Shown here: positions 1 to 64,000 of the stretch, piece after piece | Position numbering within the stretch: the first letter of the stretch is position 1 | Layout of the letters: the number at the start of each line of letters is the position of its first letter | From: Desulfomicrobium macestii | GTDB taxonomy: Bacteria; Desulfobacterota; Desulfovibrionia; Desulfovibrionales; Desulfomicrobiaceae | DNA length: 64,000 bases | Reading direction: 5' to 3' | Assembly (NCBI RefSeq): GCF_014873765.1 | Contig: NZ_JADBGG010000006.1 | Coordinates: 62,001-126,000 of the forward strand | Program-made: the position numbers and the translations under genes | Notes under the pieces: model-generated | The model's database searches: none | What the model was told of the DNA's origin: nothing | What the model saw: only the letters and a program-made list of their open reading frames with translations

Positions 1-2402
1 TAATCGACATCAAGAACAGCGACTGCGTCATCATCATGGGCGGCAACCACGCCGAGACCCACCCCATCTGTTTCAAATGGGTGACCAGGGCCCAGGAAAA
101 AGGGGCGAAGCTCATCCACGTCGACCCGCGCTATACTCGCACGTCCGCAAAAGCCGACCTGTACGCACCGCTGCGGTCCGGCACGGACATCGCATTCCTG
201 GGCGGCATGATCAAATTTATCCTGGATAACGACCTGATCTTCAGGGAGTATGTACTCAATTACACCAACGCATCCTTCATCGTCGGCCCAGACTACGGCT
301 TCAATGATGGCCTCTTCACCGGCTTCGATGAGGCGGCCCGCAAATACGACAAGAAGAAATGGGCTTTCGCCATGGACGAAAACGGCGTGCCCAAACGCGA
401 CATGACGCTCAAAGATCCACGGTGCGTCTACCAGCTGCTCAAAGCGCATTACGCCCGCTATGACTCCAAAACCGTATCCTCGGTAACGGGTACTCCCGAA
501 AACAAGCTGCTTGAAGTTTACAAAACCTTCACGGAAACCGCTGCTCCTGAAAAATCCGGCACCATTCTCTATGCCATGGGCTGGACCCAGCACACCGTGG
601 GCGTGCAAAACATCCGGACCATGGCCATGATCCAGCTTCTGCTGGGCAACATTGGCATGGCCGGGGGCGGCGTCAACGCCATGCGAGGGGAAGGCAATGT
701 GCAGGGATCCACAGACCACGCACTCCTTTACCACATCATCCCCGGCTACATGGCGACCCCGAATGCCGCACTGCAAACCTACGAAGAATATATCAAGACC
801 AGCACCCCGGTCAGCAAGGACCCAAAAAGCGTCAACTGGTGGCAGCACAAACCCAAATACTTCGCGAGCCTGCTAAAGGCCATGTACAAGGACGCCGACC
901 TAAGCACCGCCTATTCGTGGATGCCCAAACTCGATGTCGGCCAGAACGCTTCCTGGCTGGTTCTCTTCGACCAAATGCTCAAAGGCCAGTTCAAGGGTTT
1001 CTTTGCATGGGGCATGAATCCCGCCGCCAGTGGCGCAAACAGCCACAAAACCCGGGAGGCGCTGTCCAAGCTTGACTGGATGGTCAACGTCAACATCTAC
1101 GAAAACGAGACCGGAGCCTTCTGGAAAGGCCCGGACATGAACCCCAAGGACGTCAAGACCGAAGTCTTTTTTCTGCCATGCGCCGTTTCCTACGAAAAAC
1201 AGGGTTCCATCACCAACACCGGACGCTGGATGCAGTGGCGCTACGCCGGTCCCAAGCCAATGGGCAAATGCAAGCCGGACGGCGATATGATCTATGAACT
1301 GGCGCTGAAGCTGCAAGAACTCTACAAAAAAGACAAAGGCGCTTTCCCCGGTCCCATACTCGGCCTCAATACCGCCGATTGGGGCAACGGACACGAATTC
1401 GACCCGCACAAGGTGGCCAGGCTCATCAACGGCTACTATTTGAAGGACACGGTGGTCAAAGCCGCCGACGGCACCGAGACTCTCATGAAGGCAGGCAGCC
1501 AGGTCAACGGATTCCCCAACCTCAAAGACGATGGATCCACCTGCAGCGGCAACTGGCTCTATTGCGGATCATACACCGACAAGGGCAACATGGCCGAGCG
1601 CAGGGACAAGACCCAGACATCGGAGCAGGCAAAAATCGGGCTGTATCCGAACTGGACATGGTCCTGGCCGCTGAACCGTCGAGTGCTCTACAACCGCGCA
1701 TCCGTGGATCTGAGCGGCAAACCCTACCAGCCTCATAAACCTGTCCTGGCATGGGACGAAGCGGGCAAAAAATGGCTCATCGACATTCCTGACGGTGGAG
1801 GTGCTCCAGGCACCAAACACCCGTTCATCATGCGCACCCATGGCATGGGGCAACTCTACGGCCCTGGCCTGAATGAAGGCCCGTTCCCGGAACATTACGA
1901 GCCCATGGAGTGCCCCATTGCCGAACATCCCTTCTCCAAGCGACTCAACAACCCGGCCGCCCTCATCTTTGCCGGAGAGGAGAAAAAACGCGCAGTGTGC
2001 GACCCACGCTACCCCTTCGTATGCACCTCCATCCGCGTCACCGAACACTGGCAGACAGGAGTCATGACCCGCTGGCAGCCTTGGCTCATAGAGGCTCAAC
2101 CGCAGATGTTCTGCGAAATGAGCGAGGAACTTGCAGAACTCAAAGGCATCAAAAACGGTGAAAAAGTCATCCTGGAAAATCCGCGCGGAGAGCTCTGGGC
2201 CATCGCCATGATCACCAAGCGACTCAAGCCCATGAACATCATGGGCACCCCCACCCATCTGGTGTCCATTCCCTGGCATTACGGCTGGGTCTGGCCCAAG
2301 GACGGTGGAGATTCGGCCAATCTGCTGACGCCAAGCGTGGGCGATGCGAACACGGGCATTCCGGAAACCAAGGCCTTCATGGTCAACGTCAAGAAGGCGT
2401 AA
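1..2402 (+). CDS. fdhA: Formate dehydrogenase alpha subunit, molybdopterin catalytic subunit (5' end outside window)
   Basis: The gene enters from the left edge; the reading frame is open from base 3, so the ATG at 36 is internal. The visible part, about 800 residues, is the middle and C-terminal portion of a molybdopterin-bis-MGD oxidoreductase of the FdnG/FdhA family: an early stretch IIMGGNHAETHP, the GGGVNAMRGEGNVQG cofactor-binding stretch, and a C-terminal domain 4 (MDP-binding) beginning near VTEHWQTGVMTRW. The enzyme oxidises formate to CO2 in the periplasm of sulfate reducers. The N-terminal [4Fe-4S] motif, Tat signal and catalytic Sec/Cys would lie upstream and cannot be seen, so selenocysteine use here is only an expectation. 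The stop is 9 bases before the next gene, whose product is the expected electron-transfer partner. Family assignment is firm; the exact paralogue is not. Confidence 0.95.
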   Translation, partial: IDIKNSDCVIIMGGNHAETHPICFKWVTRAQEKGAKLIHVDPRYTRTSAKADLYAPLRSGTDIAFLGGMIKFILDNDLIFREYVLNYTNASFIVGPDYGFNDGLFTGFDEAARKYDKKKWAFAMDENGVPKRDMTLKDPRCVYQLLKAHYARYDSKTVSSVTGTPENKLLEVYKTFTETAAPEKSGTILYAMGWTQHTVGVQNIRTMAMIQLLLGNIGMAGGGVNAMRGEGNVQGSTDHALLYHIIPGYMATPNAALQTYEEYIKTSTPVSKDPKSVNWWQHKPKYFASLLKAMYKDADLSTAYSWMPKLDVGQNASWLVLFDQMLKGQFKGFFAWGMNPAASGANSHKTREALSKLDWMVNVNIYENETGAFWKGPDMNPKDVKTEVFFLPCAVSYEKQGSITNTGRWMQWRYAGPKPMGKCKPDGDMIYELALKLQELYKKDKGAFPGPILGLNTADWGNGHEFDPHKVARLINGYYLKDTVVKAADGTETLMKAGSQVNGFPNLKDDGSTCSGNWLYCGSYTDKGNMAERRDKTQTSEQAKIGLYPNWTWSWPLNRRVLYNRASVDLSGKPYQPHKPVLAWDEAGKKWLIDIPDGGGAPGTKHPFIMRTHGMGQLYGPGLNEGPFPEHYEPMECPIAEHPFSKRLNNPAALIFAGEEKKRAVCDPRYPFVCTSIRVTEHWQTGVMTRWQPWLIEAQPQMFCEMSEELAELKGIKNGEKVILENPRGELWAIAMITKRLKPMNIMGTPTHLVSIPWHYGWVWPKDGGDSANLLTPSVGDANTGIPETKAFMVNVKKA

Positions 2403-2411
2403 GGAGTCAAT

Positions 2412-3146
2412 ATGTCGGGAAAATCATTCTTCGTTGATCTGACCAAATGCACGGCCTGCCGAGGCTGCCAAGTGGCCTGCAAACAATGGAACAAACTCCC
2501 GGCCGAGCAGACGAGAAATCATGGGTCATACCAGAATCCCATGGACGTTTCGGCCATCACGTTCAAGACCGTGCACATGAAGGAAATCAGTGACGACCAG
2601 GGCTTCATGGCTGCCTGGCTCTTCTTTCCTGAACAATGCAGGCATTGCACGGAGCCTCCCTGTAAAATGACCGCCGACGCCTATGACGATCAGGCCATTC
2701 TGCAGGACGAAGCCACCGGTGCCATCACCTTCACCGATCGAACCAAGGATCTGCCGGATTTCGATGAAATCCGCGAAGCCTGCCCATACAACATTCCGCG
2801 CCAAAATGCGGAAACCAAGGTCATGACCAAGTGCACCATGTGCCTGGACCGGGTCCAGAATGGACTTGTTCCTGCCTGCGTGCAGTCATGCCCGACGGGA
2901 ACAATGAATTTTGGGGAACGGGACGAAATGCTGACTTTGGCTGAAAAACGTCTGGCAGAGGTGCAGAAGAAATACCCCGAAGCGGTGTTGGGCGACGCCG
3001 AATCGACCCGGGTCATCTATCTCTACCAGATGCCGCCGCAAAAGTATCACGACTACGCGGTCGCTTCGGCCGCAACGCCTGGACTCATGAACCGCAAGGC
3101 CATGTTCGCCAAGCTCTTTGGCTCGGCCCCCAGATACAAGGCCTGA
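2412..3146 (+). CDS. fdhB: Formate dehydrogenase beta subunit, 4x[4Fe-4S] ferredoxin-like
   Basis: A 244-residue iron-sulfur protein that receives electrons from the alpha subunit and passes them to periplasmic cytochrome c. Cysteine clusters are visible at the N-terminus (CTACRGCQVAC), at CRHCTEPPC, at EACPYN and at CTMCLDRVQNGLVPACVQSC, the pattern of FdnH-type subunits with four [4Fe-4S] clusters. There is no C-terminal membrane helix, which fits the soluble two-subunit FdhAB enzymes of Desulfovibrionales rather than the membrane-bound FdnGHI. The start has AAGGAG 5 bases upstream. No gamma (cytochrome b) subunit follows; a terminator does, so the unit ends here. Confidence 0.95.
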   Translation: MSGKSFFVDLTKCTACRGCQVACKQWNKLPAEQTRNHGSYQNPMDVSAITFKTVHMKEISDDQGFMAAWLFFPEQCRHCTEPPCKMTADAYDDQAILQDEATGAITFTDRTKDLPDFDEIREACPYNIPRQNAETKVMTKCTMCLDRVQNGLVPACVQSCPTGTMNFGERDEMLTLAEKRLAEVQKKYPEAVLGDAESTRVIYLYQMPPQKYHDYAVASAATPGLMNRKAMFAKLFGSAPRYKA

Positions 3147-3171
3147 CCCGAAAGGCCCTCCTCCATCGTCT

Positions 3172-3200
3172 GGCCGGAAAGGTAACTTTCCGGCCTTTTT
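3172..3200 (+). terminator. Rho-independent terminator of the fdh operon
   Basis: A perfect 10-bp stem, GGCCGGAAAG with CTTTCCGGCC, closes a GTAA loop and is followed by five T. It lies 25 bases after the fdhB stop. Confidence 0.9.
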
Positions 3201-3324
3201 GCGATCGAACGAAATCGTCATCTTACAACGCCGCGTAATTATAGAAAACTCCTATCACATCAAAGCAAGTCTATCGCATTTTTCGTTTTGACAGACATCT
3301 TCAAATTCGTTCACAGCCAAAAAA

Positions 3325-4134
3325 ATGCAGAACAAAAACGCCATGAAAATCGAGCACATTCTTGAGCAGGGTTCCGGAGCCCAGAACGAAGATTATCTGA
3401 TCATGGATAACAACATCTTTGGGGTCTTCGACGGCGCTACCAGCCTTACCGGTGCCTGCTTCGAAGAGGGCAAAAGCGGGGGCTGCATGGCGTCCTCCAT
3501 TGCGGGGCAGGTTTTCCTGCGCAACCACCACCCTCTCGTCAGATTGGGAGCCGAAGCCAATGACTCGATCCGGGCCCGGATGGAACGCTCTCAGATCGAC
3601 CTGTCCCGGCGCTGCGGATTGTGGAGCACCAGCGCCGCGGTGGTCAGGCTTGGGGACGGCGAAATCGAATGGTTTCAGACCGGGGATTCACAGGTGGTTT
3701 TCGTCGACAGGGATGGCGGATACAAGGTCGCGGCCAGGCGCGAAGACCACGATTATCCGACCTTGAGCATGATCAGGGAGCGGGGCCGCTCCCATCCCGA
3801 GGTGCAGAGGCTGGTCGAGACGATACGCCAGGGCATGAACCGTGATTACGGTGTGCTCAACGGGGAGAGGGAGGCGGAAAGATTCTTCCGCACTGGCACG
3901 GAACCGACCTGCAACATTAAAACAGTGCTGCTGTTCACCGACGGGCTTGATGTTCCGTGCCCCGCGCCAAAAAAGTACAAGGATTTTTCATGCCTTGTGA
4001 GCATGGCCTCCGAATTGGGCCTGGAAGGCCTTCGCGATCACGTGCGAAGGCAGGAGGCGGCCGATCCCGACATCGAGCGCTATCCGCGCTTCAAGAAACA
4101 CGACGACATCGCCGCCATCGCGATACATTTCTAG
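3325..4134 (+). CDS. PP2C-family serine/threonine protein phosphatase
   Basis: A 269-residue protein with the PP2C/SpoIIE-like metal motif FGVFDGATSLTG near residue 35, a central GDSQVVFVDRDG strand pair and a C-terminal KHDDIAAIAIHF that corresponds to the D-D-x-t/a-hhhh metal-binding end of PP2C phosphatases. It probably dephosphorylates Ser/Thr in a cytoplasmic partner switch; no kinase is next to it. The start is uncertain: the ATG at 3325 and an in-frame ATG at 3343 both lack a clear Shine-Dalgarno site. The last ~50 bases are part of a direct repeat whose second copy lies at 11534, where a decayed piece of the same gene end is found. The gene converges on a glycosyltransferase fragment. 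Confidence 0.8.
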   Translation: MQNKNAMKIEHILEQGSGAQNEDYLIMDNNIFGVFDGATSLTGACFEEGKSGGCMASSIAGQVFLRNHHPLVRLGAEANDSIRARMERSQIDLSRRCGLWSTSAAVVRLGDGEIEWFQTGDSQVVFVDRDGGYKVAARREDHDYPTLSMIRERGRSHPEVQRLVETIRQGMNRDYGVLNGEREAERFFRTGTEPTCNIKTVLLFTDGLDVPCPAPKKYKDFSCLVSMASELGLEGLRDHVRRQEAADPDIERYPRFKKHDDIAAIAIHF

Positions 4135-4267
4135 CATTCACCTGCCCCCGGCAGCCTGCCTGTACACGCTTTCGATCCTGGCAAAGATGCCCTCCCAGGT
4201 GAATGGCCCCGTAATTTTACGGACATATTCCTGATCCGGCCCCACCCTGTTCCTCACATCGGCGATG
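4086..4267. repeat. Left copy of a ~180-bp direct repeat flanking a 7.3-kb module
   Basis: This stretch matches 11534-11706 in the same orientation. Aligning by eye gives about 11 mismatches in 173 positions plus a 9-base gap, so roughly 94% identity. The left copy holds the 3' end of the intact PP2C gene and a 3' fragment of the glycosyltransferase; the right copy holds a PP2C 3' relic and the intact glycosyltransferase 3' end. That exchange of flanks is what a single-crossover integration of a circular DNA leaves behind. Confidence 0.9.
4138..4267 (-). pseudogene. 3' fragment of a family-4 glycosyltransferase gene
   Basis: The minus strand encodes a peptide ending YVRKITGPFTWEGIF...RIESVYRQAAGGR, which is the C-terminus of the full glycosyltransferase at 11577-12803 (there EGIFDRIESVYRQAIGDR). 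Homology stops abruptly at 4267; upstream there is no further glycosyltransferase sequence, only the end of the sensor kinase gene. It is a duplicated gene end with no promoter or start of its own. Confidence 0.85.
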
Positions 4268-4291
4268 CCGGAAGCATGCACGATCAGGCAG

Positions 4292-5578
4292 TCAGGATTG
4301 ATCCGTCGCGCGGGAGGACTGAAATGAAACCTTGAAGCATGTTCCGGTCTCTCCATCGCTCGTTGAGGAAATATTCCAGCCATTGTGCTCGCAAATGCGC
4401 TTCACCAGCGACAACCCGAGCCCCAAGCCCTCCCCCCTCGCGGCCGACCCGCGCACGAAAGGCTGAAAAACACGTTCCTGCTCATGGACGGGAATTCCCA
4501 TGCCCGTGTCCTCAATGCGGAAACCGCCATGTTCGAGGATGAGGCGTACCGAGCCCCGGGCCGTGTAGTGCAGCGCGTTCCGCAACAAATTGGCCATGAT
4601 CGTACGCAAGAAGGTCGGATTGTGTCCCTCCGTGTCCGCCCCCTCGTCGATCAGCTCGAAAGCGAGCCCCTTGGCGCGGAGCGCCGGCTCCCACAGCAAC
4701 GCCTGCTCCTGCGCGACTTCGGCCAGGCTGGCCGAGTCCGGCTCGGCGTCTTCGACCGGACCCGACCGAGCGAGCAACAGAAATGTCCTGACCAGATCGT
4801 TCATGTCCCGCGCGGCCCGTGCGATGCGTTCAATCTGCTCGCGCTGGCCGTCATGAAGCGGATTCTCGAGCAGCAACTCGCACGATGTCGAGATGACCAT
4901 CAGCGGCGTGCGCAGTTCATGGCTGACGTCGCTGGTGAAGAGACGCTCACGCTCGATGGAGCGTCGGAGCTGCCCGAGCGTATTGTCGAAAGCGGCGGCA
5001 AGATCCCCGATCTCGTCATCCGGATAGCCCGGGGACAGAGGAGCCGTGCGCGTGGCAAGCTGGTCGCGGTGTCGGACCTGTCCGGCAAGCCGGGCGACGG
5101 GCTCCATGACCTGCCTGGCCATGATTACCCCGAGTCCCCAGGCGCAAACGATGGACAACAGAAAACCCGCCACAACCACTGAAAAAAGGATCTCCTCCCG
5201 GTCCTCGAATTCCTGCTGCTCCTGCTGGAGCATGTACCGAGCCCCGTTTATCTCGGTGAGATAGACATATGCCGCCTCGTGTTCATCCTCGATCTCCGTG
5301 AGTCCCTCGGGAAAGTCCGCAAAGCGTTCCGGGATCGGGTACTCGGCTGAGTTCGAGGCAAAAAAACGGGTTCGGGCGTCGAGTCGTGGCTCCCTGCCGG
5401 CCTTGATGTCCTCATGGAGCACCATGCTCAGCTTGCCGTGCAGCTCCTTTGTGATGAGCTGCTCTTCGACAAAATGGACGACACCTACAATCCCGAGGGA
5501 AAAGGAGCCGCTGACGACAACCGTCATGAGCACGAAGGCGGTGACGATGCGCTGTGAGAGGGGAAGCCTAGAGGTCAT
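4292..5578 (-). CDS. Membrane sensor histidine kinase
   Basis: A 428-residue two-component sensor. TM segments lie near residues 10-35 and 130-153, enclosing a short periplasmic sensing domain of about 95 residues. A HAMP-like linker is followed by the dimerisation box with phospho-acceptor His220 (SDVSHELRTPL), then an N box (NLLRNALHYT) and glycine-rich G boxes (EDTGMGIP, GEGLGLGLSLVK). The start at 5578 (MTSRLPLSQR) is chosen because it overlaps the response-regulator stop by 11 bases, a normal translational coupling; a longer frame upstream is only the antisense-like overlap. It is transcribed with the regulator, divergently from envelope-modifying enzymes, which suggests it senses an envelope signal. 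The layout resembles ColRS/PmrAB-type systems, but that is inference. Confidence 0.9.
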   Translation of the reverse strand: MTSRLPLSQRIVTAFVLMTVVVSGSFSLGIVGVVHFVEEQLITKELHGKLSMVLHEDIKAGREPRLDARTRFFASNSAEYPIPERFADFPEGLTEIEDEHEAAYVYLTEINGARYMLQQEQQEFEDREEILFSVVVAGFLLSIVCAWGLGVIMARQVMEPVARLAGQVRHRDQLATRTAPLSPGYPDDEIGDLAAAFDNTLGQLRRSIERERLFTSDVSHELRTPLMVISTSCELLLENPLHDGQREQIERIARAARDMNDLVRTFLLLARSGPVEDAEPDSASLAEVAQEQALLWEPALRAKGLAFELIDEGADTEGHNPTFLRTIMANLLRNALHYTARGSVRLILEHGGFRIEDTGMGIPVHEQERVFQPFVRGSAARGEGLGLGLSLVKRICEHNGWNISSTSDGETGTCFKVSFQSSRATDQS

Positions 5579-6251
5579 CAGTCTTCTCCGCCAGACGGTA
5601 TCCGATGCCGTGCACCGTGTGCAGCAGCGGCGATTCGAAGGACTTGTCCACGATCTGGCGCAACTGGTGGATATGGCTGCGCAGGCTGTCGCTGTCCGGA
5701 CAGTCATCCCCCCAGAGTTCCCGCTCCAACTCCTCGCGGCGAACTACGGCAGGGCTTTTTCGCATCAGAATCTCAAGAAGCCTCAGCCCGAAAGGATGCG
5801 GCCTGATCGTTCGTCCGGCGCGGCGCACCTGCAGGGTTTCCAGGTCAAAGGCAAGATCGCCGACCCGCAGTTCGTGGACCCGGCTTCCCTTGGTGCGGCG
5901 CAGCACGGCCTGGATGCGTGCGTGAAGTTCGGACAGGGCGAACGGTTTTACGAGATAGTCGTCGGCACCGGTGTTGAACCCCTGGATGCGATCGTCCAGC
6001 GTGTCGCGGGCGGTGAGCATGATGACCGGAATGTCGAGCCTGGCGTCTTCACGCAGGCGCCTGCAGATCTGATAGCCGTCGATACCGGGCAGCATGATGT
6101 CCAGCACGATCAGGTCGTAGGTTTGGGTGACTGCCAGATGCAGACCTGTGAGCCCGTCCTGCGCGCAATCGACAGTGTAGCCCTTGAGCTGGAGGTAATC
6201 GAGCACGTTGGCGAGTATGTCGGAGTTGTCCTCAACGATCAGTATGCGCAT
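5568..6251 (-). CDS. OmpR/PhoB-family response regulator
   Basis: A 227-residue regulator. The receiver domain (residues 1-120) has acidic residues E7/D8, phospho-acceptor D51 in VLDIMLPG, T80 and K102. The C-terminal winged-helix domain ends with the typical LLHTVHGIGYRL. It is the cognate regulator of the overlapping histidine kinase, and probably controls the divergent sulfatase/glycosyltransferase operon that begins about 100 bases away, since both would share the intergenic region 6252-6356. Confidence 0.93.
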   Translation of the reverse strand: MRILIVEDNSDILANVLDYLQLKGYTVDCAQDGLTGLHLAVTQTYDLIVLDIMLPGIDGYQICRRLREDARLDIPVIMLTARDTLDDRIQGFNTGADDYLVKPFALSELHARIQAVLRRTKGSRVHELRVGDLAFDLETLQVRRAGRTIRPHPFGLRLLEILMRKSPAVVRREELERELWGDDCPDSDSLRSHIHQLRQIVDKSFESPLLHTVHGIGYRLAEKTDDL

Positions 6252-6356
6252 GCGGCGAGCCTTGGGTAGGTGGTTTCACAAATTTTTCACGTTGACACGA
6301 CAATCGGCTCACGTCCGGGAGAATAGAGAGGGCTTTGACAAAATGGAGGAATGCAC

Positions 6357-8303
6357 ATGTCCCTTTCTAAATACGCTCAGGTGCGCTGTTTGACGATCGT
6401 TCTGGGTGCCTGGCTGATTATTTTTTTCCTGACCCGTTGCGTCTTGCTGGCAAGTCACTTTGGAGATGTCAATACGGGACTGTTCGGCGTCCTGGGTATC
6501 TTCGGACGCGGACTTGTCCATGACCTGAGTTTTCTTGGCTATGCGGCGCTGCCCATGACTTTGTATCTTGCCCTCTGTCCCGCAACGGTCTGGCGACGCC
6601 CATGGCACCAAGGGCTGTTGCGGGGACTGATCGGGTTCAGTCTCTTCGTCATGCTCTTCACGGCCGTCTCGGAATGGATATTCTGGGATGAATTCGGGGT
6701 ACGCTTCAATTTTATCGCCGTCGATTATCTCGTTTATTCCAACGAGGTCATCAACAACATACTTGAGTCGTATCCCGTCTATCCAGTCATGGCGATACTG
6801 GTCGTGCTCTCGGTGGCCGGGACTGTCTTGTCGGGTAAAATCCTCGACCAGGCTTTCCGGGCGCCTCTCTTGTCATTGCGCGGACGCGGGCTGCTGTTCG
6901 CGGCGGTCCTCGGGACGTGCCTGCTCGTGACCGCCGCCGTGGGGCAGGACTTCAACGCCGATGGCGGGAACACCGTACGCCGTGAGCTTGCCGGCAATGG
7001 TCCGTTTCAGTTTTTCGCGGCCTTTCGCAATAACGAACTCGACTACTATCAGCTTTATGCCACACTGCCCGACAAGGATCTTGGGAGGCTTCTCAGGCAG
7101 GAACTGGCCGAACCCAATTCCCGTTTCACCAGCACCGATCCTCTTGATATACGCCGCGACGTCGACAACCCGGGAACGTTCAGGCGGCTCAACGTCATTC
7201 TGGTCACGGTCGAGAGCCTGAGCGCGAAATACCTCGGATGTTTCGGCGATTCGCGCAACTTGACCCCGAATCTGGACCGATTGAAGCCGGAGAGCCTGTT
7301 TTTCAGCAATTTCTATGCAACCGGCACCCGTACAGACCGAGGCCTGGAGGCCATCACCCTGTCCATGCCTCCGACTCCCGGCCGATCCATTGTCAAACGT
7401 CTCGGCCGGGAAACAGGATACGCAAGCCTGGGCAGACAACTGGAGGCCCGAGGCTACGACAGCGCCTTTATGTATGGAGGCCGCGGCTATTTCGACAACA
7501 TGAACGCGTTCTTCGGCGGCAACGGATACCGCATCATCGATCAAACCAGCGTGCCCGAGAAGGAAATCACTTTCAAGAACGCCTGGGGCATGTGCGACGA
7601 GGATCTGTATACCCAGGCCTTGCGACAGGCCGACATCGACCACGCCGTTGGCAAGCCGTTTTTCTTCCAGCTCATGACCACATCTAATCACCGTCCCTAC
7701 ACCTATCCCGAAAACCGCATCGACATTCCTTCGGGATATGGCCGGGAAGGCGCCGTCAAATATACGGACTATGCCATTGGGGAATTCCTGAAACAGGCGC
7801 GACAAAAACCATGGTTCGACAAGACGGTTTTCATCTTTGTCGCCGACCATACTGCGGGGAGTGCAGGCAAGGAAGATCTGCCGGTTGCCAAGTATCGAAT
7901 TCCCTTGTTCATCTTCGCGCCCCGCATACTCAAATCGCGGGAGATTTCGATGCTCGCCAGCCAGATCGATCTGGCGCCTACTCTGCTTGGTCTCTTGAAC
8001 CTGGATTACACTTCGACCTTTTTTGGGCGCAACGTGTTGCGCGACGATGTTGCTTCAGAACGGGCGCTGATCGGAAATTACCAGCATCTTGGCCTGTTCG
8101 ATGGGCGTGCCCTTGCGATTTTAAGTCCCCGCCAGGGCATGCGCCGCCATGACGACGCACTGGGACTTAGCGACGAATCCAGCGACAACACCTCCGACCC
8201 GCTGATGCAGCGTAACATTGCTTATTACCAAGGGGCCAGTCATGCATTCAAGACGGGCCTTCTGCGCTGGAAAAACGAGGGTTTGAAAAAGATGAGCGAA
8301 TAA
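6357..8303 (+). CDS. LTA-synthase-family membrane sulfatase/phosphotransferase
   Basis: A 648-residue protein with about five N-terminal TM segments (up to ~residue 200) and an extracytoplasmic alkaline-phosphatase-superfamily domain. Metal and catalytic motifs are visible: VTVESLSAKYLG, the threonine nucleophile region GTRTDRGLEA, and VADHTAG near the C-terminus. Family members move phosphoglycerol or phosphoethanolamine groups from lipids onto cell-surface glycans. The start at 6357 is preferred over the ATG at 6351 because GGAGG at 6345-6349 sits 7 bases before it. It opens a module of envelope genes and is divergent from the two-component system. The substrate cannot be read from the sequence. 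Confidence 0.85.
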   Translation: MSLSKYAQVRCLTIVLGAWLIIFFLTRCVLLASHFGDVNTGLFGVLGIFGRGLVHDLSFLGYAALPMTLYLALCPATVWRRPWHQGLLRGLIGFSLFVMLFTAVSEWIFWDEFGVRFNFIAVDYLVYSNEVINNILESYPVYPVMAILVVLSVAGTVLSGKILDQAFRAPLLSLRGRGLLFAAVLGTCLLVTAAVGQDFNADGGNTVRRELAGNGPFQFFAAFRNNELDYYQLYATLPDKDLGRLLRQELAEPNSRFTSTDPLDIRRDVDNPGTFRRLNVILVTVESLSAKYLGCFGDSRNLTPNLDRLKPESLFFSNFYATGTRTDRGLEAITLSMPPTPGRSIVKRLGRETGYASLGRQLEARGYDSAFMYGGRGYFDNMNAFFGGNGYRIIDQTSVPEKEITFKNAWGMCDEDLYTQALRQADIDHAVGKPFFFQLMTTSNHRPYTYPENRIDIPSGYGREGAVKYTDYAIGEFLKQARQKPWFDKTVFIFVADHTAGSAGKEDLPVAKYRIPLFIFAPRILKSREISMLASQIDLAPTLLGLLNLDYTSTFFGRNVLRDDVASERALIGNYQHLGLFDGRALAILSPRQGMRRHDDALGLSDESSDNTSDPLMQRNIAYYQGASHAFKTGLLRWKNEGLKKMSE

Positions 8304-8358
8304 GATTCAAATCGTGTCACTGCATTCCAATTTCATCTCGAACACATCCGGAGAGTCG

Positions 8359-9975
8359 ATGCCTGCACCTTGTCTTCGTTCAACGGCTTTGCTGGGCGGC
8401 CTACTCGGCCTGTCGATTCTGCTCTATGCCGGGATATTCGCCCATCGGGATATACTGGGTGTGGATATAATGGAGGCCCGCAATCTCATCACGGCAGAGG
8501 AGATGATCCAAACTGGCCACTGGCTTCTGCCCACACTGCACGGAGAACCGCGTCTGGCCAAACCACCTCTGCCGACATGGCTCACGGCCGGGGCCATGTT
8601 GATCGGCAACGCCGGACTGGATACGGATTTGACGGTAAATCGCATCCCGTCGGCCTTGGCCGGTTTGCTCCTTGCAGTTTCACTTTTCGGACTGACCCGC
8701 TTCTGGACCAAAAACACGGCTGCAGCCGCTTGGGCCACAGCCTTTTTGACCACCAGTTACATGTTCGTGCTCATGGCTCGTCGCAACAGCTGGGACATTT
8801 ATTGCCATGCATTCATGCTGGCCGCGATATGGGGTGTCGCGGTGATTGCAGAATCCCCCGCGCCCAGAAGAAAGCTGGCCGTGGGGACAGGGCTGCTTCT
8901 CGGTTTGTCGGGCCTGAGCAAGGGACCTGTCAGCTATTACGCGCTGCTGCTGCCCTTCGCCATCGCACTGCTGGCCACCGGCGGAAGGATGGGTTTCCGC
9001 CTCCACGCCCGGGATCTGGCGGTGGCGCTGGGAATCGGCGTGGCGCTGACTTCGGTCTGGTCCATGGTTGCGTGGATGGCGATGCCCCACGATTTTTCAC
9101 GCATGCTCGCCACTGAACAGGGCGCTTGGTTCACGGAGCACACCAAGCCCTTCTGGTTCTACCTGCAATTTCCGCTCATGACGGGAATCTGGTCACTGGT
9201 TGCCTGCACGGCACTCTGGCCAAGGCACGCACGTTGCCGGGTCGAACCGTTGTTGCCGTATTGGCGTCCTGTTTTGTGGTGTCTTGGCAGCGTGCTGCTG
9301 CTCATGCTCGTCCCGGAGAAAAAAGATCGCTACCTGCTGCCAGTCCTCATCCCATTGTGCCAGCTCATGGGCGTGTACCTGACGGGTTTGCTGCGCGATC
9401 CGGAAAAAGGCGGCCGCCTTGGGCGTGCACTTATTCTCGCGAACTCTGCAATTTTCGGGCTTGTGTGCATTTCTGTTTCAATCGCCTTGTTCTGGCTGTG
9501 GGCACGTTTCCCTGCTCTGGACGGTATTGAACTGACTGGCGTCACAGTAACGGCGGGGTTCGCTGTGATGCTTTTGTTTCTGCTCTGCCGTTCACAGCAC
9601 CTGTCGGAGCTTTTCGTGGCCAAATTCTCGATTCTCGGACTTTGCTGTTTGTTCTTGCCAGCCATCGTTCAGCCCTCCGTCGGAGACATGTCTATTCCCC
9701 TCGCTGAAATCCGCACCTTCACCTCCAAAGGCCCTGTGCTGTGCGACAGTTCCCTCAAATTTCAGGACTCCTGGATCATCGGCAGCAAGCCATTGGCACA
9801 GAACGATTACGCAAACATAGAACTTCCTGATAAAATATATTTTGTCTCGCGCAGGGAAAATCCAGTCTTGCCGGAATCGCTGCGCGAATATGCGCCTCAA
9901 GCTCGCATGGATGTTCACGATTTTTCCGGCAAGAAGTTATATTTCATCGCTCTTGATCGTCGCTTAACCCAATAA
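8359..9975 (+). CDS. ArnT/PMT-like polytopic glycosyltransferase
   Basis: A 538-residue integral membrane protein with about a dozen TM segments. The first periplasmic loop has the GT83/GT39 signature region (acidic residues in DIMEARNLITAEEM, then HGEPRLAKPPLPTWL), as in ArnT and other undecaprenyl-phosphate-sugar transferases that act on the outer face of the inner membrane. The C-terminal ~100 residues form a soluble domain. The start at 8359 follows GGAGAG; a GTG at 8314 would add 15 residues without TM character. Next to a LABN protein and an LTA-synthase-like enzyme, it probably decorates lipid A, LPS core or another surface glycan. No DPM1-like glycosyltransferase that would supply its lipid-linked sugar is in the module. 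Confidence 0.85.
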   Translation: MPAPCLRSTALLGGLLGLSILLYAGIFAHRDILGVDIMEARNLITAEEMIQTGHWLLPTLHGEPRLAKPPLPTWLTAGAMLIGNAGLDTDLTVNRIPSALAGLLLAVSLFGLTRFWTKNTAAAAWATAFLTTSYMFVLMARRNSWDIYCHAFMLAAIWGVAVIAESPAPRRKLAVGTGLLLGLSGLSKGPVSYYALLLPFAIALLATGGRMGFRLHARDLAVALGIGVALTSVWSMVAWMAMPHDFSRMLATEQGAWFTEHTKPFWFYLQFPLMTGIWSLVACTALWPRHARCRVEPLLPYWRPVLWCLGSVLLLMLVPEKKDRYLLPVLIPLCQLMGVYLTGLLRDPEKGGRLGRALILANSAIFGLVCISVSIALFWLWARFPALDGIELTGVTVTAGFAVMLLFLLCRSQHLSELFVAKFSILGLCCLFLPAIVQPSVGDMSIPLAEIRTFTSKGPVLCDSSLKFQDSWIIGSKPLAQNDYANIELPDKIYFVSRRENPVLPESLREYAPQARMDVHDFSGKKLYFIALDRRLTQ

Positions 9976-10011
9976 TTCAGACTTGCCCTCCAACCTGACA
10001 TCGAAAAAAAT

Positions 10012-11022
10012 ATGAAGACCAGCTACAAACGATATATTTTATGGGCGATTGCTGGACTCTATGTCATTGTCGCCGGAATGCAGATATATGCCTGCGTTGT
10101 GACATATACCGCCCGGCAGACCCAACGCCCCCCAAATTTAGGAAATTTCGAGAGCGTACGTGCGGCCTTACCCGCTTCCGATGCGAAAAAAAAATTCACC
10201 TTCGTAATAGTGGGGGACACACGCAGTACAGGTACTTTCAAAGGACTAGCCGAAGATATCAAAGATGCAGATCCTGATTTTATCGTCATTCTTGGCGACT
10301 GGGTTAATGGTGGATCTATGAATCATCATACGTATTTCAAGTGGAAATTGTCTGATTACAATTTTTCCTTTCCGGTTTTATTAACACCTGGAAACCATGA
10401 TGTTGATCCTGAAAAATATCCCATGTCTTTGTTTGAGAAAGAATACGGACCAAGTAATTTTTCATTTGTTTATAATAATAATATTTTTATTTTTATAAGC
10501 CATCTAGATAGTCGTTTTTCCAATAAAGAATCATTAAAATATTTACATTCTTTGGACAAAAGCACATTAGATACATATCAAAATCGCTTTGTATTCATGC
10601 ATATCCCTCCATGGGTTTCTCCGGACATCAAGGAACGGCATACTGCAGATGAAAATGATCTTATGCAAATATTTGAAGATCTGAAAATTGACTATGCAAT
10701 TGCTGCAGACTTTCATGGCTATAACCGAACACGACTGCGCGAGGTGGAATATATCATCACCGGCGGTGGCGGTGAACATTTGCACGAATCACAAGGGAGT
10801 CAATTTCATCATGCCATAGCGTTGACTGTCGGGGTGGATATGGTTTCGGAACGAATACTGCCGGTATCGGCACGCTTTGATTTTAAAGAATGGATAGACA
10901 TGAACTCCATTGTATACATAGGACCATTTTTAATTCTTCATTATAAATTTTTAGTGACATTAAACATACTTTTAATAATATCGCTAGTGTTTAGTTTAAA
11001 ATTAATCAAAAATACTGATTAA
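10012..11022 (+). CDS. Membrane-anchored calcineurin-like metallophosphoesterase
   Basis: A 336-residue protein with an N-terminal TM anchor (residues ~8-30), a second TM near the C-terminus (~300-330) and a metallophosphoesterase domain between. Metal-binding motifs are in order: VGDTR, ILGDWVNGG, PGNHDVD, then MHIPPW and ADFHGYN. It probably hydrolyses a phosphoester outside the cytoplasmic membrane. Base composition turns sharply AT-rich, particularly from 10400 to 11100, and codon use differs from its neighbours, which suggests a different origin from the surrounding GC-rich genes. No Shine-Dalgarno site is obvious before the ATG. Confidence 0.85.
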   Translation: MKTSYKRYILWAIAGLYVIVAGMQIYACVVTYTARQTQRPPNLGNFESVRAALPASDAKKKFTFVIVGDTRSTGTFKGLAEDIKDADPDFIVILGDWVNGGSMNHHTYFKWKLSDYNFSFPVLLTPGNHDVDPEKYPMSLFEKEYGPSNFSFVYNNNIFIFISHLDSRFSNKESLKYLHSLDKSTLDTYQNRFVFMHIPPWVSPDIKERHTADENDLMQIFEDLKIDYAIAADFHGYNRTRLREVEYIITGGGGEHLHESQGSQFHHAIALTVGVDMVSERILPVSARFDFKEWIDMNSIVYIGPFLILHYKFLVTLNILLIISLVFSLKLIKNTD

Positions 11023-11100
11023 TTTATTATTACATACCTTTATTATTACAAGCAAATTCTCAATAGTACAATACAGGCATTTATTTGTCTTTGGATTTTT

Positions 11101-11406
11101 ATGGAAAATTCATATCATTTTATATTGCTGAGCATTGGTTTTATCGGACAATCTTTCTTCTTTATGCGTTTTTTTTGGCAGTGGATTGTCTCTGAAAAAG
11201 AACATAGAAGCGTTATCCCAGCAATTTTTTGGCATTTCAGCCTATATGGAAGTTTTTTCTTGCTCGCTTACGCAATTATGCGCAAAGATATAGTCTTTAT
11301 TTTTGGTCAATCGACAGGCTTGATTATCTATGTTCGGAATATATTTCTCATTAAGCGTGAAAATGAAAAGTCTACACCCTCTCTTTGTCAAAACAATACA
11401 TCCTGA
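11101..11406 (+). CDS. LABN-domain small membrane protein (lipid-A-disaccharide synthase N-terminal-like)
   Basis: A 101-residue protein made of three TM segments, with the family's GQSFFFMRFFWQWIVSEK stretch followed by WHFSLYGSFFLLAYA and FIFGQSTGLIIYVRN. Stand-alone LABN proteins are commonly found with ArnT-like transferases and probably help handle lipid-linked sugars. It is very AT-rich, like the phosphoesterase gene before it, and is the last gene of the module before the right repeat. Confidence 0.8.
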   Translation: MENSYHFILLSIGFIGQSFFFMRFFWQWIVSEKEHRSVIPAIFWHFSLYGSFFLLAYAIMRKDIVFIFGQSTGLIIYVRNIFLIKRENEKSTPSLCQNNTS

Positions 11407-11479
11407 AAGCATGTTCGCATTTCCAGGCAATGCTGAGACAGGCAGATACGTTTCCGTAAGGCCAGCCCCAAAGCAACCC

Positions 11480-11570
11480 GCGACCTCATGTAGCCGTTCA
11501 GGAAGAGGCGGGTTCCGAAACCAAACTCTCTCTGCGCTTCAAGAAGCACGACGACATCGCGATACATTTC
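11480..11570 (+). pseudogene. Relic of the 3' end of a PP2C phosphatase gene
   Basis: Read in frame, the stretch gives EEAGSETKLSLRFKKHDDIAIHF, to be compared with the intact PP2C end QEAADPDIERYPRFKKHDDIAAIAIHF at 4040-4131. A stop codon (TAG near 11488) interrupts the frame upstream, three codons are missing and the normal stop is changed. The piece before 11534 is more diverged than the piece inside the direct repeat. Confidence 0.75.
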
Positions 11571-11706
11571 CAGCAATCACCTGTCCCCGATAGCCTGCCT
11601 GTACACGCTCTCGATCCTGTCGAAGATGCCCTCCCAGGTGAATGGCCCCGTAATTTTACGGACATAGTCCTGATCCGGCTCCACCCTGTTCCTCACATCG
11701 GCGATG
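11534..11706. repeat. Right copy of the ~180-bp direct repeat
   Basis: Partner of 4086-4267, same orientation, with a 9-base deletion relative to the left copy. It spans the PP2C relic and the last ~43 codons of the intact glycosyltransferase gene. Confidence 0.9.
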
Positions 11707-12803
11707 CTCGCCTGCAACGCCTCGGCCAGTCGTTGTTCCAGCAGCGGCTCATCGGCCCTGTACGGCCGGTCCACGGTTTCAAGATTCGGCAGCTCCACCA
11801 TGCGCACCATGCTCGGGTGGGGCTCCGCGAAAAGCTCTCTGGCCCCCGGCAGATCCGTGGTGACAATGCGGCAGCCGCACGCCATGGCCTCCAGCAGAAC
11901 CAGAGGAAGTCCTTCGAAAAATGACGGGAGCACAAAGACGGCACAGCGACGCATCAGGCCGCCCAGGTCCTCATGGGAGAGGACGCCATGAACCGTGACC
12001 CGTTGACCATGGCTGGCGGCCAGTTCCAGACACAAGTCCTTCTCCGGCCCGCTGCCCGCGCCCACAAGATGGAGGTGCCAGGGAGCCTCAACCTTCTTCA
12101 GGCTTCTCAGCAGCCAGGGCACGCCCTTGGATGAGTCGAGCTTGCCCGCGTAGAGAAGCTGAACGGCGTCCGAATCCGACGCATCTTCCTCGGCATAAAA
12201 GCACAACTCGTTGAATCCACCGCTTACGACATCCACCCTGTCGGAATCGATGCCCAGCAATTCGACGATGTCCGTCTTCTGCTGCCCGAAGAGGGCGATG
12301 ATCCGGTCGATGCCGCGCAAAGCCCCCTTGAGCGAATCTCCCTGTTCCGGACACAGGCGATGCTGGCGCAGACACGAGCCGTGGCAGGTGGTCACCAGGG
12401 GCAGATGGGGGGCGACCTCGCGAGCCACCGCCGTTGCCATCCACAGATGGTTGGAGTGGATGACGTCGGGCGCGAAATCGGCAATGGCGGAACCGATGAC
12501 CCTGGCGAAGGCCGTCCTGTACTCGATGATCTGCAACTTGGTCAGGGAAGAACAGACCGTGCTTGGGTAGGGCATGACATCGCTCATGCCCATGACGGGA
12601 AACCCAAGGTCATGACCGTCGAAACGGATGACCCGGAACCTGCCCGGCTGCATCAGCTCTTCCGGCACCGCGAAGTCAGCGCACACGCCCGCAACGAGAA
12701 AAGGCTCATGCCCCCTGCTTCGGCCCTGCCGGATCATTTCCTGGACGTATTTTCCGCTGCCGGTGAAGTCCGGTTTCTGGCTGATGATGTGAAGGATTCG
12801 CAT
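11577..12803 (-). CDS. Family-4 (GT-B) glycosyltransferase
   Basis: A 408-residue retaining glycosyltransferase of the group-1 type. The N-terminal Rossmann domain begins MRILHIISQ with a glycine-rich GSGKYVQEM loop; the C-terminal domain has the nucleotide-sugar-binding EX7E motif in FFEGLPLVLLEAMACG and TTDLPGARELF. It would transfer a sugar from a nucleotide donor to a glycan or lipid in the cytoplasm. Its 3' end is duplicated at 4138-4267, so before insertion of the module it was probably the direct convergent neighbour of the PP2C gene. It is a single-gene unit. Confidence 0.88.
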   Translation of the reverse strand: MRILHIISQKPDFTGSGKYVQEMIRQGRSRGHEPFLVAGVCADFAVPEELMQPGRFRVIRFDGHDLGFPVMGMSDVMPYPSTVCSSLTKLQIIEYRTAFARVIGSAIADFAPDVIHSNHLWMATAVAREVAPHLPLVTTCHGSCLRQHRLCPEQGDSLKGALRGIDRIIALFGQQKTDIVELLGIDSDRVDVVSGGFNELCFYAEEDASDSDAVQLLYAGKLDSSKGVPWLLRSLKKVEAPWHLHLVGAGSGPEKDLCLELAASHGQRVTVHGVLSHEDLGGLMRRCAVFVLPSFFEGLPLVLLEAMACGCRIVTTDLPGARELFAEPHPSMVRMVELPNLETVDRPYRADEPLLEQRLAEALQASIADVRNRVEPDQDYVRKITGPFTWEGIFDRIESVYRQAIGDR

Positions 12804-13263
12804 GCCGGTCGGCTAGCATTTTCTTTTTTGAGAATCAAAGAAACCCGTTCCCCCGTCCACCTCACGCCTTCCTATCCTCGCCGGCCTTCTCACTAGTATC
12901 CGATATTTATTGGTAACAAGACGAAGCCATATATATCAAAAAAGACATGCAATCCGCTTTAAAAACAACGTAAAGCTGACAAATAATGAATTTTCGGACC
13001 TACATGATCAAATTTCTTTCACGGAACCCTATTTTTTTATTGACTCAACACCACAAGAAAATGCTATAAGATCAAAAAAATCCACCACAATGATGTTTTT
13101 AATCTGATTTTACATATATTTCAACCTCCTTTTCTTCCTCCACTCGGCATCAAATGCAGGTTCTGCATGTCTACATATAGCTAGTCGTACCGCCTGCCTT
13201 CGAAGTCGGGCGGTGTTCAGTTTACCCGACCAACCTCTCACATCAACAGTCGAGGAGTGCGAC
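12804..13263. other. Intergenic region, AT-rich, no gene seen
   Basis: This 460-base gap lies between two divergent genes. The part from 12900 to 13110 is much richer in A+T than its surroundings. A 65-codon frame at 12910 has no ribosome-binding site or recognisable sequence. It probably holds the promoter of the cytochrome operon; I could not fix a convincing -35/-10 pair. Confidence 0.5.
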
Positions 13264-14541
13264 ATGGCGCGGAACAAAAGGAATCTGATCCTTCTGGTGT
13301 TGACGGTCTGGCTCGCCCAAACGGGATGCATGGCAACCGAACCCGAGGTGAATGTCGCCCAGCTCACCTCGAAACCCAAGGCGTACGTGGGCTCGGAAGA
13401 GTGCAAAACGTGCCACCTTGAGCACTACGACTCCTGGAAGATGACTCTGCACAGCCGGATGATGGTTGATGCCAAGGCAAACCAGGATGCTATCATCACG
13501 GAACTCGACCCCGCTGCCATCAGGGCCGACCTTGAAAAAATCAAGGACTCGCTCAAGCTCCCACCCGACCAGTTTTTCATCCCCAAACCTGAGGAAGTTC
13601 TCTACACCATCGGAAGCCAGTGGAAACAGCGCTACCTCGTCGAGAAGAATGGCATGCTGGTCATGGCTCCCGTCCAGTTCAACACCGACACCGGACGCTG
13701 GGTTAACTATAACGAAGACAAGTGGGACAAGAACTCCTGGATTGTGAAATGCGGAGGCTGCCACGCCACCGGTGTCGACCTGGAAAAAGGAACCTTCGAA
13801 CCGGCGGTGGGTTGCGAGGCCTGCCACGGTCCAGGCTCCTGGCACGTGGCCCTGCCCAAGAGCGCCCTCTTCGAGAAACGCGAGACGGTGGTCAACCCCG
13901 CCAAGCTGACGCCCGGAGTCGCGGTCCAGATCTGCGGTTCGTGCCACAACCGAGGCAAGGCCACCAAGCACGACAAGGCCGAGTGGCCCGTCGGCTACAT
14001 GCCCGGCAAGGCCCTCGAGACATACTTCAAGTCGACCTCGTACGCCGCCGGAGACAAGCAGCACCTGTATGGCAACGAGTTCTCCAAGGCCCATCACCAG
14101 CAGTACATCGACTGGAAGCTCTCAAAGCACTATATGGAAGGTGTCTCCTGCACCTCCTGTCATTACGTACACCAGCTCGGTGTCTCCGACACGAGGCTGC
14201 AGACCAGGGAAGCCGGATCGAAGCAGTGCCTTTCCTGCCACACCCAGCTCAACCAGAACCTGGCTCACTCCATCCATTCACACGCAAACTGCGTGGGCTG
14301 CCACATGCCAAGGGTGGTCAAGAGCGCCGAATCCGGAGACCTGCACAGCCACGTCTTCAAGCCTCTCCTGCCCAAGGAAACACTGGCCAATTCGGCCATC
14401 CCGAACTCCTGCCAGACCTGCCACAAGCACAAGGACACGGATCTGGCCGAGCTGCAGAAGCAGTATGACGCCCTCGCGAGGATGCCGAAACCCATGGGCC
14501 AGACCATCGGCTTTATCAATGATGTCCGAGGAGCACAGTAG
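13264..14541 (+). CDS. Octaheme c-type cytochrome, exported
   Basis: A 425-residue protein with an N-terminal signal sequence (residues 1-22, ending ...WLAQTGC, possibly lipidated although the box is not canonical) and eight CXXCH haem motifs: CKTCH, CGGCH, CEACH, CGSCH, CTSCH, CLSCH, CVGCH and CQTCH. It is a periplasmic or surface electron carrier of the cytochrome c554-like group. The start at 13264 has GAGGAG 6 bases upstream; an upstream in-frame start at 13213 lacks this. It is the first gene of a three-gene unit with a triheme membrane cytochrome and a cytochrome b, so it is likely the distal redox module of a quinone-linked complex. Confidence 0.9.
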   Translation: MARNKRNLILLVLTVWLAQTGCMATEPEVNVAQLTSKPKAYVGSEECKTCHLEHYDSWKMTLHSRMMVDAKANQDAIITELDPAAIRADLEKIKDSLKLPPDQFFIPKPEEVLYTIGSQWKQRYLVEKNGMLVMAPVQFNTDTGRWVNYNEDKWDKNSWIVKCGGCHATGVDLEKGTFEPAVGCEACHGPGSWHVALPKSALFEKRETVVNPAKLTPGVAVQICGSCHNRGKATKHDKAEWPVGYMPGKALETYFKSTSYAAGDKQHLYGNEFSKAHHQQYIDWKLSKHYMEGVSCTSCHYVHQLGVSDTRLQTREAGSKQCLSCHTQLNQNLAHSIHSHANCVGCHMPRVVKSAESGDLHSHVFKPLLPKETLANSAIPNSCQTCHKHKDTDLAELQKQYDALARMPKPMGQTIGFINDVRGAQ

Positions 14542-14559
14542 CTCCGGGGGAGGTGGATC

Positions 14560-15240
14560 ATGATGCGACTCATCGTCCAACTCGGACTCGGGTTTCTCCT
14601 CGGACTGACCGTGTGGAGCACGGCCGGAGCCCAGGAGGAGCTCTCACGGCTGACAACCGGACGCTACGGCGAACTGGAGGCCAGCAACGGACGCTACGGA
14701 GATCACGAGGTCATAGGAGGCAGGGCGGGATCTGCGGGCACGCAACGCGGTCCGGGCAGGCCCGAACTTCGCTACAACCCGGCCGCGGGAGCACGCAACT
14801 GGCAGGCCGCCTACGCCCTGGATGCCCACGCGGGCATCCGCAACTATACTCCAAAACTGCCCTGCGCACGCTGTCACGCCGATCACACCGTCAACAACAA
14901 ACACGTGCTGCGCGGCGATGTGCAGTGCAGGCAGTGCCATGGAGGCGAGCCCATTGCGGCGGTCAATTCGGCCAAAAGCCCCCTGAACCCCGTTCGCAGG
15001 CACGCCTACGTATGCGCCAAATGCCACCAGGGTGCAGGGGCTTCATTCGCAACGTACGTCATCCATGAACCGGCGCCCATGAACGCGGCGACACTGGTCA
15101 CTTTTCCGGAACTGGCGTGGGCATTCTGGATCATGATCGGCATCGCGGCAATGACCTTCGCGCTGTTCCTGCCGCACACCGCCCTCTGGGGTCTGCGGGA
15201 ACTGGCCGCCAAAGCGTCGGACAAGGAGAGTTCGCCATGA
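14560..15240 (+). CDS. Triheme membrane-anchored cytochrome c
   Basis: A 226-residue protein with an N-terminal signal peptide, an unusual arginine/glycine-rich region (~25-75, with repeated GRYG), three CXXCH motifs in its middle (CARCH, CRQCH, CAKCH) and one C-terminal TM segment (~180-205) that anchors it with haems outside. A strong GGAGGTGG precedes the ATG. The last codon overlaps the start of the cytochrome b gene (ATGA), so the two products are probably made in equal amounts and form one complex. Confidence 0.85.
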   Translation: MMRLIVQLGLGFLLGLTVWSTAGAQEELSRLTTGRYGELEASNGRYGDHEVIGGRAGSAGTQRGPGRPELRYNPAAGARNWQAAYALDAHAGIRNYTPKLPCARCHADHTVNNKHVLRGDVQCRQCHGGEPIAAVNSAKSPLNPVRRHAYVCAKCHQGAGASFATYVIHEPAPMNAATLVTFPELAWAFWIMIGIAAMTFALFLPHTALWGLRELAAKASDKESSP

Positions 15241-16058
15241 GAATACGACGCTTCACGCCCACGCAGCGGGCCTTTCACGCGCTGTTGCTCGTCACCTTCC
15301 TCTGGCAGTCACTCACCGGACTGGCCCGGATGTACCACGAGACTTCCTTCGGCCAAACGCTGGCCGCTCTGCTCGGCGGACAGGAGAGAGCCCTGGTTCT
15401 GCACATCTGGGGCGGGATCGCCATGCTGGCCATGTTTGCCGTGCATCTGGCCTATCTGGCCGTAGTGGCGCTTACCTCGAGACGCGCAATGACCGGGCCG
15501 GATTCGCTGCTGCCGAGAAAACGGGACCTCACCGACTTCCTCCGGCATTTGGGCTGGATGTTCGGTCTGGCCAAGGCCCCGCGTTTCGAGCGCTGGGGAT
15601 ACTGGGAGAAGTTCGACTACTGGGCCGTCTTCTGGGGCATGGTCATCATCGGCGGAACAGGTGCCATGCTTATCTCGCCGCTGGTCACGAGCCTCTGGCT
15701 GCCCGGCTGGTCCCTCAACGTGGCCTTCTGGGTGCACCGTATCGAGGCGGCGCTGGCCATGGGGCACGTCTTCATCATCCACTTCTTCGTGGCCCATCTC
15801 AGACGGCACAACTTCCCCATGGATCGAGCCATGTTTGCGGGGGGAGCCAACCTTGAGGAACAGACCGAGGAAAGGCCCGCATGGGTGGAAAGGCTGCGGA
15901 ACGAGGGGCGTCTGTCAGCCCTGACCATGCAGGACGCCCCCGCCACGGCGCGGATCGCATCCTACGCCCTGGGGCTGAGCGCCGTGGTTGTAGGCGTCTG
16001 GCTGATCGTGCAGGCGGTACGCTATGCGCCGCTGGCCACGTGGTGGCCTGCGCCCTGA
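15237..16058 (+). CDS. Cytochrome b (b561/hydrogenase-type) membrane subunit
   Basis: A 273-residue protein with about five TM segments and histidines placed for two b haems: FHALLLVTF in TM1, LHIWGGIAML and VHLAYLA in TM2, and MGHVFIIHFFVAHL later. Such subunits exchange electrons between menaquinol and periplasmic cytochromes c. The start at 15237 is set by the ATGA overlap with the preceding gene; an upstream start would be antiparallel to no known domain. With the two cytochromes before it, it forms a likely menaquinol:cytochrome c oxidoreductase or its reverse. Confidence 0.87.
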   Translation: MRIRRFTPTQRAFHALLLVTFLWQSLTGLARMYHETSFGQTLAALLGGQERALVLHIWGGIAMLAMFAVHLAYLAVVALTSRRAMTGPDSLLPRKRDLTDFLRHLGWMFGLAKAPRFERWGYWEKFDYWAVFWGMVIIGGTGAMLISPLVTSLWLPGWSLNVAFWVHRIEAALAMGHVFIIHFFVAHLRRHNFPMDRAMFAGGANLEEQTEERPAWVERLRNEGRLSALTMQDAPATARIASYALGLSAVVVGVWLIVQAVRYAPLATWWPAP

Positions 16059-16139
16059 AGGAACAGGCAAAAAGAACGCCAGAAAAAAACGGGCTTCTTT
16101 TGCGTAATCATATAAAGAAGATCGGCCTTTGCGCCGAGA

Positions 16140-16175
16140 ACAAAGGGTCGTCCGTTCGGGCGGCCCTTTGTTTCG
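16140..16175 (+). terminator. Probable terminator after the cytochrome operon
   Basis: ACAAAGGG at 16140-16147 pairs with CCCTTTGT at 16164-16171, with further GC pairs inside; only a short T run follows. Its position 80 bases after the cytochrome b stop and before a convergent gene fits a terminator. Confidence 0.6.
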
Positions 16176-16232
16176 GGTGAGACCGTTTGACCGGGGAGAC
16201 CCGCCGGGGGCAATGCGCCGGATCGATGGAGA

Positions 16233-17003
16233 CTAGATCAGGCCCGAGGCCAGCCCCATGCCCAGCGCCAGAAGCATAGCGCCGACCAGTAGCCGCACGG
16301 TCTGAATCGTCATTTTCTTCAGTACCTTGCGGCTGTAATGCACCCCCAGGGAGGCTGACAGGGTGGCGGCGACGACAAGTCCCGCGTTGTCGGTGATCAT
16401 GTGCGAACCGGGCATGCCCGCATAGACGCCAAGGCGGGTCACATCGACCACGCAGGCCAGGACCACGCCCGTGGCGATGAAGGCGTCCTTGCCAAGGCCC
16501 GCGCCGAGCAGGAAGGCGCTGCGGAAGGCGCCCTGGTTGCCCGACAGACCTCCGAAGAAGCCGCTGACCACGCCGCCGAGGGGCAGCCAGGCGGCCGGGA
16601 TGGCCTGCCTCTTCCCGCCGCGCAGTTCAAGGACGGCGAAGAAGACGATGAGAACCCCCACCAGCAGTTTCACGGGCGTGACGAAGAACTGCCCCCCGCC
16701 CAGGGAGTATGAAAACAGCGGGTCCAGGCCGGAAACCCCAACCAGGACCCAGGCCCCGGCGAAGCTCGCCACCAGGGCCGGCAACCCGAAGCGCAGGGTG
16801 ACGCCCAGGTCGGCCTGCCGCCCGAACAGTGTCAGTTTGAAAAGGTTGTTGGCGAAGTGCACCACCGCCGTGACGGCCACGGCAGTCTCGAGGGGGAAGA
16901 ACAGGGCCATGACGGGCGTGAGCACCGTGCCCAGCCCGAATCCCGAAAACAGGGTCAGCCCGGACACGGCCAGACTGGCCAGACAGATGACGACATACTC
17001 CAT
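16233..17003 (-). CDS. TauE/SafE (TSUP) family sulfite/sulfonate exporter-like permease
   Basis: A 256-residue protein with about eight TM segments and the internal repeat typical of the TSUP family (GFGLGTVLTPVMALFFP at the N-terminus; GGVVSGFFGGLSGNQGAFR in the second half). Members move sulfite, thiosulfate or organosulfonates across the cytoplasmic membrane. The start at 17003 (MEYVVICLAS) has AGGAAG upstream; the open frame beyond it is antisense to the DsrE-like gene. It is divergent from that sulfur-trafficking gene, so the pair may share regulation and substrate. Confidence 0.87.
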   Translation of the reverse strand: MEYVVICLASLAVSGLTLFSGFGLGTVLTPVMALFFPLETAVAVTAVVHFANNLFKLTLFGRQADLGVTLRFGLPALVASFAGAWVLVGVSGLDPLFSYSLGGGQFFVTPVKLLVGVLIVFFAVLELRGGKRQAIPAAWLPLGGVVSGFFGGLSGNQGAFRSAFLLGAGLGKDAFIATGVVLACVVDVTRLGVYAGMPGSHMITDNAGLVVAATLSASLGVHYSRKVLKKMTIQTVRLLVGAMLLALGMGLASGLI

Positions 17004-17207
17004 GATGCTTCCTTGTTTCAGATTCGGAAAACAGAATTTTCGGCACCGGCCGTCTCGACCGGCGCCTGGCCGTCCGTGATCGGGCGCCCCGCTCTCAAAC
17101 GCCATTTCAGCCGGCATCGTATCACGGTCTTGTTGCGGCTTGACGACGATTCGGATGCGCGCATATCCATCAAAATACTCAATGCGAATCACCAGAATAG
17201 AGCGATA

Positions 17208-17528
17208 ATGCAAATCCTTTTGATCCTGTCCAGCCACGACCCCGAAATCAAGTGGAACGCCGTCAGGTTCGGCAATTTCCTGCTGACCGAGGGCGAGGAC
17301 GTGACCATGTTCCTGAACGGCCCGGCCGTGGATCTCTTCGCCGGAGACAGCCCCACCTTCCCCATCGCCGAACAGGCCAAGCTCTTCGCCCTGAGCGAGG
17401 GCGTACTCGTCGCCTGAGGCAAGCGCATGGGCATCCACGGCGTGGATGCGAGCGAACATGTCAAGCTTTCGAACATGAAGTTTCTGTACGAACAGCTGCA
17501 AAGTGCCGACAAGATACTCAACTTCTAA
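17208..17528 (+). CDS. DsrE-like protein with in-frame TGA, probable selenoprotein
   Basis: The frame from ATG 17208 runs 69 codons to a TGA at 17415-17417, then continues open for 36 sense codons to TAA at 17526. Both halves belong together: the first (MQILLILSSHDPEIKWNAVR, TMFLNGPAVDLF) is the DsrE/DsrF alpha-beta fold; the second (GIHGVDASEHVKLSNMKFL) is its usual C-terminal half. The TGA falls after GVLVA, exactly where this family carries its redox cysteine (often CGxC); the second cysteine position is Arg here. A hairpin with bacterial SECIS features follows. The host must decode Sec because hysA in this window needs it. Sec would act as a sulfur- or selenium-transfer or redox centre. 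The alternative is a pseudogene by Cys-to-stop mutation. No strong Shine-Dalgarno site is seen. Confidence 0.7.
17431..17449 (+). promoter_or_regulatory. Candidate bacterial SECIS hairpin of the DsrE-like gene
   Basis: GCATCCAC and GTGGATGC form a perfect 8-bp stem with a GGC loop. The loop begins 21 bases after the TGA codon and starts with G, which agrees with the published bacterial SECIS rules as I recall them (a guanine in the first two loop positions, loop roughly 16-37 bases from UGA). Confidence 0.6.
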
Positions 17529-17713
17529 TAAGACTTCCATATAAACGCATTAATTTCAAATACTTATCCTGTAAAACCGGAGCAAACAACCTACTTCCGC
17601 CAATGGGCCACCCAAACTCTGTGCGAGCACCGTCCCCAGGATTACTTGAGCCGCCTGCTAGGCGCATGAAGTCCTGACAAGCAGGAAAAACAGGCGTAAC
17701 ACCTGAAAACACC

Positions 17714-18520
17714 ATGGACACAGAAAACATGCTCAGACTCGGGGCCTTCATGCTGACGGCCGTGCTCATGGCTGCCCTTGAAATCGCCCGGCCGCGCAGA
17801 CGGCCCGATCCGGACCGCATGGGCCGCTGGGTGGGGAATTTGGGCGTAGTGGCCGTGTCCACGGCACTCGCACGCCTCGTTTTCCCCGTTGTGCCCATGG
17901 CTCTGGCCGCCTCGCTCCGGGGCCTGGGCCTGGGAATCTTTCCAGCACTCGATCTGCCCCTGGCCGCGGAAATCGTTCTTGGCATCCTCATCCTGGACCT
18001 AGCCATGTACGGCCAGCACCGCCTCTTCCATGCCTGGCGGCCCCTGTGGAGATTGCACCGCATGCACCACGCGGACACCTTTTTCGATTTCTCCACCGGG
18101 GTTCGCTTCCATCCCCTGGAAATCCTCATCTCCATGGCCTTCAAACTCGCCCTGGTGACCCTGCTCGCACCGCCGCCCCTGGCCGTTCTGGCCTTCGAGA
18201 TCATCCTCAACAGCGCCGCGATGTTCAACCACGCCAATTTTTTCCTGCCTCTCCCCCTGGACCGTATCCTGCGCCTCGCGTTGGTCACGCCGGACATGCA
18301 CCGCATCCACCACTCCACCGACGGCAGGGAAATGAACAGAAACTTCGGCTTCAGCTTTCCCTGGTGGGACCGGATCTTCTCAAGCTATCAGGACCAGCCC
18401 GCCAAGGGTCACGAAAACATGCCGCTGGGCCTGAACATTTTTCGCGATACCAGGTGCCGATCCCTCCTTCAGATGCTGGCAATGCCGTTCGTAAATCCCA
18501 AATCCGAACAAAAGAGGTGA
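17714..18520 (+). CDS. Sterol-desaturase/fatty-acid-hydroxylase superfamily membrane protein
   Basis: A 268-residue protein with four to five TM segments and the eight-histidine diiron pattern: QHRLFHAW, RLHRMHHAD and, after a gap, NHANF and MHRIHHS. Superfamily members hydroxylate or desaturate lipids using O2, which is notable in an anaerobe; an oxygen-independent or detoxifying role, or use under microaerobic exposure, is possible. It has its own transcription unit as far as can be seen and the substrate is unknown. Confidence 0.85.
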   Translation: MDTENMLRLGAFMLTAVLMAALEIARPRRRPDPDRMGRWVGNLGVVAVSTALARLVFPVVPMALAASLRGLGLGIFPALDLPLAAEIVLGILILDLAMYGQHRLFHAWRPLWRLHRMHHADTFFDFSTGVRFHPLEILISMAFKLALVTLLAPPPLAVLAFEIILNSAAMFNHANFFLPLPLDRILRLALVTPDMHRIHHSTDGREMNRNFGFSFPWWDRIFSSYQDQPAKGHENMPLGLNIFRDTRCRSLLQMLAMPFVNPKSEQKR

Positions 18521-18826
18521 CTAAGAGCCTCTTGCGCCATCGCAATGCCATCTTTCGATATTTCAAGGCGAAAAATCCTGAAACCGGAGCCTTTCCAATG
18601 ACGAGACATTCCATATTGTTTTCTTGAAAAGCATCCGCCCAGGGCTCATCGCTCTTCCCTTAGAAACCGGTCCATATGCGACCATCTTCCGGGCCTTTGA
18701 CACCGAAGGCTTGACCTTCGGCAGCGAAGGACCTGAATAACAAACACCACCGGCCCCGAAACAAAGATTCATTCAGTCCGCCGGAAAATGTGACAAATCC
18801 GCCCTTGCGCGCGTATATGCCCATAC
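18521..18826. other. Intergenic region before the ECF sigma operon
   Basis: No gene is seen in these 306 bases. A CCGAAGG/CCTTCGG hairpin lies at about 18702-18722 but has no T run. The last 40 bases contain the promoter candidate listed separately. Confidence 0.5.
18790..18819 (+). promoter_or_regulatory. Candidate promoter of the ECF sigma operon
   Basis: GTGACA at 18790-18795 and TATATG at 18814-18819 are 18 bases apart. Transcription would begin at about the ATG at 18827, so the sigma factor mRNA may be leaderless or nearly so; no Shine-Dalgarno site precedes that ATG. Confidence 0.35.
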
Positions 18827-19378
18827 ATGGATCAACTGGACAACGACAGAGACGACGCCTGGGCCGTGGAACAGACCCTGAACGGCGACCGCGAGGCCTT
18901 TGCCGTACTCGTCAGGCGGTATCAGGGGCCCGTCTATCGCCTCATGTTGCGTTTTTCGCAGGATGAAAGCGAAGCCGCGGAAATGGCCCAGGACGCCTTT
19001 GTCAGGGTCTATGAACGTCTGGCCGCATACGATTCGCGCCGACGCTTCTTCACCTGGCTCTACACTCTGGCCCTGAACCTGGCTCGGGACCATGCGCGAC
19101 GGCTCAAACGCGCTCCTCAGTGCCGCCAGGACCTGGACACGACACTGGCCGATAAGGAACGCGACCCGCTGGCCAGTCTCGAAGCCGCCAGACTTCTGGA
19201 TGTCCTGCGTGGCCTGCCGCCCAAATACGCCGAGGCCCTGGCGTTGCGGTACATCGAGGACATGCCCCTGGAAGAGGTGGCCGAGACCCTGGGACTGTCC
19301 ATAAGCGGCGCCAAGATGCGCGTGCACAGGGGGCTACGTATGATGCGGGAACATTTCGGGGAGGAAGAAAAATCATGA
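18827..19378 (+). CDS. ECF-type RNA polymerase sigma factor
   Basis: A 183-residue sigma-70 family protein with region 2 (FAVLVRRYQGPVYRLMLRF, then AQDAFVRVYERL) and region 4 ending in the helix-turn-helix (PLEEVAETLGLSISGAKMRVHRGL). Such factors direct transcription of a small regulon, often including their own operon. The stop overlaps the next gene (ATGA), whose product takes the position usual for an anti-sigma factor. No ribosome-binding site is visible, see the promoter entry. Confidence 0.93.
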   Translation: MDQLDNDRDDAWAVEQTLNGDREAFAVLVRRYQGPVYRLMLRFSQDESEAAEMAQDAFVRVYERLAAYDSRRRFFTWLYTLALNLARDHARRLKRAPQCRQDLDTTLADKERDPLASLEAARLLDVLRGLPPKYAEALALRYIEDMPLEEVAETLGLSISGAKMRVHRGLRMMREHFGEEEKS

Positions 19379-19956
19379 ACAACGAGCAACAAAACAACAC
19401 GACGCAGGACAGGCTCGCGTCCGGCCTGCGCGGACTGGGCGGCATGGATCCGGGAGCGGACTTCGCATCCCGCGTCATGGAGCGCATCGGCTCCGCGCTT
19501 CCCCTTCCGCTTCCGAAGCGCCGGTCGGAGCGCGTCCTCGACTGGTTCGTCAGACCACGCACCCTGCGAGTCTCACCCCTGGCCGGTCTGGCTGCCGCGG
19601 CCTGTCTGCTGCTGTCCATGGGCCTGCTCCTCAGGCTCGACTTCGGCGTCGGGAGCAGGGCCCCGGAAGGCCTTGCCCCGGTGACCTTCGTTCTGGCCGC
19701 GCCATCGGCCAGGGAAGTGGCCGTCATCGGCAGCTTCAACGGCTGGAACGCCGCCGGATGGACCATGACCCGCGACCCGTCCCGGGGCCTGTGGACCCTT
19801 TCGTCGGCCCTGCCGCCCGGCAGCCACGAGTATGTCTTTCTCATCGACGGGACCACGCCCGTGGCCGATGTCACGGCCGCGCTCAACGTCGACGACGGCT
19901 TCGGCGGCCGCAACTCTGTCCTGCTGGTGAAGAGCGGCCATGGCTCGATTCTCTAG
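19375..19956 (+). CDS. Single-pass membrane protein with C-terminal CBM48/AMPK-type glycogen-binding domain
   Basis: A 193-residue protein. Residues ~1-60 are cytoplasmic and hydrophilic, residues ~63-85 form one TM segment (LAGLAAAACLLLSMGLLL) and residues ~95-190 are an immunoglobulin-like CBM48 domain (VAVIGSFNGWNAAGWTM, LPPGSHEYVFLIDG). The topology and the four-base overlap with an ECF sigma gene suggest an anti-sigma factor: a cytoplasmic tail that holds the sigma factor and an outside domain that could sense a glucan. No zinc-finger anti-sigma motif is seen in the tail, so this role is inference. Confidence 0.8.
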   Translation: MNNEQQNNTTQDRLASGLRGLGGMDPGADFASRVMERIGSALPLPLPKRRSERVLDWFVRPRTLRVSPLAGLAAAACLLLSMGLLLRLDFGVGSRAPEGLAPVTFVLAAPSAREVAVIGSFNGWNAAGWTMTRDPSRGLWTLSSALPPGSHEYVFLIDGTTPVADVTAALNVDDGFGGRNSVLLVKSGHGSIL

Positions 19957-20650
19957 CGCCCTTCTCGTGTCCTTCCTGCTGGCTATCTGGCTCTTGGCAC
20001 CGTTCGTGGCCGAGGCGTATCGCCTTGAAAGCTCCCTTCGCCAGGCCCAGGAAGACGGCAGGCTGACGCCCGAAGAGGCGGAAGGCATTCAGGCCCGCAT
20101 CGATCAGACCCGGGAACAGGGACTGCCCCAGGCGCCCTTCGCGGCCAAGGTCGAGGAAGGCCTGGCCAAACGAGTTCGTGCCCAGGCCATCATCCACGCG
20201 CTGGACGTCATTCGCGGTGATTACGACTTCGCCCGCGACACGCTCAGGCGAAGCGGTGCCGAACCGACGCCGGACGACATCGCCCTGACCGGGGACAGCC
20301 TGAGGCTCGGTCTCACCCGGCTGGAATTGACCGCGATGGCCGATTTGAACCCTCCGCCGCCCATGCTGGCCACTGCGGCCAGGACCAGGGCAGCCCTGAA
20401 CGCCATTGGCTTCCCCACCCCCCTGTCCGGCGAGATCATGCGCCAGGGGCTTACCCTCGGATCACTGACGCCCGGCTGGGAACAGCTCTTCCGGGTGGTG
20501 CAGCGCACCCGCGAAGCCGGAATTCCCGACGTTGCAGTGGCCGATGCCGCCGCCCGGGTCCTGGCCGACGGCGGCAGTCCCGCGGAACTGCTGCAGGAAC
20601 TGGGTCTGACGGGCCGCGACACCCGACACGAACCGGGCGCATCAAAATAA
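19940..20650 (+). CDS. Exported helical protein of unknown function
   Basis: A 236-residue protein I do not recognise. An N-terminal signal or anchor (residues 1-26) is followed by an almost fully helical, charged region with a SHOCT-like stretch (RLTPEEAEGIQARIDQ). It overlaps the end of the CBM48 gene by 17 bases and lies inside the ECF sigma operon, so it is probably part of the same envelope response. Confidence 0.7.
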   Translation: MARFSSALLVSFLLAIWLLAPFVAEAYRLESSLRQAQEDGRLTPEEAEGIQARIDQTREQGLPQAPFAAKVEEGLAKRVRAQAIIHALDVIRGDYDFARDTLRRSGAEPTPDDIALTGDSLRLGLTRLELTAMADLNPPPPMLATAARTRAALNAIGFPTPLSGEIMRQGLTLGSLTPGWEQLFRVVQRTREAGIPDVAVADAAARVLADGGSPAELLQELGLTGRDTRHEPGASK

Positions 20651-20690
20651 TCTGTGACCTCATGGTCGCCCAAACGTATATTGGTTTGAC

Positions 20691-21692
20691 ATGAAAAAAA
20701 TCATCCGACTCCTCGCTCTCGTGCTGCTGGCAGCGTCCATCCAAGGCTGCGCGACCATGGATACGGCCGTCCGGAAAATCCAGGGGGAATACCACCAGGT
20801 TCAGGGACAATATTACCTGAACAGAGGCGATTTCGCTGCCGGACGCGCCGCCTTCGCCCCCAGGGTGGCCCAGTTTCCCGAAGATCCGGAGCTCAACTAC
20901 TTCATGGCGCGCTTCGAACTGGGAACGGACAAGCCCGAAGCCGCGCTTCCCTTCATCCAGAAAGCCGTAAAGCTGTCCCCGGCCAACGCCGACTACCGGT
21001 TCTGGGAAGGCGTGACCTACTGGGCCCTCATGAAGCCGGACAGGGAGCGGGCCGCCTATGAAAAGGCCCTGGCCATCGACCCGGACCACCTCTCGGCGAA
21101 CCTCTACCTCGCGCACAACATGCTCGACCGGGGCAAAAACGCCGAAGCCCTCCGGCTCTACGACAAGACGCTCTCCCTGAACCCGGAGGAGCCCCAGGCC
21201 ATGTTCAACAGGGCTGTAACCCTGGAGCGCATGAAACGTGACAGGGAGATGAAGCTGGCCGTGCACCGCTACCTGGAGATCTACCCGGACGCCCCCCTTG
21301 CGCGGCAGGGAGTCCGGATGCTGAACACGGCCAGCGACTTCACGTGGCGCAACCACGTCATCGGCCTGCGCACCATCTCCCTGCGGGCCGTGGATTTCCT
21401 GCCCGATAGCGCGACACTGACCGAAAGCGCCGAAGCATCCCTGAAGAGCATCGGCGAAATCCTGTCCAAAAAGACGGACCTGAGCGTCCACGTCGTCGCC
21501 TACGTCAAAGGCGACAAGACCCTGGCCAGGCTGCGCGCCCTGGCCGTCAGAAATTTCGTCAGCCGCGAATACCCGAAAATCGCCCCGGAGCGCCTCGCGC
21601 CGAGCTGGTTCGACAAGCCCGAAAGCATCAAAACGGACGGCAGGACCCACAGCCTGACCCAATCCGTCAACATCTTCACCAAGGTTCAATGA
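20691..21692 (+). CDS. TPR-repeat lipoprotein with OmpA-like C-terminal region
   Basis: A 333-residue lipoprotein: signal peptide with lipobox IQGC at about residue 19, then four or five tetratricopeptide repeats (residues ~40-200; for example PEDPELNYFMARFELG, PDHLSANLYLAHNML) and a C-terminal domain (~220-333) with the peptidoglycan-binding OmpA look (VDFLPDSATLTESAEASLKS, then RLRALAVRNFVS). It may be an outer-membrane scaffold. It lies 40 bases after the previous gene and overlaps nothing; the next gene begins 18 bases after its stop. Confidence 0.82.
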   Translation: MKKIIRLLALVLLAASIQGCATMDTAVRKIQGEYHQVQGQYYLNRGDFAAGRAAFAPRVAQFPEDPELNYFMARFELGTDKPEAALPFIQKAVKLSPANADYRFWEGVTYWALMKPDRERAAYEKALAIDPDHLSANLYLAHNMLDRGKNAEALRLYDKTLSLNPEEPQAMFNRAVTLERMKRDREMKLAVHRYLEIYPDAPLARQGVRMLNTASDFTWRNHVIGLRTISLRAVDFLPDSATLTESAEASLKSIGEILSKKTDLSVHVVAYVKGDKTLARLRALAVRNFVSREYPKIAPERLAPSWFDKPESIKTDGRTHSLTQSVNIFTKVQ

Positions 21693-21709
21693 TCCCAGGA
21701 GGTTTTACC

Positions 21710-22423
21710 ATGAACAGCATCCTTCGTCTTCTTCTGTCCGGCCTCATCCTCATGGCCCTTTCGGCCTTTCCGGTCCTGGCCCAGGCGGCGGATGAACCGA
21801 CCGACGATCCCGACGCCGTGTCATCCCTGAGCAACCCGACCCAGGCGGCCAAGGCGGAAGGTTTGGCTGCCGCCGCCACGGAAAAGGCCGCCGAAGCGCT
21901 CGACACGGCGACGGCAGATCTCGGCGAAGCCCAGGCCGCCTACGATTCAGCGGTCGCTGCCGCTGATCCGGTCGCCATGGAACAGGCTGAGGCAGCCCTG
22001 ACGGCAGCTACAGGAGCATACAACGAAGCTCTGGCAGACGCAGCCGGAGTGACCGCCGCTGAAGTCGGAGCCATGCGCGCCGAAGGCCTTGGTTGGGGAG
22101 AAATCGCCCATGAACTCGGCGTCCACCCCAGCACCATCGGCCAGAGCGTCGCGAACCAGAACCGCAATCGCAACATGAACCAGCAGGGCAAGGAATACGG
22201 CGTGACCGCCCGCAACACGGCCACGGGCAAGTCCTCCAAGGAGTCGCTCTCCGCTTCCGGCAAAAGCAACAACGCCGGCGGCAACGGCCAGGGCAATTCC
22301 GGAGGCATGGGCGGAGGGAATGCCGGCGGCAAGGGCGGAGGAAATGGCGGAGGCAACGGAGGCGGTAATGGTGGAGGAAACGGCGGCGGTAATGGCGGAG
22401 GAAACGGCGGCGGAAAGAAGTAG
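21710..22423 (+). CDS. Exported alanine/glycine-rich protein with HTH-like motif and (GGGN) repeats
   Basis: A 237-residue protein with a signal peptide (residues 1-26), an alanine-rich helical segment (~30-115), a short helix-turn-helix-like motif (GLGWGEIAHELGVHPS, ~125-140), an Asn/Gln-rich linker and a C-terminal tail of about 50 residues made mainly of GGGN and GGNG repeats. AGGAGG precedes the ATG by 7 bases. As the last and probably most abundantly made product of the ECF operon, it may be a secreted matrix or surface protein. Function unknown. Confidence 0.8.
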   Translation: MNSILRLLLSGLILMALSAFPVLAQAADEPTDDPDAVSSLSNPTQAAKAEGLAAAATEKAAEALDTATADLGEAQAAYDSAVAAADPVAMEQAEAALTAATGAYNEALADAAGVTAAEVGAMRAEGLGWGEIAHELGVHPSTIGQSVANQNRNRNMNQQGKEYGVTARNTATGKSSKESLSASGKSNNAGGNGQGNSGGMGGGNAGGKGGGNGGGNGGGNGGGNGGGNGGGNGGGKK

Positions 22424-22453
22424 CACCTTTCATCTTCGTTGATGATTACTCAA

Positions 22454-22488
22454 GGGATCGGACAACTTGTCCGGTCCCTTTGCTTTTT
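22454..22488 (+). terminator. Rho-independent terminator of the ECF sigma operon
   Basis: GGGATCGGACA pairs with TGTCCGGTCCC (one G-U pair) around an ACT loop, followed by TTTGCTTTTT. Confidence 0.9.
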
Positions 22489-22509
22489 GAATGAGTCTTC
22501 CCCCGCAGG

Positions 22510-24699
22510 TTATGCGGGACAGTCCATTATGTAACGGTCCAGCTGCAGGGCGAGAGCGGGGGCTTGCTGTTCGAGCTGATTACGGGCTTCCGCCGTGAGC
22601 ACGGCTATGCGACATATCCCGTCCGCTTCCATATGTTCCTTGGCGATGCAGGAACCGAAAGCCGCCTTGGGAGCGACAACGGCCCCGGCATCGTAATGCG
22701 CAAGACGGGAATTTTTGTCCGTGGTTCTGGAAGTTGCAGAACCCCACATGATCAGATGCATGCCTTCGTACGCAGCCCCCTGCGCGACAATGACATCGCC
22801 TTCTTCGTAAGATCGTTCCGTGAGCCACGGAGCAAGCTGTTCCACCAGCGCTTCAAAAATGCTCAGCCTGTCCAGGTGGGCCATCATGTCGTCCACAGTC
22901 TGCTCGAAAAGGTTATCTTTTGCCGACGCCTGAGTTTCCAGGATCTGCTCGAATTTTTCCAGGATGGTGTCTTCGCAAAGCTCAAGTCCCTGATCGAGGT
23001 CAACCGTGAAGCGAATCCCCTCCAAGACCGCCGGGGCAAGCGCTCGTGACAGCGTATCGATGAAACGATTGGTCGGGCTGGCAATCACGATCGGAATCAT
23101 TGCCGTGTGCGCAGCCTGAATGACGCGCTGGAGAGCATTGACGGAAGATACGTCAAATCCCGAAACGCCGGAAAAATCCAAGAGCATGCACCATGGGCGG
23201 GGAGAAGCGCTCAATCCGGCCTTGAGCTCTTCGCTCAGGCGAGCGGCGGAACCAAAGAACAGATAGCCGCTCAGCTGGTATCCCTGAAGTCTGTTCCCGT
23301 TCGTCTGCAGGATGGTGCGATTGGGAATTGAGCGGTTTTTGCGACTGTGTCGCATGGCGCCATTGAACCTTTCCCTGATGACATCGATCCTGCTGAAACG
23401 AATGATGAAAAGTACCGTGGTGATCAGCAGGCCGATTCCCACTCCCTTGAGGAATCCCAGAAGGCAGATGGACAGAAAAATGCTCCCCAGCACAAGATAG
23501 TCCTGAAGGGGAAGCTTGCGGTATGTGCTGTAGAGCCAGTTATCCATGATATCGATGCCAAGGAAGACAAGCAGGCCGCCGAGAACAGGCAGGGGGAAAA
23601 ACTCCAGCGCCGCGCCACCGACAAAGAGAACCGCGGCGACAACGGCCGCGGCCACAAGCCCTGCCAGACGGGTGTAGGCACCCGTCATCCGGCAGAGGAG
23701 GGAAAGCGAGAGCGCGTGGGCTCCGGGGGAACTGCCGCCCAGTGCGCCGGCAATGTTTGCCAGACCGACGTTACGAAATTCCTTGTTGAAATCAACGTCA
23801 ACGCCTCCCCCAAGGTCGATGCCGCTCACGTTCAGCAGGAGCCCAATGAGGGTGACCAGAAAAACGGCGCCCATGACGGGCAACTGCTCCAGCACGACAT
23901 CCCAGCGCACCAGGCCGAGTTCGGCCGGGCTAAAGGCGGGCCAGAGGCCAGTGGCCGGCACGCCGGAAAGAAGAAAGCCTGTTGACCTAGCTTCGGCCAG
24001 TGACATCCCGGCGACCTGGAATGCAACATAATAGACCGCAGTCACGACCAGCAGCGATGCAGGCAGGATGAGAAAATGCGGCCAGCGTTTCAGCACAAGC
24101 CAAAGAAGAACGGCATACAGGGCGCCTGGCCCCCACTTCAGAAGCAGTGATGCATCCAAGAGGCTCTTCATCGTGTCGAAATTGACGTCCATACCGCTCA
24201 TGACCGAAAGGCCGCCCAGGGTGAGAAGCCATCCTCCGCCTGCCAGAAAGCCGCCTACAACAGGGTAGGGCATGAAGCGGAACAAGTTGGTCAGTCTGAA
24301 ATGGCCGATTGCCGTCAGCGCCAGGCCGGTGGCGAGAGTAGCCGAACCGATGGAGGCGACCATGGTCATGAACGTCGCTTCCGGCGACGCCATTCCCATG
24401 GCTGCGACTACCGAAGGGCCCATGCCTGCGAGGACAGCCACCGGAGCGTCCTGCGGCAAGCATATGACGGATCGGAAGGAACTGGTCAGGGCGAGGAGGA
24501 TACCCATGACAACCGCGCCGAAAAGCAGCAGCCCCGATGCTCGCGTCGCAAGCGGTGCAAGCGAGCCTGAGAAAATCATGGCGCTCAGGGAGACCTCGAT
24601 GACGACAATGAGAACGCCAATGACACAGCCGAGCGCCAGCGCAGGGACGACTTTTTGCGACAACAGGTCGTCCGCAAGTTCCTTGAGTAGTGATTTCAT
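22510..24699 (-). CDS. SulP-family anion transporter with STAS and cyclic-nucleotide-binding-like domains
   Basis: A 729-residue protein. The membrane part (residues ~15-430) is a SulP/SLC26 transporter with conserved stretches such as LVTLIGLLLNVSGIDLGGG and NVGLANIAGALGGSSPGAHALSL. A STAS domain follows (~470-570; LLDFSGVSGFDVSSVNAL), and the last ~130 residues look like a cNMP-binding (CAP_ED) fold (FEALVEQLAPWLTERSYEEGDVIV, EGMHLIMWG). SulP proteins carry sulfate, bicarbonate or related anions. The start at 24699 (MKSLLKELADD) is preceded by GGAGGAGA. The gene stands alone and is divergent from the MFS gene. Confidence 0.9.
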   Translation of the reverse strand: MKSLLKELADDLLSQKVVPALALGCVIGVLIVVIEVSLSAMIFSGSLAPLATRASGLLLFGAVVMGILLALTSSFRSVICLPQDAPVAVLAGMGPSVVAAMGMASPEATFMTMVASIGSATLATGLALTAIGHFRLTNLFRFMPYPVVGGFLAGGGWLLTLGGLSVMSGMDVNFDTMKSLLDASLLLKWGPGALYAVLLWLVLKRWPHFLILPASLLVVTAVYYVAFQVAGMSLAEARSTGFLLSGVPATGLWPAFSPAELGLVRWDVVLEQLPVMGAVFLVTLIGLLLNVSGIDLGGGVDVDFNKEFRNVGLANIAGALGGSSPGAHALSLSLLCRMTGAYTRLAGLVAAAVVAAVLFVGGAALEFFPLPVLGGLLVFLGIDIMDNWLYSTYRKLPLQDYLVLGSIFLSICLLGFLKGVGIGLLITTVLFIIRFSRIDVIRERFNGAMRHSRKNRSIPNRTILQTNGNRLQGYQLSGYLFFGSAARLSEELKAGLSASPRPWCMLLDFSGVSGFDVSSVNALQRVIQAAHTAMIPIVIASPTNRFIDTLSRALAPAVLEGIRFTVDLDQGLELCEDTILEKFEQILETQASAKDNLFEQTVDDMMAHLDRLSIFEALVEQLAPWLTERSYEEGDVIVAQGAAYEGMHLIMWGSATSRTTDKNSRLAHYDAGAVVAPKAAFGSCIAKEHMEADGICRIAVLTAEARNQLEQQAPALALQLDRYIMDCPA

Positions 24700-24943
24700 G
24701 CTCGTCTCCTCCAAGAAACATATGTCATGACAGGGTGTTAACGCAATGCATATTCGTTCGATCCAAAAAAGCGCATGTTCATCCTGCGCCGTGGGCAAGG
24801 TGCCACGGCATCTTGCCCGCCACCCTTCGTCAATCATTTCCGTCAATGGGAGGATCGATTCGCCGCAAGGATAATTCTTCGCTGGCAAAAGACTGCCAAG
24901 CCCGTTAAGGACTGCACATCCGCAACCGTATCAGGAAGATGCA

Positions 24944-26164
24944 ATGTCCCCGAACGCCGCCCTCTTCTCGTACCCCTTCGTGTCCCTGTGTCTGGTGGCC
25001 CTGTTCGGGTTCGGCAACATCGCCGTTTTCTACGGCCTCTATCCCTACCTCATATCCATGGGCATCTCGCCCTTCTGGGCTGGTTGGATTCTCGCCCTCG
25101 AACCCCTGGCGGCCTTCGTGCTGCGCCCATTCATCAGCCCCTGGCTCGGACCGGGCAACGCTTTGCCTGTCATGCGCGCAAGCCTGGTCATGATCGCTCT
25201 CGCCCTTCTTGGATACGCCTGGGCCCAAAGCCTTCCCGCGCTCATCTGCCTGCGCGTCTTCCACGGAGCGGCCTTCGTGAGCTTGGTCTCGGCCACCACC
25301 GCCCTGCTCGTGCATTTCATACCGCCGTCCAGAAGCGGCCAGGGCTTCGGCCTCTTTTCCCTGACCACCATGCTGCCCTTTGCCGTCATGCCCCCGCTCA
25401 TGGAATACCTGCTCCGGATCGTCCCCGACGCCGGGCACGCCTATGCCTGGGTCTCCCTCATGACCCTGCCTGCCCTGGCGCTCCTTGCGCCCCTCGGTCC
25501 CCATGCACGGCAGGCACGGGAAAAAGAGAGGCAAATCTCATCCGGGCAGGCTTCGACCGGGCTCGCCGACATCGGGTCAGCCTTGAAAAACCCCGGGGTG
25601 CCCCTCGTCCTGGGCGCGGGCCTGCTGACATTTCTCGGCTCCACTCTGCTCTTCTTCTTCATGAAGGACTTCGGGGCGAGCCTTGGCATGGCCAACGCGG
25701 GTCTTTTCTTCACCGTGTCCACGGGAGCCACCATTGCCGTACGCCTGTTCGTCAGCGCCCGCTTCGACAGGATGGACAAGCGCCGGACCCTGATGCTCAC
25801 GTTCCTCGTCCTGGCGGGATGCTACGCGTCCTACTCCCTGGTCGCATCGCCCCTGCCCTTCCTGCTCGCGGCCGGTCTTTTCGGCGCCTGCATGGGCGTG
25901 GCCATGCCGCTTCTGCAATCGACCCTCTTTCACCTGGCCGACCCGTCCAAGCGCGGCCTGACCGCCAACCTCATGCTGTCCACCATGGATGCCGGATATG
26001 TCCTGGGCCCGTACCTCGGCGGCATGATGCTCGGCATGGGCCTGTCCCACGCGGCCCTGTTCCGGCTCTCGGCGCTGCTGGCCCTTGGCGCCTTACTGCT
26101 GATCCGCCAGACCGGACAACCGTCCCCGGCCACCATCAACCCTTCCCACGGGAGAACCCCATGA
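24944..26164 (+). CDS. MFS transporter
   Basis: A 406-residue, 12-TM major facilitator protein resembling drug/sugar-phosphate exporters of the YfcJ/AraJ kind: a TM2-3 loop with poorly kept motif A (SRSGQGFGL after TM4), and a mirrored second half. AGGAAG lies upstream of the ATG. Its last bases overlap the next gene as ATGA. As the first gene of the molybdo-hydroxylase cluster it is the likely importer or exporter for the pathway's substrate or product. Confidence 0.88.
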   Translation: MSPNAALFSYPFVSLCLVALFGFGNIAVFYGLYPYLISMGISPFWAGWILALEPLAAFVLRPFISPWLGPGNALPVMRASLVMIALALLGYAWAQSLPALICLRVFHGAAFVSLVSATTALLVHFIPPSRSGQGFGLFSLTTMLPFAVMPPLMEYLLRIVPDAGHAYAWVSLMTLPALALLAPLGPHARQAREKERQISSGQASTGLADIGSALKNPGVPLVLGAGLLTFLGSTLLFFFMKDFGASLGMANAGLFFTVSTGATIAVRLFVSARFDRMDKRRTLMLTFLVLAGCYASYSLVASPLPFLLAAGLFGACMGVAMPLLQSTLFHLADPSKRGLTANLMLSTMDAGYVLGPYLGGMMLGMGLSHAALFRLSALLALGALLLIRQTGQPSPATINPSHGRTP

Positions 26165-27201
26165 CCCGCACCCGAAAGGAAAACCTGGAGCGCCTGCGCG
26201 CCAACCCCGGAACCGTCGAACCCGGCCAGAGCGTCGAGGTCGGCCCATTCCGGCCCGAAGACGCCGAAGGCGTGGCCAGGCTCTATTTCGCCATCTACGG
26301 AGAGAACTTCCCCCTGGACTACGTCTACGACCCCGAACAGATCGCGGGCGCCAACGCAGGGCCGGACCTCCACCAGTTCGTGGCCCGCACGCAGGCAGGG
26401 GACGTGGTCGGGATGACGGCCCTCTTTCGGGTGGCGCCGAATCCGAACATCATGGAGTCCGGCGGACTCATGATCCTGCCGGCCTATCGGGGAGGAACCC
26501 TGACAGTGCGCATGACCAAAGCCTCCCTGGCCACCCTTCCGGAGGAGCTGGGCCTCAACGCCGTCTTTGGCCAAAGCGTGTGCGACCACCTCATCAGTCA
26601 GAAGCTGGCTCGCCATTTCTCCTCTCCTGCCTACGCCCTGGAGATGGAAGCCATGCCCCCCAGACCCGAAGGCAGCACCGACGGCATCGGGGGAAAAATT
26701 TCCCTGCTGGACGAACTGCGCATCTATCGGGATGTGCCCCACACGGTGTACCTGCCCGAACGGTTTGCCGGCTTTCTCGCGGACCTGTACGCCAAACACG
26801 GTCTGGAGAGATCCTTCGGCGCGGCCGGACCAGCCAGCGGACGGACGCGCTCCGGCGTGACGACCATGGATGGGGCATCCCTGGCAAAACTCCTGGTCGA
26901 CGAACCCGGCGCGGATCTCGGCGAGACCATTGACGCCTTCGAGGGCGGGCATCCCGGACGGCATGCCTACCAGCTGCAACTGCCCCTGGCCCATCCGGGA
27001 CTGTCTGCGGCTGCGGAAACGGCCCGCGAGCACGGCTACTTCTTCGGTGGGCTCCTGCCTCTGTGGACCGGCACCGACGTGCTGCTGCTGCAAAAGCTCA
27101 CCTCGGACCCCGACTTCTCGCTTCCGCTGCTGCTGACCGACGAGGCCAGGGAACTCATGGAGCGCATCCGCTCGGACTGGGCCGCCCTGCCCGGTCGGTA
27201 A
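26161..27201 (+). CDS. GNAT-like acyltransferase domain protein
   Basis: A 346-residue protein. The N-terminal ~150 residues have a GNAT layout (VGPFRPEDAEGVARLYFAIYGE as the first strand-helix, FVARTQAGDVVGMTALF, and an acetyl-CoA-loop-like MILPAYRGGTLTVRM). The rest, with no named domain that I recognise, ends in a second GNAT-like alpha-beta part (GYFFGGLLPLWTGTDVLLLQ). The overlap with the MFS gene and the similar pattern in the fusion protein at 30980 suggest the two enzymes act on related substrates. Confidence 0.75.
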   Translation: MTRTRKENLERLRANPGTVEPGQSVEVGPFRPEDAEGVARLYFAIYGENFPLDYVYDPEQIAGANAGPDLHQFVARTQAGDVVGMTALFRVAPNPNIMESGGLMILPAYRGGTLTVRMTKASLATLPEELGLNAVFGQSVCDHLISQKLARHFSSPAYALEMEAMPPRPEGSTDGIGGKISLLDELRIYRDVPHTVYLPERFAGFLADLYAKHGLERSFGAAGPASGRTRSGVTTMDGASLAKLLVDEPGADLGETIDAFEGGHPGRHAYQLQLPLAHPGLSAAAETAREHGYFFGGLLPLWTGTDVLLLQKLTSDPDFSLPLLLTDEARELMERIRSDWAALPGR

Positions 27202-27291
27202 AAGGAAAAGACCGGGCGGCGGCCCCGCGAGTTGACACAAAGCCCTTTTCTTTCGCACTGTTTGGCACTTTTTCAGCCCAAGGATGTGTCC

Positions 27292-29589
27292 ATGTCTCAT
27301 GAACCTTACGATATCGGTCCCGCACGCCCCCGCCTGGACGCCCTGGCCAAGGCGTGCGGCACGGAGCGTTTCAGCGCCGACAGCTACCCGCCCGGCCTGC
27401 TCTGGGCCGGAGCCAGACGCTGCGGCGTGCCCCACGGCATCCTGCGCGGCGTCGATGCAGCCAAAGCCAGGGCCCTGCCCGGTGTGCACGCCGTCCTGAC
27501 CCGCGAAGACGTGCCCGGATCGAACCGGCAGGGCATCGTGCACAAGGACATGCCCGTGCTGTGCGGAACCAGGGTCCGCCATTGCGGAGACCCCGTGGCC
27601 CTCGTGGTGGCGGAATCACGCGAAGTGCTGCGGGAGGCCCTGGCCCTCGTCCGCGTGGACATCGAGCCCCTGCAGACCCTGGCCGACATGGACGCGGCCC
27701 TGGCGCCGGGTGCCCCGCTCATCCACGAGACCCACGGCTCCAACATCCTCCTGGCCGCCGAAATCCGCAAAGGGGACGCCGAAGAGGCCCTGGCGCAGTG
27801 CGATGTGGTCCTGGAGGAAACCTACTTCACCCCGGCCCAGGCCCACGCCTTTCTGGAAACCGAAAACGGCCTGGCCCGCCTGGACGAGGACGGCATCCTG
27901 CATCTGACCGTCTCCACCCAGGCCCCTTTCCGCGACCGCTTCGAGATCGGCCACGCCCTGGGCGTTGAGCCCTGGAAGATCCGCGTCCACAGCCCTTTTC
28001 TTGGCGGCGGATTCGGCGGCAAGGACGGGGCCACGGTGCAGTGCCTCCTGGGACTTGCCGCCCTGCGCCTCCCGGGGCGGACCATCAAGATGTGGTGGGA
28101 CAGGGAGGAAAGCTTCCTGGCCGGTTACAAGCGCCACGCGGCCCGGATGCACTACCGGCTGGGAGCCATGAACGACGGCACGCTCAAAAGCGTGGTCTGT
28201 CATCTGTGGTACGACACCGGTGCCTACGCCCATCTGGGCGGCGAAATCATGGAACTGGGCATGGAGCACGCCGCCGGGCCCTACCGGGTGGAGCACATGG
28301 ATTGCCGAGGCATGTGCGTCTACACCAACAACCCCGTGGCCGGGGCCTTCCGGGGCTTTGGCGTGGCCCAGACCAGCCTGGCCTTCGAGGGCATGATGGA
28401 CCGACTGGCCGACCGGCTCGGGCGGGATCGCCTGGACCTGCGCCGCCAGAACGCCCTGCGTCGCGGAGACCGCAACTGCGCGGGCGTCACGCTGACCTCC
28501 TCCGTGGGCCTTGACGAGTGCCTGCGCCGCGTCCAGGGCCACGAACTCTGGACCACGCGCCACGCCTGGAAAAAGGACGCCCCCGCGTTCACCCGACGCG
28601 GCGTCGGCATCGCCGCCGTCTTCAACGGCATGGGCTACGGCCGGGGGCTGGCCGACAACGCCATCGCCAAGATCGAGCTGACCCCGGACGGACGCTTCGT
28701 CATCTACAGCGGCGTCCCGGACATGGGCCAGGGCAACGCCTCCACCTTCGCCCAGATCGCGGGCGAAATGCTCTGCCAGGACGCCGGACGCCTCGAAGTC
28801 ATCCAGCCGGACACGGAACGCTCCCACCCCTCGGGCTCGGCCTCGGCCGGCCGGACCACCTACACTTTCGGCCAGGCGCTGATCAAGGCCTGCGAGCTGA
28901 TGACGACCAAGCTCGTCCGCCGCGCGGCGCTGGCCCTCATGATCGACGAGCCCGGCGGCTTCACCCTGGTGCCCGGAGCGGTCAGACACCTGCCCACGGG
29001 CAAGGAGTTGCCCCTGACGGTCATGGGCGCCATGCTGCCCCGCGACGACCGCGTCTGCGTGGCCGAATACCTCATGCCCGTCTCCCGCGAGGTGCCGGAC
29101 ACGGGCAGGGATTTTCCCCTCGGCTTCCCGCACCTGATCTTCCCCTTCGCCGCGCATCTGGTGCGCGTCGAGGTCGACGAACTCACCGGGCTGGTGCGGG
29201 TCTGCGACTATCTAGCGGCCACTGACGGCGGCCGCGTCCTGAACCCCCAGAACTTCCACCAGCAGATCGAGGGGGCCGTGGCCCAGGGCCTCGGCTTCGC
29301 CCTGATGGAAGGTTTTGGAACCGAAAACGCCCGCATCACCACCCCGGATCTTTCGACCTACCTCATCCCCACCTGCCTGGACCTGCCGGACACGCAGTCC
29401 GTGGCCGTGGAAACGCTGGAGCACAGCGGTCCCTTCGGCATGAAGGGCGTGGGCGAGGTGGGCATGAACGGGCCGCTGCCGGCGGTGGCCTCGGCTCTGT
29501 CCGACGCCCTGGGCGCGCACATAGTCCGCGCCCCCGTCACGCCGGCCATGATCCTCGAACTTCTGGCCTCACGCGGAGCACATTCATGA
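27292..29589 (+). CDS. Xanthine-dehydrogenase-family molybdenum hydroxylase, large (Mo-cofactor) subunit
   Basis: A 765-residue molybdenum-binding subunit. An N-terminal a/b hammerhead domain (residues ~15-120) is followed by the Moco domain with GGGFGGKDG, GAFRGFGVAQ, GQGNASTFAQIA and a C-terminal GMKGVGEVG that holds the family's catalytic glutamate. These enzymes hydroxylate purines, aldehydes or other N-heterocycles with water as oxygen source. The start at 27292 has AAGGA 7 bases upstream. The next two genes, both overlapping by four bases, encode the [2Fe-2S] and FAD subunits, so this is a complete three-subunit enzyme. Substrate cannot be assigned from sequence alone. Confidence 0.92.
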   Translation: MSHEPYDIGPARPRLDALAKACGTERFSADSYPPGLLWAGARRCGVPHGILRGVDAAKARALPGVHAVLTREDVPGSNRQGIVHKDMPVLCGTRVRHCGDPVALVVAESREVLREALALVRVDIEPLQTLADMDAALAPGAPLIHETHGSNILLAAEIRKGDAEEALAQCDVVLEETYFTPAQAHAFLETENGLARLDEDGILHLTVSTQAPFRDRFEIGHALGVEPWKIRVHSPFLGGGFGGKDGATVQCLLGLAALRLPGRTIKMWWDREESFLAGYKRHAARMHYRLGAMNDGTLKSVVCHLWYDTGAYAHLGGEIMELGMEHAAGPYRVEHMDCRGMCVYTNNPVAGAFRGFGVAQTSLAFEGMMDRLADRLGRDRLDLRRQNALRRGDRNCAGVTLTSSVGLDECLRRVQGHELWTTRHAWKKDAPAFTRRGVGIAAVFNGMGYGRGLADNAIAKIELTPDGRFVIYSGVPDMGQGNASTFAQIAGEMLCQDAGRLEVIQPDTERSHPSGSASAGRTTYTFGQALIKACELMTTKLVRRAALALMIDEPGGFTLVPGAVRHLPTGKELPLTVMGAMLPRDDRVCVAEYLMPVSREVPDTGRDFPLGFPHLIFPFAAHLVRVEVDELTGLVRVCDYLAATDGGRVLNPQNFHQQIEGAVAQGLGFALMEGFGTENARITTPDLSTYLIPTCLDLPDTQSVAVETLEHSGPFGMKGVGEVGMNGPLPAVASALSDALGAHIVRAPVTPAMILELLASRGAHS

Positions 29590-30041
29590 TCATCCGTTTT
29601 TGCATCAACGGCCGGGACACGGAACTGGACGTGCGCGGCGACGAGCGCGCCGTGGACCTCCTGCGCGAAAGGCTCGGACTGACCGGCACCAAGGAAGGCT
29701 GCGGAACCGGCGAATGCGGCGCTTGCGCCATCCTGATAAACGGACGGGCCCGCCTGTCCTGCCTGACGCTGGCGGCCCAGCTCGACGGCCAGAATCTGAC
29801 CACCATCGAGGGCCTCGGCAGCCTGGAGACGCCCCACGCCCTGCAACGGTCCTTTGCCGAGCACGGCGCCGTGCAGTGCGGGTTCTGCACGCCGGGCATG
29901 GTCGTAGCCGCCGCCGACCTCCTGGCCCGCGACCCGCATCCCGGACGCGAGACCATTCGCGAGGCCCTGTCCGGAAACCTCTGCCGCTGCACGGGCTACA
30001 CCCGCATCCTCGATGCGGTGCACAAGGTGGAAAAACCATGA
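29586..30041 (+). CDS. Molybdenum hydroxylase [2Fe-2S] subunit
   Basis: A 151-residue subunit with the two expected clusters: plant-ferredoxin-type CGTGECGACAI...C in residues ~38-60 and the helical-domain CGFCTPGM ... NLCRCTGY near residues 98-140. It carries electrons from the molybdenum site to the flavin. Overlaps both neighbours by four bases (ATGA). Confidence 0.95.
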   Translation: MIIRFCINGRDTELDVRGDERAVDLLRERLGLTGTKEGCGTGECGACAILINGRARLSCLTLAAQLDGQNLTTIEGLGSLETPHALQRSFAEHGAVQCGFCTPGMVVAAADLLARDPHPGRETIREALSGNLCRCTGYTRILDAVHKVEKP

Positions 30042-30868
30042 GCGTCTACCTGCCCGGGACCTTGAACGAACTCTGGAACCTTCTCGACGAACCGGACACC
30101 GCCGTCATGGCGGGAGGCACGGACTACCTCGTGCGGCGCAGGGCCGATAAATCCAGCGCACAGATCTGCTGTCTTGAACGCATCCCCGCGCTGCGTGGTC
30201 TGGAAGCGCAGGGCGGTGTCCTGGAGATCGGCGCGGCCACGACCCTGACCGACCTGCTGGAATCCGGAATCGTCGCCGCCCGATTGCCCATGCTTCACCA
30301 GGCCGTGCGCCAGCTGGGATCTCCCCTGGTGCGCAACCAGGCCACCCTGGGCGGAAACCTCTGCACGGCTTCTCCTGCCGGGGACACCCTCCCCACCCTG
30401 TACGCCCTTGGGGCGCGGGTGGCGCTCCTGTCTCGTGACGCAGAACGGGTCCTGGACGTGACGGAGTTCATCACCGGCCCCGGCCGGACCGTTCTCGAAT
30501 CCGGCGAGATCCTGACGCGCGTGATCATCCCGTTGCCTGATCCGGACGCAGTACAGCATTTCGAGAAGGTCGGCAGGCGCCAGGCCCTGGCCATCAGCGT
30601 GGCCAGCATGGCCGCCCTGCTGCACCTGGACGGTGACATCGTCCGGGACGTCCGCCTGGCCTTCGGCAGCGTAGCCCCCACGGTGCTGCGCTGCCCCGAG
30701 GCCGAGTCCTGGCTGACAGGCCGTGCCCTGACCTCCGACAACCTGGGCCACGCGGCCGACCTCGTGCGCGCGACCGTACGCCCCATCGACGACGTGCGGG
30801 CCACGGCGGACTACCGCCGTCAGGTGGCGGGCAACCTGATCCTGCGTCTGGAGGGGCACAGGCCATGA
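30038..30868 (+). CDS. Molybdenum hydroxylase FAD-binding subunit
   Basis: A 276-residue CoxM/XdhB-type flavoprotein: AGGTDYLVRRR near residue 27 and LGGNLCTASPAGDTLPTL near residue 103 bind FAD, and the C-terminal CO-dehydrogenase-flavoprotein domain (GRRQALAISVASMAA, DVRLAFGSVAPTV) follows. It passes electrons to NAD+ or another acceptor. Four-base overlaps with the [2Fe-2S] gene before and the gene relic after. Confidence 0.93.
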   Translation: MSVYLPGTLNELWNLLDEPDTAVMAGGTDYLVRRRADKSSAQICCLERIPALRGLEAQGGVLEIGAATTLTDLLESGIVAARLPMLHQAVRQLGSPLVRNQATLGGNLCTASPAGDTLPTLYALGARVALLSRDAERVLDVTEFITGPGRTVLESGEILTRVIIPLPDPDAVQHFEKVGRRQALAISVASMAALLHLDGDIVRDVRLAFGSVAPTVLRCPEAESWLTGRALTSDNLGHAADLVRATVRPIDDVRATADYRRQVAGNLILRLEGHRP

Positions 30869-30983
30869 AAGCGCTTCTTCCGGCACTGCTGCTGGCGTTG
30901 GCCAAAAAGGTACCTACCGCCACTGCGACAACATGAATGAATTCGGGGCCTGCTTCGCGCTGCCCAAGGAAGAGCAAACATGA
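30865..30983 (+). pseudogene. Deleted gene relic: signal-peptide start joined out of frame to a foreign C-terminus
   Basis: An ATG overlaps the FAD-subunit stop (ATGA) and begins MKALLPALLLALA, a typical signal-peptide start, but the frame shifts into KKVPTATATT and stops at 30936. Another frame of the same bases reads GTYRHCDNMNEFGACFALP...EEQT to a stop at 30981-30983, which looks like a real C-terminus with two cysteines. The simplest reading is an internal deletion that fused the first ~13 codons to the last ~20 codons of an exported Cys-containing protein. What the gene was cannot be told. Confidence 0.5.
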
Positions 30984-32281
30984 CCAATCAACGGACCATA
31001 ACCCTGCGCCTGCACGCGGACACGGCCTGGATTCGCATGGTCCAGGGCGTGGCCGAACAGTGCGGCACGGTTTTCGGCCTGGATCACGGTAAGACCCTGC
31101 GCCTGATCATGGCGGTGGAAGAAATTCTGGTCTACCTGGCCGACCTCACGCCGCAGGCTCCCCTGGAACTGAATTTGACGCCCGGCGCCAGCCATGTCGA
31201 TACGACCTTCTCCTTCGCGGCCAGGGATGCCGACCTCTGGGCCATGAACATCACCGCCTGCGGGGCCGACTGCACCGAAGAGAACATCCAGGCCATGGGA
31301 CTGCTCCTGGCCGCACGCATGAGCGACGGCCTGGACGTGCGCCGCGACGGCGCGAACGTGATCCTGCGCCTGCGCCTGGACCGCTCCTATCCAGACCTTG
31401 AAACGCGGCAGAGCGAACGCTTCGCGCCCCGAGGGGAAGTGCTGTTCCAGCCCGCCCTCGACCCGAGCAGGATCAAGGAGGCCTGCGCCCTGGCCACGGC
31501 GCTCTATCCCGAAGCAGCGGTGCCGCAGGCGTTCAGAACCCCCGGCAAGGTGGTCGACCAGATTCTGGGAGGCGAGCTTTCCGGAGCCATGGCGCTGGAC
31601 CAGGGCGGAAATGTGTGCGGCTTCATGACCTGGAGCCCGCGTTCCGCCACCAGCGTGTCCTTCTGCGGGCCTTATGTCTTCACCAGCAAGAGGACCGCCG
31701 TCGCGCGCGGATTGACCGAGCATCTCGTCGGCGCCGTGGCCCGGACTCCCGTCTCGGCCATACTGAGCCAGCTGCCCACGGAAGACCTGCCCCGGGAGGA
31801 TGTCGAGCTGCTGGGGACCCTGCCCCTGCTCGCGGCCGACGGCACCCCCTGCCCCATGCCAATCTGGTACCGGGGCATGCGCGAGGACAACGGACTGGCG
31901 GTCTGGACACACCCGGAGCTGGAGGGATTTCTGCGCACGGCATACGAGCAGCTTTTCCTCATGCGCGACATCCACGCCGTCTCGCACCAGGGCGAACAGG
32001 TGGCCGGGCGCTCCGTCTTTGCCACGTCCTTCCAGCCCGAGGCCAGCCAGGCGCTGCTCATCCCCATGCTCGACGGGGCCGACGCCTCGGGCACCCTGCA
32101 CGGACACGTCCAGTTGCTCCTGTCCGAAGGGTACCGCAACATCCTGGTCCACCTCGACCTGGCCCACGGCTGGCAGGCGGCTCTGGCCCCGGCCCTGCTG
32201 AAGAACGGCTTTCAACCCCGCGTCCTGCTCCCCCATGCGGGACAGGCGGACGTTTTGGTGCTGCAGCATGCTGGATCTTGA
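30980..32281 (+). CDS. Fusion of an RsbW-like HATPase domain with a GNAT-like domain
   Basis: A 433-residue protein. Residues ~1-135 resemble the anti-sigma/serine-kinase HATPase_c_2 fold (HADTAWIRMVQGVAEQCG, MAVEEILVYLADL, then an alternating strand region), but the N box that normally reads E-x-x-x-N has Tyr-Leu in place of the asparagine region, so nucleotide binding may be lost. Residues ~160-430 have a GNAT-like layout, repeated toward the end (GYRNILVHLDLAHGWQAALAPALLKNGF). AAGGAAGAG precedes the start. It overlaps the aminotransferase gene by 14 bases. Its role is unknown; the pairing with a second GNAT gene in the same operon is conspicuous. Confidence 0.7.
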   Translation: MTNQRTITLRLHADTAWIRMVQGVAEQCGTVFGLDHGKTLRLIMAVEEILVYLADLTPQAPLELNLTPGASHVDTTFSFAARDADLWAMNITACGADCTEENIQAMGLLLAARMSDGLDVRRDGANVILRLRLDRSYPDLETRQSERFAPRGEVLFQPALDPSRIKEACALATALYPEAAVPQAFRTPGKVVDQILGGELSGAMALDQGGNVCGFMTWSPRSATSVSFCGPYVFTSKRTAVARGLTEHLVGAVARTPVSAILSQLPTEDLPREDVELLGTLPLLAADGTPCPMPIWYRGMREDNGLAVWTHPELEGFLRTAYEQLFLMRDIHAVSHQGEQVAGRSVFATSFQPEASQALLIPMLDGADASGTLHGHVQLLLSEGYRNILVHLDLAHGWQAALAPALLKNGFQPRVLLPHAGQADVLVLQHAGS

Positions 32282-33374
32282 ACGACTGGTGCCGGCCCAC
32301 GTCCGGAGCTTCGAGGTCTATACGCCGAGCAAACCCGATCAGGAGCTGATGCGCCTCTTCCGGGTCGACCACCTGCACCGTCTCAACAACAACGAGAATC
32401 CCCTGGGCCCCCCGCCCGAAGCGGCCCGGATCGTCCAGGGTTTCCCGCCCCGCCTGACACCCATCTACCCCAGCGGCGACGCCTACGCCCTGCGCCAGAT
32501 CCTGGCCGGGCGCTTCGCCAAGTCGCCGGACCAGTTTCTGGTCGGCAATGGCTCGTGCGAGGTGATCTCCAGTGTCATCAAGGCCTTTTGCGCCGAGGGC
32601 GACAACATCGTCACGGCGGACAGGACCTTTGCCGTGTACGAGTGGGTGGCCAAGTTTTCGGGCATAGAGGCCAGGCTCACCCCCCTCAAGGATTTCGGTT
32701 TCGACCCGGACGCCATGCTCGCCGCCCGCGACGAGCGCACCAAGATCGTGTTCGTCTGCAACCCCAACAACCCCACGGGCACCTGGTGGGACACGGCCAC
32801 CCTGCGCCGCTTCCTGGACACGGTGGACAGCCGCCAGATCGTCGTCCTGGACGAGGCGTATTTCGAATTCGTGGACCAGATCGGCTTTCCGGACGGCATG
32901 AAACTGCTGGAGCAGTATCCCAACCTGGTCGTCTTTCGCACCTTCTCGAAGATGTACGCGCTGGCCGCCCTGCGCATCGGCTACCTGTGCAGTTCCCCGG
33001 CGGTGGTCGACATCATCCGCCGCACCCACGTGGTCTATTCGGTCAATTCCCTCGCGCAGCAGGCCGCCGCGGCAGCCATGGAAAACGACGGGCCCTTCAT
33101 TGCCGCGACCCGCGCCATGGTGGCCGCCGGCAAGGAGAAAGTCCTGACATTGTGCGGGGAACTGGGCCTGACCTGCCAGTGCGGCGAGGGCAACTTCGTC
33201 ATGATCCGCGTTCCCACCTCCGACACCCTGCTCTACCGCAAGCTCATGGCCAAGGGCGTCATGATCCGCACCATGACGGGCTTTCGCTTCCCGGGCTGGA
33301 TCAGGGTCAGCCTGGCGCGGGAGGATGTAATGGAGGAGTTCTGCAGGGCCATGCTGGGCGTGCTTCGCCCCTGA
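32268..33374 (+). CDS. HisC-like PLP-dependent aminotransferase (fold type I)
   Basis: A 368-residue class I/II aminotransferase most like histidinol-phosphate aminotransferase: NNNENPLGPPP at the N-terminus, CNPNNPTGT, DEAYFEF, the PLP lysine in RTFSKMYALAALRIGY, and a C-terminal phosphate-binding-like RVSLAR. The start at 32268 (MLDLERLVPAH) overlaps the preceding gene; a longer frame adds only out-of-place residues. HisC is normally found with his genes; here the gene ends a molybdo-hydroxylase cluster, so it may act on another amine or phosphonate, or be a relocated hisC. Confidence 0.87.
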   Translation: MLDLERLVPAHVRSFEVYTPSKPDQELMRLFRVDHLHRLNNNENPLGPPPEAARIVQGFPPRLTPIYPSGDAYALRQILAGRFAKSPDQFLVGNGSCEVISSVIKAFCAEGDNIVTADRTFAVYEWVAKFSGIEARLTPLKDFGFDPDAMLAARDERTKIVFVCNPNNPTGTWWDTATLRRFLDTVDSRQIVVLDEAYFEFVDQIGFPDGMKLLEQYPNLVVFRTFSKMYALAALRIGYLCSSPAVVDIIRRTHVVYSVNSLAQQAAAAAMENDGPFIAATRAMVAAGKEKVLTLCGELGLTCQCGEGNFVMIRVPTSDTLLYRKLMAKGVMIRTMTGFRFPGWIRVSLAREDVMEEFCRAMLGVLRP

Positions 33375-33588
33375 GAGAGTGGCGACCTACAGAACCCTGT
33401 GCCGCTCTCTCACCATCGGAAATCCGGTACAAACGCCCTTTGGGCATTTTCCCGCTTGACCCCGTCAGGGGTGCCGCGCCATGTATTCCCTTCCATGCGG
33501 GAGCCCGGCTACGCCCGTCTTCCCGCGCCCGGGGCACGACCCCGCCAAGAACATCGCCCCCTACAGCCTCACGGAGTTTGCACAGATC

Positions 33589-35925
33589 ATGCTGTCCCTC
33601 TTCATTCTCCTGTTCATAGTCCTCGCCGCCTTGGTCCTCTTCATCGGCGGCTGGCTGCCTGCCGATGTGGTCGGGATCATGGTCCTCGCCGCCCTGGCCC
33701 TGACCGGCCTGGTCTCCCCGGAAGAGGCCGTGGCCGGATTCAGCAGCCCCGCGGTCATCACCGTGCTGGCCATGTTCGTCCTTTCGGCCGGTCTGACCCG
33801 CACGGGCGTGGCCTACCGCATCGGCCAGCCCCTGCAACACTTCGCGCGCAAGGGCGAAGCCGTGCTGATCGTGGTGCTCATGACTGCGGCCGGGCTCCTT
33901 TCGGCCCTCATCAACACCACCACCGTGGCCGTCATCCTGCTGCCCGCGACCATGGACCTGGCCCGCCGCAGCGGCCTGCCACCGGCGCGCCTGCTCATGC
34001 CCATGGCGCTCGGTTGCCTGCTCGGCGGACCCTTCACGGGCATCTCAACGCCTCCCAACATCCTGGCCACCAACGCCCTGCGCGCCGCCGGACTGACGCC
34101 CTTCAAGATTTTCGATTTCACGCCGATCACCGGCGCTCTGGTCGTGGCCGGCATCGCCTTCGTGGTCCTGCTCGGCAAGCGCCTGCTGCCCAAGGGCGCT
34201 GCGTCGGGAGATCAAAAAAAAGGCATCGAGTCCGCCTACGAGATCGGATCGCACATCTTCACCATCGAACTTCCCTCGACATCGCCACTGGTGGGCCGCA
34301 GCCTGACCGAAAGCCGCCTGGGCTCAGCCCTGTACCTGACCGTGGTCGGCCTGCAACGCGCCGGTGAACTGATTCTCTCCCCCCGGGCGCAGGAGACATT
34401 GCGCGCCAATGATATCGTCATCGTCCACGGCCAGTCGGATCAGGTCAGCCATTTTCGCGGCAGCAGACATCTGCGGGTCGAGCAGCCCGGACCCGAGACC
34501 GACGAAATCATCCGGCGCCTGGGCACGGCCTCGGTCCGCATCGGTAAGGGGTCGCCGCTCATCGGCCGTACCCTGGCCGAGAGCGGGCTGCGCCGGGATC
34601 ACCGCGTGCATGTGCTGGCGCTGGGTTCCCCCACAGGCGAATGCCTGCGCGAAGTCCGCCGCCATCGTTTCGAGGAGGGGGACGGCCTCGTGCTCCAGGG
34701 CGAACACAAGACCCTTGAAGCCCTGGCGGACACCAGCCTCGTCGAACTCGTGGCACCGCTGACGGAAGGACCGGCCGATGCGTCGGTTTGCGAACTGCTC
34801 AGCCTCTGTTCCGTGAGGGTGCCGGAAGGATCGGTGCTGGCCGGACGCAACCTGGTGGAAAGCCGCCTGGGCAATGCCTTCGGCCTGACTGTGGTGGGCC
34901 TGGTTCGGGAAGGGAATGTGACCTGCCTGCCCGCCCCGGAAGAAACGGTCCAGCCCGGCGACCTGCTCGTGGTCCAGGGTCTGGCGCGGGACATCGACGT
35001 GTTCGAGGGCCTGCAGGAGCTTGAAATTTCGGAGCAATCGTCGCGACTGGCAGCCGAACTGGAATCCCAGCAGATCGGCATGACCGAGGTGCTGCTCTCG
35101 CCCCGCACTACCCTGGCCGGAAAAACCCTGAACGATCTGCTCTTCCGCGACCATTACGGGCTGAGCGTTCTGGCCGTGCTGCGCAAGGGCCGGGCCTGCC
35201 GCTCGGGCCTGCAGGACATGCCCCTGCAGTTCGGCGATGCGCTGCTGGTGTACGGACCGCGACAGAACCTGGAGGCCGTGGCCCGCGACCACGACTTCCT
35301 GGTGCTGGACCAGGAAGCGGCCCAAGCCCCGCGCCTGCACAAGGCCCCCCTGGCCGCCCTGATCATGGCGACCGTGCTCCTGAGCGCCATCCTGGGTTTC
35401 GTGCCCATCGCCATCGCGGCCCTGGCCGGAATGGCGGCCATGGTCGTTGTCGGATGCCTGACCATGGAGGAGGCCTATCACTCCATCGAATGGAAGGTGA
35501 TCTTTCTCATCGCCGGCATGCTCCCTCTTGGCTTGGCCATCGAAAACACCGGGGCGGCGCGGATGGGGGCGGAGGCGCTCATCGGCATGGTGGGCGACCT
35601 TGGTCCGCGCTGGGTGGTGGCCGCGCTGTTCGGAGTGACGGTGCTCGGCACGCAGGTCATCCCCACGGCGGCTCTCGTGGTGCTCATGGCGCCCGTGGCC
35701 CTGGGCGCAGCCACGGCGCTCGGCATTTCGCCGCAACTCTTGATGATGACCATAGCCATGGCCGCTTCGGCGAGTTTCGCGAGCCCTCTTTCACACCCGG
35801 CGCATCTCTTGGTCATGGGGCCCGGAGGCTACAAATTCATGGATTACGTCAAGGTCGGCGCGCCCTTGACTCTCGTGGTCATGGCCGTGTCGGTCTGGCT
35901 GCTGCCCATCCTGTGGCCGGCGTGA
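33589..35925 (+). CDS. SLC13-type permease with multiple TrkA-C (RCK_C) domains
   Basis: A 778-residue membrane protein. Residues ~1-200 and ~590-778 are the two halves of an SLC13/ArsB-like permease (FSSPAVITVLAMFVLSAGL, LINTTTVAVILLPATM; second half IEWKVIFLIAGMLPLGLA and GTQVIPTAALVVLMAP). Between them lie four regulatory RCK_C domains, each with a GRxLxESxLG entry (for example VGRSLTESRLGS, AGRNLVESRLGN). Substrates of relatives include sulfate and dicarboxylates. The start is uncertain: an ATG at 33481 would add a 36-residue tail without domain character, and neither start has a well-placed Shine-Dalgarno site. Confidence 0.88.
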   Translation: MLSLFILLFIVLAALVLFIGGWLPADVVGIMVLAALALTGLVSPEEAVAGFSSPAVITVLAMFVLSAGLTRTGVAYRIGQPLQHFARKGEAVLIVVLMTAAGLLSALINTTTVAVILLPATMDLARRSGLPPARLLMPMALGCLLGGPFTGISTPPNILATNALRAAGLTPFKIFDFTPITGALVVAGIAFVVLLGKRLLPKGAASGDQKKGIESAYEIGSHIFTIELPSTSPLVGRSLTESRLGSALYLTVVGLQRAGELILSPRAQETLRANDIVIVHGQSDQVSHFRGSRHLRVEQPGPETDEIIRRLGTASVRIGKGSPLIGRTLAESGLRRDHRVHVLALGSPTGECLREVRRHRFEEGDGLVLQGEHKTLEALADTSLVELVAPLTEGPADASVCELLSLCSVRVPEGSVLAGRNLVESRLGNAFGLTVVGLVREGNVTCLPAPEETVQPGDLLVVQGLARDIDVFEGLQELEISEQSSRLAAELESQQIGMTEVLLSPRTTLAGKTLNDLLFRDHYGLSVLAVLRKGRACRSGLQDMPLQFGDALLVYGPRQNLEAVARDHDFLVLDQEAAQAPRLHKAPLAALIMATVLLSAILGFVPIAIAALAGMAAMVVVGCLTMEEAYHSIEWKVIFLIAGMLPLGLAIENTGAARMGAEALIGMVGDLGPRWVVAALFGVTVLGTQVIPTAALVVLMAPVALGAATALGISPQLLMMTIAMAASASFASPLSHPAHLLVMGPGGYKFMDYVKVGAPLTLVVMAVSVWLLPILWPA

Positions 35926-35977
35926 ACGAGCTTGCGCTGCCCCGATTTTCCGCAGTGTTTCGCCCAAAAATTCCGGC

Positions 35978-36005
35978 TTGACGATTCCAGGGGGCTGTCT
36001 ATATC
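35978..36005 (+). promoter_or_regulatory. Sigma-70 promoter of the riboswitch leader
   Basis: TTGACG at 35978-35983 and TATATC at 36000-36005 are 16 bases apart, placing the transcript start about 36012, just before the riboswitch P1 stem. Confidence 0.6.
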
Positions 36006-36015
36006 TTTCTTTTTT

Positions 36016-36108
36016 TGAAGGGGAGTAGCTCCTCAAGACAAGGTCAACATCACTGGCGCGAAAGCGCTTGGCCTTGTCGTCGGATCCCACCGATGAGCAA
36101 GACCTTCA
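36016..36108 (+). promoter_or_regulatory. yybP-ykoY (Mn2+) riboswitch
   Basis: The aptamer opens with TGAAGGGGAGTAGCT, containing the hallmark GGGGAGTAG, and closes with CACCGATGAGCAAGACCTTC, the second conserved segment. P1 is formed by TGAAGG (36016-36021) and CCTTCA (36103-36108). The motif class binds Mn2+ and is typically found before TerC/Alx and other metal exporters, as here. Its 3' P1 strand is also the start of the terminator stem, so ligand binding should favour read-through and expression of the TerC gene. Confidence 0.85.
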
Positions 36109-36141
36109 GCACGACAAACCGTGCTGGAGGTCTTTTTTTTT
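36100..36141 (+). terminator. Terminator in the riboswitch expression platform
   Basis: A 14-bp stem, AGACCTTCAGCACG with CGTGCTGGAGGTCT (one G-U pair), closes an ACAAAC loop and runs into nine T. Its 5' arm contains the whole 3' strand of riboswitch P1, so the two structures exclude each other. Confidence 0.9.
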
Positions 36142-36169
36142 GGACCTCCGGCCAATCTTCGGAGGTTTC

Positions 36170-36292
36170 ATGAACAAAAATATATCCTCTCAAAATCCGG
36201 ACCGCCGGACAATGTCCAGCCCCGATCCACCCGTTCCTTGCCGCCGGACCCGAGGGTTGTCCCCGGGACAAGGCGATGCGTCGCAAGCCTGA
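36170..36292 (+). CDS. Possible 40-codon leader peptide between riboswitch and TerC gene
   Basis: GGAGG at 36161-36165 stands 4 bases before an ATG that opens a 40-codon frame (MNKNISSQNPDRRT...). The same GGAGG is the 3' arm of a 7-bp hairpin ACCTCCG/CGGAGGT (36144-36166), which could hide it. The peptide is proline- and arginine-rich and matches nothing I know. It may be chance. Confidence 0.25.
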   Translation: MNKNISSQNPDRRTMSSPDPPVPCRRTRGLSPGQGDASQA

Positions 36293-36373
36293 ACCTGTTT
36301 CAGATTTTCCACATGTAAAAACCCGTGGGGGCTTTGGTTGCCCCTGTCCGCATAACGGATTCTGGAGAAAGAA

Positions 36374-37387
36374 ATGAACACATTGCTTTTGTGGATCGGA
36401 TTTCATGTTTTCATCATTGCGCTGCTGCTTTTCGACCTTGGCGTGGTGCAGCGCAAGAACAGGGAGATGAGCGTCGGTACCGCCCTGTGGGTGAGTCTGG
36501 GCTATGTCGTCCTGGCGCTTCTTTTCGGGGCGGGAGTCTATTTCTTCAGAGGCCCTCAGGCCGGACTTGAATTTCTGACCGGATATTTCATCGAGAAGAG
36601 CCTGAGCGTGGACAACATCTTTGTCTTCCTGCTCATCTTTCTGCATTTCTCGGTGACCAAATCCAACCAGCGACGAATTCTCTTCTGGGGCATCCTGGGG
36701 GCGCTGGCCATGCGCGCCACGCTCATCATCGCCGGAGCCAGCGCCATCGCGACCTTTCACTGGCTGCTCTATGTCTTCGGCATCCTGCTCATCGCCTCGG
36801 GCATCAAGATGCTGGTCACCATCAACCAGGAACCGGACCTCTCGCGCAACCGCATCGCCCGGTTCATGCGCAGCCATTTCCGGGTCACCGAAGACTTCGA
36901 GGGCGACAGGTTCTGGGTCCGGCGCGACGGTCTTCTGTACATGACGCCCCTGTTCATGGTCCTGATCATCGTCGAGGTCTCGGACGTCATCTTCGCCATC
37001 GACTCCATCCCGGCCATCCTGGCCATCAGCAAGGACACGTTCATCGTCTATTCATCCAACGTGTTCGCCATTCTCGGGCTGCGGGCTCTGTATTTCGCCC
37101 TGGCCGGAGTGATTCACCGCTTCCACTACCTCAAGTACGGGCTGTCCTTCGTGCTTGTCCTGGTGGGCGCCAAGATGACCGTGAACACCTATTACGGGAC
37201 CAAGATCATCACCACCGAAATGGCGCTCCTGGCCACCGCGTGTCTCATCGGCGGCTCCATGCTCTACTCCATGTACCGCACCAGGGAACTGCCCGAATCC
37301 GAAAGGAAGAAATCCATGCGCTGGTGGATTCCGGGTACTCCGGCCCGCAAGGAGACCATCGAGGATCAAAAAACGGATGTGAACTGA
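36374..37387 (+). CDS. TerC/Alx-family integral membrane protein, probable manganese exporter
   Basis: A 337-residue protein with about nine TM segments and TerC signatures with membrane acidic residues (EKSLSVDNIFVFLLIF and VEVSDVIFAIDSIPAILAI). Alx-type members are controlled by manganese riboswitches and protect from excess Mn2+. GGAGAAAG precedes the ATG. The upstream riboswitch makes the same role likely here. Confidence 0.93.
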   Translation: MNTLLLWIGFHVFIIALLLFDLGVVQRKNREMSVGTALWVSLGYVVLALLFGAGVYFFRGPQAGLEFLTGYFIEKSLSVDNIFVFLLIFLHFSVTKSNQRRILFWGILGALAMRATLIIAGASAIATFHWLLYVFGILLIASGIKMLVTINQEPDLSRNRIARFMRSHFRVTEDFEGDRFWVRRDGLLYMTPLFMVLIIVEVSDVIFAIDSIPAILAISKDTFIVYSSNVFAILGLRALYFALAGVIHRFHYLKYGLSFVLVLVGAKMTVNTYYGTKIITTEMALLATACLIGGSMLYSMYRTRELPESERKKSMRWWIPGTPARKETIEDQKTDVN

Positions 37388-37393
37388 AAAACC

Positions 37394-37437
37394 GGACGCG
37401 CATCCTGAAAAGACGCATGGAAAAAGGATGCGCGTCC
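37394..37437. terminator. Inverted repeat between convergent genes, possible bidirectional terminator
   Basis: A perfect 12-bp inverted repeat, GGACGCGCATCC and GGATGCGCGTCC, has a 20-base spacer. It lies between the TerC stop and the stop of the convergent lipoprotein gene. No long T run follows on either side. Confidence 0.55.
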
Positions 37438-37462
37438 AATGATCGCAAAAAGACGCTCGCGC

Positions 37463-37819
37463 CTACTGCATCACCACCCAGCCATCGGGCCCCTTTACGA
37501 AACGCACCGTCGTCATCTCCTTGGAGCGCCCGGCAATCGGAACGGTCATGTCGACTTCGACGTCGCAGACAAAACCGGGCGCCTCCTTGGCCTGCGTGCA
37601 GCCGATCTTCTTCACGGCATGAAGCTCCGTCTTCCCCAGCGAATCGGTAAACGCCTTGCCCGCTCCGCCGAACAGTTTTCCGGCCTCGTCGAGGCTTTGA
37701 GCGGTCTTGGCCAAGTCCTTCTCGAAGGCGGCCCGGATGTCGGCCTCGGACGGCTCGCCGGAGCAGCCCACGGCAAAAAGCGACACGGCAAACAGGATTC
37801 CCGTCAACATGAATTTCAT
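37463..37819 (-). CDS. Small lipoprotein
   Basis: A 118-residue protein with a signal peptide and lipobox FAVGC (Cys19), so it is anchored by lipid in the inner or outer membrane. The mature part has a helical half (EADIRAAFEKDLAKTAQSL) and a strand half with two cysteines (KKIGCTQAK, GFVCDVEVDM) that could form a disulfide. It resembles small DUF4878/lumazine-like lipoproteins in pattern but I cannot name the family. Its ATG follows GGAGGGA. Confidence 0.8.
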   Translation of the reverse strand: MKFMLTGILFAVSLFAVGCSGEPSEADIRAAFEKDLAKTAQSLDEAGKLFGGAGKAFTDSLGKTELHAVKKIGCTQAKEAPGFVCDVEVDMTVPIAGRSKEMTTVRFVKGPDGWVVMQ

Positions 37820-37899
37820 TTTATCCCTCCAGTGGTTACTGATACAGCGATACCTTGATCATCTCGCAGGCGAATACTGGCTTTAAACGGGGCGGTTGT

Positions 37900-38183
37900 C
37901 CAATTTCCTCCTTCTCGTTCGGTGGCCCCGGAGACACCCGCGCGATCGGGACATGCATGTCCACCTGCCGCAACGGCGACATTCTCCCCAAGAACCGTTG
38001 ACTTCCACGCCGCCCTATGCTCAAGGTTCCGCTCCCGGGCGCGCCTGCCTGGGCGGACCACGCGGCATGCCGTTAACGAAAGCCGGAACATGCGCAAGGC
38101 CCGGCTGTTTTTCAAGGGTGCGCCCCGAAAACAGAATTCCCGACGACTCAAGGCTCCGGCCACGCAAGGCCTGAGCCTTTTTC
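37900..38183 (+). ncRNA. Candidate structured non-coding RNA ending at a Rho-independent terminator
   Basis: The 488-base gap 37820-38307 holds no convincing gene. Its right part ends with a terminator hairpin on the plus strand (AAGGCTC at 38150-38156 with GAGCCTT at 38173-38179, inner GGCC/GGCC, then TTTTT) although no plus-strand gene lies upstream. Between ~37917 and ~38135 several segments pair in nested order (GTTCGG/CCCGAAAAC, CACCC/GGGTG, CGGG/CCCG, GCATGTCC/GGAACATGC, TGCCGC/GCGGCA), giving one long imperfect hairpin of the kind seen in 6S RNA. GC-rich DNA pairs easily by chance, so identity and ends are uncertain. Confidence 0.35.
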
Positions 38184-38196
38184 GTTGTGCACCGCA

Positions 38197-38225
38197 TTGA
38201 CATCACGGGGACTGGTTACTAAGTT
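38197..38225 (+). promoter_or_regulatory. Candidate promoter of the NIF3 gene
   Basis: A perfect TTGACA (38197-38202) is 17 bases from TAAGTT (38220-38225). It lies just after the terminator described above and about 80 bases before the NIF3 start. Confidence 0.5.
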
Positions 38226-38307
38226 TTCAACTTTCCCTGTCCACCGGACGTGCCTATCGGGCCTGTCGGCTGGACGGCACAACGACCCGGATTTCCTACG
38301 GAGTTCC

Positions 38308-39267
38308 ATGCATCCCTCGACCCTGATCTCGCGCATCGAAACCACGGCCCCGCTCCAGCTGGCGGCGTCATGGGACAAATGCGGCGTGCAGATCGCCTCT
38401 GCCGCCTCCGAAATCAGGACCGTGTGCGTGACCCTGGACCCCAGTGTCGAGACGGTGCGCCGGGCGGTGGAGCATGAGGCGGATTTTCTGCTCTGTCACC
38501 ACCCGCTGAGCCTCGCGCCCAGGCTGCCGAGCCGCCTCGATGACTTCCACGAGGTGCTGAGCCTGAGCCTCAAGAACTCCATGTGGCTCTACAGCGCGCA
38601 CACCTCTCTGGACGCCAATCCGCATGGTCCGGTCAATTGGCTGGGGCAGGCCCTCAAGATGCAGGACATGCGCATCCTCGAGGTGACCCGCCGCGAAACG
38701 CCGAGCCTGCTGCGCCTGGCCGATTCGGCCATGCAGGAAAGAGTCCGGGATTTTGCAGACTCCGTCACCCGCCGAGATGGACAAATGGAGGAATACCTCC
38801 TCTGGCCGGAAGAAAGCGCCGCGTTCAAGGCCAGCCTCGATGCCGGGACGCCCTTGCAGGAGCTGGCCCTTGCCGCGCCGATCCGTGAATACGGTTTCGG
38901 ATGCATCGGAACGCTGCCCAAGGCCCTGGGCTGGGATGAATTTTCAGCGCGGCTTACCGCCCTCGGGCTGCCTCTGTCGCGCATGGTGGGACAGGCGCCG
39001 GAAACCGTCACCCGGGTGGCCTATTGTCCCGGATCTGGAGCCGACCTTGGACCGGCCGCCTTCGCTAAAGGCGCGGACGTCTACCTGACCGGCGACGTCA
39101 AATACCATCAGGCCCAGGCCGTGCAGGATATCGGCCTGACCATCGACGTCGGTCATTTTTGCCTTGAAGAAACCATGATGCGCACCTGGAGCCGGAGCCT
39201 GGACCGCGAACTGTCCCCCGAGGGAGTCCGGGTCATCTTTCTGCAGGGGCGCGATCCCTTTGCCTGA
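38308..39267 (+). CDS. NIF3/YqfO-family dinuclear metal-centre protein
   Basis: A 319-residue NIF3-family protein. Metal-binding motifs are visible: LLCHHPLSL (HH pair, residues ~65), SAHTSLDANP (~100), and at the C-terminus GDVKYHQAQ and DVGHFCLEE. The family includes a GTP cyclohydrolase IB-like fold, but the physiological role is unsettled. The start at 38308 (MHPSTLISRIE) follows CGGAG. The next gene, a zinc-ribbon coiled-coil protein, is a very common neighbour of this family. Confidence 0.9.
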   Translation: MHPSTLISRIETTAPLQLAASWDKCGVQIASAASEIRTVCVTLDPSVETVRRAVEHEADFLLCHHPLSLAPRLPSRLDDFHEVLSLSLKNSMWLYSAHTSLDANPHGPVNWLGQALKMQDMRILEVTRRETPSLLRLADSAMQERVRDFADSVTRRDGQMEEYLLWPEESAAFKASLDAGTPLQELALAAPIREYGFGCIGTLPKALGWDEFSARLTALGLPLSRMVGQAPETVTRVAYCPGSGADLGPAAFAKGADVYLTGDVKYHQAQAVQDIGLTIDVGHFCLEETMMRTWSRSLDRELSPEGVRVIFLQGRDPFA

Positions 39268-39321
39268 ATCTTCCCGGGAAGAACCCCGGAAAATTGATAC
39301 GCTTTTGAGGAGGATGCTACC

Positions 39322-40053
39322 TTGAGTATTTATATGGAACAGATCGAGCAGCTGGTCGTGCTGCAGAAAGTGGATTCGGAGATGATCACCCTGGAGCGCA
39401 TCCTCGAAGACGCGCCCAAGCAGCTGCGGAGCCTGCAGGAAAAACAGGCCTACCTCAAGCAGCAGCAGGACGTGATCCAGGAAAAGGTCGACGTGCTGAT
39501 GGAGCAGAAGAGCCGCCTTGAGGGTGAGATCGAAAACGACACCCAGAAGGTCAAGAAGAGCAAGAACAAGCTCATGATGGTCGAGAACACCAAGGAATAT
39601 CACGCCATGATGCGTGAGATGGACACCATGGAGAAGATGAACCGTTCCCGCGAGGAAGAGCGGGCCAATCTTCTTGCGGACCTTTCCGACCTCGAAGGTC
39701 GCAAGGAAGCCCTGCAGGGTGACATCGACAGCCTTGAAGAGACCATCACCGCCCAGCAGTCCACCCTGGATCAGGAACTGGCCGAGAAGCGCGCCCGCAT
39801 CGAAATCCTGGAGAAGGAAAAGCGGAAGGCCTCCGAGGCTGTTCCCGCGCCCATTCTGACCCGCTACAATTTCATCCGCGACCGCATCCCGAATCCCGTC
39901 ATCGTTCCGGTCAGCGAGGGCGTATGTCAGGGCTGCCATGTCGTCATCCCGCCCCAGGCTTTCATCGACCTGCAGAAGGGCGAGCAGATCCTGAGCTGTC
40001 CCAACTGCCTGCGTATCATTTTCTGGGAGCGTCATTTCTCGGGCAATGATTGA
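39322..40053 (+). CDS. Coiled-coil protein with C-terminal C4 zinc ribbon
   Basis: A 243-residue protein. Residues ~10-170 form a long coiled coil (for example EKQAYLKQQQDVIQEKVDVL); the end is a zinc ribbon with CQGC and CPNC pairs. The start is TTG at 39322: GAGGAGG is 8 bases upstream, whereas the first ATG (39334) is too far. The family (CT398-like, YbfK/COG1579) probably acts in nucleic-acid or flagellar/secretion contexts; not settled. The stop lies about 10 bases before the RNase P RNA. Confidence 0.9.
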   Translation: MSIYMEQIEQLVVLQKVDSEMITLERILEDAPKQLRSLQEKQAYLKQQQDVIQEKVDVLMEQKSRLEGEIENDTQKVKKSKNKLMMVENTKEYHAMMREMDTMEKMNRSREEERANLLADLSDLEGRKEALQGDIDSLEETITAQQSTLDQELAEKRARIEILEKEKRKASEAVPAPILTRYNFIRDRIPNPVIVPVSEGVCQGCHVVIPPQAFIDLQKGEQILSCPNCLRIIFWERHFSGND

Positions 40054-40062
40054 TTTATTTTT

Positions 40063-40420
40063 GCGGAGCCGGACAGGCTGTCGCTGCCGGCCGCAAGGCC
40101 GGGAGAGGAAAGTCCGGACACCACAGGGCAGGATGCTGGATAACGTCCAGCGGGGGCGACCCCGGGACAGTGCCACAGAAACAAACCGCCCGGGCTTCAT
40201 GCCCGGGTAAGGGTGAAAAGGTGGGGTAAGAGCCCACCAGTTGTCGCGGTGACGCGGCAAGCTAGGTAAACCCCATCCGGTGCAAGACCAAATAGGAAGG
40301 TGACCGGCCCGGTCGCGACCCTTCGGGTAGGTTGCTGGAGACGGCGGGTAACCGCCGCCCTAGAGGAATGACAGCCGCCCGGCAACGGGCACAGAATCCG
40401 GCTTATCGTCCGGCTCCGTA
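40063..40420 (+). ncRNA. rnpB: RNase P RNA, bacterial type A
   Basis: The catalytic RNA of RNase P, which trims tRNA 5' ends. The outer P1 stem is CGGAGCCGGA at 40064 with TCCGGCTCCG at 40409-40418. Conserved core pieces are present in order: GAGGAAAGTCCGGAC (40104), ACAGAAAC, GGTAAGGGTGAAA, AGGTAAACCCC, GAGGAATGACAGCC and ACAGAATCCGGCTTA. Ends are placed from the P1 stem and could shift by a few bases. There is no separate terminator before ispDF other than TATTTTTG right after P1. Confidence 0.97.
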
Positions 40421-40429
40421 TTTTTGATA

Positions 40430-41620
40430 ATGACACACTCACTATGGACCATAATCCTGGCCGCGGGCCAGGGTTCGCGTCTGGCCGCCTCCACGGGCGG
40501 CACACGCAAACAGTTTCTGCACCATGAGGGACATCCCCTCTATTGGCGCAGCGTTCTGACCATGTCCGCAGTCCCTGAACTTGCGGGCGTGGTCCTCGTT
40601 TTTCCGCCCCGGGAACTGGAGCAGCGCTCCGCCGAACTGGAAAGCCTCAAAAACATCTCGGACCCCGGTGTCCGCATCCTGACCACCGGCGGCGGCGACA
40701 GACGCCAGGACTCCGTGCGCCTGGGCCTGGCAGCGCTGCCCCGGGATTGCACCCGTGTACTGGTGCACGACAGCGCGCGCCCCTTTTTCTCGCCCGCCCT
40801 GGTGCAGGCTCTGCTGGCCGGATTGACGGACGACGTCTGTGGAGTCATCCCCGCCATCCCCGTCACGGACACGATCAAGCAGGTCGAAAACGACCTTGTC
40901 CTGGCCACGCTCCCGCGCGAAACAATGCGCGCGGTCCAGACGCCGCAGCTCTTCCCGGCCGCCCTGCTGCGCCGGGTTCATGAACAGGCCTTGAACGAAG
41001 ACTGGACCGTCACGGACGACGCCAGCATGATCGAACGCGCCGGATACGGCGTCCGGATCGTGCCCGGTGAAACCGCCAATCTGAAGATCACAACCCCGGA
41101 GGACCTGCGCGTGCTTGCTACTCCCGCCCCCCTGCCCGTGCCCTGCACCGGATTCGGCTACGACGTGCACGCCTATGGCGGCAACCGGCCCATGGTGCTG
41201 GGCGGCATGCCCATCGCCGGGGCCCCCTTCGTCAAAGCCCACTCCGATGGCGACGTGCTCCTACACGCCCTCTGCGACGCCATCCTCGGATGCCTCGGCC
41301 TTGGGGATATCGGCGAACATTTCCCGGACAGCGACGATCGCTTCGAGAACATCTCCTCCGGCATCCTGCTCTCGGAGGTCATGGACAAGGCTCGCGCCCT
41401 GGGGCTTTGCATCACCCATGTCGATCTGACCGTCATCGCCCAGATCCCCCGCCTGGCTCCGCACAAGGAAGCCATCCGCGGCAACGTGGCGCGCCTGCTT
41501 GAGCTTTGCGACCAGCAGGTCAACGTCAAGGCGACCACGGAAGAGCACCTGGGTTTCACCGGCCGCAAGGAAGGGATCAAGGCCGTGGCCGTGGTCACCG
41601 CCACAAGGAAGCAGGCATGA
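40430..41620 (+). CDS. ispDF: Bifunctional IspD/IspF, isoprenoid (MEP pathway) enzyme
   Basis: A 396-residue fusion. Residues ~1-225 are IspD, 2-C-methyl-D-erythritol 4-phosphate cytidylyltransferase (IILAAGQGSRLA, GGDRRQDSVRLGL, VHDSARPF, IPVTDTIK); residues ~237-396 are IspF, the 2,4-cyclodiphosphate synthase (GFGYDVHAYG, HSDGDVLLHALCDAILG, zinc-binding DxHx, EEHLGFTGRKEG). Fused ispDF is common in Desulfovibrionales. The ATG at 40430 is only 10 bases after the RNase P RNA end and has no Shine-Dalgarno site. The stop overlaps gltX (ATGA). Confidence 0.95.
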   Translation: MTHSLWTIILAAGQGSRLAASTGGTRKQFLHHEGHPLYWRSVLTMSAVPELAGVVLVFPPRELEQRSAELESLKNISDPGVRILTTGGGDRRQDSVRLGLAALPRDCTRVLVHDSARPFFSPALVQALLAGLTDDVCGVIPAIPVTDTIKQVENDLVLATLPRETMRAVQTPQLFPAALLRRVHEQALNEDWTVTDDASMIERAGYGVRIVPGETANLKITTPEDLRVLATPAPLPVPCTGFGYDVHAYGGNRPMVLGGMPIAGAPFVKAHSDGDVLLHALCDAILGCLGLGDIGEHFPDSDDRFENISSGILLSEVMDKARALGLCITHVDLTVIAQIPRLAPHKEAIRGNVARLLELCDQQVNVKATTEEHLGFTGRKEGIKAVAVVTATRKQA

Positions 41621-43077
41621 GCAATTTCAAGACCGGCGGCCCCTTCATCACCCGCTTCGCCCCCAGTCCCACGGGAGGGCTGCACCTTGGCAACGTGCGC
41701 ACGGCCATCCTCAATCATCTTCTGGCCAGACAAAGCGGCGGAAAATTTCTGCTTCGTCTTGAAGACACGGATCAGGAACGCTCCACCTTCGCCGCCGAAG
41801 CCGCCATCCTGTGGTCCATGTCCTGGCTTGGGCTTGTGCCCGACGAACCGGTGCGTCACCAGAGCCTGCGCCTTCATCTCTACCGTCGCGCCGTTGACGG
41901 CCTGGTGGCCCAAGACCGCGCCTACCCCTGCTTCTGCACCGATGCCGAACTGGAACAGGACCGCAAGGAAGCCGCGGCCAGGAATCTTCCTCCCCGCTAC
42001 AGCGGCCGCTGCGCCCGCATGTCACGCGATGAGCGCGCCGAGAGGCTGAACCGGGGCGACGCCCATGCCATCCGTTTCCGCCTGCCTGAAAAGCCGGAGG
42101 TCAGCTTCAAGGATCTCGTCAAGGGGCAGATTACCCTTCCGGCAGGCGCTTTCGGCGACTTCGTGCTGCTGCGCTCGAACGGCTGGCCCAGCTACAATCT
42201 GGCCGTGGTCGTCGACGACGCGGACATGGGCGTCAATCTGGTGCTGCGCGGCGAGGACCACCTGACCAACACGGCCCGTCAAATCCTGCTCTACGAAGCC
42301 CTTGGGCTCACGGCTCCGGCTTTCGCCCACCACGGCCTGCTCATGGACACGGACGGCAAGAAGCTTTCGAAGCGCAGCGGCGCCCTGAGCATTCCCGAAT
42401 GCATGGAAATGGGTCTTGAACCTCTGGCCGTGGTCCAGTATCTGGCGTCCTTGTCCGGCGCCCTGCCCACCAAGAATCTTTTCGCCTCTCTTGACGAGAT
42501 GGCCCGGGCCTTCAACCCCTTCGCGCTGGGCCGGGGCAACGCGGTCATGAGCCTCGACGAGCTGACGGCCCTGAGCGCGCGCGTTTTTCGGGCGGCGGAT
42601 CCTGCGGATCAAATCCGGCAGCTAGACGAAACCTTGCCTGCCGAGAACGCCTGGCACGAATTCGATCCGCAAGTCCGCCTGCATCTGCTGGCCAGCCTGC
42701 GCGAAAATGCGGCGAACATGCATGAACTGCGCGCCCTGCTGCCTCTCTTCACGGAAAAAGAGGCCCGCTTCACCTCGGGGGCGCTGACCGAACTGGCCGA
42801 GAGCCTGCCGGTGCTTGCCGCCCTTGACCAGGCCATGTCCGCGCACAGTCCGGACTCGCGTCTGGAAAAGGACGCCGCCGGCGCCGTGTTGCGCAAAACG
42901 GGTGAAGAAGCCGGAGCCAAGGGCCGAAAACTCTACCACCCCATACGGCTGGCCCTGACCGGCAGCGAAAACGGCCCTGAGCTTGCCACGCTGCTTACGC
43001 TTTTGCCGGCCGGCCTGATCAGGGAGCGTGTACAAACGGTGCTGAACATATTTTCCCATTGCAACCACAAGGAATGA
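41617..43077 (+). CDS. gltX: Glutamyl-tRNA synthetase
   Basis: A 486-residue class I tRNA synthetase that charges tRNA-Glu. The HIGH-type motif is FAPSPTGGLHLGN near residue 13 and the KMSKS-type motif is KKLSKRSG near residue 250. The C-terminal anticodon-binding helices follow. Start at 41617 (MSNFKTGGPF) with AAGGAAG upstream, overlapping the ispDF stop. Confidence 0.96.
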   Translation: MSNFKTGGPFITRFAPSPTGGLHLGNVRTAILNHLLARQSGGKFLLRLEDTDQERSTFAAEAAILWSMSWLGLVPDEPVRHQSLRLHLYRRAVDGLVAQDRAYPCFCTDAELEQDRKEAAARNLPPRYSGRCARMSRDERAERLNRGDAHAIRFRLPEKPEVSFKDLVKGQITLPAGAFGDFVLLRSNGWPSYNLAVVVDDADMGVNLVLRGEDHLTNTARQILLYEALGLTAPAFAHHGLLMDTDGKKLSKRSGALSIPECMEMGLEPLAVVQYLASLSGALPTKNLFASLDEMARAFNPFALGRGNAVMSLDELTALSARVFRAADPADQIRQLDETLPAENAWHEFDPQVRLHLLASLRENAANMHELRALLPLFTEKEARFTSGALTELAESLPVLAALDQAMSAHSPDSRLEKDAAGAVLRKTGEEAGAKGRKLYHPIRLALTGSENGPELATLLTLLPAGLIRERVQTVLNIFSHCNHKE

Positions 43078-43079
43078 GC

Positions 43080-44549
43080 ATGCAGATCTACAATAGCCTT
43101 ACCAGGAAAAAAGAGGAATTCGTCCCGCTCAAACCCGGTCATGTGTCCATGTACGTCTGCGGCATCACGGCCTACGACTACTGCCACATCGGACACGCAC
43201 GCTCCGCCGTGGTCTTCGACGTCCTGGTCCGCTATCTGCGCTACATCGGCATGCAGGTCACCTTTGTGCGCAACTTCACCGACGTGGACGACAAGATCAT
43301 CAATCGCGCCAACCGCGAGGGCACGGATTTCGAGACCATCGCCCGCACATACATCGACGCCTTCTACACCGACATGGACCGCCTCGGCATCCTGCGGGCC
43401 GACATCGAACCCAAGGCCACCGAGCATATCAAGGAGATGATCGAACTCTGCGAAAATCTCATCGCCAAAGGCCACGCCTACTCGACGCCCAGCGGCGACG
43501 TCTATTTCCGTGTTCGCTCCTACGACGATTACGGCAAGCTCTCCGGACGCAACGTCGAGGAGCTGATGTCCGGGGCGCGCATCGAACCGGGCGAGAAAAA
43601 AGAGGATCCTCTCGATTTCGCCCTGTGGAAGGGCGCAAAGCCTGGCGAACCGTCCTGGCCCAGTCCCTGGGGACCGGGCCGTCCGGGCTGGCACATCGAA
43701 TGTTCGGCCATGAGCGAACGCTACCTGCCCCTGCCCTTCGACATCCACGGCGGCGGACAGGATCTGGCCTTCCCGCACCACGAAAACGAGCGCGCCCAGA
43801 CCGAGGCAGCCACGGACAAGCAGTTCGTGCGCTACTGGGTGCACAACGGGTTCGTGCAGATCAATTCCGAGAAGATGTCGAAATCACTCAATAATTTTGT
43901 GACCATCCGCGACATCCTGGCCAACTACCTGCCCGAGGTGCTGCGCTTCTTCCTCATCACCAAGCATTACCGCAGCCCCCTGGATTACACCGCCGACGCA
44001 CTCGAAGAATCGGAACGCGCCCTGAAGCGGATCTACCTGACCAAGGCCGCCGCCGAGGCGCACGTGGCCGGAACCAAATGGACCGCCACGCCTCTTCCGG
44101 CCGAAATCGTGGTCGAAGCCACCGCACTGGAAGCCAAATGGGACGAGTCCATGGCCGACGACATGAACACGGCCGCGGCCCTTGGCCACGTCTTCGTGCT
44201 GATGAAGATCGTCAACCGCATCCTGGAAGACAAGGCCCTCAAAAAGTCCGAAGAAGGCCGCGACATGATCCGCCATGCCCTCAAGCTGTTCGAACGCTGG
44301 GGCGAAGTGCTCGGCCTTTTCCTCATGCCCAGCAGCGATTTCCTGGCCCAGCTCAAGCAAAGCCGAGTGCAGCGCAGGAAAATCGACACCGAACTGGTGC
44401 AGGCCAAACTGCAGGAACGCATGGAAGCCCGCTCGGCCAAGGATTTTGCCCGCTCCGACGCCATCCGCGACGAACTTCTCGCGCTGGGAGTGACCATTCA
44501 GGACACGGCCCAGGGCGTTCAGTGGGACGTGGAATGTGCCGAGAAATAA
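43080..44549 (+). CDS. cysS: Cysteinyl-tRNA synthetase
   Basis: A 489-residue class I synthetase charging tRNA-Cys. Zinc ligand Cys in [19 protein letters not shown] (with the HIGH motif), the KMSKSLNNF motif near residue 267, and a DALR domain at the C-terminus. The start at 43080 is preferred over ATG 43074 since AAGGA stands 6 bases before it. It ends the ispDF-gltX-cysS unit. Confidence 0.96.
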
Positions 44550-44602
44550 GGAAGAGCCCGCGCCCCGACAAGGGCGCGCCCTTGCCCCAAGGACATGAAC
44601 GA

Positions 44603-44635
44603 CGAAAGGCCGCGCAATGCGGCCTTTCGATTTTT
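44603..44635 (+). terminator. Rho-independent terminator after cysS
   Basis: An 11-bp perfect stem, CGAAAGGCCGC with GCGGCCTTTCG, loop GCAAT, followed by ATTTTT. Confidence 0.92.
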
Positions 44636-44655
44636 ATCACCAACGCACAATCCTG

Positions 44656-46704
44656 TCATTCGAAGAGGTTCTTCAAGCCCTCCACGCCCTTGTTCAGTCC
44701 CGAACCCACACCTTTTATGACTTCCTGCACGGCCTGCCCGCCGCGCAAGCCCAAACCTCGCAAGACCGCTTCCATATCGGGACTGATGGTAGGCTGACGC
44801 ACCGGCCCGCTGATCCGCACCGGCACACTGCTCAAGCCCAAAGAACCTTCGTCGAAGTTGCCCTCGCTTCCGGCAAGCTCGATGAGCAGCCTGAAATCCA
44901 AAACCTCGCGCACCAGATCCGTCTGTCCGTTACCCGTGACGCGAAATCGCGGCGCAAGAAGAAAAAGATCGGGCGTCGTCTCCACCCCTCTGGTTATGGT
45001 TCCGCTGGCTGAAAGAACGGAAAAAACCGTGCGCGGGGGTTCCTGCGGTCCTGGGGAAAGGCCTTTGACCTTGCGGATTCCATCGCGCAGCAACTGCGAG
45101 ACGTTCACGTCGCTTAGGGCGCCGTCGGACACCTTGAAATCCACTTTCCCTTTCAGATTGCGCCGCAGATCCATCGTGCTTTGCCCGGAAGTATCAAGGG
45201 CGGCGCTGCTCTGCATGGTGCCCGAAAGACTCTCCCTGCCATGCAGATCGCGCAGCAATGACCCAATCTGCAAGGCGCCTATGGAATGCGACCAGGAATA
45301 CGCGGGTATCTGTCGGCGCACATCAAGGGAGGCCGAGCCTTTCAAACTTCCGCCATACAGGCTTGATTCGATCCGGGGCATGTCGAACAGGCCATCCGTG
45401 GCCGTCAGACGGATGCGCGAATCGGAAACACGCAGATTGATTACGTTCAGGGTATCCACCGCCAAAGTAGCATTCAGATTCAGCTTGCGCATCATCGAGA
45501 CAGGAAGGTCGATGCGCTCTTCCGAAGCCCCAGGCAGAGCCTCCTTTGCGCCGTCATCGGACCGGATGCGGTAGCGGTCCAGATTCAAGGTATCGATATG
45601 CATATCCAGTTCGATTTGCGGATCCGTGCGACCTTGAACGGATACACGGCCGTTCAGCGCCTGTCTGTCGAGCACGAGACTCAGATCCGTCGCCTCGAAA
45701 CGGCCCCCACCGGCTGCCCACTTGCAGGAAAAGGCAGCCTCTTCCAAAGCGGCAGGGTCCGTGAAATTCGGCAGAGGAATAGCTAGCCGCGCAAAGGCTT
45801 CCTTCGGATTGAATCGTGCGACTTCAAGAAAACCGTTGGTGCCGGCGTCGCTTGAAGGCTGCGCCGAAAAAACGATATCAAGCCCCAGCCCCTCCATGCG
45901 TGCGTTCTCCATCCGGCCGTCCGTAGATAAATAATCTCCCGAAAAAGATATTACTTCAGGACTGTTTGGCAGACTTTCGCCTGACAGGACGGCTTTGAGG
46001 ACCAGATTCTCGAGACTGAGCCGGTCGAGATCCAGAATCGCCTTGGCGGTAAAATCAAGCTCGCCAGTGATTTCGTTGCGTTTGGCCATTGCATGCGTGT
46101 CCACCACAAACGGTTCGCCAAAAGCAAAATCAGAAACGTCAAGACGAATTCCGTCGACCTCAAAACTCTCCCCTCCAAGCTTGTCATCCCAGACAATACG
46201 GGCATCCGTGATTTCAAGTCCGTCCACAATGAGGCCCGCCAGGTAAGGAACACGCTTGTCCCGGGCCAGAACGGGAGTGTCTGGAGCACTGTCTTCAACC
46301 GAATCGGGCGTGGCAAGATCCATCCAATTTCCGCGCCCATTCGCATCGCGGGACAGAAACAGGGAAAGCCCTTCGATATCAATGGCCACAACTTCGAGCC
46401 GTGACGATAGAAGAGGCAGAAGACGAGCCTTCAGATGCGCGCCGTTCAGGGTCATGAAGGGTCCGCTGAAACCTTCGCCGTTCCCAAGCTCAAGGTCACC
46501 GATGGAAACGGACAGATAGGGAAAGAATTTAAGCCCCAGATCCCCGGAAATGGTCAGCTCGCGCCCGGTGTTGTCGCGCACGGCTTTTATGATCTGCGGC
46601 TTGAAATCATTGGGGTCGACCGTCATGAGCAGCACCCCTGCAAGAATTCCGCAAAGCAGAATCAGGCCCAAAAGACCGCGCACGATCCAAGTTCGAATAT
46701 TCAT
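44656..46704 (-). CDS. AsmA-family envelope protein
   Basis: A 682-residue protein with one N-terminal TM segment (residues ~8-28), the AsmA N-terminal domain (GRELTISGDLGLKFFPYLSV, GNGEGFSGPF) and a C-terminal AsmA domain with GLSLFL/GSLKGSASLDV-type beta-rich repeats and VNVSQLLRDGI. AsmA-like proteins span the periplasm and probably move phospholipids to, or shape, the outer membrane. The start at 46704 (MNIRTWIVRG) has GGGGAAGA upstream. Single-gene unit, convergent with cysS. Confidence 0.9.
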   Translation of the reverse strand: MNIRTWIVRGLLGLILLCGILAGVLLMTVDPNDFKPQIIKAVRDNTGRELTISGDLGLKFFPYLSVSIGDLELGNGEGFSGPFMTLNGAHLKARLLPLLSSRLEVVAIDIEGLSLFLSRDANGRGNWMDLATPDSVEDSAPDTPVLARDKRVPYLAGLIVDGLEITDARIVWDDKLGGESFEVDGIRLDVSDFAFGEPFVVDTHAMAKRNEITGELDFTAKAILDLDRLSLENLVLKAVLSGESLPNSPEVISFSGDYLSTDGRMENARMEGLGLDIVFSAQPSSDAGTNGFLEVARFNPKEAFARLAIPLPNFTDPAALEEAAFSCKWAAGGGRFEATDLSLVLDRQALNGRVSVQGRTDPQIELDMHIDTLNLDRYRIRSDDGAKEALPGASEERIDLPVSMMRKLNLNATLAVDTLNVINLRVSDSRIRLTATDGLFDMPRIESSLYGGSLKGSASLDVRRQIPAYSWSHSIGALQIGSLLRDLHGRESLSGTMQSSAALDTSGQSTMDLRRNLKGKVDFKVSDGALSDVNVSQLLRDGIRKVKGLSPGPQEPPRTVFSVLSASGTITRGVETTPDLFLLAPRFRVTGNGQTDLVREVLDFRLLIELAGSEGNFDEGSLGLSSVPVRISGPVRQPTISPDMEAVLRGLGLRGGQAVQEVIKGVGSGLNKGVEGLKNLFE

Positions 46705-46866
46705 CACATCTTCCCCTGGTAAAGTGTTGGAGCGAGAAGCTGTCATCATCGCGGGTCATGATGATAGCTGCTCGCACAAAAACACCATAAAGACAAAACA
46801 CGTCGGGATAAAGGGAGGAAACCCGTAGAAACGCCGGACAGGATGGAATCGGGGCATCGATTTGCT

Positions 46867-46891
46867 AAAAAAAAGCCGGCTTTCGCCGGCT
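46867..46891 (-). terminator. Terminator of the rnf operon
   Basis: On the minus strand AGCCGGC and GCCGGCT close a GAAA loop and are followed by eight T. It lies 34 bases after the apbE stop. Confidence 0.92.
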
Positions 46892-46924
46892 CTTGTGATC
46901 GATAAAATCAATAATCTTTGGCTG

Positions 46925-47938
46925 TTAACTCCACTCTGGAGATGCAAGACGTGCACCGGTGGAGGTCACCAGCAGACAGGAATGACCAGGCAGGGAAGAC
47001 GTCAGGCGCAAGGCTTCACGCGGAGACATGAGACTCAGCGCCGTGGCCAGACCGTCAGCCTGCATGACCGTGGGCGCCTGAACACTGACGCTCTTGATAT
47101 ACTGCGGGGAAGTGCCCGTCTCGGGATTGATCAGATGGGTCGATTTGCGGGAAGAATCAAAATAGACTTCATAGCCGCCGGAAGTGGCTACCGCACCGGA
47201 ACGCATTTCGATCACGGCAGGATAGTCACCCTGCTTGTCCGGATCTTCGATGGCGATGCGCCACGGACGGCCGTCACCCTTGGGTGAACCCTGGACACGG
47301 ATGTCTCCGCCGGCGTCGATCATGTAATGGGCGACACCGAGCGACTTGAGCGTGTCCGCCGCGCAGTCGGCTATGTATCCTTTGGCGATACCATCAAGAG
47401 TCGCGCCCATACCGGAAGCGGCGAACTTCAGATCGGATCCGGTCTGCCGCAAGCGGCCGGTATCAACCAGAGCCAAGGCTTCTTTGAGTTCCCGCGCGTC
47501 CGGCCGCCCCTTGGAACGCTCCATGAGATTGACCACAGGTGCGACAGTCATGTCGAAACGTCCGCCGGATTGACGGTGCAACGTGCGCCCGTGGGCCATG
47601 ACATCAAGCAGTTCCTGCGGAGATCCGGAAAGACGTCCGTGAACATTCAGGACGGACAGGGCGGTATTTGAATCAAATCGGCTCAAAATGCCGATCAAAC
47701 GGTTCATTTCATCAAAGGCGCGGCCGATGGCTTCCTGCCCCTGATTCGTGCTCGGCGTCATGACGGTCATGCCGACAATGGTGCCCATGAGCATGCGCTT
47801 TTCGGTGGTCGTGACCAGGCCGACGGCAGCCATGGCCGGAACCACGCGCAATGCGGGAGCCAGGGCTGCCCCGCCAGCGAGCACAGCCAGTTTTTTCAGA
47901 AAGTCACGGCGGTCTTGAGTGTGGGTCCCATGCTTCAT
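46925..47938 (-). CDS. apbE: FAD:protein FMN transferase (ApbE), exported
   Basis: A 337-residue flavin transferase with an N-terminal Tat-type signal (DRRDFLKKLAVLAGG) that sends it to the periplasm. ApbE features include MGTIVGMTV, SRFDSNTALSVLN, GATLDGIAKGYIAD, IDAGGDIRVQG and TSGGYEVYF. It links FMN covalently to threonine residues of RnfG and RnfD. It is the last gene of the rnf operon, 27 bases after rnfB, and precedes the operon terminator. Confidence 0.95.
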   Translation of the reverse strand: MKHGTHTQDRRDFLKKLAVLAGGAALAPALRVVPAMAAVGLVTTTEKRMLMGTIVGMTVMTPSTNQGQEAIGRAFDEMNRLIGILSRFDSNTALSVLNVHGRLSGSPQELLDVMAHGRTLHRQSGGRFDMTVAPVVNLMERSKGRPDARELKEALALVDTGRLRQTGSDLKFAASGMGATLDGIAKGYIADCAADTLKSLGVAHYMIDAGGDIRVQGSPKGDGRPWRIAIEDPDKQGDYPAVIEMRSGAVATSGGYEVYFDSSRKSTHLINPETGTSPQYIKSVSVQAPTVMQADGLATALSLMSPREALRLTSSLPGHSCLLVTSTGARLASPEWS

Positions 47939-47965
47939 TGTTATGCTCCGATTCTGTGGCGTGGG

Positions 47966-48847
47966 TTAGGCGTTCAGGTCCGCGACATGTGATTCTTCAG
48001 GATAACGCGCGGGATCCATGTCGGGCGCTGCCGACATCAACTCGGGATTCAGGCAACGCAGGATATTGCGAGGACATTTCTCCACACACACTTCCTCGCA
48101 AGAGGGACCATAGGCCAGACACGCCTTGTGATCGATGAAGATGCGCTCATCGACCAGGGAGATGCACTGGGCCGGGCATTTCTTGATGCAGGCGCCACAG
48201 CTGATGCATCCGACTTCACAGACATCCTTGACGGCCTTGCCCTTGTCCTGGGACGAACAGAAAACCATCACGCGTGAGCGTCTGGGAATGAGTTCGAGAA
48301 TCGAGTTTGGACAGGTCCGCACGCACGTGCCGCAGCTGGTGCATTTATCCGGAGCGATATGAACCAGATCATTCTCGATCCACATGGCGTCAAAGGGACA
48401 TGCGCGAACACAATCCCCGAATCCGAGGCAGGAATACTTGCAGGCGTCAGGGCCATCCTGCACCAGCTTCGCAGCGGCACAACTTTCAATGCCGAAGTAC
48501 TCGAACTTTTTGGCGACATTGCCTTCGACCTTGATACAGCGCCGGAAAGCGACCTCTGGTTCGGAGTCGCCGGCAGCCTTGCCGGTAAGCTCCGCCACTC
48601 TGGTGGCGACATCGGGACCGCCGGCGCAACATTTGTTGGGTGGCATGTCGGGGTCATTGATGACTGCGGCAGCGTATGCTTCGCAACCTGCGAATCCACA
48701 GCCGCCGCAGTTGGCGCCGGGCAGAGCCTCAGTGACAACCTCGATGCGCGGGTCCTCTTCGACATACAAGACTTTGGACGCAATGGCCAAAATACCAGCC
48801 GACGCGAACCCCAAGCTGAAAAGTGTCAAAACGGATACAGTAATCAT
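47966..48847 (-). CDS. rnfB: Rnf complex subunit B, ferredoxin-oxidising iron-sulfur protein
   Basis: A 293-residue subunit. One N-terminal TM helix, the Fe4S4 domain with CGGCGFAGCEAYAAA, and several [4Fe-4S] ferredoxin motifs (CVRACPFDAM, CTSCGTCVRTCP, CISCGACIKKCP and CVEKCPRNIL). It takes electrons from reduced ferredoxin. Longer than E. coli RsxB, as in other sulfate reducers. Confidence 0.95.
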   Translation of the reverse strand: MITVSVLTLFSLGFASAGILAIASKVLYVEEDPRIEVVTEALPGANCGGCGFAGCEAYAAAVINDPDMPPNKCCAGGPDVATRVAELTGKAAGDSEPEVAFRRCIKVEGNVAKKFEYFGIESCAAAKLVQDGPDACKYSCLGFGDCVRACPFDAMWIENDLVHIAPDKCTSCGTCVRTCPNSILELIPRRSRVMVFCSSQDKGKAVKDVCEVGCISCGACIKKCPAQCISLVDERIFIDHKACLAYGPSCEEVCVEKCPRNILRCLNPELMSAAPDMDPARYPEESHVADLNA

Positions 48848-48862
48848 AAAGAAATCTCCACC

Positions 48863-49438
48863 TTAGGCTATCATACCCTTGAACGCCATGAATGCCAGTG
48901 ACATGAGTCCAGCCATGACCAGGCCTATGGGAACACCGCGCATGGCCCGAGGAATCCGCGTGATCTCGAAACGCTCGCGAATTCCCGCGAGCAAAACAAG
49001 AGCCAGCATGAAACCGGTTCCAGCCGCGACGGCATAAAGCAGCGAGGTCACGAAATCGTATTCTTTACGCTGTACCAGAATGGCCACACCCAACACCGCG
49101 CAGTTGGTGGTGATGAGGGGCAGAAAAATACCCAGAGCCTTGTACAACGGTGGAACCATTTTCTTCAAAAACATTTCCACGAACTGCACCAACGCCGCAA
49201 TGACCAGAATGAAGACGATGGTCTGCAGGTAGGCAAGGTGAAAAGGAATCAGGACAAATTTCTGGATGAGAAAGGTGAACATCGTGGCCATGATGGTCAC
49301 GAAAATTACGGCACCGCCCATCCCGATCGACACGCTTTTTTCCTTGGAACAGCCCAGATAGGGACAGTTGCCGAGGTATTGGGCCAAAACTATGTTGTTG
49401 ACAAAGATGGCCGAGATAAAAAGCAGAAAAGTATCCAT
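48863..49438 (-). CDS. rnfA: Rnf complex subunit A
   Basis: A 191-residue protein with six TM segments and the RnfA/NqrE opening LLFISAIFVNNIVLAQYLG, followed by CPYLGCSKE where paired cysteines hold the intramembrane [2Fe-2S] cluster together with RnfE. Confidence 0.96.
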   Translation of the reverse strand: MDTFLLFISAIFVNNIVLAQYLGNCPYLGCSKEKSVSIGMGGAVIFVTIMATMFTFLIQKFVLIPFHLAYLQTIVFILVIAALVQFVEMFLKKMVPPLYKALGIFLPLITTNCAVLGVAILVQRKEYDFVTSLLYAVAAGTGFMLALVLLAGIRERFEITRIPRAMRGVPIGLVMAGLMSLAFMAFKGMIA

Positions 49439-49456
49439 AAGCCGTCACTCCCGTTG

Positions 49457-50176
49457 TTAGCCCTTGGCTGCTTCAAGCCGTTCCAGCTTTTTTTGGTTGA
49501 CGATTTTTTCCAGGCCCTTGCAGGCAGCGCACCCGGAACAACCAGCATCGAAATTGGGATCCAGGACAACACCCTTGCGTTTGGCCTGCCAGGCAGTCAG
49601 AAAATTCATGCCTGCGAGAATGAGCCCGAGGCAGACAAACGCTCCGGGCGCCTGGACCATGAAGGTGAAAGGCTGAAAGTCCGGTCCGAACAGATTAACT
49701 CCGAACAGGGAACCGGCACCGAAGGTCTCGCGAATGCCCCCCAGGAAAGTCAGGGACAAGGTGAAACCGATGCCCATCCCCAACCCGTCGGCCAGGGCCA
49801 GATGGGGGGGATTCTTGGCGGCGAACGCTTCAGCCCGGCCAAGGATGATGCAGTTGACGACGATAAGGGGAACAAAGATGCCCAGCTGCTGGTAAAGCGG
49901 ATATGCAAATGCCTGCATGAGAAGTTCCACGGTAACGACCAGGGAGGCGGAAATCGCGATGAAACAGACGATGCGCACCTTTTTGGGAATGATGTTGCGC
50001 ACCAGGGAAATGATGAAGTTGGAAAGAGCGAGAACGAAGATGACCGCGGCACCCATGCCAAGACCATTGTTGGCGGTATTGGTGACGGCCAAGACAGGAC
50101 ACAAACCCAGCACCAAGCGGAACGGAGGAAGTTCATTCCACAGTCCTTTGGTGAATTCTTTCATTAAACTGGCCAT
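49457..50176 (-). CDS. rnfE: Rnf complex subunit E
   Basis: A 239-residue six-TM protein (NELPPFRLVLGLCPVLAVTN at the N-terminus, homologous to RnfA). The C-terminus carries a cytoplasmic CSGCAACKGLEK stretch. The start at 50176 has AAGGAG 7 bases upstream; the longer frame is not needed. Confidence 0.95.
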   Translation of the reverse strand: MASLMKEFTKGLWNELPPFRLVLGLCPVLAVTNTANNGLGMGAAVIFVLALSNFIISLVRNIIPKKVRIVCFIAISASLVVTVELLMQAFAYPLYQQLGIFVPLIVVNCIILGRAEAFAAKNPPHLALADGLGMGIGFTLSLTFLGGIRETFGAGSLFGVNLFGPDFQPFTFMVQAPGAFVCLGLILAGMNFLTAWQAKRKGVVLDPNFDAGCSGCAACKGLEKIVNQKKLERLEAAKG

Positions 50177-50207
50177 AAAAATTCTCCTTGGGATGATCGC
50201 TAGCCGA

Positions 50208-50789
50208 CTACCACGTGGTTTTGATCGTATCCTTGAGGGCCGCATACCATCCGGCGGCCTGCTTCACAGCATCAGCCGCGGCAATGGATGAGAATGTCGC
50301 GCCTGAAATGGCGTCGATGTCGCCGCCATCCTTTTTAAGGGCGGCTTTCGCCGGATCCTTGGCCTTGAACTGTTTGGTAAAGGCAGGTTCCTGAATGCGC
50401 GAACCAAGCCCGGGCGTTTCCTTGTGGGTGGTGACGCTGATTCCGACGAGATTATCCGCTGCAACGTCAAACCCGACGATCACGTTCACGTCGCCGCCAT
50501 AACCTTTTCCGGACGCTTCCATGGCCACGGCCTGCAATTTGCCACCCTTCAGGGAGGGGAAGACGATAATGGTCTCGTCTTCATTGCCGGGCATGGGCAA
50601 TTTCTTGCGATCGGCAATGGGATCATTGTCGCCCTGCAAAAAAATCTGCTTCAAAGCCGGGCCCTGGACATTGGTCAGGACCTGTTCCTCGATGATGGGA
50701 GTAGTCCAGACCTTGAGCCCGGAGAGGACGAAACCCGCAAGACCGGTGATGGCGGAAAGCACAACCACCATTCGTACAATTTCCATCAT
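50208..50789 (-). CDS. rnfG: Rnf complex subunit G, covalent FMN protein
   Basis: A 193-residue protein with one N-terminal TM and a periplasmic FMN domain. The flavinylation site is the threonine of DAISGATFSS, the motif recognised by ApbE, encoded in the same operon. Confidence 0.95.
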   Translation of the reverse strand: MMEIVRMVVVLSAITGLAGFVLSGLKVWTTPIIEEQVLTNVQGPALKQIFLQGDNDPIADRKKLPMPGNEDETIIVFPSLKGGKLQAVAMEASGKGYGGDVNVIVGFDVAADNLVGISVTTHKETPGLGSRIQEPAFTKQFKAKDPAKAALKKDGGDIDAISGATFSSIAAADAVKQAAGWYAALKDTIKTTW

Positions 50790-50795
50790 ACCGTG

Positions 50796-51752
50796 CTACC
50801 TCCCGCCGAAGGGCTTGGGTTGAATAAGATCAAAAAGCGGCGTGCAGAGATTTGCCAGCAAAATCGCAAAGGGCACGCCATCGGGATAGATGCCATACGT
50901 GCGGATGATGATCACCATCACACCGCCGAAAAAGCCGAACAGCAACATCGGCAAGCGCCACGTTGGGGAGGAAGACGGATAAGGCATCAGGAAAAATGCC
51001 GCCAGCAGGGTGCTACCGGAAAGCAGGTGAAAGACCGGGGATGCGTAAAGCTGGGGATCGATGAAATTGTAGACAAACCCAGCCACTAGAACACCGGCCA
51101 GAAAGGATACCGGAATGAACCAGCGCACCAGCCCTCTGGACATGAGGTAGGCTCCTCCGATGACGATCATCAGAGCCTGGGACGCGCCCAGGGCCCCGAG
51201 ATTCTCTCCCAACAGAAGGCTCATGGGAGTGACCGAGGAGATGGCATCAAGGCCGAAGTACTTGAGTTCGCTCAATGGTTCGATGAGGTCCCATTTGAGA
51301 AGCATCCCGTTCAGGTCAACGAGATCCGGCCAGGAGATGGCCAGCACGGCCCAACCCAGAGCCGGAGCGCAGACCGGACTGCCGCCATATCCGCCGAAGA
51401 CCATGCGCCCGAGGATGACCATGAACGCGGTCCCGAGAATGACCATCCACGCAGGGGCAGTGGCCGGAAGCAAGAAGGCAAAGAGCAGACCATCCACCAG
51501 TGCGCTGAAATCGTCAGAGGTCGGCGCCTGCTTCATGAGCTTCTGCACGACGGCTTCCGTGACCACGGCGGTGAACCCGGCCCACGCCATGACCACTACC
51601 GCATCATAACCGTAACGATACACAGCCATCGCCACCACCGGCAAAATTGCCAGCAGCGTATGAAGCATGTTTTTTTGTAGTGTTGCTCCGGAATGCCACA
51701 GCGGAGCCGAAGCAACGGAATACATTTTCTTTGAAATATCCTGGCTTGCCAT
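50796..51752 (-). CDS. rnfD: Rnf complex subunit D
   Basis: A 318-residue protein of about nine TM segments related to NqrB (WHSGATLQKNMLHTLLAILP at the start, FGGYGGSPVCAPALGWAVL). A likely covalent FMN site is the threonine in DAISSVTPMS. Six bases separate it from rnfG. Confidence 0.94.
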   Translation of the reverse strand: MASQDISKKMYSVASAPLWHSGATLQKNMLHTLLAILPVVAMAVYRYGYDAVVVMAWAGFTAVVTEAVVQKLMKQAPTSDDFSALVDGLLFAFLLPATAPAWMVILGTAFMVILGRMVFGGYGGSPVCAPALGWAVLAISWPDLVDLNGMLLKWDLIEPLSELKYFGLDAISSVTPMSLLLGENLGALGASQALMIVIGGAYLMSRGLVRWFIPVSFLAGVLVAGFVYNFIDPQLYASPVFHLLSGSTLLAAFFLMPYPSSSPTWRLPMLLFGFFGGVMVIIIRTYGIYPDGVPFAILLANLCTPLFDLIQPKPFGGR

Positions 51753-51802
51753 GTGTTTTTATCCTTCCTTGTTCATGACTGATTGAAACGACGCGGGAAG
51801 CA

Positions 51803-52999
51803 TCAGTCCTGCAATCTGCATGTAGACACTGCTTCGTCCTGAGCTGCCAACTGCTTCTTGGCAAGAAGCAGATACTGCATCACGGGACGATTGGCCGGAC
51901 ACACGAAAGTACACATGCCACATTCAAAACAAGCTCCGACATGCTGTGATTGAGTACTTTCAAACATATTGAATTCGGCATACCGGGAGAGCATCCCGGG
52001 ATGAATCCGGGCGGGACAGGCCAGAACACACTCGCCGCAGTTGATGCAGGGATTGGGCTGTACCGGAGGATAGAGCCCTTCCTGAACCAGGGTCACGGCG
52101 GTGCAGGTGGGTGCGATGCCTACGCCAAGATCACTCACGGCAACACCGCGCATGGGACCGTTCAAGGCCAGCTTCCATTCTGTTCCGTACGCCGTCCCTG
52201 TAGTGTCCAGCAGATCCTGCACCGTCATGCCTGTTGGCACGCGGTAAACCTTCTCGCCGACACTGACGGCGGCTTCCATGAGAGGCAGCTTGGTCATGGC
52301 CACAAGACCGATCCGGTACAGGGCCGAAACCGAGATGACATCGACATTGTCCGGTCTTTCGGCTCCGGTAGCGGCGTAAACGACAAGGGGATCGATGGTG
52401 GCCGGGTAAACGTCGCTGGCATAGACTGTGGTGCAGCCATGCAGGGAAAGCTGCTTGCCGTTGGCGACGACCAGTTTCACCACTCCGGGCTTGATGGCCC
52501 GTTCCAGAATCTGGAGACCGGCTTTCAGGACTTCCTGAGCGTCCTTCATGAGCTGCTCGCTGACCAGCACTCCGGGCTCGGGATTGAGGCCGTTTATGAT
52601 CAGGTTGCGCGTCGCGTGAAACCTGCTCGTATCCACGCCCATTTCCAGCAGCTTGCGGCACAGTTCCTCGTTGCCGAGAGAATCCAGCTCGCTACATGGC
52701 TCGGGCCTCGGAGCGGCCACGGCCTCCTCCCCTTCCTTGGGCGCGGGGATGGGGCCTATGATGATGGCGTCGGGCTGAATGTCCTCGACGATGCCATCAA
52801 TGGAAGAATGCACAAAGCCGATTCCGTAAGCGCCCTTGGTGGGATTTTCCGCGATGACCTGGCCGCGCCCCAAAATCTGCTTCTTTTTTACAACGGGTTT
52901 GTGTTTGCTCTCAATAGGAATCCTGACCCGCAAGGGGGCCGGCACTTCCTGCAGAGTGTCCTTGATCTCAACCGAGGTGTTCAGGCGTAGTTTCATCAT
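51803..52999 (-). CDS. rnfC: Rnf complex subunit C
   Basis: A 398-residue soluble subunit that exchanges electrons with NAD(H). It has the RnfC barrel-sandwich N-terminus, a Rossmann-like and SLBB region, and two [4Fe-4S] motifs at the C-terminus (CINCGECVLACP and CFECGMCTFVCP). The classical glycine-rich NADH loop seen in E. coli-type RnfC is not obvious, as in sulfate reducers where the cytochrome may be the partner. The start is ATG 52999 or 52996; the cytochrome stop lies 7 bases upstream. Confidence 0.94.
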   Translation of the reverse strand: MMKLRLNTSVEIKDTLQEVPAPLRVRIPIESKHKPVVKKKQILGRGQVIAENPTKGAYGIGFVHSSIDGIVEDIQPDAIIIGPIPAPKEGEEAVAAPRPEPCSELDSLGNEELCRKLLEMGVDTSRFHATRNLIINGLNPEPGVLVSEQLMKDAQEVLKAGLQILERAIKPGVVKLVVANGKQLSLHGCTTVYASDVYPATIDPLVVYAATGAERPDNVDVISVSALYRIGLVAMTKLPLMEAAVSVGEKVYRVPTGMTVQDLLDTTGTAYGTEWKLALNGPMRGVAVSDLGVGIAPTCTAVTLVQEGLYPPVQPNPCINCGECVLACPARIHPGMLSRYAEFNMFESTQSQHVGACFECGMCTFVCPANRPVMQYLLLAKKQLAAQDEAVSTCRLQD

Positions 53000-53006
53000 G
53001 ATGGTC

Positions 53007-53756
53007 TTACCTGGTATGACAGCGGGTACACGATTTTTCGCCAAAAGGTCCTTTGCCGGCCTCTTCGTGACACGTCATGCACTGATCGTGAAACGACTCC
53101 ATGCGATGCGGCAAGGGCGTGGCGTCAGTATCGAAGTGGCAGGAATTGCAGGACGGCTGGAGGCTTCCAGCCTTACCGGGCAGCAATTCATGACATTCGT
53201 TACAACCTTCCAATTTTTCCTCATACATCTCGGCATGACAGCTTTCGCACTTGGCATGTACGGCATCGCGCAAGGCGGGCGTGTCGCCATCTGCTTTTTC
53301 GCCATGACACTGGTTGCAAGCACCCGGCTCGGCCTCGATGTCCGTGTCGTGATGGCAATCGGTGCAGCTCGAAGCATACTGCTCAGCATGGTCGTCATGA
53401 CTGTAGACAAGCTTGCCCAGTTCGGCATGATGACAACGCGCGCAGGTCTCCTCGGGCAGACTGGTCTGGTGGTCCGAAGAGAACTTCGCATCAAATTCCG
53501 TCGCATGACATGAGCCACACGGCAGCGGAGTCAAACCTGGATTTTCACTCTCATGATGGCATTTGGCACAGTTGCCACCATCTTTTTCAACGTATTGCAC
53601 GTGACGAGAATGGGTGAAGACAACATCGCCGCCCTTGTTGTCCAACCGAAGACGAACGGGCAGCTCTTCCGATGGGGCTGGTGCAAACTGACCGCCGAGG
53701 GCCAGAAGCGCCAACATACCGCAGACAATGGTGATGGGTACGTAACGTTTTTTCAA
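53007..53756 (-). CDS. Decaheme c-type cytochrome of the Rnf operon
   Basis: A periplasmic multiheme cytochrome with ten CXXCH motifs (CAKCH, CGSCH, CARCH, CTDCH, CNQCH, CESCH, CNECH, CNSCH, CMTCH, CTRCH). Residues 1-25 form an uncleaved anchor or signal sequence. It is the first gene of the operon and should link the periplasmic cytochrome pool to Rnf. I chose the TTG at 53756 (MKKRYVPITIV) because AAGGA stands 7 bases upstream; the ATG at 53807 would put 17 polar residues before the signal, has no Shine-Dalgarno site and lies in a 7-bp hairpin. With TTG the protein is 249 residues. Confidence 0.9.
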   Translation of the reverse strand: MKKRYVPITIVCGMLALLALGGQFAPAPSEELPVRLRLDNKGGDVVFTHSRHVQYVEKDGGNCAKCHHESENPGLTPLPCGSCHATEFDAKFSSDHQTSLPEETCARCHHAELGKLVYSHDDHAEQYASSCTDCHHDTDIEAEPGACNQCHGEKADGDTPALRDAVHAKCESCHAEMYEEKLEGCNECHELLPGKAGSLQPSCNSCHFDTDATPLPHRMESFHDQCMTCHEEAGKGPFGEKSCTRCHTR

Positions 53757-54129
53757 GACAGTGTCCTTGTGCTCCGGTTTGACGCAACTAAAGACAGGAT
53801 GCTTCACTCAAGCATCCATCCCCACAAAACAACAACGCAAGGCAGCTTTTTCCCGTCAAAAGCCTGCTTAAACGGAACGCCTATTCAATTATCGATTTTT
53901 TGTAAACAGAAATCTGAAATGGGTTTTAAACTCAACTGTTTTGCTCAGAATACTCCCGTAAAACCCCGGTCTTCGGAAAGCCATGGGCGCCGTCGAAAAT
54001 GACGTCTGGACCTCGCCTTTTTTTCGCGACATGATATCAGGCTCATGCTTCAGGGTGACGTGGCCTGTCGCCCTGCCATCATCCGGGATCCAAGGCGTCC
54101 GGATCAATTTTTAGCGAATACGGTGTCAC
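53757..54129. other. Divergent intergenic region, rnf operon / antiporter
   Basis: About 370 bases hold the promoters of two divergent units. A GATGCTT/AAGCATC hairpin lies near 53805-53823 in the presumed rnf leader. The middle, 53870-53950, is A+T-rich. I see no gene and no clear-cut promoter pair. Confidence 0.5.
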
Positions 54130-55101
54130 ATGTTTATCGCTTTTCTCGCCCTTTGTGTCGGACTTGCCGTGCTTGTCTGGAGCGCGGACCATTTCATCGA
54201 CGGCGCGGCCAGTGTCGCACGCCACTTCTCCATGCCACCGCTGCTCATCGGCATGATCATCGTCGGATTCGGGACTTCAGCCCCGGAGATGGTCGTCTCC
54301 GCGCTGGCCGCCGTGAACGGAACTCCCGGCATAGCCCTGGGCAACGCCTTTGGTTCGAACATTACAAATATTGCGCTCATCCTCGGTTTCACGGCCCTGC
54401 TCAAACCCATCGAGATCCACTCCCAGGTGCTGCGCAAGGAATTGCCCCTGCTCACGGCAATGACCGCCGTTACGGCATATCTCATTCACGAAGGCACCCT
54501 CTCCCGCTCCGACGCACTGATCATGCTGGCTTTTTTTGCCGGGGTCATGTTCTGGACCGTGCGTCAGGGCATGCAGACCCAGCCCGACGCCTTCGGGGAC
54601 GAGATGGGAGAGGAACTGTGCGCAAAGTGCATGCCGCTGGGCCGCGCCTACTTCTGGCTGGCCACGGGCCTTGTGCTGCTCATCGCCAGCTCCCGCCTTC
54701 TGGTCTGGGGCGCGGTGGAGATCGCCCACGCCCTCGGCGTGAGCGATCTTGTCATAGGCCTGACCGTCGTGGCGCTCGGCACCTCGCTTCCGGAACTGGC
54801 GTCCTCGATAATCGCAAGCCGCAAGGGCGAACACGACATTGCCCTCGGTAATGTGCTTGGCTCCAACCTTTTCAACACCCTGGCCGTGGTGGGTATTGCC
54901 GGTGTCATCCATCCCATGGATGTCGAACCGGATGTCATCACGCGCGATCTGCCGGTCATGACCGCCCTGACCCTGTCCCTTTTCGTCATTGGTTTCAGAT
55001 TCAAACGCCCCGGACGCATCAACCGCTATGCGGGCATGGCCCTGCTGGCCTGCTATGTCGGCTATACCGCCTTTCTGGTCAAAGCGACCCTGTTCCCTTG
55101 A
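54130..55101 (+). CDS. Ca2+/Na+ antiporter-like protein (CaCA family)
   Basis: A 323-residue protein with ten TM segments and the two inverted alpha repeats of the family: GFGTSAPEMVVSALAA with GNAFGSNITNIALIL in the first half, and VVALGTSLPELASSI with GNVLGSNLFNTLAVV in the second. It exchanges cations across the inner membrane, as YrbG-type proteins do. No Shine-Dalgarno site is clear before the ATG. Confidence 0.92.
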   Translation: MFIAFLALCVGLAVLVWSADHFIDGAASVARHFSMPPLLIGMIIVGFGTSAPEMVVSALAAVNGTPGIALGNAFGSNITNIALILGFTALLKPIEIHSQVLRKELPLLTAMTAVTAYLIHEGTLSRSDALIMLAFFAGVMFWTVRQGMQTQPDAFGDEMGEELCAKCMPLGRAYFWLATGLVLLIASSRLLVWGAVEIAHALGVSDLVIGLTVVALGTSLPELASSIIASRKGEHDIALGNVLGSNLFNTLAVVGIAGVIHPMDVEPDVITRDLPVMTALTLSLFVIGFRFKRPGRINRYAGMALLACYVGYTAFLVKATLFP

Positions 55102-55110
55102 AAATGAACG

Positions 55111-55148
55111 CAAAGAGGCCCGCAAACTTTCGCTTGCGGGCCTCTTTG
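55111..55148. terminator. Bidirectional Rho-independent terminator
   Basis: A perfect 15-bp stem, CAAAGAGGCCCGCAA with TTGCGGGCCTCTTTG, has an 8-base loop and lies between two convergent genes. Short T runs occur within the arm ends rather than after them. Confidence 0.85.
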
Positions 55149-55166
55149 CCAACTTTATTTCATTAT

Positions 55167-55544
55167 TCACTTGGCCGAATGAAGATCCTCGCCAATCTCC
55201 TGCAACATCAGGCGGATGGCCGCGAGCTTGTCGCGATGTTTCCCATCCAGGCGCTGGTCCAGGTCCTCGGCGGCATGCGCCATGGCCTTGACTTGATTCT
55301 CCATGGTCATGAGCGATGTCCGTCTCGGGAGCGTACCAAGTTCAGTCACCTTGCCGTCCAGCGTGGCATGCCGGGCATCGAGGTCCAGCACGGCGCTGTT
55401 CAGCGATTTGAGCTCGTCGATCTCCCTGCCAAGCCCGGCCACATTCTGATGCAGGGCGTAAAAAAAGACAAAAAGAAGCAGGATGGTGCAGGCGGCAAGC
55501 CCCGCAGCCAAGCGATCCTTTCCGAATACGTCTTTTGATTCCAT
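55167..55544 (-). CDS. Small single-TM coiled-coil protein
   Basis: A 125-residue protein. A short cytoplasmic N-terminus and one TM segment (residues ~14-32) precede a helical, coiled-coil-prone region (LGREIDELKSLNSAVLDLDA, LDQRLDGKHRDKL). Not recognised. About 80 bases separate it from the UPF0210 gene upstream, so it may be the last gene of that unit. Confidence 0.7.
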   Translation of the reverse strand: MESKDVFGKDRLAAGLAACTILLLFVFFYALHQNVAGLGREIDELKSLNSAVLDLDARHATLDGKVTELGTLPRRTSLMTMENQVKAMAHAAEDLDQRLDGKHRDKLAAIRLMLQEIGEDLHSAK

Positions 55545-55625
55545 AGATGCCTCCCAAGCGGCACTCGCCGCAAAATGCCTTTTTCAGGCCACAAATCTCA
55601 GCCGGACAAGGCGTCAGACTCAAAC

Positions 55626-56999
55626 TCAGTTGATAAGAGCCTGCAAGGGTGCCGGGATGCCTCCACCCCGATTGATGAATCCAGCCGAAACACCGTTGCT
55701 GCGCACGGACATGATTTCTGCCTCGCCCAGCAATCCCCCGAAGTGGACCCGGTCGCCGGCCTTCTTCCCGGGAACGGGAATGAGGCGACACGCCGTGGTC
55801 TTCTTGTTGATCATGCCGATGGCCATTTCGTCGGCGATGATCGCGGACAGGGTCTCGGCCGTGGTGTCGCCCGGCAAGGCCACCATGTCGAGGCCCACGG
55901 AACACACAGCGGTCATGGCTTCGAGCTTTTCAAGACAAAGATGTCCGGCCGAGGCGGCGGCCGCGATGTTCAGATCCTCGCTGACCGGAATGAAAGCGCC
56001 GCTCAGGCCGCCCACGCGGGAACTGGCGAAGGCGCCGCCTTTCTTGACTGCGTCGTTGAGCATGGCCAGCGCTGCCGTGGAACCGGGCACACCGATGGCG
56101 CCCAGGCCCAGGGACTGGAAGATCTCGCCCACGCTGTCGCCGACATTGGGGGTCGGAGCCAGGGACAGGTCCACGATGCCGAACTCCACGGCCAGGATGC
56201 GTGCCACTTCGCGGCCGATGATCTCGCCCACGCGGGTGACCTTGTAGGCGGTGCGCTTGATCACGTCCGCCAGCTCTCCCAGATGCGCCCCCGGATTGTC
56301 CTGCAAGGCGCGATCGATGGCCTTCTTGACCACGCCCGGTCCGCTGACCCCGACGTTGATGACGGAACTGGCCTCGCCAATGCCCAGATAGGCCCCGGCC
56401 ATGAACGGCACGTCCTCGGGGATGTTGGCGAAGACGACGAGCTTGGCGCAGCCCAAGCCGTCGCGGTCGGCCGTGCGCGCGGCGGCAGCCTTGATGGTCC
56501 GCCCCATGAGCGCCACGGCGTCCATGTTGATGCCGGCCCGGGTGGTGGCTACGTTGATGGACGAGCACATGCGGTGGGTGACGTCCAGGGCTTCGGGAAT
56601 GGCGTCGATGAGCGCCAGATCGCCCTTGGCCATCCCTTTTTCGACCAGTGCCCCGAATCCGCCGATGAAATCGACGTTCACGTCCTTGGCGGCCTGATCC
56701 AGGGTCTTGGCCACCTCGACCATGCCACGGCTGTCGAAGGGAGCGGCGGCCACGGCGATGGGGCTGACCGAAATGCGCTTGTTGACCACGGGAATGCCGT
56801 AACGGTCGCCAACTTCGTCGCACACCGTGACCAGATCCCTGGCCAGGGTCGTTATCCGTTTATATATGGTGTCGGTAAATCTGGACAGATCGTGGGAAGC
56901 GCAGTCGAGCAGGCTGATGCCAAGGGTCACTGTGCGTACGTCCAGATTCTCGTTCTTGATCATGGACAGGGTGGAAAGAACCTCGCGGTCGTTGAGCAT
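55626..56999 (-). CDS. PFL family protein, UPF0210 (DUF711)
   Basis: A 457-residue cytoplasmic protein of the UPF0210 family, whose fold is related to pyruvate formate-lyase-type barrels. Conserved stretches include VVNKRISVSPIAV, VDFIGGFGALVEKG, MDAVALMGRTIK and VFANIPEDVPFMAGAYLG. Function is unknown. The start at 56999 (MLNDREVLST) has GGAGA 6 bases upstream. It is always found, as here, next to an ACT-domain protein gene, so the two probably act as a pair. Confidence 0.92.
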   Translation of the reverse strand: MLNDREVLSTLSMIKNENLDVRTVTLGISLLDCASHDLSRFTDTIYKRITTLARDLVTVCDEVGDRYGIPVVNKRISVSPIAVAAAPFDSRGMVEVAKTLDQAAKDVNVDFIGGFGALVEKGMAKGDLALIDAIPEALDVTHRMCSSINVATTRAGINMDAVALMGRTIKAAAARTADRDGLGCAKLVVFANIPEDVPFMAGAYLGIGEASSVINVGVSGPGVVKKAIDRALQDNPGAHLGELADVIKRTAYKVTRVGEIIGREVARILAVEFGIVDLSLAPTPNVGDSVGEIFQSLGLGAIGVPGSTAALAMLNDAVKKGGAFASSRVGGLSGAFIPVSEDLNIAAAASAGHLCLEKLEAMTAVCSVGLDMVALPGDTTAETLSAIIADEMAIGMINKKTTACRLIPVPGKKAGDRVHFGGLLGEAEIMSVRSNGVSAGFINRGGGIPAPLQALIN

Positions 57000-57009
57000 G
57001 CCTGGTCTC

Positions 57010-57561
57010 CTAAACTCTATGAATCGTTTCAAAAATGTCGCGGTGCTGGACCGAGACGTCAAGGCCGAATTTGGAACAGGTCTCCTGCATGACCCGCCGC
57101 AGATGGCGATGCTCCACACCCGAGGGGACATCGACCTCGAAGATCATGATCATCTCGTCCACGCCGTCATCCTGGGTGATGATGGCCCGGAAGTGAACCA
57201 CGTTGCAGGCAAGCGAGGCGATGGCCTCGGTCACGGCGGCGATGGTGCCGGGCTTGTCCACGCCCCTGGTGGTTATGACGAAGGGCTGCGCGGCGGAAAC
57301 CGCAACCGGTGCCGAAGCCGCCATGGGGCGCAGATGGGCGCTGAGCTCCATGTCCTCAAGGGCGGCGTTCAGACTGCTCCCGATTTCATCCAGCGGATGG
57401 TCGTCCGGATTGAGAACGATGAAGATAGAAGCAAACTCGGTTTGCAGGATGGTCTGGCTGACATCTTCGATGTTGCAGCCATGGGTGAACAGGATGGTCG
57501 ATATTTTTGCCAGGATGCCCGGCTTGTCTTTGCCGATGACCGACAGCACGAATTTATTCAT
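57010..57561 (-). CDS. Two-ACT-domain regulatory protein (GcvR-like)
   Basis: A 183-residue protein with two ACT domains (GKDKPGILAKISTILFTHG at residue 10; GVDKPGTIAAVTEAIASLA at ~100) joined by an Ala-rich linker. ACT domains bind amino acids or small ligands. It lies 10 bases before the UPF0210 gene, whose activity it may regulate. Confidence 0.9.
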   Translation of the reverse strand: MNKFVLSVIGKDKPGILAKISTILFTHGCNIEDVSQTILQTEFASIFIVLNPDDHPLDEIGSSLNAALEDMELSAHLRPMAASAPVAVSAAQPFVITTRGVDKPGTIAAVTEAIASLACNVVHFRAIITQDDGVDEMIMIFEVDVPSGVEHRHLRRVMQETCSKFGLDVSVQHRDIFETIHRV

Positions 57562-57706
57562 TGATCCTCCAAATCGTGGGAAAGTCCTGGTCTATTGCTT
57601 GGGGCGCGGGCATGCGTCAAGCCTTATCCCCACCCGGCTCTGGTCAAACAAAACGAGATAGGCTACGTGGCGGGCACCCTGATACATCAACCCCACCGAG
57701 GAAAAA

Positions 57707-58888
57707 ATGGCACAAATAGGCACCCCCCTCTCCCCATCATCCACCAAAGTTCTTCTGCTCGGTTCCGGCGAACTGGGCAAGGAAGTTGTCATAGAACTGC
57801 AGCGGCTTGGCGTTGAAGTCATAGCCGTGGATCGCTACGAAAACGCCCCGGCCATGCAGGTCGCGCATCGCAGCCACACCGTCTCGATGCTGGACGGGCC
57901 GGCTCTGCGCAGGATCATCGAGGATGAAAAACCGGACTACATCGTCCCTGAAATCGAAGCCATCGCCACCGACACCCTGGTGGAACTGGAAGCCGAAGGC
58001 CACACCGTCATCCCCACGGCCCGCGCGGCGAAACTGACCATGAACCGTGAAGGCATCCGGCGTCTGGCCGCCGAGGAACTGGGCCTTGCCACCTCGCCCT
58101 ACCGCTTTGCCGAGACCTACGAAGAATACCTGGCCGCAGTGGAAGCCGTGGGCACCCCGTGCGTGGTCAAGCCCATCATGAGCTCCTCCGGCAAGGGGCA
58201 ATCCGTGGTGAGGATCCCGGCCGACGCCGAGAAATCCTGGAAATACGCCCAGGAAGGCGGACGCACGGGCAAGGGCAAGGTCATCGTCGAAGGATTCGTC
58301 GATTTCGACTACGAAATCACGCTGCTCACCGTGCGCCACGCCGGAGGCACATCCTTTTGCGCCCCTATCGGCCATTTCCAGAAAGATGGAGACTACCAGC
58401 AATCCTGGCAGCCGCAGCCCATGAACGAGGCGGCCCTGACCGAGGCCAGGCGGATGGCCCAATCCGTGACCGAAGCCCTGGGCGGACGGGGAATCTTTGG
58501 CGTGGAACTCTTCATCAAGGGCGACACCGTCTACTTCAGCGAGGTCTCCCCCCGCCCCCACGATACGGGACTGGTCACGCTCATCTCCCAGGACCTTTCG
58601 GAGTTCGCGCTGCACGCCCGCGCCATCCTCGGCCTGCCCGTGCCAAACATCCGCCAGCATGGCCCCGCCGCCTCCAGTGTCATTCTGGTTGAAGGCGAAT
58701 CGCGGCAGGTGCTGTTCGGAAATCTTGAGGCGGCCTTAAGCGAACCGGATACGGATTTGCGCCTTTTCGGCAAACCAGAGGTCAGCGGCAAGCGGCGCAT
58801 GGGTGTGGCCCTTGCCCGAGACGAAAGCCTGGAAAAAGCGCTGGAAAAGGCCAAGAACGCCGCGTCGGCGGTCACGATCCAGCTTTAG
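57707..58888 (+). CDS. purT: Formate-dependent phosphoribosylglycinamide formyltransferase (PurT)
   Basis: A 393-residue ATP-grasp enzyme that uses formate and ATP to formylate GAR in purine synthesis. Motifs include [62 protein letters not shown] and the C-terminal [10 protein letters not shown]. Its use of formate fits an organism with abundant formate metabolism. GAGGAAAA precedes the ATG. Divergent from the ACT gene. Confidence 0.96.
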
Positions 58889-58936
58889 AAAACAGCCCGT
58901 GATCAGAGCTGCGGATTTGTGTATCCACAGTCCTGA

Positions 58937-59050
58937 TCATGACTCTTCGATGACGATGGCTTCGGGCTTGTTTACGAGCCCTGAGCCCTTGTAATCCGAG
59001 ATGGCTTGCACTAGGAATTCACGGTCCTGGCGATGTCCGCCATAACATTC
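58937..59050 (-). pseudogene. 3' remnant of an unidentified gene
   Basis: The minus strand has a 37-codon open stretch ending at TGA 58937-58939 with protein-like composition: HRQDREFLVQAISDYKGSGL, then VNKPEAIVIEES. There is no start codon or ribosome-binding site; an in-frame TAA lies directly upstream at 59051. It looks like the C-terminus of a gene lost except for its end. It could also be chance. Confidence 0.4.
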
Positions 59051-59125
59051 TTACGGCAAGATCCCGCCATGCTTCGGTTCAACCCGCGCAAACGGATCGC
59101 CCCCTTTGTCCGCCAAGGAGACAAC

Positions 59126-59659
59126 ATGTTGAAAAAAATGATTTTTATTGTTTGCTTCGTACTTGCTTGCAGCACCGCCTACAGCGGAGAAAAAGAACAT
59201 CGGGCACTGGCCGAAGAGCTGATCAAGATCACCGACGGCGACACGGTCATGGAAAAGATGAAAGCCCAAGTGACCATGATCTTCCAGCAGATCGCGTCCC
59301 AGATGAACATCCAGGAAGCCGACAAACCCAAGCTGGAAAAATACTCAGCCCGCTTCGACGCCATCCTGAAGGAAGACATGTCCTGGGAAAAGGTTAAGAC
59401 GCAGTATCTGGATCTCTACACCTCCGTTTTCACCGAGGAAGAAACCAAGGGTCTGGTCGACTTCTACAAATCCGATCTGGGCAAGAAGGTCACCGCCAAG
59501 ATGCCCGAACTCATGCAGCAGAGCATGACCGTGGCCCGCACCTACATGCAGGGTGTCGTGCCCAAGCTCGAAGAATTGACCGAGGAAATGCGTGTGGATT
59601 TCGAAGGCGCAGCAGCCCCAGAGGCTCCTGCCCAGACGGCTCCGGCTCCGAAGCAGTAG
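59126..59659 (+). CDS. Exported DUF2059-domain protein
   Basis: A 177-residue protein with a signal peptide (residues 1-22, ...FVLACSTAYS) and a helical DUF2059 domain (FTEEETKGLVDFYKSDLGKK is the signature). The C-terminus is an Ala/Pro-rich tail. DUF2059 proteins are periplasmic and of unknown function. AAGGAG precedes the ATG by 5 bases; an upstream in-frame start at 59033 is not needed. Followed by a terminator. Confidence 0.88.
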   Translation: MLKKMIFIVCFVLACSTAYSGEKEHRALAEELIKITDGDTVMEKMKAQVTMIFQQIASQMNIQEADKPKLEKYSARFDAILKEDMSWEKVKTQYLDLYTSVFTEEETKGLVDFYKSDLGKKVTAKMPELMQQSMTVARTYMQGVVPKLEELTEEMRVDFEGAAAPEAPAQTAPAPKQ

Positions 59660-59684
59660 ACCATTCCGTCCGACCAAGAAAAAG

Positions 59685-59717
59685 AAGGCTCCCCCGCATA
59701 ACGGTGGAGCCTTTTTT
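59685..59717 (+). terminator. Rho-independent terminator of the DUF2059 gene
   Basis: AAGGCTCC pairs with GGAGCCTT, with an inner CG/CG continuation, followed by T6. It also lies at the 3' end of the convergent hydrogenase protease gene. Confidence 0.9.
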
Positions 59718-59724
59718 CATGCCG

Positions 59725-60192
59725 TCAGGACAGCAGAGTGCGGATCTCTCGCCGAGCGGCTTCAAGAAACCGCGGATACTTCTCCTTGACCGGCTCGGAA
59801 AGCTCCATGGACCATTCGCTGATTGTCAGCGGTTCGATACCGATGACCATGAGTTCCGGCTTGTTGCCCAGCAACTCGGCCATTTTCAGGGAATCGAGAA
59901 GATCGATGTCGTGAAGGGACAGGCGCTGCTGATAATTGTCCCGCAAATTGTCTTCCGTGAAACGATAGACCGTCCCCGGTTCCCGCCCGCCCTTGACGGT
60001 ATCAAGGACAAGCACACGCTCATATTCCTGAAAAATATAAAAAATATCCTGCGTGAAGGTGGCCCCATCCAGGAAATCGACCTTTTCCGGATCCCATTCC
60101 TCCTCCAGAGCAAGATCCTTGACCGCGTGCACACCAGCGCCGTCGTCAGTCAGAAGCAGATTGCCCACTCCAAGAACCAAAAGTCGTTTCAT
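59725..60192 (-). CDS. hysD: Hydrogenase maturation protease (HyaD/HycI family)
   Basis: A 155-residue endopeptidase (VLGVGNLLLTDDGAGVHAV at the start with the metal-binding acidic residue, LDGATFTQDI, VLDTVKGG). It cuts the C-terminal peptide off the hydrogenase large subunit once the Ni-Fe site is loaded. It lies after the hysBA terminator, 117 bases from hysA, so it may depend on read-through or have its own promoter. Confidence 0.93.
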   Translation of the reverse strand: MKRLLVLGVGNLLLTDDGAGVHAVKDLALEEEWDPEKVDFLDGATFTQDIFYIFQEYERVLVLDTVKGGREPGTVYRFTEDNLRDNYQQRLSLHDIDLLDSLKMAELLGNKPELMVIGIEPLTISEWSMELSEPVKEKYPRFLEAARREIRTLLS

Positions 60193-60260
60193 GCCATGTT
60201 CTCCAGATCCAACGTTCTCCCGGCGTCAGTCGCATTCATGACTTCCATGCCGGGCGCACT

Positions 60261-60288
60261 AAAAAAAAGGGCCGGTTTCCCGGCCCTT
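60261..60288 (-). terminator. Terminator between hysA and hysD
   Basis: On the minus strand AAGGGCCGG and CCGGCCCTT close a GAAA loop and are followed by eight T, 21 bases after the hysA stop. Confidence 0.92.
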
Positions 60289-60308
60289 CATGGTTCAGTC
60301 AATCCGCG

Positions 60309-61853
60309 TTAGTCAATGTTGACAACGTGTTCTTCACCGGTCTCAGCGTGCAGCACGTGCACGGCACAGCCCAGTCACGGGTCGTAGGAGCGCACCAGGC
60401 GCCCCACATTAACGGGATTCTTGATGTCGGGAACCGGCACACCGATGAGGGCTTCCTCGATCGGGCCGCGCTGTCCCATGTCATCCCTGGGGTTGGCGTT
60501 CCAGAGAGTCGCGGACACGATCTGATAGTTCTCGATCTTCTTGTCCTTGATCTTCAGGAAGTGCAGCAGTGAGCCGCGGGGAGCTTCCGTGAATCCGGTG
60601 CCTTCTGCGGCGTCCGGAATCTCGGACTTGACGTAGGTCTCGGCTCCGGGCTGAACCTGCTTGAGCCATTTTTCAACGGCCACTGCGGTAAGCCAGGTTT
60701 CTTCAGCACGAGCCACGTGGCGGCCCATGATGGAGAAAGCCTTGTCGCCCAGATCGCGGAAGTTCTTGGCTTCGATGCCGTAAAGTTCCTTGAGCAGTTT
60801 CTGGCCAACGGGGCTGAGCTCGGGGTTCTGGACCCACATGCGGGCCAGCGGACCGACTTCGCAGGGCTTGTCCTTGTAACGGGGAGCCTTGACGAAGCTG
60901 TACGCACCGGGTTTGTCCGGGTTGGGATTCGTTTCACCGACGCTGTAGTGCAGGCCGCCGGGAGCGGAATGGTCAAAGAAGGAATGTCCGACATATTCCT
61001 TGACCAGCTTGGAATCGAATTCCTCGTCCTTGCCGTCGATATATACGCCAGGCTTGAGCAGGAAGGTCTTGTAATCATCGTCTTCGGGGAAAACGCCGAA
61101 GGCGATGACGTTCTTCCAGCCGATGCCGGTCTCGAACAGATCCGTGTAAACGGAACCCAGGGTGTAGATCAGAGGCAGATATTCCTCGATCACGAACTTC
61201 TGGACTTCCTTGAAGCGGGCCGCGTATTCCGCGACTTTGTCCGCCGTGGGAATCTCGGTTGCACCGCCCACGACCATGCCCTGAACATGAGGCATGCGAC
61301 CGCCGAACATGGCGACCATCTCATGACAGATGCGGCGGATTTCAAGCGCCTTCAGGTACTGGTTCAAGCCGTAGGTGTTGGTTGCATCGGCCTTGGCCCC
61401 GTCCTTGATGCGATCCGTCAAAAGATCCGCATTGGCGTAACGGGGAACAAAGGGAGAGACATCAGGACCCTTGACGTAATCCAGGGCGGCCAGGTGATAG
61501 AAATGCAGAATATGAGACTGCAGATAGTTGGCGCCGAAGATCAGGTTACGGGTGATGCGGCCGTTGGTGGTTACTTTGACGCCGAAGGCGTCGTCCTGGG
61601 CCATGACGGAAGCCGTACAGTGCGCCGTGGGGCACACGCCGCAGATACGCTGTACGATCTGGGAAGAATCCCTGGGATCGCGGCCGCGCAGAATCTGCTC
61701 GAACCCGCGGAACATTCCGCCGGAACACTTGGCATCGACGACCTTGCCGTCCTTGACTTCAACCTCAATCTTGAGATGACCTTCAACCCGGGTCAACGGA
61801 TCGATGGAAATCTTAACTTTCCCGTCAGCTGCGGGAGTAGCTGCTTGTGACAC
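60309..61853 (-). CDS. hysA: Periplasmic [NiFeSe] hydrogenase large subunit, selenocysteine-containing
   Basis: A 514-residue catalytic subunit. The N-terminal Ni-site motif RICGVCPTAHC is at residues ~68-78. The C-terminal motif DPUxxCxxH contains selenocysteine: the codon is TGA at 60375-60377 (residue 493), followed by LGCAVH and a 15-residue tail VLHAETGEEHVVNID that the protease removes. A gene finder that stops at TGA would lose the last 22 residues, including two active-site ligands. A SECIS-like hairpin follows the TGA. The enzyme takes up or evolves H2 in the periplasm with cytochrome c3 as partner. The hysB stop is 15 bases upstream. Confidence 0.97.
60347..60363 (-). promoter_or_regulatory. 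Candidate bacterial SECIS hairpin of hysA
   Basis: CGTGCA and TGCACG form a 6-bp stem with loop CGTGC, which begins 18 bases after the TGA and has G as its second base, in agreement with bacterial SECIS features as I recall them. Confidence 0.6.
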
Positions 61854-61868
61854 GTGCGTCCTCCTTGA

Positions 61869-62816
61869 TTATTCCGCTACATAGAAAGGAGACTTTCCGT
61901 CCGGAAAGTCCGGTTCCACACAGCCGATACACACGGCGTTCTCGACACACCAGTTGATGCCGTTGTTCCAGCGACGCTTGGCGCAATCGGCATAGGTGGA
62001 CGGACCCTTGCAGCCAAGTTCGGCCTTGCAACCGGGCTTGGTGAAGGTTTCCGCGAATTCGGAGTTGTCGTATTTATCAAGATACGGACAGTTCTCGTGG
62101 ATGTTGTCGCCGAAGAACAGCATAGGACGTCCGTCATCATCCAGTTCGGGCAGGGGATGCTCGGTGGGATTCAGGACGTGGCTCCATGCGGCAACCAGCG
62201 TGCCGACCATCCAGTCCGGATGGGGCGGACATCCGGGCACGTTGACCAGCAGTTTTTCGATCTTCTCATCGGCAAAGAAGTCACGCACACTCTTGGAGCC
62301 GGTGACGTTGCCTTCGGCGGCGGGAATGCCTCCGTAAGCGGAACAAGTGCCCACGGCCACGGTGGCCAGGGACTTGGGTGCCAGATCCCGGATCAGTTCC
62401 ATCATGGTGACTTCATGATGATGCCCCTTGGCATCCAGAGTTTCACCGACAATGCAGTAGCGACCTTCCTTGGCGGTGGGGATGGCACCTTCCACCAGCA
62501 AGAAAAAGTTGCCGTTAAACTTTTCAGCAATTTCGTACATGTGCGCCAATGCCATCTCACCTTCACTTGCCATGACGGTGGGATGGAACTCAAGGCTGAT
62601 CACATCCAGCAGAATCTCCTTGATTCTGGGATGGACTGCATTGAGAAGAGAAACGGAGCAACCAGTACAACCCTGTCCCTGTACCCAGATGACCGGAGCT
62701 TTTTTGGCCCCTTCGGTCATGGCGTGCACGATGCCCGGATGATAAATCTGGGAAATTCCCAATCCGGCGACACCTGCGGAGCACAGTTTTACGAACTCAC
62801 GTCTGCTAAGACTCAT
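61869..62816 (-). CDS. hysB: Periplasmic [NiFeSe] hydrogenase small subunit
   Basis: A 315-residue iron-sulfur subunit with a Tat signal (SRREFVKLCSAGVAGLG) that carries the folded dimer to the periplasm. Cluster ligands include the proximal GCTGCSVSLLN and GTCSAYGGIP, GCPPHPDW, and C-terminal cysteine motifs (CPYLDKYDN, CKAELGCKGP, CVENAVCIGC) for three [4Fe-4S] clusters; NiFeSe enzymes have a [4Fe-4S] medial cluster in place of [3Fe-4S]. The start at 62816 follows GGAGGAGG; the longer frame upstream lies in the leader. Confidence 0.97.
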   Translation of the reverse strand: MSLSRREFVKLCSAGVAGLGISQIYHPGIVHAMTEGAKKAPVIWVQGQGCTGCSVSLLNAVHPRIKEILLDVISLEFHPTVMASEGEMALAHMYEIAEKFNGNFFLLVEGAIPTAKEGRYCIVGETLDAKGHHHEVTMMELIRDLAPKSLATVAVGTCSAYGGIPAAEGNVTGSKSVRDFFADEKIEKLLVNVPGCPPHPDWMVGTLVAAWSHVLNPTEHPLPELDDDGRPMLFFGDNIHENCPYLDKYDNSEFAETFTKPGCKAELGCKGPSTYADCAKRRWNNGINWCVENAVCIGCVEPDFPDGKSPFYVAE

Positions 62817-62877
62817 ACCCTCCTCCTTCAAAAAGGTAATAGCGTGCAGAGACTTCGGCCTTTTTTTCACGAGCGAT

Positions 62878-62907
62878 CAGATATCCTTAAATTTCTTGAT
62901 ATGTCAA
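62878..62907 (-). promoter_or_regulatory. Candidate hys promoter
   Basis: On the minus strand a perfect TTGACA (62907-62902) is followed after about 18 bases by TATCTG. The transcript start would be about 60 bases upstream of the hysB start codon. Confidence 0.45.
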
Positions 62908-62972
62908 CGGACTTTGGATCGAAAATCATGATCGCGATAATCTGTTCGCCACAACATGGACAGCGTGCGACT

Positions 62973-62988
62973 TGTTAACTTTTTCACA
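62973..62988. promoter_or_regulatory. CRP/FNR-family-like operator upstream of hys
   Basis: TGTTA-ACTTTT-TCACA matches the CRP-type consensus TGTGA-N6-TCACA at nine of ten positions. It is centred about 75 bases upstream of the hys -35 element, a place suited to activation by a CRP/FNR/HcpR-type regulator. One site alone cannot prove function. Confidence 0.4.
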
Positions 62989-63164
62989 TGCGTCGTACCT
63001 GAAAAATATTACACATCTTAAAATCGTAACACTAGCGCTTCTTCGTTTCAAATGACTGAAGCGCAAGACGCTACACTCAGAAGTGCAAGCTTCCTAAAAA
63101 ATGACTTCGATTAATTTTCTGTTCAGGCGACGTTTCGATACATGCAAGCTGCGAGGCAATGTTT

Positions 63165-64000
63165 TCAGTCACGGCGTGGAAAATAGGCGTGTGTCGAGTT
63201 GTGCTGCCATAAAAACTGGTGGATGTGATAGCCGTCGGAAAAGAAAGTCACCGACCCTAGAATGGGTTCCGGAGAACCAGGATTTTTTCCGTAGACATAG
63301 ATGAAGCGGTTGAACCGAAAAAGCGGACGTCTTAGCCCCATGGACTCGGCATGCAGGATGAGATGTCCGCTTCCCGCACGATCATCCTCGATCCAAACCT
63401 TCCCGGCCTTGCCCATGGAATATTCGCCGATGTAATTCTCCTCCACGAATTCCTCCGTGGCCACGCCATGCATGAAGCGTGATTCCGCGCCATGTTTGAG
63501 GGCGTCTTGTCCCGATTCATTGGCCAGCACGGTCACTCCGGCGCGAGGAACGACTTGCCCTATCGGCACGGCACTCTTGGCGACCGTCCGAGACACAGGA
63601 ACGGGATCATGCACGACTTCCGGCGCTGACACGTTCTGGACGCGAGATTTCGGGTTTGCGCGGGGCACGGTTTCTTCCGGCATGGTTTTCTCCGAAACAT
63701 TGCTATGAACCGGGCGTTCGTGGGTTACAGGCGCGGACATTTTTACATCCGGGGAAGGAACTGGAACCGACCGTTCCGTCTCGGCCACAGGGACCTCGAC
63801 AGGAGCAGGCGCGACTAGCGGCTCGGCAGGAGGGGTTGGGGCGGGCGTGACAATGTCCAAAAGAATGAGCCTGTCCTGAATCAACTCCTGCACAGGCCGA
63901 AAATCAGCAATCCAGCCACCGAAAACATGCAGAAGCAGCGACAAAATAACACAGCCTGATAATTCAAATTTTGTGATGCCGAAAATATGACCAGCCTGTG
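63165..64000 (-). CDS. TonB-like anchored, proline-rich protein (5' end outside window)
   Basis: The frame is open to the window edge with no ATG, so the N-terminus lies outside. Visible are a TM segment (SGCVILSLLLHVFGGW), a Pro/Val/Glu-rich spacer of about 100 residues (PTPPAEPLVAPAPVEVPVA) and a ~130-residue C-terminal domain ending SDGYHIHQFLWQHN. Anchor plus proline-rich spacer is the TonB layout, but the C-terminal domain does not show a clear TonB YP motif and I do not recognise it. It may be a TonB-like energy transducer with an unusual receptor-binding end. Confidence 0.65.
   Translation of the reverse strand, partial: QAGHIFGITKFELSGCVILSLLLHVFGGWIADFRPVQELIQDRLILLDIVTPAPTPPAEPLVAPAPVEVPVAETERSVPVPSPDVKMSAPVTHERPVHSNVSEKTMPEETVPRANPKSRVQNVSAPEVVHDPVPVSRTVAKSAVPIGQVVPRAGVTVLANESGQDALKHGAESRFMHGVATEEFVEENYIGEYSMGKAGKVWIEDDRAGSGHLILHAESMGLRRPLFRFNRFIYVYGKNPGSPEPILGSVTFFSDGYHIHQFLWQHNSTHAYFPRRD

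Follow-up and report, generated by a model that had tools for sequence, protein, structure and literature searches.

The question raised by this locus is whether a short gene interrupted by an in-frame TGA encodes a selenoprotein and, if so, what selenocysteine (Sec, U) could do in a protein that carries no cysteine at all. The gene lies in a 64,000-nucleotide stretch of DNA from Desulfomicrobium macestii (the whole of which is referred to herein as the window), and the host is probably a sulfate-reducing bacterium. The usual explanation of selenoproteins is that they make better redox catalysts. DsrE-like selenoproteins were described in the first-pass annotation as having been reported before, and they were: two from the Sargasso Sea in 2005 (PMC1088965), one from Desulfovibrio vulgaris in 2006, and two classes in the GOS survey of 2008 (PMC2398784), with later reviews listing them as well (PMC9312934, PMC13188914). 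In the accessible parts of these sources, UxxC is the only motif tabulated for such proteins (PMC1088965, PMC9312934, PMC13188914, PMC2398784), and the functions of such selenoprotein families are described in a 2026 review as largely uncharacterized (PMC13188914). The features of the locus are as follows.

17208 to 17528, plus strand: gene for a predicted Sec-containing DsrE-fold protein of 106 amino acids, with ATG at 17208 and TAA at 17526-17528
17415 to 17417, plus strand: in-frame TGA, kept in relatives, the predicted Sec codon (residue 70)
17424 to 17426, plus strand: CGC, Arg73, at the partner-Cys site, identified by comparison with residue 73 of relatives
17431 to 17449, plus strand: predicted SECIS hairpin, stem 17431-17438/17442-17449 (8 bp), loop GGC at 17439-17441
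16233 to 17003, minus strand: divergent TauE/SafE-family permease gene (PF01925, 64.5 bits), listed here as a neighbor of the gene and not as a component of its system

The frame contains a single TGA, at codon 70. Read through with C in place of U, the 106-residue product matched the Pfam DsrE family (PF02635) over residues 3-106 with 29.5 bits (cut-off, 22.7), while the 69-residue truncation scored 14.2 bits. The best of five AlphaFold2 models, built from an alignment of 48 sequences, had a pLDDT of 95.3 and a pTM of 0.88 (the mean pLDDT of the remaining four was 88.9, 72.7, 70.8, and 69.2); in it, a strand (66-70) ends at Sec70, where a helix (71-77) then begins. The closest solved structure was YchN (1jx7; Z 16.8), followed by a Sulfolobus DsrE-like protein (Z 16.1), TusD (2d1p_A; 14.6), and DsrE (2hy5_A; 14.5), with all 106 residues aligned to YchN, TusD, and DsrE, so that on the best model and these matches the protein has the DsrE/YchN fold. 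In a profile alignment, the first Cys of the YchN CKTC motif is paired with column 70 at a weak E-value (0.042), in keeping with the earlier claim that the TGA occupies the position of the family's cysteine; this residue-level match was seen for YchN alone, and around DsrE-Cys78 the structural alignment with DsrE gives residue ranges only. A search of solved structures with the single window sequence yielded no relevant match, and an NCBIfam scan of the 106-residue protein up to E 1 yielded none, TIGR03527 (YedF) included. A sigma-70 promoter scan gave no match on the plus strand, and nothing around the gene came close to an Rfam gathering score. The predicted product is a single-domain selenoprotein of 106 residues with the DsrE/YchN fold.

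Conservation of the TGA was followed in several sets of genomes. A pattern scan of named genomes recovered 123 relatives, of which the best 80 were kept; since the scan patterns leave out the Sec codon, these relatives were not selected for TGA. The codon is TGA in every one of the best 80 of 123. A family search of 22 genomes found a match in eight. Beyond the window, this search gave six full-length copies from the same genus with one TGA each; two shortened copies (L008 and L011, the latter being the second copy in the window genome) also have the TGA, and a distant match (L009) has Cys. A search of 395 genomes of the phylum found matches in 75, 86 in total, with TGA in 66 (three with further stops) and none in 20; the sequences of G261, G058, G389, G394, G075, G362, G149, G184, and G124:C166 were not fetched. 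After identical sequences were merged and L002 (the locus of the window itself), L023, L042, and L050 left out, 149 distinct sequences comprised 134 with TGA, 14 with Cys, and one fragment (L012b) with neither. The named-genome set overlaps with the other locus sets (L004 and L117 are the same match). On a tree of 144 rows, from which L008, L011, L012b, L052b, and L153 were additionally omitted, at least four switches between Sec and Cys are counted, the tree having few columns and many weak forks.

The protein is conserved on both sides of the TGA: dN was lower than dS on both sides in eight of nine relatives compared with the window, and in the ninth (L010) the value 5' of the TGA was not computable. 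Decay of the frame in homologues, which had been named as evidence to the contrary, does occur, namely in L023 (an extra TGA and a TAG), L024 (a TAG in the 5' part), L042 (a broken frame), L050 (a fragment in G217 that lacks the 5' part and has Arg at column 70), and a fragment beside L012. Viral contigs contained no relative, and plasmids only three Natrinema records with 35% identity. The second copy in the window genome (L011 1516-1773; C38:27772-28044) has UGKC, a motif for which no paper on selenoproteins was found, and a SECIS; in this form, common to L008 of G012, ~16 residues replace the first 36. It is possibly a relict.

The hairpin begins 13 nucleotides past the TGA and, as originally described, has an 8-bp stem and a loop with G in first place. 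Although its folding in the window is by itself unremarkable (z -1.70; equaled in 13 of 200 shuffles), comparison across relatives makes it significant. A stem of 7-8 bp (G-T pairs allowed) is found in 75 and a GGN loop in 79 of the best 80 of 123 relatives. Across a covariation alignment of 81 sequences (75 distinct, giving 600 cells for the 8-bp helix), 89.2% of the cells were paired, compared with 80.6% in shuffled and 34-52% in slid alignments. Changes on both sides of a pair occurred in 45 cells of the 75 distinct sequences, compared with 13.3 when shuffled. That such double changes are spread over four of the eight pairs is not special, since 104 of 500 shuffles reach as many, and the outermost pair is formed in 15 of the 75 sequences. 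Relative to synonymous-codon shuffles, which preserve the protein sequence, the mean folding z was -1.67 for 134 TGA genes and 0.00 for 14 Cys homologues; because the aligned rows are related, neither the pairing nor the folding statistics are independent trials. By its conservation, its compensatory changes, and its GG-first loop, the hairpin is a bacterial SECIS at the level of sequence.

The window genome contains selA, selB, selD, and the gene for tRNA-Sec, selD itself having one TGA. This bears out the expectation that the Sec machinery must be present, which had been drawn from hysA; that gene is indeed in the window (60383-61649, minus strand), with RICGVC at 61649 and, at 60383, a DPULGC motif with an in-frame TGA, which we take to be that of a [NiFeSe] hydrogenase large subunit. 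It is most improbable that the TGA is a true stop, leaving a 69-residue product or a decayed gene: the chance level of the lone hairpin and the decayed copies among relatives are what such a reading can draw upon, and they are outweighed by a TGA present in all of the best 80 of 123 relatives within a protein conserved on both sides, by the covarying SECIS, and by the complete Sec machinery. Given the conserved TGA, the covarying hairpin, and selA, selB, selD, and tRNA-Sec in the genome, the gene encodes, as far as comparison of genes can tell, a selenoprotein, and the DsrE-like selenoprotein that the first-pass annotation considered likely is upheld.

What sets the window protein apart is the residue three positions after Sec. 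Its motif is UGKR, it contains no cysteine, and the second Cys of the pair is replaced by Arg (codon CGC), as was noted at the outset. Of the best 80 of 123 relatives, 37 have Cys at residue 73, 35 have Leu, seven have Ser, and one has Ile; the published UxxC motif is thus present in 37 and absent, together with the partner Cys, in 43 of these 80, nine of which have no Cys at all. At least eight changes at residue 73 are counted among Sec forms on the 144-row tree (few columns, many weak forks), suggesting that the partner Cys was lost through several independent changes. Since 43 of the best 80 of 123 do without it, a UxxC selenenylsulfide mechanism cannot be general. A Cys at position 7-9 was considered as a replacement for the lost Cys73 and rejected: by raw counts it occurs in 31 of the 43 relatives without Cys73 versus eight of the 37 with it (best 80 of 123), but a sign test on a tree of 99 Sec sequences found two supported independent pairs, with p = 1 throughout.

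Other Sec forms of DsrE occur in the phylum. A second large clade, mostly of 103 residues, retains UxxC, with 28 UGVC and two UGTC sequences (L044 (second gene), L049, L053-L059, L061-L067, L069-L080, L099, and L100). In a small separate group, UKKA replaces UGxC (L046 1440-1754 and L052 1448-1762, in reverse-strand numbering); each UKKA gene is adjoined by a Cys DsrE gene, that of L052 having a broken 3' part.

The neighborhood of the gene was compared in 91 stretches, 58 of which extend 3 kb on each side, with crude gene calls. In the window, the gene is followed by a fatty-acid-hydroxylase-family gene and then an ECF sigma factor gene, and the TauE/SafE permease gene is divergent from it. 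A functional pairing of the two had been suggested. The divergent neighbor stands, for the window and L117, but as a fixed partner TauE/SafE was rejected: among six congeneric loci for which upstream sequence is available, it is divergent in these two only (L118 has a TauE fragment downstream, and L084, L085, and L086 have none), and besides the L118 fragment it lies within 2 kb in six of 91 stretches, in differing orientations. The TauE profile was made from six of these genes and may miss distant ones. As the window genome has nine TauE genes, very roughly one would be expected nearby, so a mild excess is possible.

Two other contexts are stronger than the TauE/SafE pairing. In Desulfobulbus-type genomes, a tandem-DsrC gene lies 24-110 nucleotides upstream (L152, L154, L157, L158, L178, and L181) or, in L155, two such genes lie farther off, 2.3 kb upstream; a rhodanese gene is upstream in five of these seven loci, and selB is convergent ~0.8 kb away in L154, L155, L157, L158, L178, and L181, the contig of L152 ending before that point. 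Families were assigned on L158 as an example (SelB by NCBIfam, 356 bits; DsrC by Pfam, 131 bits). The genes at L158:6511-7977 and their equivalents in L152, L154, L155, L157, and L178 encode ~220-residue proteins with two DsrC domains; L181 has one tandem-DsrC gene only. This context is limited to one lineage, and the window genome has DsrC in its ordinary form only, on another contig. In Humidesulfovibrio-type genomes (L131, L140, and L145; families by Pfam on L145), the gene is preceded immediately by an EtfQO-type gene and followed by an ETF-domain gene, with another predicted frame intervening in L140, and YedF is found 2.0-3.2 kb downstream (confirmed by NCBIfam in L131 and L145); the window genome has YedF elsewhere. 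Because the tandem-DsrC and EtfQO loci represent two lineages, they count as two contexts, not ten. In two genomes selA is within ~4 kb (L119, on the contig of L089, and L088, which also has selB ~5 kb away), and the majority of the 91 stretches have no selA, selB, or YedF neighbor. Nitratidesulfovibrio-type loci (L133, L134, L135, L136, and L139) share one upstream gene family, the L133 member of which is a Na/Ca exchanger by Pfam.

How might a lone selenol work? UGA codon 70 would be decoded as Sec by SelB and tRNA-Sec through the hairpin 13 nucleotides downstream, and in the model Sec70 would sit where the family's sulfur-binding cysteine sits. Its selenol may bind a single chalcogen atom, of sulfane sulfur or perhaps of selenide, in the form Se-S(H), and hand it on to an acceptor, by analogy with DsrE-Cys78 and TusD, which use cysteine. 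As the window protein has no other Cys, it must be a one-Sec carrier or nucleophile, and resolution would be supplied by another protein or a small thiol. A lone selenol at a site of the DsrE-Cys78 type could, by the same analogy, transfer a sulfur group with no need of a resolving Cys, and this would suit the window protein. That the protein is a one-selenol carrier of sulfur (or selenium) of the DsrE/TusD/YchN kind, its chemistry being presumed, is the reading we prefer, at about even confidence. According to the available text of two studies, Allochromatium DsrE-Cys78 binds sulfur, which it then donates to DsrC-Cys111, the penultimate Cys of DsrC being the acceptor (PMC3397948), and Cys67 of the type II DsrE of cable bacteria takes sulfur from TusA, the complex then giving it to DsrC (PMC13293266). 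A narrower version, in which the lone selenol of this clade passes an Se-S persulfide to DsrC-type carriers in the sulfur relay of sulfate reducers, by group transfer and not UxxC redox chemistry, is tentative and on balance somewhat unlikely. The penultimate Cys is absent in all 11 tandem-DsrC proteins aligned, so that any transfer of sulfur to these proteins must differ from the known one.

The same neighborhoods also lend themselves to other uses of the selenol. The protein might serve selenium supply in place of a sulfur relay, its selenol acting as a carrier of selenide, or of Se(0) derived from selenite, for SelD or as a buffer of it; selB is convergent ~0.8 kb away in six loci, selA is within ~4 kb in two genomes (with selB ~5 kb away in L088), and YedF, which NCBIfam names a selenium-metabolism protein, is 2.0-3.2 kb downstream in L131, L140, and L145. 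We nonetheless consider this unlikely, as most of the 91 stretches lack all three neighbors, the rhodanese and DsrC-type neighbors point to sulfur, and a selenium-dependent carrier would be missing just when selenium is short. To a similarly low degree, Sec70 might run a one-Sec cycle that reduces peroxides, disulfides, or polysulfide, the electrons coming either from a thiol outside the protein or through an ETF-linked chain. The EtfQO/ETF context of L131, L140, and L145 fits redox chemistry equally well, and surveys, in their accessible portions, group DsrE-like selenoproteins with thiol-based redox proteins (PMC1088965 and the 2006 D. vulgaris survey). With the partner Cys absent in 43 of the best 80 of 123 relatives, however, the usual UxxC redox pair is gone, and the DsrE proteins characterized in the available text of PMC3397948 and PMC13293266 are sulfur transferases.

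Should a cysteine-free Sec DsrE prove to work as a chalcogen carrier, selenium would take part in the sulfur trafficking of sulfate reducers. A survey that requires UxxC would miss about half of the clade (43 of the best 80 of 123), and lone-Sec genes of this type are at risk of being annotated as 69-residue fragments. Since the protein is small and predicted to be well folded, the carrier idea can be tested directly. The accessible literature on selenoproteins, DsrE, and sulfurtransferases, including that on Desulfobulbus and Desulfobacterota, yielded neither a lone-Sec DsrE nor a DsrC/SelB context.

Among known systems, YchN of E. coli (1jx7) is the best match in fold, and column 70 aligns, at the weak E-value of 0.042, with its first CKTC Cys; YchN differs in having Cys for Sec and, three residues later, another Cys. 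DsrE of DsrEFH (2hy5) and TusD of TusBCD (2d1p) are alike in fold (Z 14.5 and 14.6), but the window gene has no adjoining DsrF/DsrH-type genes: none of the ten neighboring proteins scanned matches a DsrE/F/H family (Pfam, E 0.001), one of them matching no family. DsrEFH type II (PMC13293266) shares a DsrE subunit with one active residue and an occurrence in sulfate reducers, but it has Cys67 and a three-gene cluster, and no "seleno-" word appears in the accessible text of that paper. YedF (TIGR03527) has a DsrE-like domain and is linked to selenium, but it is a TusA-DsrE protein of two domains (~200 residues), whereas the window protein has one. The nearest counterparts are the DsrE-like selenoproteins themselves, with which the window protein shares the DsrE family, Sec at the active Cys column, a SECIS, and a Deltaproteobacterial host, and from which it differs in having UGKR and no Cys where the tables, in the text available, give UxxC. 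Judging from L135 and L136, which are relatives from Nitratidesulfovibrio, the D. vulgaris member probably belongs to the same orthologous group; no D. vulgaris title is among the best 80 of 123 relatives. Thus, the DsrE-like selenoprotein family is already known, and the copy without the published UxxC motif is a variant of it.
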